64,000 bases of DNA from Gavia stellata (taxonomy: Eukaryota; Chordata; Aves; Gaviiformes; Gaviidae): assembly GCF_030936135.1 (NCBI RefSeq), contig NC_082611.1:12849001-12913000 (forward strand), read 5' to 3'. How positions within the stretch are numbered: position 1 is the stretch's first letter; every line of letters begins with the position of its first letter. Shown piece after piece: positions 1-64,000 of the stretch. A model generated the notes under the pieces. The model was not told the DNA's origin. It saw nothing but the letters and a program-made list of their open reading frames with translations, and ran no database searches. A program made the translations under genes and the position numbers.

Positions 1-762
1 TACACCTAGGGAACAAGTTACAGCCTGCCTGCTGGCCACAGGCACTGCCTCGTAGATGGTCTAACAGCATGCAACACCTAGAAATTTCCCTTCCTCTCAT
101 TCTTACTTTGGTTTAAAGGACTGTATAGCATGGGCTGGGCCAAGAAGCTCTCTTCACAGTTGCTATTTTCACTAGGACGTTTCACTGGATTTTTGGAAGG
201 TGTCACACTTAGAACAAAGGATCAAACCCAGGAAATGCCAAACTATGGCCTGAGTCACATTACCCATCATAAACAAAAGGTGTACATGATAAAAATTAGA
301 AAATTTGGCGCTGACCCAATTCTCCACCATTTTGCTTTCTTCTCTCAGATGGATTTAGAAAAGGTCAACTGTGAACTTTTGAATGTGAACTTGTGAATGT
401 GTTCAACATATGCCTCTGCTGATGCTAAGGAAGAAATTTTTCTATCACCTGGCAGGAACATGTGCTTTTGAAGCATAAGGATCCAGCTGTTCCCAGGCTA
501 CCATGCAGTTGGTCCTAAGATGCACTGTTTAATAGCTAGTGGTAAGAGGGCACGGATTTGTTGCATCATGAATTAGTCAGAGGTGTATAAGAACGTGATT
601 CTACAGTATTTTCTACTCTACTGGAAGTAGAAACATGAAAATGCACAACAATGCTGTATCATCCAATCTATGACAGTAAACTTTCCCTAGCAGGTAGAAT
701 TACAATACCTACCAGAGACAATATATGTTCAATAATCTTTTCCTATTCAGCCAATAACTTAC
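1..762. other. CIITA intron or unrecognised downstream exon region
   Basis: No minus-strand segment here combines a good acceptor, an open phase-1 frame, a donor and recognisable CIITA similarity. A weak possibility begins after cttccttag near 425, but it lacks a donor. Later CIITA exons probably lie left of the window. Confidence 0.5.
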
Positions 763-822
763 CAATTTTCTTGTATTTGGGTTCTGAAGCATCAGAGCAA
801 CTCTCTGCAGAGCCTAAGAAGG
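763..822 (-). CDS. CIITA: CIITA exon 6
   Basis: The acceptor is ctttctttcag before 822 and the donor gtaagt after 763; 60 bases, phase 1 at both ends. It encodes TFLGSAESCSDASEPKYKKI, which follows KR as mammalian PFPEELPADLKHWK follows KR. The short length and weak similarity lower confidence, but both splice sites are strong. Confidence 0.72.
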
Positions 823-3800
823 CTGAAAGAAAGAAAGGTGATAGTAAGTGACAAAAATTGAAACAGTTTGATAATTATAAGTTTCCACCATGGAAACTTA
901 TTTTAACTTTTTAAAGTAGAAAGGGGTGTTATCAGTTTCAATTCAGCTATTTCAGAACTGTACAGATCCACTGTATAAAACATGAATGTGAAAATCCTTA
1001 TATTATTTTACTCTGACCATGAACTTTCAATTAGGCTGAAGATTTTTGTGCCAGTAATCAAAGATTTTTGCTGTTGTTCTTGCAGTTAAAGAAGGAATCG
1101 TTCAGCTAATGCTTGCTAAGCTATAGACACACTGAAAACAAAGTTAACACTGTCACACAGATGATAAAAAAGGGGAAGAAATATGACATGCTTAATGTCA
1201 TGTTACAGGAAAACAAATTCTGCGAATTGTAAATAATGTGCCTGGGGGAGCTGTTTTCGCTTCCAGCCACACAGGATGAGCAAAGTCAGAGGAAGTACAT
1301 CTGGTTGGTTGTATCAGTGAAGAACTACACGAGAGATGCATTAAGGCTGTGTTAAAACCAAAGTACCGTAATGCAAATTTAGAATTCAAACACTACAGCC
1401 CTTCAGACTCTCACTGTTTTTCACTTACTTCGTTTGTGACATTTCTGCATTTTTATGTCAGTAAATTTCTCAGTGTTTTCAGCAGCCATTTCATCCAAAA
1501 TAAGGTTCCCTGCTAAAAACATGAAATAATTGCCAAATGTCAACCTTTGTTCTCCTAGAAAAACTATAGAAAGAGGTAAAAGCAAGAGAAACACACCAAC
1601 AGGCAGCAAAGATGAAGTGCGCTCCAATAAAAGATAAAAAACAAATCATGCAATAAACCATATATCCAGATGGACATGATTTACAAAGCCCACAGAGCTC
1701 TGAATGCAGGTTCTGTCACCCTGTGTTAGCTTCTGAACTGCAAAATATTAATCTACTGCCATAAATTCAGTGGTTAATAAAACATAAATACGTCTCAATG
1801 CTCTAATGAGCAAAGGATAAAACATCCCAGCTGTATCACAGTGAGGTCTCAGTACTAGTAAAGTTAATTACTCATTTTATGTACAAAAAGGATTAGATCC
1901 TTTAAGAGACAGATTAAAGGGTTCTAAACAGATTTTATATTTTGTGTTGTAAGAACTGTGAAATTAGCCATACCATTCTTCTACTGGCAAATACTTAAAT
2001 ACTAATACTCCTCTAAAACCAATATAAATTTTGCCTCTAAACCCAATATAAATTAGGTGCAAAACCCCCCAAATTCTAAACACACCAGGGAGCAGTAAAA
2101 AGCATTTTAAAAGTCATGTGAGCTTCTTGTAGCCAGAATTGTCCTAGGGAAGGACTGACCTTTGGTAAGTTATTCCAAATTACTTTGCTCAAACATAAAA
2201 TAGGATGTACAGATATTCTGTGAATCTTTCTGATTCTACGGATTTTCCCAACAGCTGCATTTGTGTCACTACCGAAACAATTATTCTTTACCAAAAGCAA
2301 AGCTATTATCTCTGGTCAAGCACTGAGTGAAGGAATCGTTTGCTACATGTATATTATATCATTGCTGCATTGATCAGGGAGAGAAGTAAAATTTGACGCA
2401 CTTCCTCAGGCAGCTCTGTGCATCCTGGACAGAAATAAGTGTGCATGAACTGCATTTATACGCATGCTAAGTCCTCTGGGTGGGTCTGGTTTAATGAACT
2501 TAAGCATATCATCTGTGTTGTGCTCAGAATAAGTCTGATGCTAATTGTGGGCATATATTGCACTAGACAGTTAAGCTGTGCCTACACTATGGCCATGGTG
2601 ACATGATCAGCAACTTGGTCAGAGATAAAATTGCCATCTTTGAGAAAGGCCTGTGAAAATACAGAAAATCCTCAAAGTTTGCCAAGAAAATCCTGGGACA
2701 CAGTTCCCAGAGGGAAAGAAGAGGATACCAGATGTATAGAAACCTTACTAGTGTTCAGATTGTGGAGATGAAGTACAGTGCAGATGTTAGCCAGAACACT
2801 GTCATGGAGAAAATAAATCTTTGTCACATCAATCTTACCAAAAGTGTCTTCCACCTGCTTCTCCTGCTGATCTTTGAGGACATATTCTGCTAATTCAGCT
2901 AGCAGGGAGGAAAAAAGAAAGGAACAGCGTAATGACACAATGAATTTCACAATAAAACTCTTGTAAGCTTACCCTCATTAACAGAATGCTGCACTATAAC
3001 TGAAATTGAAGAGTTAAATTAAGTTTTTCTTGTAAATTGTTGTTCAGGAAACAAAGAACATGAGAAAGGAGAAGTTGAGACAGGAAGTATTAAGCAGAAG
3101 GAGCCATTAATAGAGAGATTTTCCCTCAACAACCACAAGCTACAGTTCATCTGTTTCCACACGATACACAAGTTTAGGTACCTGGCTAGATCTACCATGC
3201 ATGAGGAACAGGCCACTTGAGTATATGCCACTGGTTTACACTGAATATAGAGTTTGTAAGAAACAGCTATAGCAAGTGATTGGAAAATAATGATTTAAAA
3301 ACCAAAAATTGCTTTCATACCTATTCTAGCATAAGCTTCTATGGTGTTGGAACAGAGATACAATTCATCCCCATTTTCACCATTTTCAATTGTACACAGG
3401 AAATCCATATTATTGAATTGATCATAGTTGCTGGCATCAACTTCAGGATCTAGAATGAAAAAGGAGTATGCATTGGTTCAATGAATACCATAACCAAGGA
3501 GTGAAAACACCAGATAGCAAGACATGCAGAAAAGGCAGATTTGTTACTTCAGCGTACGGCTTTGGCTCTTTATTGTATGTTGGCTAAGTAGGAACAGAAC
3601 TGAACTCTCACTAATTTATAGTCTCCCAGAAATCAAGACTTTTCTTTTGCTAAACTCTAAGACTTCATCTCTTCTAGTAAATAAAACAGTTCCAGAACCC
3701 GTTCTATGACTTGAAAGCCTACACACATGGACCAGACTCATCCATACTATTAAACCTTCTTCTTCTTCTTCTTCAGGATATGGTGGTGCCATCCAAATTC

Positions 3801-6800
3801 CCTCTTCAGAACAATGCTGGGTCCATGCTAACCCCTGAACTGCAGCTACAAATTGCCCGTGAAGCTGCTAGTTGGCCAAGGCTAAAAACATGCTAGGGAC
3901 CATGCTAACACCTTCACGGCAGAAATGTCCAGATTCCAATAACTGGCACCATGTCCTGACAATGTTCAATTTATCTACATTATCTCAGATATTGCTAAGG
4001 CTCAAATCAGTGAAATATCTCAGTGGTACAAGAGTCAGTCCCTGATCCCTAATTCATCCTACTTTCAGTCACTGAGCAAGTGAGGCCATGGGAGTGAAGA
4101 AACACTCCTGCACGTGCAAAGCTCAACCTGGGAAATAATTAATCACACAGATGATTCCAGATTCTGGTGTTCAGTTCTCCCCTGATTTGCCCATGTATCT
4201 GCTGACACTGGTCACTCATGAAAGCAACAAGGATGCGAGGTGGTATGCTCCAATTTAGTAACGTTTTATACGTATCAGGCACAGAGCTATAGGACATACA
4301 TCTGTTCTCCTTTCATTGCCACAGGCCAGCTCGTTTGTTTAAAATAGGCTCAACTATTGCTCCACAACACAGTCAGCAGCACAGATACACTTTCATACTT
4401 TTATGCCAGCAAACTCAGAGAGAGAGCAGAACGTTCCACAACCTCCCGACAAATTCAGGAGCAGAAAGTTTGAGAGCCAGGGCAACCTCCTAATCTGATT
4501 ACCTGTAGGAACTTACATGCAAGAAACTATCATCTTTGCACCCTGGCCCTTCTGCTTCCTCCTCTATCACAGAATCATAAAATAATTGGTCTGTGTCCCC
4601 AAAAGATGTAAAATGGCATCTGGTAATGAAAGTCCATTGTGTTGGTGCCTTAGGAGCTCAGAAGGAAATTAAATGCTAGTTTGCATGCAGACTGGCTTCA
4701 TCACAAACTCATCTAAAAGTCTCTGTTTTGCAAAGCTTTTGGCTTGAAACTACAAAAGTGTTGACAACTACACTTGACCAGCTTATGAGAGGAACATTTG
4801 CAAATAAATTACTTAAAGCAATGATATCCAAACCAAAGACATTAGCCTCACACCTTGATGAGTGACAGGTATAGTATGTTTTGTTAGACTCACTGAGCAG
4901 GAAGCTGTAAATATGTACAGTTTTAAAAACATGTAAATTTCTGGAAGCAGTCACTATTTTACATACAAAGTTATCATATCCTAACACCCAGTGTCTGTTG
5001 AATTTAGTCCAGCCACCATGATAAACTGCTGTTAGATTGCTACATAACTGAGAGGAGATGGTAATAACTTATAGCATGATGACTAAACTAATCAAGCATT
5101 TTTAAAGTGTTTTACTAACCTGCAGAGAAGTTACCTTCTTCATTTCCAGATGACTTAGGATCAAGGAGAGTATACAGATGCAATGGATCGATATCACTGT
5201 GCAGCAAATCAAGATAGCCATTTTCAGACACAAATGCTGAATCCATGATTTGTCTCTTGCTGTCTGAAATCAAACTGCAAAACAGTTAGTTATGACAAAA
5301 CCACAGCTTTTGTCAACCAAAACTACAAGTCCCGCACTGTGGCTTTCTGTCGATAAGACATCGAGATCTTAAGGCTGTGGAACTGGTATTGCTTACCAAG
5401 TCTTGTGTTGAGTGATAACCCCGAGTTACTTAAACTTATAGATCCAGATACAGCTTGCAATAAGACTTATCTATTTTTTTACTCCAATCAGGGGAGTGGG
5501 ATACTGCAGTCTGACCACCTGGACCAAAAGTACCAAGTCTTGAATAAGTTGCAACTCCTGTATCTTTATCAGGATATAAATGATGCAAGCACAGATCCAG
5601 CAGGTATCAGGAAAATGAGAAGACTGCAGTGAAGAAGATGGAAAAAGAATCCCATTTTTTACTGTCAGGACAATTTCTTCTCAGGGGAAGCAGCTTCTGG
5701 CTGGGATGCTACACCCAGTTCCTAAGCCCTGGAGGTGGCGCTAGGAGACATCCCCTCAGCACAAGAAGGAACAGTGAAAGGCGGAACACTTATTTTATAT
5801 AATTCTTTCTCAAACCATATGGTTGACTGTGTACAGAATGGCACGGTCACCTTGGGAATTAGTTTCTGGTAATAGGGCACTCACTGGCATTTTGGAATCT
5901 ATCAATCACAATTATTTTTTAATCAATTTTCTTTCCCCCTCAGGACTTATGTCCATACCTACTCATGAGTTGGGAATTGCTATAGCCTTTCAAGCAGAGT
6001 GCCATGCACTATCCAGACAAATCTGACTGATACAAGGTGCTCCCTGCTCCAGTCACCCATGTTTATATGAGAAATTCTTAGACTGCTGCAGCTACATTTC
6101 TTGATAAAAAGTTTATCTCTTCCTCCACCTCATTTTAAATCCCTTCTATTTCTGTCCAGTTACTGCAGCAGGCACTAGAATAAGCTCATACATTCCTCCT
6201 GGCTATTCCACAGGTAGTGGAATAACACTAGTTGGTTATTCATCATCTTTATCAAACTATTTCAAAAACAAATATTGGCTCCTCAGTGTTCACAGATCAC
6301 TGATATGAATGCCACCTGCGCTGGTGATTCACATAATTTACTCCACTGTAATATTGAGATGCCAGCATGAAATGAAGAGGAATAACCTACACTCAGGTAG
6401 TTCTCCTTTTTCATGTTGTGTGGCCTCATTACTTTACCAAGATTACAAAAATTTGGTATTATTGCCTGCTGTACTATAAATGGAAAGCAGAAGTTGACAA
6501 GCCTGCATGAGAACCAAGAATGAGGTTATAAACATACCAGATTAAATTTTCAGTTTGTTGCAACGTTCTGCTTTGCCCCTTCCTTTTACTGAATTAACAT
6601 AAAATCTAAACAGAGTTGGGCCTTACAGAATGCCAGGCTGCCGGACTTTGTGAATAATGCTGTTGAAGCATTATCTCTGAGTCAATATAATTTTGGGGTT
6701 AGAGACAGAGAAGTAATTGGGCAGAAGCTGTAAGGGGAATTCAAGACCGACAAATGCATCACTCCAAGTTTAGTGGTTAGTAAACTGCTTGATTACAGCA

Positions 6801-9800
6801 GACAAAGAAAAGGGCAAGTCCTATGGATAGAGACTAAATAGGCCTACTTAATCTTCATGGAAATACTAAGCTTTAATTAAGTCATAGTTGTAAGAGCTTT
6901 TGTTATTTTAAACCTTTCTTTCAATAGCATTTCCCTGTGGATTAATACATAAGTAATGCAAAATGTTTTCAGCTACAATGGTCAAGAAGTCAGGAAGCAA
7001 CCAAGAGGAAGCCTCGTTGGTGCCAAGCCCGGCTAGAGAGCTGAAAATTAGAACGTAAAAGGTGCTATAATCCAGGAGTGCAGGAGCGAGAAAAACATAG
7101 CCTTTTACCTTGGGAAGAATGAGGATTGCCACTCTTTCAAGAATTAAAAACTTGATTACTTGTCTTTTTTGTTTCACCGGTCTGAATGGCCCTCAGCTTA
7201 CCCTCTTTTTTCTTCATTACTTTGGTTTTGACACAAATCTATACAACATAGCTGTCTTTCTATTGACTACACTGGATTTGAGATGCTGCACCAACAAATT
7301 CTTAATAGCAGCCGTGCTTTGCTGCATTAAAATGATGGTGCCACTGTGGAAAGCACTCTGTCCAAGGGTGCAGGAAAAAAGAAGTGAGGTTTTGAAAGAT
7401 GAAAATTTCTACACTGAGAGCGCCAGAGGTAAGGAGAATTACACCTCAGGGATAGAGAGTGTTTTGCTGCATGCTGTAACTGAAGCACACAAAACAAAAC
7501 CAGATGTTACCAAGCTTGTTGACAACAGCAATTCCTTTCCCAGGGCTTCCCCTTTTTTCTCACAGGATCCCAGCAGTTCCCTGTCTGAGACCAAAGATGA
7601 ATAATCTCTATACTGCTCAGCACTTTCTCTGTTGTTTCATACATGATTTTAACTTAGTTTACTGATAATACATTCCCTTTGGTGTCCCATACAGTGCTGC
7701 CAAAATGTGCGTTTGGCACATTTTCACATCAGAGGACTAAAAAATTTCATAATAATTTCTGCGTTAGGGCTGTGAACGCTAGAGCCAGCTCTCAGCAGGA
7801 GGAAGACAGACCCCACACGGACCTGCAAGACAAAGGACTGAAGTCCCCAGGGATGCCTGCGCTCTCCTTTGCGGCAGGCCTCCATGCACAAAGTGCATGT
7901 GCTGGGCGGGGGGAAGACAGGATGTACTTCCCAATATATTTCTGTGCCATTTAGAAAGTTCAATACTTCGTTGTTTGGACACTGGTTAAGACAGGTTTTT
8001 TTCTTTAAATAGCACCTGCTTTCTCCAGCAGCCTATACACTCCAGCTGCATTGCTATATTCGGTAGACCTGTGTTCCCTTTGTATTACCTCTGCGGTGAT
8101 TCCGTGCATACCTGCTACAGCAAGGTTACTACTCAGAATGCATTTGTTTTAGCACTGTATTCTGCATATACAGCATAACAGTGTGATTCATTCCCAAGAC
8201 TCTCAATGTTTTTTTTTCAGTGCTCTTTTAGAGTCCAAGTGATACCATATAAATTAAAAATGCTGAAAAAGAGGTAGAGGAAGTAGTAAACATCACTGTA
8301 CCAGGACAAAGAATCCAGTTAAAGAAAGAGTAGGTGTTCACTCAAATCACATACAAGTCTTAAGAGTCAGATGGGGCACTTTGGATTTCTAAAGATAAGG
8401 GAGGTTGTTGTTATTTATAATTTTGCCCCAATAATTTGATTTAACCATGTCTTATATTTTAAAGGAACAACATGTTAAAGACTCCAGGCAATAGGGTCTG
8501 CTACTAACTAAAATCAAATGGTACCTAAGAGAACGGAGAAGGATTTTACAGACAATAATGTAACGTTTACTCCAAAAATAAGGTGGATGCTTCTAAGGAG
8601 ATTTGTTAGGGGGTTTCCTTCCCAAAACTTTGTTGACATCTGAATTGACAGGTAATAAAATAATCTCCCACATGAGTATGGAAGTTAAGAAAATGAAAAT
8701 ATGTAAAGTCATTTCAGGAACAGAGGAACCACCCCCCACCCCCCCAATTTAATTTTTGTACCAGTTTAGGAAGCTGAGGATAATTCACAGAAAAGAGTAG
8801 TAGTGCCATGCAAATCACACATTTCTTAACAAGAGGATGACATTACATTACATTAATAAGAGAGCAGGACTGCTGTGAAGACAGGAGGTTGAAAAGTGAA
8901 ACAGAAAGATTGCTGAAGAAATGTGCAACACCCTAGACCCATTAAGTGCTACACATGAATCTGAGTGAAGCAAGCTCACAAAAACTGTATCAAACTCTAA
9001 ATAAGGAGTCAGATGAAACACTGGTACTTTGAGCTAAAAGCTCAGCATCATCAGCCACAATTTTAAAGCCTTTTTTTTTTTTTTTCAAACAACTTTAGAA
9101 AGTCTCTCTTCTGTGCCCACCAAAGGTTATGTCATTGTGCACAATACACACACCAGAAGGCAGGGATGTGTTTCCTGGCTTTTGCCACAGGCAGTGTTTT
9201 GGGGCAATGCTTTCTGGGAGGGGGCAAGCCAACAGCGAGGGGGGATGAAGTCCCCTCCATCCTACAGTCACGTGTCTTCCTTTCCTCTCCATCCATCACT
9301 AACAATTCCTCTGCTCCACAGGTACCAAACAGATTTTCCTTTCAGACATGGCCTGATTATTTGTAAACTGCAAGTAACGGTGCTCAATTTATATTTTGCT
9401 TTGAAGGTTTTAGTTTCTATTTCAGCTCTGTGGAAGCCAGTTTAACATTTCCTGTTGTATTACCCGATGTAACAGAAGATACTACTTTTACCGACAGTCT
9501 ATATCTTGCTGATGGAGCGGTGTGTTACTTTCCAAGGGCTTTATAGTCTAAAAAGGAAGAAGAAGAGAGGTGATGCTGGAAAAAAAGCTGCTCTATATCC
9601 TGCCACATTCTCCTTTGTCTCCCTTAGAGATGAGTTTAAAAAAAGTTAGAAAAAGTATAAATATCAGGTAAAAGGAGCTTCTGCCTTTCAATAAACTTAG
9701 TTGTATAGTGACCGACACAACAGATAAAAAAAATGTTACTAGCCTTGCGCTGGGGACAGCTGAGTTCAGGCAGACTGTCCTGCAGGTGTCAGAGTTGTGA

Positions 9801-12800
9801 TTTGAGAGCAGAATTTGCCTTTTCATACCCAGTATCACCTCATGTGTCACAGCTGTGCCTAGCTCTCCCATCCCAGCAGTAAGATGAAATAAAGCAGCAC
9901 AGCAGACACCTTGCCTATAAGTTTTTTTGGCAGAAAAAGTACATTTGCACTCAGAGACTTTCTTCAAGACAGAATCTCAGCCCTCCTAAATAGGAAAGTA
10001 AGGCTGTCTTGCCAGATCTGTGAAAAAACTGGAAATAAGCCAGTTTCTTCCAGTGATCCTCAGTTTCACTTTCTATAGGAGTAACATTTATACAAAAAAA
10101 CCCAAGTACATCTTTAACAAAGTCTGAAACAAACTACAGCAACCTTTTGAGCAAGTAACAGGGCTAGCCACAGAACAAAATCGCTAAAAATTCTCCAAAA
10201 TTTCACCCGCATTCAGACTTCATCCTACTAATATTTCAAGCAATACAAGTCCAGATACTGACACACTGTAGTCACCAACATGTACAAAAGGTAAGATAGG
10301 ATTAATTTACCATGACAAAAGCACTGCATTAAAGAGTTGAGGAAAAACTGACCTTAGGAAACCGGACAGTTCCTTTTCTTTCAGTCTGGATTCAGTACCA
10401 AAAAACGAGGAGAGCTGCTAACACTGGCCAGGGTTTATAGAAAGTGACACCAGAAAGGAGGAAATAAGCCAGACCAGTCACTGCAAACTGAAAAGTTAAA
10501 GGCTCAGGGGGAATTCCAAACAGGAAAACTAAGAGGAACCTCCCTTCTAGCAACCCCTGTATAATAAGCACTGTTACCTGTACCGGTCACTTGTCACCAC
10601 TACGAAAAGCTTGCACTTGTCGCGAGTTAGGAACAGATTGATTTATTCGGTTGGAAACCGAAATTGGATGAGAGCCGGCTGTACCAATTTCCGGTGCTCC
10701 CCGGAATTCTTCCTCTCCTTTTTTATTCCAGTTCAAATCTGCCCCAAAGTCATGCTGTTAAACAGTCCATCGGTGAGAATAAAGCAAGCCGCATGCAGAC
10801 ACTCTAACCTTGCAGCTCCATTTGGTCTGACAGAAGTGAAAATACTTCTTTCACATGTTCACAGACTCTACCAATACAAAACTAGTTTGGTATCTCATGC
10901 CAGCGTCTCTTGCCATTGGCCCAAAATGACAAGTAGGATGTTCTATGAAACAGGAGCTCGTAACTCTTGTCTGGCTTACACATGGTGTTCAGGGTTTGCT
11001 TGTAGCTGCATCTGACAGAATGTTTATTCATCTAATCATCGCTTACCCTGCCAGTGCCTACCTGGTGTTAAGACAAACAACATTTTGAAAACCAACTTCA
11101 TTCATGAGCGTTCCTATCATGATGCCTCTAGCTGCTTCTGTGTGGCTCTGCAGGCTTATTTGCCTATTTTTCCATTCTTTATCATGCATAGACCTATACA
11201 AATTAGAAATTAATTATGAAAGATAATATATTCTCAAGTGAGCAAATACTTTTTGTAGTATTATTCCATTGGCTATAGCTTATAATAAAAGTTCCACCAG
11301 AGTCTGAAGGGGAAAGGAAGGAAGTGGGATTTGATGAAGTCAATGACATCCAGGACCTGCTGCTGCAGTAAGGCAAGTTTTTAGTCAGCTGCCTGGTAAC
11401 AAATAGCTTCTGCACAAGGCAGCAGGTCCTATAAACAAAGCAGCTGCTGACCTGTGTAAGCCTTTTCTATTTGCAGAGGAGATCCACTTCCACCAGGTTT
11501 CACGGGAACACACTCACTGAGAAGACATAAAGCTGTTTCCTTCCTGGGAGTGGCTGATCTGCTCCTAGTATTTACAGAGATATAGCGCCCAGCCCGCAAT
11601 GCAGAGCACGAGCCTCTTCAGGCTCTCTAACCAGCCAGGCAGCTGTGTCCTTGGAATTCCTATACACGCATTAGAAGAAAAACAACATCTCGGTATAACG
11701 GCATTCAGAGCAGAAAATAATGAAAGGCTGCACAAATACAGATTCTGTATTTTAGTGCTCTGTTTTGATAGGAGACAATAATACAATCATTGCATGAGAA
11801 ACCCCTACAAAATTTATGAGGGTTATTTGTTAGCCCTATTCTAATGTGCAGCGCAACCCCACAAGTTACAAGCTCCTTTACCAGCCCTGCATGCAGATTT
11901 CTTTACCACCTTGTGAGGCTGTAATCCCATGAGGTGTTCTTTTCCTTCAAGAATGGAAGTTTGGGGAACAAAAGTTCAGATGTTTACTGTGATTCCAGTT
12001 CATAACTGCAGCAAAGACTGATTGTCCACTTTTTGTACAACACCCACAGCTGCTTAGAAACAGCAGAAAGGAATTGCTGGAGCAAATCAGAGTACTGGTT
12101 CATCTAGTGGACTAGTCTATAAAGATGGTCTTAGAGACAGAGGGAAAAGCAGACTGGAAAACAAGAGGCTGTGAGACAGCTGAGAACTGCCTAAGCCTCT
12201 CAGGTAACCACCAGCTTCTTTGCTTCAATGTTTGCTGGTATGCTGCCCTACTCCAAAAGGAGGAAACAGAACATATTGATTAGTATCGGAAGCACTGCAA
12301 AACAGATGTCAATAGTGCACTTTGCAATAAGGGGAAAGCTGGGACTTTTTTGTCCAGAAATTGTAAATATCTGTTTTGTGGTAGAAGAAATAGTTGCAAA
12401 ACTATTAAGCAGTGAGAAACCTGCTGATGTCAATCTGTTCCTGACCTGAGTTTTCTTTGCAAGGTTTCTTCAGAGTGAAACAATGATTGAACATAAGGCT
12501 GAAAAAATAACAAATTTCAAAAAGAAAGTCAGAAAATAATTTGCTTCAAAGGAAGCTGAAGTCTCTAACACAACTTGTGTCATTTTGTGGTGAATTAATG
12601 TCTTTGAAACCACTTTTTTTAAGCCCATCTCTACTACAAAATCTAGAGAACAGTGACAATGGTTGAACATGTGATGGGTGAAGACTAATGCTTCTTCTGA
12701 TGCACTTCACCTTCCCTCTGTCATGTCTCAAATAAATGCAGACTTTGTGACAGAGATGCAGAGCCAGGCATGACAGGATCAAGGTCTTTGAATAGAGATT

Positions 12801-14229
12801 TTAGATGCTACCATTACAAAAATGAGAAGGAGCAGATACCTTTTCAAGCACTTCAGGGACTTAATTAAAAGTAGAAACCAGACTGTATATACTCCCAGCA
12901 CAAGTGACACTAGGCCACTTGCTATGATATTCTACATTTAAAATATGAATTCCTGGCATTAATTTGAATGTGTGTAATAACAGAGCTAAAATATTCCAGG
13001 TCAGTATTTTGCACTCTCGTGAACTATCTTAATTTTTACTCCAGCATTTCCTTTCGTACTTTCCTCCATGTCTTGAGAAATTATGTCCAATACTGTATTT
13101 TAGGAGAGGAAAAAATTTATACCCCTCACTACGTTGCAGCCCAAGGTCCTTGAATCAGTTTTACAGGACTACCCCAATATTCTACTAAGTATTCTTTTAC
13201 TCTCCTTTTATAGTTGCTTGGTTTTATAAAAGTAATTCTGAATGCTATTATTTAAGCTGGGGTTCTGTCATTTTACATAGGATGGATAATGTTAGGATTG
13301 TCCCAGAGCTATCCCTGTTCTCCAACATATACATTAATCCTCTGGTGGGTCAGACTAAAAAAGTGAGTTTACTGCCTCAGAATTATAAGGTGTCTGCATT
13401 TTTATCTCTCCTGCTGCCTGCTAAAAACCTCAACAGTCTTGAATCCAGCCTCACAAGTCATTAAGTATGTCCCATCCTTAAATCTGCAACAGTCACTTGT
13501 AGACAGTGCAAGTTTGTTGCTTGTAGACATCTGGAATTTAAAGTGGAGAGCATTCATCCCATATATGATTGAAAAGGATAAGAGATTTCCCTACATGAGT
13601 TGCCAGCATGTGCCATGAACAAATGCTACTCAGACTATCAATGGTTGAGAAAAAACTGACCTTATCATGGTCTCTTTAATCTACTTTGCATTTCTCGTTC
13701 TGCAAAAGGTGGCAAAGAACAGGTTTTATTATGGCCTGGCTATGAAAATGGGTATCCGGTAGCTACCCTGAATGGGTGATTCTCTTTTTAGCTGCTCTTG
13801 CATTACATTCTGCTCTCTTCTCTTCCCCACCTGCTCTCCACTGATGTACTTTGCACTATGCCACAATGCAATCTCAAAATGCAATAAACAAAAGTAAATC
13901 TTTAACAAAGCAAAAAAGAAAAAAAAGCTGATTTACCAGAAATGTACTTGCTTCCTGTTGGCTCATTATCTGTCATGTTTTGAGATTTAGTGCCATAGAG
14001 GTTTAAACAACAGAGGGGAACCAAAGTGTTCAAGTACAGGTCCCATTTTTCCACAAATGTCAGAGATATCTTCCTTGCAAGGTCCTCTCTGTCTTTTTCA
14101 TGGAGCATGGTACTCCTTGGATATCACATCTTCTTTCAGCATGAGGTTAAGCAATGAGTGATCATCAGAAGCTGTAGCAGTTGAAAGAATCTTCCTTACT
14201 TCAGGCAGGATTTCTTTAAAGAGATTCAT
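763..14229 (-). CDS. CIITA: CIITA, MHC class II transactivator (5' part, partial)
   Basis: CIITA is the non-DNA-binding NLR-family coactivator that switches on MHC class II genes through the RFX/CREB/NF-Y enhanceosome in the nucleus. Five exons read here (5263-5120, 3449-3321, 2898-2839, 1512-1429, 822-763) join in matching phase. Each boundary is phase 1, except that exon 2 also has an internal start codon at 5246. They encode the acidic activation region: the motif NGYLDLLHSDIDPLHLY matches mammalian GGYLELLNSDADPLCLY, and DASNYDQF, EAYARIAELAEYVLKD and QKCHKR follow in the mammalian order. A distal CARD-like exon lies at 14229-13937. The NACHT and LRR parts are not in the window. The gene is head-to-head with TVP23A, as in human. 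Identity is from recalled mammalian sequence and synteny. Confidence 0.93.
1429..1512 (-). CDS. CIITA: CIITA exon 5 with tandem acceptor
   Basis: The donor is gtaagt after 1429. The acceptor is a tandem tag-cag, so the exon may start at 1512 or 1509, adding or dropping one alanine. It encodes GNLILDEMAAENTEKF, then MQKCHKR, corresponding to the mammalian IEHIGPDEVIGE...GQKSQKR segment. Similarity is modest, but phase and order fit. Confidence 0.82.
2839..2898 (-). CDS. CIITA: CIITA exon 4
   Basis: The acceptor is ccctgctag and the donor gtaaga; 60 bases, phase 1 at both ends. It encodes AELAEYVLKDQQEKQVEDTF, which aligns with mammalian AELDQYVFQDSQLEGLSKDIF. Confidence 0.9.
3321..3449 (-). 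CDS. CIITA: CIITA exon 3
   Basis: The acceptor is ttcattctag and the donor gtatga; 129 bases, phase 1 at both ends. It encodes DPEVDASNYDQFNNMDFLC and, after an acidic stretch, NTIEAYARI. This matches mammalian EPDTDTINCDQF and EAYANI. Confidence 0.92.
5120..5263 (-). CDS. CIITA: CIITA exon 2 (contains the internal start codon)
   Basis: The acceptor is tttgatttcag before 5263 and the donor is gttagt after 5120. The ATG at 5246-5244 begins MDSAFVSENGYLDLL, equivalent to the type IV start in mammals. The 17 bases upstream of it are open and in frame for longer isoforms. The 127 coding bases from the ATG end in phase 1. Several acidic residues (D, E) fit the activation domain. Confidence 0.92.
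5264..13936. other. CIITA long first intron / alternative promoter zone
   Basis: No coding exon was recognised. In mammals the promoters of types III and IV lie between the CARD exon and exon 2, so their counterparts should be here. It contains a C-rich run near 8731-8746 and a poly-T run at about 9068-9085. Two open frames (7110-7604 on +, 9593-9967 on -) show no recognisable protein. Confidence 0.6.
13937..14229 (-). CDS. CIITA: CIITA promoter-I type exon, CARD-like domain, reading frame broken
   Basis: This is homologous to the first exon of the dendritic-cell (type I) CIITA isoform. The start codon at 14229 opens with MNLFKEILPEVRKIL (mammals MNxFQxIL) and continues LLNLMLKEDVISKEYHA, then stops at 14098-14100. 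One frame over, the homology resumes with LHEKDREDLARKISLTFVEK (mammals LLHEPDGDALARKISLTLLEK) and stays open to a donor at 13937/13936. That donor is phase 1 and joins exon 2 (acceptor at 5264/5263) in frame, through six codons, to the exon 2 methionine. Between the two histidine codons there are 4 bases, where mammals have four codons, so about 8 bases are missing. Homology is clear; whether the break is real is not known. Confidence 0.8.
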
Positions 14230-17063
14230 ACCTGCATCTGAAGATGTTTGAAGGAGGTCTGAGCAAAATCTGAACTGTTTGAATAAAATAAAAAAAATCC
14301 ACTCAGTCATCATCAAAAAGATGAAGTGGAAAAAAAAAAGTTAAGAGACTTTGGCCTGTGATAGCAGAGGTATTTCCTCATTTGATTAAGCCTTTAAATA
14401 ACATTTCCAACAAAAAATATCTTCTTGATGAAATGACAACAGCACAATCCTTCCAAGCATTCATAAAACACAATTTTCCAATCAGCAACATGGTCACCTG
14501 AAAAAATAATTTAAAAAAGTATTTATCCCATTAAAGAAGGATTGCTATAGGTGAATCTTTGTGTCCTCACCAAGGTGGAGTCTGGGCCCGTTAGTGGGCT
14601 CCGCAAGGTCATTGCTGAATCAGAACAGTACCAAAAGCTTCAGCACAAAACACATCCTCTGCAAGAGGTACGGGTTTAAAACTTGGAGACTCCAGTGTAA
14701 GATTAGAGATTAGGTTGTGAATAAATTCTGCTTTCATGAAAGTCAAATGGGTTAGAACCAGGATAAAAGCTCTGGGGTAAAAAATTGTCCCAAATCTGGC
14801 TCTGGTTTCTGCCACATCTGAAGTTATTAGGAAAAAAAAAACCTAGGAAACAAGCTGGACGTGACTTCCATATATTCTTATTCAAAGTTAACATACCTAT
14901 ATTCCAAGGGGCAGACACTTGAAGTTAAATCCCTTAAACAGAAGAGTTTTCAAGTCCCCAGTTTAAATAAGTAGCAAATCTTCCATACCACTAAAGACAA
15001 TGTTAAAATACAGCTCCAAACCTACTAAAACTTGAGCCCTCAATTCAGCTCAAAACTATTAAGAAGTCTTTTTTAATATTGCCTTTTTGAGTCATTTATT
15101 GCTCTTCTGTTGTAGAGCTCAAGACTAGGCAGTCTAATTAGGGCTCTTCAAAGACTTCTAAATGCAATCAATAGTGTCTTACCTTTGTCATAAGAATATT
15201 TTTTAACAGGGAGTAAAATAAAGAATGGGTGCCCTCAGACTGGATAACTTTAAAAAGAAAACCCCCAAGTTTTCAGTAAGGAACACAGCAATTTATCTTG
15301 ATCAGATCAGTAAAATGTATATCTACAAGTATTTTTTTTCTTGTTAAGAATGCAAAGATTATTAACCAGTCTTCTATATTGTGACTGCTTGCACAACACC
15401 GAATAAATCTACAAAGCCAACATCAAAAGGGAGAATATCATTAGTTACTAGAACATTAATGTGTTTAACATAAGCACCTCTGAGCCAAATATGAACATCA
15501 GTCATGTTGTAAGCAAAAATAAGGTATATAATCTATGAGCTGGGTTAACTACATTCTGTTAACATGGTTCTTATTCATAGTAGCTACATTTGCTCACAAC
15601 AATTTGTTAAAGATGCAAAGTAAACTACCAATTTTGCTGAGATCTAAAAAATAGTGTAAATGAAACTAATTTTCTCATCTATACAACTTTTTGAAGGCAG
15701 TATGTTCTACATTTCCAGATCTTTGATGATGAAAATATGTTTTATGAGGCTCAAATATATAAAAATTAATATCTAAAATTAAACAGATTCTATCCAGTGC
15801 TTCCTAATTCTGATTTATTTTCCTCATGCCTAATTAAAAATTTCTATTTAATGATCTGTACAGTGTTTTGCAATGGCTTGTGTTTAGGCACTGTTACTGT
15901 TTGAGGAAGAGTACTTCAGTGTTTTGGAATAGAAGCAACAGCGTTATAAAGATGGCAGTGGCTAAATAAATGGTTACCAACTACTAACAATTCACTTTAC
16001 ACTATAGATTTTTTTCTACTTTGCTTTTAGATACCTGATTGTTATAGCAGAATCTACAGCCTTGAAAGAAATACTGGGGCAAAATTTCTAGGGCTGTCTG
16101 GGGGCTTACAGAAGAGATCTTTAAAATCTAGTCTGCTACATGGATGCCTAAACAAGCCTGTAGGCTGAGTACAGCATAAGTACTCAAATGTAATCGAAAT
16201 TATTTTTCTCTTTATTTGCTACTAGGTTTTACTACCTCAGATATTGCAGTGATTTCTTTTCACCATTGGACACATTTGAAAGTGGAGCAATAATTCCACC
16301 TAGTAAGAAACAATGCACTGACAGGAACTTTCTAAATCTTTATAAAACTTTTAAGTACACTACTGCAAATTCTGGTTAAGATCCAAAATATCTTTGTAGA
16401 ATAACAAGAATTTGCTGCTTTTTCCAAACATTCATGTTTATGTTCAGTATCAGGAAGCGCATGCAAAACACTGGAAAAATAAGCTATTTCATTATCCAAT
16501 AGTATGATTTTGACTTGCAGTGTAGGTAGGTAACGAGTTTTACTGTAACTATATAAATGGCAACTGAGAAAAGCAGATTAATTTATTTCCCTTATGGAAA
16601 AGTAAATCCCTTGGATCTTTCACGTGTATTCTTATCTCACTCAGAATTTGTCTTTTAAACGTATGTTCCTTTAAAGTTGCTGCCCACATTGACTCAAAAC
16701 AGAAGAACCATCATTAGTTTTGTTGACATAGGAAGACAAACATTAGTTTTGTTAGGTAGGAAGTATGAGCTTATTCCTGCTTATTCAGAGTAGCATTGCT
16801 CCTGGGGTATTAGGTGAAAAGGACTGTTTCCTTCTGTTTTATCAACATGAAACTGCACTGAATAAGATGCCTCCACTTGTACTTCACCACCTTGTGGAGC
16901 AGAAGACATGCCAAAAGCAGCTAGGGGTTTGCCTTCCAGAAAGTTGAGAACTGCTTGCTATCGTGGCAAATATGAATGAGTTTACCACAGCTTGGGGAAG
17001 AGAGACAGTCTCAATCTCAGCTTCTCCTGCAATCAGTGTGCTCTTGAATGGGTTCAACAGAAG

Positions 17064-17090
17064 AAAAAAAAAAAAAAAAAAAAAAAAAAA
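17064..17090 (+). repeat. Poly-A run (27 bases)
   Basis: An uninterrupted A tract follows ttcaacagaag. There is no recognisable retroelement or processed gene immediately upstream, so it is called only as a simple repeat. Confidence 0.9.
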
Positions 17091-17289
17091 GTATTGTCTC
17101 CATTATTTGGCCAGGGAGGTTTTCAGAAACCTTTCTCAGCACATCAGTCACACTCAAAGCCCCTCTAGGCAGCAGTTCTCCTGACTGACAGGAGGTGGAG
17201 AGTTCAAGCCACATGAGAAGCTGTGTATTAAAAGAAGAAACTCAATTTAAACTGTAATCCTCAGCCAGTCTCTGCAACTTATTGACCTG

Positions 17290-17321
17290 CTGCACCTTAG
17301 CCCTGCTGCACCTTAGCCCTG
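17290..17321. repeat. Tandem duplication, 2 x 16 bases
   Basis: Two perfect copies of ctgcaccttagccctg sit head to tail. This is a small local duplication with no evident function. Confidence 0.9.
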
Positions 17322-20300
17322 CAAAAGCCAGATACAGAAAGCCTTGCTCAGTGCTCCAAGGCGTGTGTTTGACTGTGAGGGGATATAATAATGTGGAAAT
17401 GGTAGATTTCTTTTTGTGGGCAAAGAACTCCCCTCCATAGGATAGTTCCCTCCAGAAGCAGACAAGCAAGTGAGCTAATACCTTGTGATATGTCGTCATG
17501 ATTGCCACTTAAGCATGAGAAAAGCAGATTTTCTGCAAGTGTTTCACACCTTATGCAATTTCCACCTGCAAATGTGCCCAGAAAAGTTCATCATGAATAG
17601 GAGATTACAGGCTTTTCAACCCAAATACGGTATTGTTTCTTCTGTTATGTCTAGATATGAGACAGATCAAAAGTGGGATTGCCTTTGCATAGGTGTTAAG
17701 ATACAAAGATTTCAATTTGATTCCCATTTTACTCTTCCCACATGTTTTAAGGATTCCTGAGGAGTTTTCCAAAAAGATCTGCAAGATCATCATCTGGGAG
17801 GAAGCATGGTTTCTATACAGCTGTCCCTGGCTTTTGCTGGGCTATAGGCAAACACACCAAGCAATAATGTGCTAGAAGTACTCTGCCTTTAACCTCAAAA
17901 CTAATTATCTTATAGCTAAGGCCAAAATAAGGGAAAGGGGACTACAGTGGTTTAAGCTTTGACAACTTTTAGGAGTTCTAGTGCTGCTACAGTCCTAATT
18001 TGCAATTTTGAGAAAATAATTAAATGTGATTTCTATTTCTGCTTTTGTTTTTGCATCTGTATAAATAAAAAAAAATTCTTACTGTCTTGACACTAGATAA
18101 AATCTACTAAGGCTCATGACATACCCAGATGCCAGGTACTGAAGGACATAACCTGGCCTACATTGGTAAACTTTCAGCTGCTTCACTGTCCCTAGGGAAA
18201 ACAGTGAAATGAATTGCTAAGATTTTACTAAGATTATTTGGATTTCAAAATTAGCTGTAGGCTTTGGACACCATCGTATTTACTTAGAAGTGATACTTCC
18301 CCTCAACACAGAGAAATCAAAAGCACGAGTTCTCCTTTTTAACTAACTTTCCTCTTTAAAATGTATCATAGCATAAACAATGTGTGTGAAAAAGAGAACT
18401 AAGGCAGGCTGTACATTTCTACTACTTGTTGCTTCTTGTGTTGCTATTGTTTAGCATTTTCTATAGCTAAGGCATGTCTTTTCCTTTGGACTTTGAGAGG
18501 AAGACTACAATGACGATCCTTAAAAAGAGATACAACTGCTATGAAATATCACTCTTATCTACCTAAGCTGTGTGTCAGTTAAATATAATCCTTAGAACAG
18601 GAAGGGAAGTTGTGCAGTTGAATACATACATTCATCTGTGAAGCAAAGTACTGAAACGCTGATGCCTATATATTATACAGGCTTGAGTTATTACAATAGG
18701 AAAGTAGGGAAATTTGTTAAATAGACTTTCCAGTCTATGAAAAATTGCTCAACCAGCAGTACGTCAAAGCTATTCAGCCTGGCTAGAAGGAGTCCCAGAC
18801 AAAAATTCTGGTATTGAATCCAATTTATGGCCAGAGAGGCCAAAGACACTAGCTGATGAAAACCAGAGCTCGAATATAGAGCCAACAGCTCAGACATCAT
18901 GAAAGGAATTTTCAAGGAAGTACAGTTCATTCATAATACACTATCTACTGAAATCAATAGGGACTTTGCATCAATGCCCATGAGCATTAGAGAATGCTGC
19001 TCTCAGTGAATATCTAATTACCAGCCTATCTCCTAACTCTGTTAGATTTTGCAAAGCTGGACCGCAGGAACTTACTTTGGGTAAATCTTAGAATGGAGAC
19101 TTTGGTTACCAGTGTTGCGTCTTTGGTCGTGCGTACACACTCACACAGGATTTCCTAAGTAATTCTGCCAAGGCTTACAGCTCTTAATGTAAAATCTTTT
19201 ATGTCTATTATGAAAATTACTTCCTGTAGGAAAGTAAAGGTGTGACACTACGGAAGATGTTTTGAACATAAAAGGTCTGTCTTCTGGATTGTGGAGTAGT
19301 TGTTTTTTCCCCAGAGCTTGTTTTTAAAACTGTCTGATCAAATCTTTTCCCTGATCCCTCACCTCAGAAACTAGCTGTGCTTCCATTGATGCATAAAAGT
19401 CCTTTCATACCTACACTTCTAGTATCACCTACCATATTGCTTCCCAAACACTATGATGAGCCTCAGTAGTGCAGCATGAACACTGCAGGTGCAACATGGC
19501 ACAGAGACCAAGGTAATGCACTGTAATGCTGCTGGTCATACTGGCAGCTTCCCCAGAACATAATTTTCTCAAGTGAGGTTAGGAACTCAAAAGGTTGGGA
19601 ATTTTCAAGCTAGTAGGTGCAAAGAAAGATTAGGGCCTCAAATATTTGTGGTCATTCAGAATCTCACAGAACTTTGGACAAGCATTCACAAAAGGCTGAT
19701 GGAGCAAGGCAGGCTGAACAAAAGACCTGTTTAGATGACTGCTTTGCAAAATCCTAACTTCAAAAGGCATTCCTGCAGAAATGACCTTGATTTCTACTTT
19801 TATCAGGCTGGGATATGCAAGTTTGCTGCCAGTCTGCCATAAACATTCAATGGAATTCTTCTGTTTCTCTGAAACATTAGAGTTTAAAAATTCATAGCCC
19901 TCGCATTTTTAGCTTAGTAACATACATAACAGTAACAACATAACAACATCAATTTGCCAGCCTGGCTTGTGCAGTCCAGATTCATTGTTGTGCCAAGAGA
20001 ACACAGCTACCACAAAGCTCTCTGTGGAAAACTAGGCAGATATATGAAGACAAAGACATGAAGCTGTTTCAGCAGCAGGGTATCAAATATTTTTTTAAAC
20101 TACCTTTGTGTTTCTAGGCCCACATTTAAACTCTGAAATCCACCACTTTCTTCCTCATCTGAATACCAGTGATTCATTACTTTCACTGGCACTAGAATAA
20201 TTGTGCTATGGTGTATGCTTGAACTTCCCAGTGGAAAAAAAACCTGAAACAACTGAAAATTAACAAGATATTGCTGGTTTAGCAATATTTTGCTAAAACA

Positions 20301-20343
20301 CTGCTGATATATAACCATGCTTTTCTCTTATTACACTGTGAAG

Positions 20344-20730
20344 ACAGACTGAGAGAGTTGGGGTTGTTCAGCCTGGAGAAGAGAAGGCTCCGGGGAGACC
20401 TTATAGCAGCCTTCCAGTACCTGAAGGGGCCTACAAGAAAGCTGGAGAGGGACTTTTTACAAGGGCACGTAGTGATAGGACAAGGGGTAATGGCTTTAAA
20501 CTGAAAGAGGGTAGATTTAGGTTAGGTATTAGGAAGAAATTCTTCACCATGAGGGTGGCACTAGAACAGGTTGCCCAGAGAAGTTGAGGATGCCCCAACC
20601 CTGGAAGGCCAGGTTGGATGGGGCTTTGAGCAACCTGTTCTAGTGGGAGGTGTCCCTGCTCATGGCAGGGGGGTTGGAACTAGATGATCTTTAAGGTCCC
20701 TTCCAACCCAAACCATTCTATGATTCTATT
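20344..20730 (+). mobile_element. CR1 LINE, 3' end fragment
   Basis: A 5'-truncated CR1 non-LTR retrotransposon copy in forward orientation. Typical segments are ttgttcagcctggagaagag, a block around aggaagaaattcttcaccatgagggtgg, gggttggaactagatgatct, and the terminal cattctatgattctat octamer-type tail. Only 3' end sequence is present, and no reverse transcriptase frame remains. CR1 is the dominant LINE of birds and other sauropsids. Confidence 0.95.
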
Positions 20731-23700
20731 TTTATTAGCAAAAGGTATTTCATCAGGAAGCCAAGGATGGAGTGTGAAGCGTTTTCACTAGCAGTTGGCT
20801 GCAGCTGCATGCTCTGCAAGAACACCACGAGCACCAGGACCTGCTGCTGCCTGGCCTACAGACAAGGAAAAGACACTGAGAAAAGCTCTTAATCCTTCCC
20901 TTGGCTTTCAAGAAATCTGTGAGCACCACAAATGCACAGATCTCTTAGCAGTAATTTTGGGACAGACAGTGCACAACAGTATTCATCTTGTTAACAGAAG
21001 GGCTTGTCACTTATCTATAGCTGAGAGCAATTAAAAAAAAAAGGGAAAGAAAAGAAATTCATAACCTTTCTGTCACCACCACTGGACTTCATATAACTAG
21101 TACAGTACACTGGAGCATGTGACAGAAAAAACCTGTGTATACTGGTATATTGGAGCATGTGACAAAAAACCCTGTAGTTCCCCTTACACTGAAATAAAAT
21201 AGAGCAAGAATGGGAAACAGAATACAAGTGCAAACCCAAACGAACAAGGAAAATGATGTGTGCAAAACCACAGCCAGTCTCAAGTTTCAGAATGATGGAG
21301 GCAAGAAAACTGGGCAAAAAAACCACACTGACGGTTGAAGAAACCATGTACTTTAGGGGCTTCCCTGGAGCATTTCTGATTTTTGTCAACTAAAACGCAC
21401 ATCAGACACAAAAGATACTAAAATCCCCATCAGACACAGTAGCTCTACCTTTAGTCACTTGAATACCCCAGCACTTATCACGACTTTCATCCCAGTAGCT
21501 GTGCTGTTATTCTTACTGCAGACAGTGAATGTGGTATCATAGACACAGTCACACCGCCTTCTTTTTCAGGAGCTTCAGGTCTGTGTTTCCGCAGTCCTGC
21601 AGTGTGGTCTCTGGGCTGCTCTGCCACGGCAAGGGGAACTCTCAAACCCTTCTGCTGAAGCTGCTCTACCCTGCATGAAGGATGAAAACCAGACAGTTAG
21701 TGCATTCTCTGAGAAACAAACAGGTTTGGGTCCTTGTCCTTCTTCCATGTCAGTATTTTTAATTGGTGATTATTTAAAGATTTTAAAGATGTGTGGATCA
21801 TGAATTCAGGCCCATTCACAGGAGAAACAAATGCTTCACCCTCCAGTTGGGGAGTCAGGCAGAACAGCTTTCACAGGAACAGCTGTGGATACCTCCTCCA
21901 GTACAGCCCAGAGCTTCCTCCTCTCCTAAGCCGGGAGGTTGAGGCTTGTCACCTTTCAGGCAGCAGAGGGAATTGTGGTCTCTTCCCGAGCACAGACTCC
22001 AGTGTGAAAGGGGCTCATAGGCCACAGACATGAACCTTGCTTTCCGTTTTGCCAAAAGAAGTTGGGGCCCTACCTCCAGGAGAGGCTCAGAGCTGTGTAC
22101 TGCGTATAGAGTGAGTTATCTCCAGTAGCACCTGGTATATCTTGTAAAAAACATGCAGTCAATGTACTGGACCCCGTTCCAAGGCACTTAATGTTCCTGT
22201 GGCTTATATGGGGATCCAGCTACCTAAAGACCAATCCTGAGCACCTCTACCTCTTTGTATGATTCAGGCCTACAGAAACAGTATGGATTTTGTGAATTTT
22301 AGTTCCTCAGACAACCCTTCAAGTTCTCTGTGGCTGAGTACAAGGAATTTTAGGGAGCTGAAGCTATTCAGTGACCTAAAAAAAAAATGGATTAACAAAT
22401 TAAAGAAAGATACTATCAAACAATAATGCTGTAGAAGTAGGGACCACAGTCTGCTTCACAAAAATCTGCAAGTCAAAAGAATTAAGAACTGTAGGTACAG
22501 GTTTTTCACTTCATTGCATCACCAGATTAGGAACCCTTTCTTACTTGTCTTTTTTGTGTTTTGTCTATATTCTACTTTTTTTCTGAGAAAGTTATTGCCT
22601 CTGACACCAATTTAGAATAAATAAGACCAACAAATGCAAGCAGATATAGCAAAAGCTGCTTAACCACAGCTTCCACAACAAAAGATGAAGTAGACATTGC
22701 CAGTGAAAGCAGTGGTTGAAGAATTGTCCAGCAAGCACCTCAGGGATCTGAACAAGCCTATAGATATTACTAGCAGCAAGGAAAAAAAAAAAGCTAATGC
22801 TTATAAAAGCAATAAGCTTCTTATCCAACTTCAACTTTTACTTTTGCAGAGAAAACAGTAGAAAAAACAGTACTCAGTTTTTTGTATTAACCTCCTGTTG
22901 TACTATGTTTCTTAACTGTTTGATAACAGTTAGGGTCTTTTATTTAATAGGTTTAGATTACTTTTATATGGTTTTTTTTTTCCTCAGCAAGCCTATAGAC
23001 AACTGGCTTAAGTCAGGAAAGGTATTGGATACTTATGTGAGTGTGTACAGGCCTTTTAAATTCATATAGCAAAGGAGGGAAGGGACCCCAAGCACCTCTT
23101 CTGGTGAAATCAGAAGACTGCCACACTGGGAAATGGATCCTATCCCTGCTTACCACAGTGGATCTATGAAGTCACTTAAACCAAACTTTTGACAGTTGTC
23201 CAAACAGCCCAAGTTCCTTATTTCTGGAGTTCCCAAATTGATAAATAAGAGATGATTTGCAGAAGTAACAAGTACCAAGGACTGCAGCTAAGAATGACTG
23301 AAGCTTTGAACATAACAAGAGATAGATAAAGCTAAACACACTAAGAAGTCTGCATCCAAATGTTGGGAAGCAATGCACCCCAAGCTGGAAGAGAGTTGAT
23401 GACTTTGCTTTGGTCTGCCTTTGTTTTGGCTGTTTCTAAGTGACCACTGCACAGCCTCATCAGGAAAAGATATCAAAGAAAACTCATTAGTAATTGCAAA
23501 GCATTTTGTCTCCCAGGTAACCATACTAGAGATTCCTACAGCATGAGTTAAATACAGCCTAAAGCCACACAGTGAATACAGAGGATAAAATAAGCTATTT
23601 AATAAAAATATGTAATGTTTTCTTGATTTTTTTTCCTAACTGAAAGGAATACAGATACTACTGCACTTTTTAGAATCAAAACCAGTTACTGTGCAATAAT

Positions 23701-26700
23701 GGGTATTTATACGCCTCTCTTAAGATACTAAAAAAAATATTTTTCATCTCTTTAGACATAACTGAATGAAGGATCATACAACCTTTTTTTTTTTTTTAAT
23801 CTCCATTTATATTTAGGGCCCAAACCTCTATCAGCTTTGACATATCTTTTGGTTACCCATTTCTTACTGATGGCAGAGCTTGATCTCTACTGAGAGCGTA
23901 TTGCTACATATCACCCAACTAAAAGACACTATTGTGATCTGTCAAGTAAACGCTGTGGCTTCTCCCCTGTTAATACAGAGCTGCCGGTTACAACAATTCA
24001 GGTATATACAACCAAAAAATTCCACAGAAATGGGTTCTGGGCCAAAGCAGGATATCATCTTTTACAAATTAACTAGAAGGCGATGCTGTTTGTTAGAAAG
24101 TTATCTCCTTAACACCTTCTCTAAGCTGGCCTATCTCCTCAATATTTAAACATTTTATTGAACCTCCAACAAATCCTGTAAGTGTATCTAATGCGAGTCA
24201 GCTAAGAGTTATTCTTGGATTAACAATATTTTCCGATATTCAGAGGAACAGAATACTTAACTGTGAACACCACTGAGATACTTAAACCAGAGCAACAACT
24301 GTCGAGTTATTAAAAACATCCTTGTGCAGTTTACAGGGCAAGTCTCTGACACCATGCCAGTGTAAGATTCCAGGCAACGCTCCAAAGAAAAAGAGAAATC
24401 AGCTGACTTCATGTTAATCGCGTGAATAAAACACCATATTCGTCTTAGAGGAGGTTCTATTTATTCTTGAAACAGAGAGCGAGAGAGATCTCTCAGTTAT
24501 TCATACCAAGCCTTTGGCATTGATAGTGCTCTATGATAAAAAGGCCATTACTTGTTCTGGGGAGAGGATTGCCTGTAAAGTAACAGCAGCAAATGGTACA
24601 GTTTTGAACTATTTTATGCTATAAGTTTCAGTTAGCAATTAAATGAAATCTTAATACATTTCATAAACGTTCAAGGTTTTCCTGTGTACAAACCTGAAAA
24701 CCAAACCACAATTCATAAATTCAGTGTACCTATCTTTAAATTTTGTGCTGTTGAAGCAGTATCTGAGGACTTACGTCACCTTTAGGGTGTTGCTAATCTT
24801 TCCAATGTTCAAATAATTTGTAGTTAGAACACTGAAAAAACGTTGAAAATAGGACAGTTTGTTCTGCAAAATTCTAGAAGACACCGGAAACTTCTAATGA
24901 GGTTTCGCTTGGATGTATTTATTTTAAAACAAGGAAGAATGCTTTTCTAATGATCCTAAAATGAAGAAATTCTTGGTTTGACCAATTCCTCTATTGACCA
25001 AGGATTCTTGCTAGCTCTTAATTTGCTCTGAAAGAAAATGATAACCCATACAATACCTTGAATAATCATACAACATAATTTGACGCAGCTTTTTAGGGAA
25101 TGTTACTAAAACAATTTGCATGGTATAGTGATAATCTTCTGTGGGATTATCTAACAGAGTTTGTTAGGAAAACAGATAATCCCCACAGTGAATCAATGGA
25201 GACAAGCACTGGAAGGAGGGAAAATTAAACAAACATTTATCTGTTTTAAAATTAAAAAACAAAGCACATGTTCTGTTTCTTTTCTAGTTATATCATTTAA
25301 TCTCTAATGAAATCAGTTAGCAGCACCAGAGTAGTAAATCAGACACCTAATGTGGTGACAGGCCAATTGTCACCCCTCCCATAGAAGCAAGTCCTGTTTT
25401 ATCTGATAAGGAACATAGCACACAGTTGTTTTCTGTGCCTTAGAACAAAAATGAAACAGCTCAGACAATACAGCAACGTTACAGAATTAGAAAATTTGAG
25501 CCATCACACTTGCTAGCAGAACTGTGCTGAGAGGTGAAAGAAGAGCTGATACAGTAGCTGAGATGAATAATCTGGCAGTCAAGAAGATGCGAGACCTCCC
25601 TCCGCTGCTTAATGCTTCTGTCAGTGCAATTCCAGGAACTGCCTCTGAGTCAGAAGCCGGTTCTGTTTGAGTTATTGTTAATATGTTGCTTGTAAGCAGA
25701 AGTGCATGTTGATACAGTAAGCGAAGTAGAGGTCAGCTTCAAGTATGCACATAATTATGTAATAATTATATCTCATGATAGCTCTGAAAGAGTTTATATC
25801 TTCTTTGGGAGTGAAAGTCTACTTAAATATTTTAATGTTGTAGGCTATAGTGAGCCATCCCATCAAATTACAGACTGCCTATTCAGTTTTTTAGTGCAAG
25901 TCTGCTGTACTTACTGACCCACTATAAAGTGTTGTTTTAACACTACCAAGGCCAAAATACGACTACAACAATGTTAAAATTATTAGTCATGAAATACACC
26001 TTTCCCCCCCCGCAATTACAAGCCCTACTAGGAACAGCTCTACCAGTTTTTCTGATGCATTAGGTATTGTCTTGCTCTAATAACAGGTCTTGCACAAAGG
26101 TATTTTCCAATAAATGTTTTTGAAATGTTCACCTTAGTAACTTCTGTACTTACTCAACAGATACATTCTGGTTTAGCTAGATGTTTCAGAAAAGACTAGG
26201 AAGTTGCTATTTTGCAGGCTTATTTAATGCTAGTAGCTAGTCAGATCTACAGATGACTGTGATTTATCAGATCTTCCTTGATCCTCCACTTCATACTTAG
26301 CTGACTGGACTATTTCCCCCCATTATTGTGAAACCCTTACCCATATCCTGAAGCTCAGTGGTCTCACTTCACTTTCCCCACTTCCTTAACTCCGCTGCAT
26401 AATCCATCTGCAATTTAAATAAAAGCAGGAGAAATCTTTAACCAAAGGGCTGAGTTACCCGCGTCACACCAGCAGTACATCCACAGTATTACAGTCATAC
26501 CGGACTGCCCCCCAGAAGCCGTATCGCAACAGGGGCGCAGGGCCCACTGCGAGGCAGGGGACAGCACACGGGGTTTGGCCCAGCACGGACAGGACAACAG
26601 ACCGTTGGCATCAGCTGCAGTCCTCAACCGAGACATGCAGGTGTGTATCACGTTCACACATGCACGCTCACCTTTCTCTCCAGGACTTTTTCCTTTTGGG

Positions 26701-26848
26701 GTTTATCTTCAGCACAGGACCTAAGAAGCCCGGTCCAGGCTGGGGTGTTTGGTGAGCGAGCAGCTGTTGCCAGCGGAGCAGACACCTCAAAACGCTGAGC
26801 AAAGGGCTCCGGCTCACGGGGGACTCCGGCCCCTCTCGCCTGCGGCAT
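20731..26848. other. CIITA-TVP23A intergenic DNA, no gene recognised
   Basis: No exon with splice signals and recognisable coding content was found. It holds a short imperfect duplication near 21.11-21.18 kb. GC content rises from about 26.46 kb towards the TVP23A CpG island. Confidence 0.6.
21110..21175. repeat. Imperfect two-copy repeat
   Basis: Two copies of a segment of about 27 bases (ggagcatgtgacagaaaaaa then cctgt, and a variant) are spaced 40 bases apart at 21110-21136 and 21150-21175. Confidence 0.8.
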
Positions 26849-27273
26849 GGCCCACTAAGGAAGCCCGTCCGGCCGCCCTGGCCTCGGCCAAGGCCACCGC
26901 TGGGAGCCTAAACGCGATGGGGAGGAGGGTGGCAGCTACAGGCACCTCAGCGACAGGGACGCGAGGGAGGAGGCAACTCTCCCCGCCAGGCCCAGCACTA
27001 GCACCAGTTTGACTGGGGTGGCCCAGCTCCCGGGCGCTGCCAAGCCCCGAGCGCGGCCCGCGTGAGGCGCAGCCGGCCGCGGCCTCTGGGCGAGGGGGAG
27101 CCCCGCGCTTCGGCCCCCCGGCAGGGCCGGGCCGGGCAGGACCGGGCCCGCCGCGGGCTCACGCCGGGCAGGCGGCAGCCCGGACCCTTTTCCCTGAAAC
27201 ACCTCCCGGGCCCTGGCAACCGCCGCGCCTGGCAACCGGGCTGCAGGGCCGGGCCGGCCGGCTGAGGTGGAGG

Positions 27274-38316
<11,043 letters not shown>

Positions 38317-38734
38317 TCAAATAAGGAAGAACTAAAAGGAGGATCAGTAAAAAATTTACGAAAGGTGTTCTTCATATGAAGATATTTAAGTAAAGCTCTT
38401 CTAGAATTATGCCTGCATGAAATAATAAGGGGTTTATGTCATTTGTGTTTGAGTCTTTAGATTCTGAAAGGTTTAGAGCCTTTGTTACTTACCTAAGTTT
38501 CATCAAAAAGCAGTTTGTACAGGCACAAAGACTATGCTTATGGTTTATACAGAGCACACTTCCTTAAGAAAAAAAATCTGTCAACTAACCCGAAACTGTT
38601 GGATTACTTTAACCAAGAATTAGAATGTAATCAAAAGATGATGCTCATTAGTTTAATTTGGAACTACAGTGAACGAAATCAAACTGCCTTTCCCTCTTCT
38701 ACACAATACTTATTTCTCAAAGCTTTAATTCCTC

Positions 38735-38740
38735 AATAAA
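38735..38740 (+). terminator. Candidate TVP23A polyadenylation signal (proximal)
   Basis: AATAAA lies about 420 bases after the stop codon. A second cluster, aataaataaa at 38923-38932, is an alternative. Transcript ends cannot be told from sequence. Confidence 0.5.
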
Positions 38741-38922
38741 AAGAGGAATTACAATCATAAAGGGCCTCTTAAAGATACTGAATGTTTATTTTCTAGTGTT
38801 CAGGCTTAGGGTCAAGTAGAAGAAAGAACAGAAGTCATGTAGCACATTCACACAGTACTTGTGTGAAGCAGCCAGTTACGTATGGATAGTTAAAGTATGA
38901 TAAACTTATTCCGGTATCTGTA

Positions 38923-38932
38923 ATAAATAAAA
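38923..38932 (+). terminator. Candidate TVP23A polyadenylation signal (distal)
   Basis: Two overlapping AATAAA hexamers lie about 600 bases after the stop, ahead of the convergent NUBP1 3' end. Confidence 0.45.
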
Positions 38933-39414
38933 TATTGTACTTCTACTATTATTAACTTGCCTAAACCCTGGTAGGTTTTTATTTTAAAACTGATGTCAAT
39001 TATAAAAAAGGGAGACAATACTACACTAAATTTAGATCTTTTCCACTGAAAGGAAAGATACTTAAATGATGTTATTCAGTAAGAGAGAGAGAGTGGGCAT
39101 TACAATTCATCCTAGCACAGAAGGCAGGACAAAGCCTATGACATCTGCACTATAGATACATTCAACACAATTCCCGATGTCAGCAAAGCATATTTTATAT
39201 TCAACTTCCTAAATAAAATCTTGTATACGCATGTCTTCAAACAGCAACTTCATATTCAGGTTGTTAGTACTATGACACCAGATGCAGACTGCACCTAGGT
39301 AAAACAGATGAAGACGCAGTTTTATAGCTTTCTAGCAAGCTTTGGGACCACCTGTAAACTACAAGAATCTCAAACTACGGAAAAAAACTAAGGCAAGAAC
39401 ATTTATATTATGAA

Positions 39415-39420
39415 TTTATT
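39415..39420 (-). terminator. Candidate NUBP1 polyadenylation signal
   Basis: TTTATT on plus reads AATAAA on minus, about 100 bases downstream of the NUBP1 stop codon at 39518. It leaves roughly 0.5 kb between the convergent TVP23A and NUBP1 3' ends. Confidence 0.5.
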
Positions 39421-39517
39421 TGCAATATACAAAAAGAATACATTCCTTCTATTAAATCAAGGCATAAGTTACTTTTCTATAATTAAACACAAACTACATT
39501 TTTATTCCATTCGTAGA

Positions 39518-39570
39518 TCAGATATTCTTTTCGTCTTGAAAATGGTGTTGGTCACAGTATTCCTGAATTC
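39518..39570 (-). CDS. NUBP1: NUBP1 exon 11 (terminal)
   Basis: The acceptor is tcttcacag. It encodes [16 protein letters not shown] and a TGA stop at 39518-39520, similar in length and composition to the human tail IQEFCNLHQSKEENLISS. Confidence 0.93.
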
Positions 39571-42500
39571 CTGTGAAGACAGGGAAAAAGTAATACAAAT
39601 AATATTTCAGTTGCACAGCAGGAGTTACGTTATTGCTGCATCACTCTGTCCCCTGTTGGCACAAATATCACAAGTTGGGCCTTTATCACAGTGAAAATGG
39701 CTTTAGGAATTTCCCAGCTGTTTGTATTTTTAAGCTGCACATCACCGGCTTCTTAGGTAGTTTTTATATGTTTTTTTGTGCAATTACAATTAGAAGCGGA
39801 GGCAGTAACTAGCCAGCTGTATTGCCCTCAGCTATAGTGAGCACCCCTCAAGAGGGCTGCCTGAGAACCTTAGAACTTTTCTGTGAGAGCAAGTACACAC
39901 ACATCTGTTCTGAAAAGGAATGACTGAAGCCAAACATAAAAACCAGTTTTTGAATACAATTTCCTTATCCCTTTACAAGCCTGTCGTAACTGATGCCCAG
40001 AAGACGGGAAGATTGTATTTGCATCTGTTACTTTCAAAACTGCTATGCACATCTACTGTTTTTAGTATTTCTGGCAGAATAACATAATTCTGTTTAGCAC
40101 CTTCATATATTGCAGAAGTGCTCAGAACCGAGAGGATTCATCTGCACACTGATTTTCAGACTTACTTTGAATGATATTCCTGTAAGACGATGTAGCTGGA
40201 GACTCAGGTGCTTCAGACAAGAATGACTGGCCTTTGTCACAACTTTTTCCTTGAAGGACAGGGAAAAACATGAAAGCAAAGCAACGGGAAAAGATGAAGT
40301 TTTCTTTGTTTTACCCTTTATCCCGCTACCAGTTATATCCTTCCAAAGAGCCACTTGCATCTATTCCTTTTGAGAAGTCCTTATGTCAGTAGCATAACTA
40401 GAACTACACCTTACAGCTTTACAAAGGATACTATTAGCAGAAACCTTCAGTCATTATTTTGGAAGTACTGACCTGTTCCTTGATGTCACTAAATCAAGCA
40501 TTAATTGCTAATAGCTGGTGGGCAAGGAACCAAGCCTTCTCACTACCCACAACAGAATTTGGGTGGTGCCAGTAACAGTGAAGTTAAAGCACTAGTTTTA
40601 ATGCTTAACGTCTACAAGGTATTATTCTTCATAGTGGTTATGATTTTATTCAGTCTGCACTTGCAGGTGATTACAGCAAAGAGAAAGACATGTTGTACTT
40701 CCAGTATGATTATACAGCTGAAAAGATGCACCATCTAATCTTAATCAAGTTTCAGGCTAAGAAAATTATCCTAGCACTTCCCTCTTTTCACACCGTGTTA
40801 TGTCACAGTTCCAGTAACTTCTGATTCAAAAAAAAATGTTCTGTCTAAAAGTGGATATTTACCTAAGAGATAAAATGTTTAATATTCTAATTTATCAGTG
40901 TCCAAGCCAGGGTTTTCCAGTAGTAACATCAGTATAGGAGGAAAAACTTGTTTTAAATGTAGCACAATACAGTAACTTTACCTATTTGAGGATCTAGAGG
41001 CACTTTACCCAAGAGGGAAACATTTAAGTTCTGGCACATCTTCTCTGCACCTCCAGTAGTTGGGGGAAAGATCTGAGACTCATTCTGGGACAACATGAAA
41101 ATCAGTTAAAATATCGCAATTCTGAGAGCAAGGCATTTTTGGAGCAATGTTTTATATACAAACAACGTCAAGATAAAAAATGCTGTAAGATGCAGATAGC
41201 CTTACCTTACACTTTGGACATATAAAGCCGCTCATATTTTCCACAACACCTATGATTGGCAGTTTCACTTTATGACAGAAGTTGATCTCCTTCCGAACAT
41301 CCTGAAGCGATACTTCCTACAAGTATTAGGAAACACTGCTATTTTGACTGTAATGTTTTGATGCTGAACCCATTAAGTTACATCCTTAGAGCTATTTTAA
41401 AGAAAGTTCATAATGAATTATTAGCGCTCTCTTTGTATTTTGAAGAACGTAAACCTGTGTTATGTGCCATAGCAACAACTCTGAGTAGCAACAGAACAGG
41501 TACAGCAGCTCTAGCCTACTGAATGTGGTTCTGCTTTGAAATCTGACTCGAGTCCAGTAAAGATTCAGCCGTATTTATGTTTTACTCCTGTATTAATCGC
41601 ATATCTTTAGTTCTTTAAATGTAACTTTTTCACATTTTCAGTTTACAGAAGGCCTTGGCATTCTTAATAGACCAGGCAAGGGCAAGAACCACCAGGCTTA
41701 CGCTTGTTACCTCTTTTCGAATAGCTTATCATCCCCTCAGACTTTTCGCATATATGCCTGACCTCATTCAGTTCTCCTGTTCCCTTCTCCTTCCCTCACC
41801 ACCTATCTGATTTCGCCCTCAATGTTTCACTTCCTTTACATTTTATTCTTTCAGCTGTTGTGGAAATACTAGATGTCTTTTGCTAGTTTGAGCTCCTGTT
41901 CCTTTCCAAACCAGGCTTTAAAACCTACGTTTGAATTTGATTTATTTTGAGTTTCAGCTCTCCAGGGGCTGATTTTTCTTTTAAAAATGCACATCACAAA
42001 GTTGCCTACTGGGGGCAACAGGCTGCTTCACGCTGTGTCAAACAGTGCACATCTTATCCCTTAAAAACTGAACTTCTTACTGACTTCTGAACATCAAGCC
42101 GTTGGTGAGTAAATTACAAATTTGCAATGATGCAAACCCTAGTCTTTAAGAAGGAAGCGAAATACTGCATTTCTCTCTACCACACAGCTTTTGATTGTGA
42201 ACTGCTCAGCGGTTTAGTGAACCACTCAGATCCCTGACTCCACTGAGGCACCCATCTAACTCATAAACCGGCCAGCTGTAGGCACAAAACAAGAAAGTCA
42301 ATTCCCTTAGTTTCTGCACCACCATTTCTCTGAAGTTAAACAGAGACTCTAAACCAAGGATTGGCTTTAACTGCCATGATGCTTCTACCAACGGAAATTA
42401 AGTTCTCATACCTGAGGGGTAGTGATTATAACAGCACCATCGATGTGCGTTGCGCTGAGATACTGCACAATAGATAAGTGTTCATCTGATGTTCCTGGAG

Positions 42501-45190
42501 GCGTATCTACAATCAGGTAGTCGACTTCACCCCAGTCCACGTCACGAAGAAATTGTTTGATCAACCCTAAGAGAAAGGATAAGAACGTGGAAGAGAAAAA
42601 AAAAGTATCTCCCTATATTTCAAATTTTAGGGCCTACTTCAAATTTTGTAGTCTAGGTATGCAGATTCTTCTGACTTGTCAACTTAAGCACAGAATTGTT
42701 TGTTTTGCCAAAGCTTTAAAAAAAAAAAAACCAACCACAAACCCAATACAGCATTCGACGTGTTAACTTCATCAAATGGTTATGTTCAACTAAAGAAAAT
42801 AAGTAACCATTCACTCATTTTTTTCTATAGCTTACTATACTATATTTATGCTATTAATTAAACAAGCTCATGATACGAAATCTTTCAAGTACATAAATTG
42901 TTGTTGAAACCACTTGATACATACCATTTTTTTTCGGTCCTCTCCAGATGACAGCATCATCAGGGCTACTAAGCAAAAACCCCACAGACATAACACCTAA
43001 GTTTTCTTCAACGTACTAAAAGAAAAGTAGAGAAACTCAGTAGAGCATACCAAACAGTAAAGAGAGAGTAGAGAAACCAACTCTAAACCCAGATTTTATA
43101 GAAAAAGCAGTTGGGGGGTGGGGGAAGACATTAAGAAAATAAAGGCGGAGAACCTTATGCTTCTCTCTTATCCAAGGGCATTAAAAACTACAATTTTTGT
43201 GCAATGCTCACCAACTACATTCACAGACTGAAAAAAATCTAGTTGTAGTAGGATTGACAGTGTTTTATAGAATCACTGGAGTCAGCGTAAGGATAGAAGC
43301 AGCTTTCCCTCTCAGCATCAAGTTGTCTTTTTAACAGCATACACACTAAAGGTGATCTTTAGACAACAACACTCCTGCAAAACTTCCCCTGCACTTTCTA
43401 AAGATTAATGAGGTTCTCCTTGGGTGTAAGATACTTTTTGTCTGTCACAAAAAAGGTGACACACTGTACAGCTGCATGACAACCAAAAATAATGAAATCA
43501 AGTAACTTATATTTATTGCCCATAGTATAGTAGGAAAATCACTAAACAAGAGATACTTAAAATAATGAAACTCTTTTAGGAATGTAGTATTATTAAGTTT
43601 AACAAAAGAAATTTAATACTCTGATGTATGTAGCCTATAGGTTTATGTCATTAGAAAAAGAATTAACAGAAGTACCCCCTGCTCCTCCCTCACTCGTTTT
43701 TCACCTTGGAAGGCAGTGCCCAACCCAAACAAACCCAACAAACTTTCTGAAACAGTTGCACCAGCACCAGCTTACCACTGGAGACCATCCAGATCCACTC
43801 TGATGAACCTGAAAATTGAAGTGATGCATAAAGTTAGGTTAGAAATAAATATAGACGTTACCTAAACACAAACGTAAGTCAAAACTGGTTAAACGGATGT
43901 CCTGCCTATAGGTACAACACTGCTTTATTAAAGCAGCTGAGTTAAAAACTTCAGAAGGGCCAGACCTCCATTTGTAAGTGAATAACAACTGTTAACCCTT
44001 TTACAAGAAATTTACCCATGACTTTATATATTTATATAAAATATTCTAGGGCTGATAAAGAGAATCATGTTAACATTACTTAAGTTTTAAGTAGTCACAA
44101 ATATGCGGCTGATACGGAGCAAATGCTGATTTACAGAACTGGTCATCCTGAATGCAGATAACTCTTTTACAAACCAAATTACGCTGAACTTCTCCATCTC
44201 ATCTTCATCATCTCCCTACCCACTGCCACACTCATTTCCCAATAAGCTGTCCTTTTAGAAGCTTCAAGGCCACAAAACCCTAACACATTAATGACAAATT
44301 GAGCAGAAATCCTTTAAACAACATGTTCAAGCATTCACTTACCTGTTCGCCTTCTAGACCCATCATTTTAGGGATTGATGGCCCACAGATATCTATGTCC
44401 AGCAGAGCAACCTGGGAAACAAACACACCAACCCACCCCACTGGAAACAAGCTTGCACAGGGCTGCTCCCAAAGTCTAAATCTCGCAACAAAAGCACTCT
44501 CGCACACTTAATGCGGGAAATGTGTTCAAACCCTTAGGGAGAAGGGGAACTCGATCAGCGCAGCCACACCATTGCTTGGTTATCCCAGGTGGGCCGCAGG
44601 GCCGGAGCCCGGGGGCACTACCCGCAGGTGCTCGCCCCTGCCAGCTCCTCCCGCCCGCGGCTCGGGGACCCTCCGCCTCCCGCCTTCAAACCGCCGCCCC
44701 GCCCCGCCCCGCGCGGCCCACCTGCTTGGCCTCGTCCGCCGCCAGCCCGTGAGCCAGGAGAGCGCTGAAGGTGCTCTTCCCCACGCCGCCCTTCCCGGAG
44801 AGCACCAGGATCGTGTGCTTCACCGAGCGCAGCCGCTCCCGCAGCTCGGCCGCCTCTGCTGCGGGGCGACACGGCCGCGGTCAGCCGCCGCCCGACCGCG
44901 CCCCAGGCCCCGCCCCGCGCAAGCCCCGCCCCCGCCCCTCAGCGCCCGCCCCCTCAGCTCCTCCCTCACCCGGGTCCGGGGCCGTGGCGCCGGCAGCGCA
45001 GAGCCTCTGGTTGGGGCATCCCTGGCAGGCGGCGGCCCTGCCCGCTTGGGCGCTGCTGGTCCCTGGGCAGGCTGCAACAGACAACGTTAGCTGGAGCGCG
45101 AGTGCCGGTGGCGGCCGCGGCCCGCCCGCCCCGCACGGCCGCGCCGCGCCCCTCACCCTCCGGCCGCGGCCCGGCCGCCGCCTCAGCCAT
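39518..45190 (-). CDS. NUBP1: NUBP1, cytosolic Fe-S cluster assembly factor (Nbp35 family), complete
   Basis: NUBP1 forms with NUBP2 the scaffold P-loop ATPase complex that builds 4Fe-4S clusters for cytosolic and nuclear proteins. Eleven coding exons (45190-45157, 45071-44970, 44858-44722, 44411-44343, 43808-43776, 43015-42925, 42566-42412, 41316-41206, 41084-40982, 40249-40166, 39570-39518) join in consistent phase to 972 bases, 323 residues (human 320). Key sites are the N-terminal cysteines C13, C27, C30 and C36 (CX13CX2CX5C), Walker [10 protein letters not shown] at 67-75, DIDICGPS near 96-103, [13 protein letters not shown] near 173-185, and the CPKC cluster ligand motif at C240/C243. 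All expected motifs are intact. It starts in a CpG island and is divergent from TEKT5. Confidence 0.98.
40166..40249 (-). CDS. NUBP1: NUBP1 exon 10
   Basis: The acceptor is ctgtccttcaag and the donor gtaagt; 84 bases. It encodes [20 protein letters not shown] and then SYRNIIQ. Confidence 0.96.
40982..41084 (-). CDS. NUBP1: NUBP1 exon 9
   Basis: The acceptor is ttgtcccag and the donor gtaaag; 103 bases, ending in phase 1. It encodes [20 protein letters not shown] and then [14 protein letters not shown]. Confidence 0.97.
41206..41316 (-). CDS. NUBP1: NUBP1 exon 8, CPXC cluster motif
   Basis: The acceptor is acttgtag and the donor gtaagg; 111 bases in phase 0. It encodes [20 protein letters not shown] and then [17 protein letters not shown], with the bridging-cluster cysteines. 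Confidence 0.97.
42412..42566 (-). CDS. NUBP1: NUBP1 exon 7
   Basis: The acceptor is ctcttag and the donor gtatga; 155 bases. It encodes [20 protein letters not shown] and ends [12 protein letters not shown]. It holds the conserved [10 protein letters not shown] motif of the family. Confidence 0.97.
42925..43015 (-). CDS. NUBP1: NUBP1 exon 6
   Basis: The acceptor is cttttag and the donor gtatgt; 91 bases, ending in phase 1. It encodes [20 protein letters not shown] and then [10 protein letters not shown]. Confidence 0.97.
43776..43808 (-). CDS. NUBP1: NUBP1 exon 5 (33-base microexon-sized)
   Basis: The acceptor is caattttcag and the donor gtaagc; 33 bases in phase 0. It encodes [11 protein letters not shown], identical to the recalled human segment. 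Confidence 0.95.
44343..44411 (-). CDS. NUBP1: NUBP1 exon 4
   Basis: The acceptor is gtttcccag and the donor gtaagt; 69 bases in phase 0. It encodes [20 protein letters not shown] and then GEQ. Confidence 0.97.
44722..44858 (-). CDS. NUBP1: NUBP1 exon 3, Walker A; tandem acceptor
   Basis: The acceptor is ccccgcag, followed at once by a second cag, so the start is 44858 or 44855. The donor is gtgggc. It encodes [20 protein letters not shown], containing the P-loop, and ends ADEAKQ in phase 0. Confidence 0.96.
44970..45071 (-). CDS. NUBP1: NUBP1 exon 2, N-terminal Fe-S cysteine motif
   Basis: The acceptor is gtctgttgcag and the donor gtgagg; 102 bases. It encodes [18 protein letters not shown] and then PNQRLC, giving all four cysteines of the N-terminal 4Fe-4S site. 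Confidence 0.96.
45157..45190 (-). CDS. NUBP1: NUBP1 exon 1 (coding part)
   Basis: The ATG at 45190 begins [11 protein letters not shown], with donor gtgagg after 45157; 34 bases, phase 1. The next exon joins in frame to the conserved CPG motif, which supports this start. Confidence 0.92.
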
Positions 45191-45205
45191 GACCCCCTGC
45201 CGCTG

Positions 45206-45216
45206 CGTCACTTCCG
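45206..45216 (-). promoter_or_regulatory. ETS/CRE composite site
   Basis: CGGAAGTGACG on the minus strand, 16 bases upstream of the NUBP1 ATG. This arrangement is common in housekeeping promoters. Confidence 0.6.
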
Positions 45217-45263
45217 CCGGGCGCGAAAGAGGCGGGGCTCGGAAAGGGCGCCCCGTGCCGCGC

Positions 45264-45273
45264 GCGCATGCGC
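45264..45273. promoter_or_regulatory. NRF1 consensus site
   Basis: The perfect palindrome GCGCATGCGC lies about 75 bases upstream of the NUBP1 start codon. Confidence 0.65.
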
Positions 45274-45288
45274 CGGCGGTACCCGCTG

Positions 45289-45303
45289 CCGCCAGGGGGC
45301 GCT
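45289..45303 (+). promoter_or_regulatory. CTCF-like core motif
   Basis: ccgccagggggcgct closely matches the CTCF core CCASYAGRKGGCR. It lies between the divergent NUBP1 and TEKT5 starts. Binding is inferred only. Confidence 0.55.
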
Positions 45304-45581
45304 CCGCGCCGGGGCCGACCCGCGGCGGGAGTGTGGCGGAGGCGGTGCGCGCGGCCGCCGGCAGGCCGGGGCCGCATCCCGGCCGTGGAGCGGGAGCGGT
45401 GCGGGGGAAGCGCGGCTGAGCACTAACAGGCGCCTGACGCAGCCTTCCCCGGGAGGGACGGGGAGTGTGAGGTCGGCTGTGCGCCTTCCGGCACGCAGCT
45501 GCGGAGGGCGCGCGCGCACGCGGGCGGCCCTTCCGCCAGCGGAGAGCACCGGCCTCGGCAACCGGCTGGCACGGCACGGCG

Positions 45582-48500
45582 AGAGCAGCGCAGGTGTCTG
45601 GCCCATTAGCTCAACGAGATTCCTTAGTGACAGCGGCACCGTTTTAATGCCGCAGGGAAATTTCTCCCCTCGACCCGCCGTAGGTAGAAGCGATTGACAA
45701 GGAGTGCCGCAGAGCTGTGCCGGTACCCACATCTGGCTGTGCACGGGAGGATCCGCGCGTCCTCCGCGCTGAGCCGTGCGGGTTCGGTGCCCCGCGCTCG
45801 GGTCAGTCACTAGAAGGAGGTGTACTCCAAGAGCTCGGTCAGCTTAACTTCACAGCACAGGGTGGGACAACCGCCGGGGAAGTGCTACAGACCAACACAC
45901 GGCTGCGTTTGAGAGGTTTTATACCCAGGAGGTCAGGTAGCATTTCAGTAAAATCATGCCATTGATATGTTTCACAGCTGCTTTGACTACATGAATCTCT
46001 GTACCTTGCTGGTAGACAATCTCCGTTAATTTAATGGGTACACTCATTTGGAAGATTATTCTACCTTAACTTGGCCAATCAACTTCTGACCAATCGGATA
46101 GCCACCGTATTTGGTACATAAAAATTAATGAAATTAATAATAAACTAATTTTCCAACCCAAGGAAGTGTGCACTAGCCTGTGATGTAATCTGGACCTTAT
46201 TACTGGCCACCTTACACCCATCGCTGCTCCCTTTTTGTCTCTCCCGTGACTTCTCCTGAGCATGGCCTTGTCCTCTCTTCCATGCGTAACATCGCAGCCA
46301 AAGAACTGAATCACAGATTGCAAACACCAGAGATCGCTCCTTGTACTGCTCATCACCCCAGCACAAGCTGACAGCACAGCTGACTAAAAGCTGCGTGTGT
46401 AAACTGCAGTTGTAAAACTGAATCACTTAAGGAGACCAACCGAGAGTCCCCAACAGGGGATACCTTACCAACATCCAGCAAACACAGTGCTTCCACTCTG
46501 AACAGAAATAAGCACCAAATCACGGAACCGTATTTAGTCTTACGAGGAGGCAAATGTTTTTCCAGGATCTTTGACAATCTTTTCACCCCCCCTTCATTTT
46601 CCCATTACCTATGTATAAAGTTCTCACAATACTGTTATGATTAAAACAGTGCTGAGTCCCAACCCTCGTAGATGCAGCAAGGGCCATCTGAATGGCTGTT
46701 ACACGAGTAAAACTTAGGTGTTCAGAATAAGGCATTAAATAGTGTAACCACTTTGCTTTGGAAAATGCATACAATACATTCACGCCCTTTAATGAAGTTT
46801 CCAGTTTTTCTCCAGGAGATGCATATAACAGGCATGAACCTGAAAACCACAATCCCTCTTGTCGTGGTTACTTCCCGTGAGACAGCCTGACTTAGTCCTG
46901 AGGCAGGGCCCGTGAATTTGAGTTAAAAACCCACTGATGGCAACTCAAGCTTGAGAGAAAGGCAGGCCCGGGTGGTGGTTTTGGAGGAACCGTGAGTGAA
47001 CCGGCATGTTTCCTGCTTGCAGAGACTCCTATTGCTTTGGTTGAGGGTGCTGTTAAAAGTTTATTTTTCTGATTTGAGCACATTCAGAAGTCTCAAGTAG
47101 TCCCATTTACTAACTGATTAGTCCCCAAACTTGATTGTTTTAACATACAAGTGTTTAAGTTACTATTTAAGGCGGTCTCACCTTGGAAGCACAATATATA
47201 GGAAAGAGTATCTGGTAGTATTTGGAAAGGTACCAGCACATCCTGGTGTTAAATCTGTCTTTTTGAGAGAAAAATACTGCAAAGTTATCGTTTTATGAAC
47301 ACTCTCCTCTTCAACAACTGCAAGGTTTTTAGAAAGAACACTCTGGGGGAAAAAAAAAAACCTGAAACACAAAAACTTCTGAATAACTGTCCACCTACAA
47401 AAAAACCCTAGGAAAAAAATTCTTAAAATACATTTAGTTAAGGTATTTGAGGAGTTCGGCCTCTGTTTTTCGGTCATTAATAAATAGGCTATTACCCATT
47501 TTCCATTTCAAGTATATTTACCTTCAGGTAAATGCTCATCACCACTTGATGCTTGTACAACTTCTGTACTTACTGCTCTGTAATTATCTTCTATGGGAAA
47601 CTAATGAAAAAAATGTTATGTGGAAGTGGATCCAAATGTTTAAGCAAATTTGAATGTCTGGGGTGGAGGAACTGGCCAGTAAGATGTATCTGAGAAATTT
47701 ATCCTGTACCTTCCCTGTGAAAAACTTGGCTCTGTTTTAGACCACAGCTCAGTACAGCACTTTAGGTCCGTGCTTCCTTTCAAACACATGGATTAGATTC
47801 ACTGATGTCAGCAGGCCTTTCCACATTTTAAGCTGAGGTACGTGTTCAAATATTTTTCTTTTGGGGCCAACAGATCACTTCCTGTTCCCAAGGCTATACA
47901 GAACATTCCCCACAAAAAGCACCAAAAGGGAAAAGTAAATCTCTTCCTCAGCACCCCTCTTCCTCCGAGCCAGCAAGGGCTCTTTGGGCAGGGATATCTG
48001 GGCAAAAAATAGGCTTTATAGTGTTCGAGTCAGGCTGAACTCAGCAGTGAACTCTGCCAGCACTCTTGCAATCTCTCATGCTCAGGAATAACTTTACCCT
48101 CCTGGGCAGCTGCTGAGAATTAGTTCCATCAGTTATTGCAAGTGGAAAGTTTTTTGTGTGCATGAGCATTTGCAGCATCAATCTTCTCCTGTTTATACAC
48201 CCCAGTCTCATGCCTGTCCACTGTGTGTGGCTCCACTGCCCGTACCTCACCTCCCTACAGTTAGCACTTACATTTGTATATATTTTAAACATCATGAGAA
48301 GATAAAGCTAACTTACAATGACCTTACAAATTACCTCTACTTTTCTTAGCTTCGGTGTAAAGTCATGCTAGCGTTCTGAGACAAGATATGCTGTAATGTA
48401 ATGCATATATACATGTATATTTTATTTCCCCAGGTTGAAAAAAAGATTAACAAGCTGTTTCATAGTTACAGATCTGGAGAAGAAGAAGAAACGATTGCAA

Positions 48501-49398
48501 TTGTCTTGCATTCAACCTAGAAGAAATCTGTGCTGATTTAAGAACTCTTAGGATAGTGAAATACAGCGCCTAATTACAAATAATTACTTAAGTTCAAAAT
48601 TCTTGGCATAGAAGATGGGTCACAATGCAATTTTAGAGCGCTGAATTTCAGAAAGTTTTTTGCCAGACAGGCCAGAAGGCTGGAAGGAAAAATTAGAAAA
48701 GTTATCTAAGAAGTTACTCAACATTTTAAACTGGACAAAAATCATCATCAGAGGAAGGTCTCTCCCATTTTTTATACTTTTTATGGAAGACGAATACAGT
48801 TGAGGGGGAGAGCAAAGCCTGAGATAGTTATACTTTTTTTTGTGTCCATTTGGACCAAACCATCTGCAGAGATCACTAGACAATCGTAAGAGATGACTCC
48901 CAGAGTCTGTGTTTCTGTTCAAAAGACTTGTCTCCACTGCTGCACTTCCCTGCAGCCACTAACTGATATACGTGAACCACTCTGAAGTAAAATTTCTATT
49001 TCATTTTGCTCAAGGTAAGCTCACCGAAGGTAAACCCACACACCCATCCAGAGTGACCCTTCAGCAAACCCCTCTGCACTCTAAGCAAATGGTTTGACAC
49101 CGTGTCTAGACCTCCGGGTGCCAACACGCACAGCACTGCTCTGCAGGGGAAAGCACTGCTTCTTTGCAGGAAAAACAACGTGCCCTAGGAGAGGAGGTAT
49201 GAACAGAGAGGCCTGCCGGAATGCCGGAACCCAGGCGGCTTTCAGCCTGCTGGTGGGGTGGAACAGCCCTCAGAGTTCTGTGACACCTCTGCTGTGTCAC
49301 AAGGCACTGCGCAGCCCCGAGAAGGGTGGCAGAAGCCCTGGGGCTGCTCAGAGCGGCTGCTGGACAGCCCGAGGGCGGCTGCCTGAGCCCAGTGCAGG
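45582..49398. other. NUBP1-TEKT5 intergenic region
   Basis: No gene was recognised. A strong plus-strand acceptor (ttttatttccccag, ending near 48434) is followed by an open stretch of 28 codons, which could be a non-coding or alternative exon. The TEKT5 promoter should lie near 49.2-49.4 kb; no TATA box stands out. Confidence 0.55.
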
Positions 49399-57734
<8,336 letters not shown>

Positions 57735-60700
57735 GTAAGATTCACTAAGAGTTGGCAGCTGCATATTATCTTAGTTGTATTTGAAAGGCACAGAAATCTT
57801 CTCCAGTGTTTACATCCTTCCTGAATAAGCACCTCCTCAAAAGATATACCTGCATTACCTGTCCTCAAACAGTGCATTTGAATCACACAGCCTGAGAACA
57901 GCTCACTCGGAGACAGGCAGACTGACAAGATGACAAGGTTTTACAAGGAACTATGCAACATCTGTCCACAATCACACACTGTTTATTTTCATTTGCAACT
58001 TACATGTTTAAAGTGGGGAAAGATATCTTAGATGGTATTTTTTCTATTTTACATTTATAGATTATATTCCCTGGCCCTTTCCTGATACAGAAATAGTACA
58101 TGAATTACTTTTTTTCTTTTTCCTTTTTTTTTTAAACAGTGAACTAACTTTGGAAAGTGTGCAAATAAAAATGCCCACAAACAGCAGCACATCTATCTGT
58201 TTTAGAGGAGAGAGAAGACTAACTTTTTGCACTTTCATTTTGCAGCAGCAAGGGAAGAGCCCTAAATTAACTAAAATTTACATATAGAATGTCGTTAGTC
58301 TACCTTTGACACCTAAGTTGCAAGTTTTCCTTTCCTTTTGATAAATACATTTCCACATCTTTAACCTGAATTTTGGCCTGGTTGTGGTTGGAAACAGCCT
58401 GATGTTTTGGAGTGCGTCAGACAGTGACCTTTTCAAACATTTGTTCTGCCTTTGTCTTCGTATTATACAAAGCAGAAATGGCACAGAAGGAGACAGACCT
58501 GTATTAATCTCTATCTGTATTGCCTTTCCAGTAAGTTTTTGCGGAAATAAGTGAAATGGTGTAAGTGTATTGGTTGAATTTTGAAACATACATTCCGAAG
58601 TTAACAAGACATGCTGCCTTTGTACTGACAGATAAAATTTTGTTAAGGTAGCAAGACTCACTACTACTTTCATATGACTTCAGTCAGAGTTCAGTAAGTT
58701 CTTCTGTTAAGACTCTTTCTCTTAAGAGGAACCTTATGTTCACTCATTTGTTTCAATGCACATTTGGAAACAATAGAGTTTTCCTGCCATTCGATTTGCC
58801 ATAAGTAGTTTAAGACATTTTCAGTCTATTTTTAGGGACTCTTAGGAAAGCACAAACTAACCAGGTAAATATGTGTGAAGTCACAGCACATAATGTTCCC
58901 CCCGCACCCTGCCTCTGCTTATAAAGCATGAAGGATGTTGAATGTAGTTTTTTGTGTGTTTTAGATTGTATATGATCTAACCAACTACAGCACTTTATCC
59001 CTGTCCATCCATCTAAGTTTCTCATGCATTTAAATCTATGAACATTTGCTTCACATTTTCTATTAACCTTTTCTAGTGCCCCTTTTATCAAAGAACAGGT
59101 AGCATAAGGTAGAACAGGGTGCACATATGGAATCACAAAGTACATGGTGAGATACCAACATACGAGCAGTGATTTTTTTGTCACGGAGTCCAGCTGACAC
59201 GATGACATAACTGCTGACAACTGGTATATAATGGGAAACAACAGCGTTTATGTCCCTATACTGTTACACCATTAAATAGCAATGATAAGCTATCTGGAGA
59301 AACTTGAGTAATCATATTTGTATAAAGAATAATTAGTTTGTATGGTATACACAGATAAAAAAAGTATCAAATAAGATGGCACTCTGAACTAATGCTGCTG
59401 TTACTGCTGGGTTACTAGTTAGCACATATATAGCAGAGATACTTTACTCATCGCAAGCTCCATAGTAATGTCATTACATCAGAATAACAAAATGCTAGAG
59501 GAGAAGAAAACGGCATATACTGGTGAGGAGTAATTCAGGCTGGTCAGTGTTGTCAAAGGAAAAGAAAATACAATAGGTTTACTGAGCAAAACCACTGCTA
59601 GTTAAGATGTGGGTGAAGTTGTATGGTAGAAATCCTATTAATTCTCTTGCTTATGACCATACCTCAAAGGACAAGAGAAAGGAGAAGGCAAGTGAGGGCA
59701 GAAGGGAGTAAGGAGTGAGTGCTCATTTAAAAGCTATCTATAGGTAAGCATAACGGAGTACCCTTACTTCTTTCTCCAGGCTTGCAGTACAGCGTGCAAT
59801 AATTGAAGAAAAAAATATTGCTAGCATATGCTTTAATAAGACAGCCAATGGCTGTCTCAAATTCTTTCACACTTCTGGTTCCTCCATTAGGATGTAAGTA
59901 TAGTCAAATGTGGCTACTACAGTTCCTGTTCCCTTCACATTTAACAATTAGACAATGGGTACCACAATTTTGGTTTTTGTGTTTAAAAAAGTCAGTCAAT
60001 CTTTCAAAGGCTGTTTTTGCACTGACTTCTCAAGCAATGAATGCCACTCTGTGACATCCTTCTTTCCGCCAAATTATTTTCCTAGATAAGCAGGCTAGCT
60101 CCATAAAATGAGAGGAAAATGAACATAGAAAAGATTAGCTATCTTAGAACTGGGAAAAGCTATTAATTTAATGAGATCTGGAGCCCATTTCAGAATGAAA
60201 AATACTTTTCTAATTTATAAAACAGCAAAATCTCTCCTAGACAAAACTACAGGGAACGTCCTGCAACCATTTGTTTCTTAAATCAGTACCCTGAAAAAGG
60301 AAAGAATCAAAATACATAAAAGAGTAAATAGTGTGAAGATGATGATGATCTAAAAATTATCCTATATTGAAATGGCACATTTTCTTCTGTATTTCACTTG
60401 TATGTAAAAGATCAGCTGGTTAAAATTACAAACCAAATGCCTAATACCTCAGCTCATGGTCCACTGCATGCTCTTTAGCAACACAGAGCAGCAGGCAGAA
60501 CAGTTTGTCTTACATTGTAGATTTCATCTATTGGCCCTAGAAAAATTTAGTTTTCCTTTGGAACGAAGCTTTTTATAAAAACTCATCTAATTAGATTTAA
60601 AGTCTGGGATCGGTATGCTGTACTAGTGTCTGTCATTGATACTGTGGTGGCAATTTTGCTGTGTGCTATGGTTAGCATTTGTCATCTACATATTTAAAGT

Positions 60701-63700
60701 GTTTCTCCTGGCCTGAATTTTTTTCATATTTAGTTTATATTGCCTATATGTATAATGGCTTTATGGCCACATGTTTACAGTCCTGACTTGCTGTGCAAGA
60801 ATGTCATTGCTTCAAACTTCTTCAGGGAAATCCACTACCAAAAGGAACATGGGCATTGCTCTGGTAATGATCTATTGGAACATTCTGGCATTGCTGTACT
60901 CCAACAGTAAAGGGCCTTTCTCTTACTGCCTTTCTTTCCCTTGCTCGATGACAGTATTTTATCACATGTGAGATTATATGAGCAGAGTGCTTTTCATTTA
61001 TTGTTTGGAAAACAATAAACAGGAATAATAATATACAAGGAACTGACAAGATTTAGTCAGTTCTGAATTTACCCAGGCAAGCTGAGGAATTCCATGTGCT
61101 GTGTGCTATATTAGTTACTTCTAAAGAGCTAGGATTTTCCCCCTTTGTAGGCATTTGCACATATTGCATCATATACCTCCTTTCCTGGGTGCTATTGTCT
61201 GCAGCAGCCCTTCACAAGACTGCTGTTCGGGAGAAGGTTGCTAGGTTGATATTCTAGTTCAACAGTAGTTGATAAGTCATGTTTATCAAAGGCACTGTAT
61301 GAACAATCTACAGCAGTCCTTCCAGCGCTTCCTTCTCCTCCTAAGTACCACCAAATTTCTATTTCCCATATAAACAAAATGTAAAGAAAACCAGTGAGCC
61401 ATCATTATTCTGTTTAATTTTATTCTAGGATATTGTCTTCCTTAATGCCTAGACAAGTGTGTTCTATATACCAAAAGATACACAGAATGTATTTACGTGA
61501 TGAAGGTATCCTGGTTTTACTTCCATCAAGCATTATGCCAGGAGTTTTGCCAAGACCTCCTCCCTCAATGACATGATGCCTCCATTTCAGGTTACAAACT
61601 GTACAAGTCTCAGAGTAATAACTGCACAGCAGTCCATCTGTTTTTATAAGCGTTTTTCTGCTTCTAGTACTGCTGGTGGGCTTGCACCTCAGTTTCTAAT
61701 TCAAGGTAAATGGTGCAGGAACATGTTACTGAAATACAACCGAATAATAGACTCCAACAATTTTACTGTTGTAACTGATTGAGGTTCTGTCATAGAATTT
61801 AACCTAGGTTCACACTACAGAGTGTTCACACATCGTTTTTAGAAGCCCGTGAACAAAATACAATCTTCAGAAGACTTCAGCTAGTTTGCCTTAACTATAC
61901 ACACTTTCCACTCCAGGTAAGCCAAGAGATGCACCGAAGAACTTTGCCTGGTAGGCATTTGAAAAACAGATTTTTTCTCCTTAAATAGCTTTCTCAAACA
62001 CCAACATTCAAGCTGTTTGGCACACAGCCTTTGCCTCTTTTTCATGTCTAAAACAGTCCAAACAAGACCAAATGCCTTCAATTTCTAGTCATCAGACCAC
62101 ACACATGATGAAAACATGCACATGCTAACATTTTATAATAGATATCGCCTGTCCCATCACATTTTTTTACTATAATCCTCCAACAATTTGCATTTAGATA
62201 GAGGGATGGTTTAGCAACTTACAGATGTCTTGTCTTGGGGCACGTCAGATGTATTTTTACCCTTTATTCTAATTGGAATTTGCTCTAAATCCCAATACTG
62301 AATAGGCTCCAAATTCAGATCAAGTAACCAAGACAGCACAAGGGAAGTCTCCAAAGAGGACTGGCTGTCAGTGATTCCCACTTGCTTTTCTGCATTCTCA
62401 GTCCAGCCACTGTGTGCTCTCGCTGTTACTTCATTGATGTATTCAGGAAATTGTCTGAGTTATCTTCCCTTCAGATTTTCATTGTCTGCTGTTTGGCTTT
62501 TCTTGCCTGCCACTTCTTTTGGGGAAACGGGCTGGTCAGGCTGACAACCCCAAGTATATCAGAAGATTGGGAAGTGATTTGCATAGGGGAACAGTAAAAA
62601 AGGACTAAATTGCTTTTATATAATTTTGAACAGCAAACTATCAAATGCAGAAGGGAAATGCTGTCTTTAAAAACCTGGTTTTTAAGTGTCCCTGTCCAGT
62701 TTGCTGTAGACCTTCTATGTAAAATCATTCCCTGCCCACTCTTGCTTGATTTTCTTCCAGAGGACTGAGACAATTTACCATCTTTACAGTGGCAATCAAA
62801 CTGAGTATGTGGGAGCAAGGGTGTGGTATAAAGCATTTCCTACTGCAAGTCCAAAGCCTGGAAGTCATCACAGCTGCAAGAATGATTGAAGGACTGGAAA
62901 GCAAGCAACTGATAGAATAAGTTCCTCAACTTTCTCTTTAGCAGGCTGAAAAAGGTGATGTTAGTAGCAGTAGATGACACTGCTTTATTTAGCTTATCCA
63001 AATAACAGTTGGGGTAGGGGCAGAGAACTTGCTAAATCCATAAAGTATCTATACAGAAGAAAAAAGAATCATAATAGAAGACTTTTTGTTTAAGCAAACA
63101 AAACCAAAAGAAGAATCAGCGGCCAGACAAAAGCCAGTCAAATCTAGATGGAAAACATAAGCACTTATTTTTCAGAGCAAAGGCATTCATCGCTACAACA
63201 GCTTACCACATATAGATGGCTTCATTAGCATCAGAAACTCAAAATCAAGATCCCTGTTCTCCCTGAAAGCTTTGATCTCCCTATAGGCACTGGCTTACAA
63301 AGAGGAATTTCTACAGGATAGACTAGTGACCTGCAGGCAGTGCAGACTTAGTGCATAACTAAGACTTCTTTCTGACCCTAAGATTGAAAATATACCATTT
63401 CCTTTCATGTCCCAACTGCACAAGTCTATGATTAATTTATCTTACTTGATTCTGGCATTAATCTTGGTCATAACAATGTGAGGTTCATCCAGAATTTGGA
63501 CAGCAGAACCCTGGAAACATGAGGTGCTGGAGGCAGAAACCCAGAAGCCCTAGCTAGGTATTTGGCAAGGGTTAGATCACAAACCAAAGAAGGTATTACA
63601 GCTCCACTGTGTTTCATCATCACTGAGCTCACAGAGCATGTGGTTGTTCAGGGATGCAAATATTCTGCAAGAATCTAATCACAACATATGACCCTGGTGA

Positions 63701-64000
63701 GGCTTAGAGCTGCTCTAGGACCAGATTTTTAGACTGGTGAACAGAAAATAGTGTACGCAATTCAGTGTAAAAGTGAATGGTATGTTGTCTTCAGTATTGC
63801 CTCAAGAAACACTCAGTTTATGCCAAGAGATGTTATGGTAAATATGTTTTACACCTTTAGGAAAAGAAGGAAAACCTTTAATCATGGTGCCAGCCCCTCA
63901 TTAGTAAGTTTGCATCTCTTTTCCATAAAGTTAATAGTAACATAAATAATTACCTTGGCTTCAGTCTCCTGGAAATAACCAATAGGGTAGGATGTTTACA
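57735..64000 (+). other. TEKT5 intron 5 (open at the right edge)
   Basis: No further tektin exon was recognised in these 6.3 kb. Several open frames of 60-143 codons occur on both strands, without splice support or recognisable protein similarity. Confidence 0.65.

What the first reader, a model, noticed from the sequence alone, without database searches (positions are those of the whole stretch)
14098..14130. Reading frame of the CIITA CARD-like exon is broken
Homology to the mammalian type I exon runs in one frame up to KEYHA, then stops at 14098-14100. It resumes one frame over at LHEKDREDLARKISL and stays open to a good donor. The two conserved histidine codons are 4 bases apart, where mammals have four codons, so about 8 bases are missing. 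If real, this bird cannot make the CARD-containing dendritic-cell CIITA from this start. The downstream ATG at 14108 could give a short, CARD-truncated version.
Basis: partly seen in the sequence, partly recalled or inferred. Interest (0 to 1): 0.75.

Follow-up and report, generated by a model that had tools for sequence, protein, structure and literature searches.

The report
Broken CARD exon in bird CIITA
In this bird genome, the optional first exon of an immune master-switch gene carries a small reading-frame break that should remove one version of the protein, while the parts of the gene that could be located look intact, so the effect is probably mild and raw reads are still needed to prove it.

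Summary
On the minus strand, ATG 14229 opens 43 codons that stop at 14100-14098. Similarity to the mammalian CIITA type I (CARD-like) exon continues one frame over, from ATG 14108 to a donor after 13937. Independently of homology, only the second frame fits the phase of shared CIITA exon 2 (5263-5135). Key new evidence is a published duck CIITA coding sequence of 1215 codons (PMC5572338), amplified from spleen with a forward primer based on predicted chicken CIITA. That primer matches 14229-14210 at 17 of 20 bases, the three differences silent. So this exon appears to be a working start in duck, and the break here is derived, or an assembly error. The CIITA exons located (those matching residues 61-336 of human CIITA were not found) and those of TVP23A and NUBP1 show no other frame change. 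Exon 2 has its own in-frame ATG in a strong context, so CARD-less CIITA is still encoded. Mice lacking promoter I and its exon are only mildly affected (PMC7866136). Best reading: an ordinary, probably recent loss of one isoform. Reads and other birds' DNA could not be examined.

The parts
14101..14229 (-). First part of the CIITA type I (CARD-like) exon, original start codon at 14229; 43 codons, MNLFKEIL...KEYHAP
   Evidence: duck cloning primer matches 14229-14210 at 17 of 20 with 3 silent differences
14098..14100 (-). TGA that ends the original frame after 43 codons
14100..14109 (-). Place of the net loss: two histidine codons (14109-14107 and 14102-14100) lie 4 bases apart, where the mammalian exon has 4 codons between them
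   Evidence: mammalian peptide recalled
13937..14108 (-). Second part of the exon in the +1 frame from ATG 14108, LHEKDREDLARKISL...KYIS, ending at the donor with one base over (phase 1)
13931..13939 (-). Splice donor CTG|GTAAAT after 13937
   Evidence: 3.2 bits on a recalled matrix
5135..5263 (-). Shared CIITA exon 2; acceptor AG at 5265-5264; phase fits the ATG 14108 frame, giving ...KYIS-DSKRQIMDSAFVSENGYLDLL
5244..5246 (-). In-frame ATG of exon 2 in a strong context (A at -3, G at +4), equivalent to the shared mammalian start
   Evidence: mammalian use from PMC10505679
14226..14237 (-). Three-codon upstream reading frame (MQV, stop at 14228-14226) overlapping the original start codon

Best explanation
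This is the myeloid (type I) first exon of the CIITA gene of a bird. A small deletion, net 8 bases, has broken its frame. A transcript from this promoter would make a 43-residue fragment from the original start, less than half of the roughly 106-codon extension. It could still make CIITA without a complete CARD-like region, mainly from the ATG in shared exon 2 and possibly from ATG 14108, which the deletion itself puts into the frame of the rest of the gene. Core CIITA function is therefore probably kept and only the CARD-bearing isoform is lost, in this species, lineage or individual. Shown: the frames, the splice phases, the open state of the CIITA exons located. Reported elsewhere: an open duck frame, whose start at this codon I infer from the cloning primer. 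Inferred: that the deletion is real DNA, that the transcript exists, and which starts are used.
For: Two collinear homology blocks meet at the frame change. Splice phase supports the second frame only. Duck coding sequence of 3648 bp / 1215 aa from spleen, cloned with a primer at this ATG that was based on predicted chicken CIITA; the window's three differences from the primer are all at third codon positions (chance 0.018). Exon 2, a 1.7-kb NACHT exon and later LRR exons are open, and the gene's end matches the duck reverse primer at 18 of 20. The five TVP23A exon matches and the NUBP1 exon matches show no frame change inside exons. The 401-base stretch has one match in its 1.32-Gb assembly, itself. 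No long homopolymer at the break. Mice lacking promoter I and exon 1 have a relatively mild phenotype (PMC7866136).
Against: No reads, second haplotype or other bird's DNA could be examined, so an assembly error or rare allele is not excluded. The rest of the exon shows no further decay, as would also be expected if the frame were really intact. A run of five A begins at 14098, and the break lies in an imperfect 13-base direct repeat (14097-14109 and 14131-14143, 77%), so the site is not featureless. The duck paper's domain prediction named NACHT and LRR, not a CARD; Pfam and PDB sequence searches do not recognise a CARD in the two parts or the read-through protein. The CARD label rests on similarity to the mammalian exon. 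CIITA exons matching human residues 61-336 were not located. No expression data.
Confidence: 0.66

Rival explanations
1. Assembly or consensus error: the genome has the intact exon and 8 bases were lost in the sequence record.
For: No second lesion in about 100 codons. On assumed neutral rates (typed in, not measured) a broken exon would gain a second stop or frameshift with a half-life of about 12 million years, so an intact exon plus one error fits as well as a recent loss. Duck keeps the frame open. An imperfect 13-base direct repeat and a run of five A lie at or beside the break.
Against: The loss is of 8 bases, unlike the usual single-base homopolymer error (general knowledge). No other frame error was seen in the coding exons located of CIITA, TVP23A and NUBP1.
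Confidence: 0.2
2. The deletion remodelled rather than destroyed the isoform: ATG 14108, with A at -3, now starts a type I CIITA with a 63-residue extension to the exon-2 ATG that keeps the second half of the CARD-like region, and this is used and kept by selection.
For: ATG 14108 is in frame with exon 2 through a phase-1 donor. 57 codons are open and the block after the break is the better conserved one (66% against 46%, recalled query).
Against: Five ATGs come first: 14237, 14229 (G at -3), 14165, 14142 and 14129. Half a CARD is unlikely to fold (general knowledge). One lesion with an intact remainder is also what a recent loss looks like.
Confidence: 0.1
3. The frame is rescued by programmed +1 frameshifting at CCA-UGA-A, as in antizyme genes.
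For: A +1 step at the TGA would join the two blocks (sequence).
Against: The 81 bases from the stop on are no more structured than shuffles (z = 0.30). The duck frame, if as reported, needs no such rescue.
Confidence: 0.01
4. The exon was never a functional coding exon in birds, and the match is a fossil.
For: None found beyond the break itself.
Against: A duck spleen coding sequence apparently starts at this codon with an open frame. The differences from the primer are silent.
Confidence: 0.03

Closest known systems
Mammalian CIITA isoform I (promoter I exon, CARD-like extension of 101 residues)
   Same: Position as an upstream alternative first exon, a phase-1 join to shared exon 2 (tested in the window only), alignable sequence on both sides of the break, and a shared in-frame ATG in exon 2
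   Different: The frame is interrupted after 43 codons by a net 8-base loss
Duck (Cherry Valley) CIITA coding sequence, PMC5572338
   Same: Same start codon and first residues MNLFKEI by the cloning primer; matching end of the gene
   Different: Duck is reported with 1215 codons; here the frame from that start is closed
[quoted passage not shown]
   Same: Loss of the type I N-terminus with the rest of CIITA present
   Different: The mice lack promoter and exon; here the exon is present and only its frame is broken

Membership tests
CIITA gene | NACHT exon and C-terminal LRRs similar to CIITA, downstream on the same strand | tested here: met
   tblastn of a recalled human CIITA, E 3.7e-116 over query residues 337-890, plus LRR exons; residues 61-336 not located; neighbours TVP23A, NUBP1 and a tektin gene
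CIITA type I first exon | First exon upstream of exon 2 with its own ATG and similarity to the mammalian CARD-like extension | tested here: met
   duck primer match 17 of 20 (second-best place in the locus 15 of 20)
CIITA type I first exon | One open frame from that ATG through the donor into exon 2 | tested here: not met
   stop at 14100-14098; phase 2 instead of 1 at the donor
CARD domain | Recognisable CARD (death fold) by profile or structure | tested here: inconclusive
   no Pfam match for either part or the read-through, no PDB sequence match; AlphaFold model helical but mean pLDDT 48.5
CIITA type I first exon | Transcribed in myeloid cells | not testable with these tools
   no expression data held for this species
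Fixed loss-of-function variant | Same deletion in reads, other individuals or sister species | not testable with these tools
   the own assembly has no relatives in the tool, and the other collections hold phages, plasmids, viruses and prokaryotes

The most novel reading that the evidence does not exclude
The 8-base deletion acted as an isoform switch: it destroyed the original start's frame and in the same event put ATG 14108 in frame, giving this lineage a myeloid CIITA with a half-CARD extension and a 43-codon upstream reading frame that tunes its translation.
Probability: 0.07. Interest if true: 0.55.

Novelty: new member of a known kind. Interest (0 to 1): 0.35.

Why it matters
CIITA controls MHC class II genes, and the need for the CARD-like extension of its myeloid form is, in my view, unsettled: it raised transcription somewhat in assays, yet mice without promoter I and its exon are only mildly affected (PMC7866136). 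A bird lineage that lost only this extension would be a natural test of whether the CARD is needed. If the break is an assembly error, it is a caution for bird immune-gene catalogues.

Tried and rejected
Alternative splicing as a rescue: two donors scoring above the annotated one lie after 14232 and 14200 (4.3 and 3.6 against 3.2 bits), but neither gives the phase-1 end that exon 2 needs. An alternative exon-2 acceptor 11 bases upstream was considered by eye; it cannot help because the stop comes earlier. Programmed +1 frameshifting: no unusual RNA structure in 81 bases after the stop. Domain recognition: Pfam found nothing in the two parts or the read-through protein, PDB sequences nothing, NCBIfam one irrelevant hit far below its cut-off. 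A single-sequence AlphaFold model was too poor to compare with solved folds, so no fold search was run. A search of the own genome for relatives of the read-through protein did not complete.

Paper searches (the lists showed 20 of 38, 20 of 104, 40 of 81, 1 of 1, 15 of 410, 15 of 42, 8 of 9,468 and 10 of 284 papers) showed one avian CIITA cloning paper and, among the titles and abstract starts listed, no report of a broken type I exon in birds. Most subscription journals are not held, so this is weak evidence of absence.

Decay clock: the substitution rate (2e-9 per site per year), the transition bias and the indel fraction are assumed, so the 12-million-year half-life is only a guide. The splice-donor matrix is recalled.

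Full report
The finding concerns the minus strand around 14100. From ATG 14229 a frame of 43 codons (MNLFKEILPEVRKILSTATASDDHSLLNLMLKEDVISKEYHAP) ends at TGA 14100-14098. One frame over, from ATG 14108, 57 codons (MLHEKDREDLARKISLTFVEKWDLYLNTLVPLCCLNLYGTKSQNMTDNEPTGSKYIS) plus one base run to a donor CTG|GTAAAT after 13937. The query is recalled, so the identities (46% before, 66% after) are approximate.

The locus is CIITA. Shared exon 2 lies at 5263-5135. Outside the window, on the same contig of the own assembly (G000, 1.32 Gb, 1185 contigs; window = C18:12849001-12913000), lie a NACHT exon, matched without a stop over 1716 bases (E 3.7e-116 to recalled human CIITA), then LRR exons and an end reading SRISV. 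Exons matching human residues 61-336, the poorly conserved acidic and proline/serine/threonine-rich part, were not located, so the gene's integrity is shown only in part. Upstream of CIITA come TVP23A (plus strand), NUBP1 (minus strand) and a tektin gene (plus strand), the order that I recall for human chromosome 16. The 401-base exon region has one match in the assembly, itself.

Splice phase gives evidence that does not depend on homology. Exon 2 begins with 17 bases before its ATG, so it needs a phase-1 donor. The donor at 13937 is phase 1 for ATG 14108 and phase 2 for ATG 14229. Joined, the second frame reads ...KYIS-DSKRQIMDSAFVSENGYLDLL. The stretch from ATG 14229 to the exon-2 ATG is 310 bases; eight more would make 106 codons. 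Reviews give 101 residues for the human type I extension (PMC10505679, passages; PMC7866136, passages).

The strongest outside evidence is a paper on the Cherry Valley duck (PMC5572338; passages, section 5). Its CIITA coding sequence of 3648 bp, 1215 residues, was cloned from spleen RNA with primers based on predicted chicken CIITA. The forward cloning primer is ATGAATCTTTTTAAGGAGAT. Its best match in the 44.6-kb locus examined is window 14229-14210, 17 of 20 bases, with all three differences at third codon positions and silent; the second-best place has 15 of 20. The other three CIITA primers match at 18, 17 and 18 of 20, with second-best places at 14. The chance that three of 20 differences fall only on the six third positions is 0.018. 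That the coding sequence begins at this primer is my inference from primer and length; the first 20 bases of a clone are the primer's own. On that reading duck, and by prediction chicken, start CIITA in this exon with an open frame, and the broken frame here is derived, or an error in the record. The duck paper names NACHT and LRR domains; in its main text the word CARD occurs once, in CARD9.

Is it an error? I could not test reads. Against an error: the change is an 8-base loss, and the coding exons that I could place of TVP23A (five), NUBP1 and CIITA show no other frame change. Two NUBP1 matches contain a stop in stretches without a good counterpart in the query; I read these as intron, without checking the splice sites. 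For an error: about 100 codons on both sides carry no second lesion, a run of five A starts at 14098, and the break lies in an imperfect 13-base direct repeat with 14131-14143, which could help a real deletion or a faulty consensus alike. With assumed neutral rates a second lesion has a half-life of about 12 million years; survival without one is 0.57 at 10 and 0.10 at 40 million years. So the break is recent, or polymorphic, or not real, or the exon is still under selection in some form.

Consequence. On a transcript from this promoter the ATGs in order are 14237 (3 codons), 14229 (43 codons), 14165 (9 codons), 14142 (same frame as 14229), 14129 (1 codon), then 14108, which is in frame with the gene. 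If the ancestor had eight bases more here, ATG 14108 was not in that frame before, so the deletion created the in-frame start. Exon 2 has a further in-frame ATG with A at -3 and G at +4. [quoted passage not shown] I therefore expect CARD-less CIITA, with a half-CARD form as a minor possibility, and some loss of mRNA by nonsense-mediated decay (inference). Alternative donors after 14232 and 14200 do not restore the frame. The RNA after the stop is no more structured than shuffles (z 0.30), giving no support to programmed frameshifting.

The cost to the bird is probably small. PMC7866136 (the section on regulation of CIITA gene expression) states that mice lacking promoter I and its exon had a relatively mild phenotype, with dendritic-cell expression shifting mainly to promoter III; the same review says the CARD extension increased MHC-II transcription somewhat. 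The primary mouse paper was not held; I saw its title only, in reference lists. Loss of an immune gene in single bird lineages has precedent: MDA5 in storks and rallids (PMC8619217, abstract and outline only).

Limits. The CARD label is inherited from the mammalian exon: profile searches and a weak single-sequence structure model did not confirm it. No other bird DNA could be searched here. The verdict is a confirmed frame break in the sequence record, most likely a real but ordinary loss of one isoform.

Noticed in passing
14226-14237: A three-codon upstream frame (MQV) overlaps the original type I start codon, and a donor-like site (CAG|GTATGA after 14232, 4.3 bits) lies across the same bases; its use would remove the whole coding part of the exon.
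   Followed up: partly
14097-14143: The break lies in an imperfect 13-base direct repeat (14097-14109 and 14131-14143, 77%), a possible aid to deletion or to misassembly.
   Followed up: no
27366-37819: TVP23A, plus strand: five exon matches to a recalled human protein, residues 3-188, none with a stop or frame change.
   Followed up: partly
40155-45069: NUBP1, minus strand, matched by a recalled human protein; two of the matches include a stop in stretches that look like intron, splice sites not checked.
   Followed up: partly
49387-57824: Tektin-family gene, plus strand (Pfam Tektin E 7.9e-23 and 7.9e-20), probably TEKT5 by gene order (recalled).
   Followed up: no
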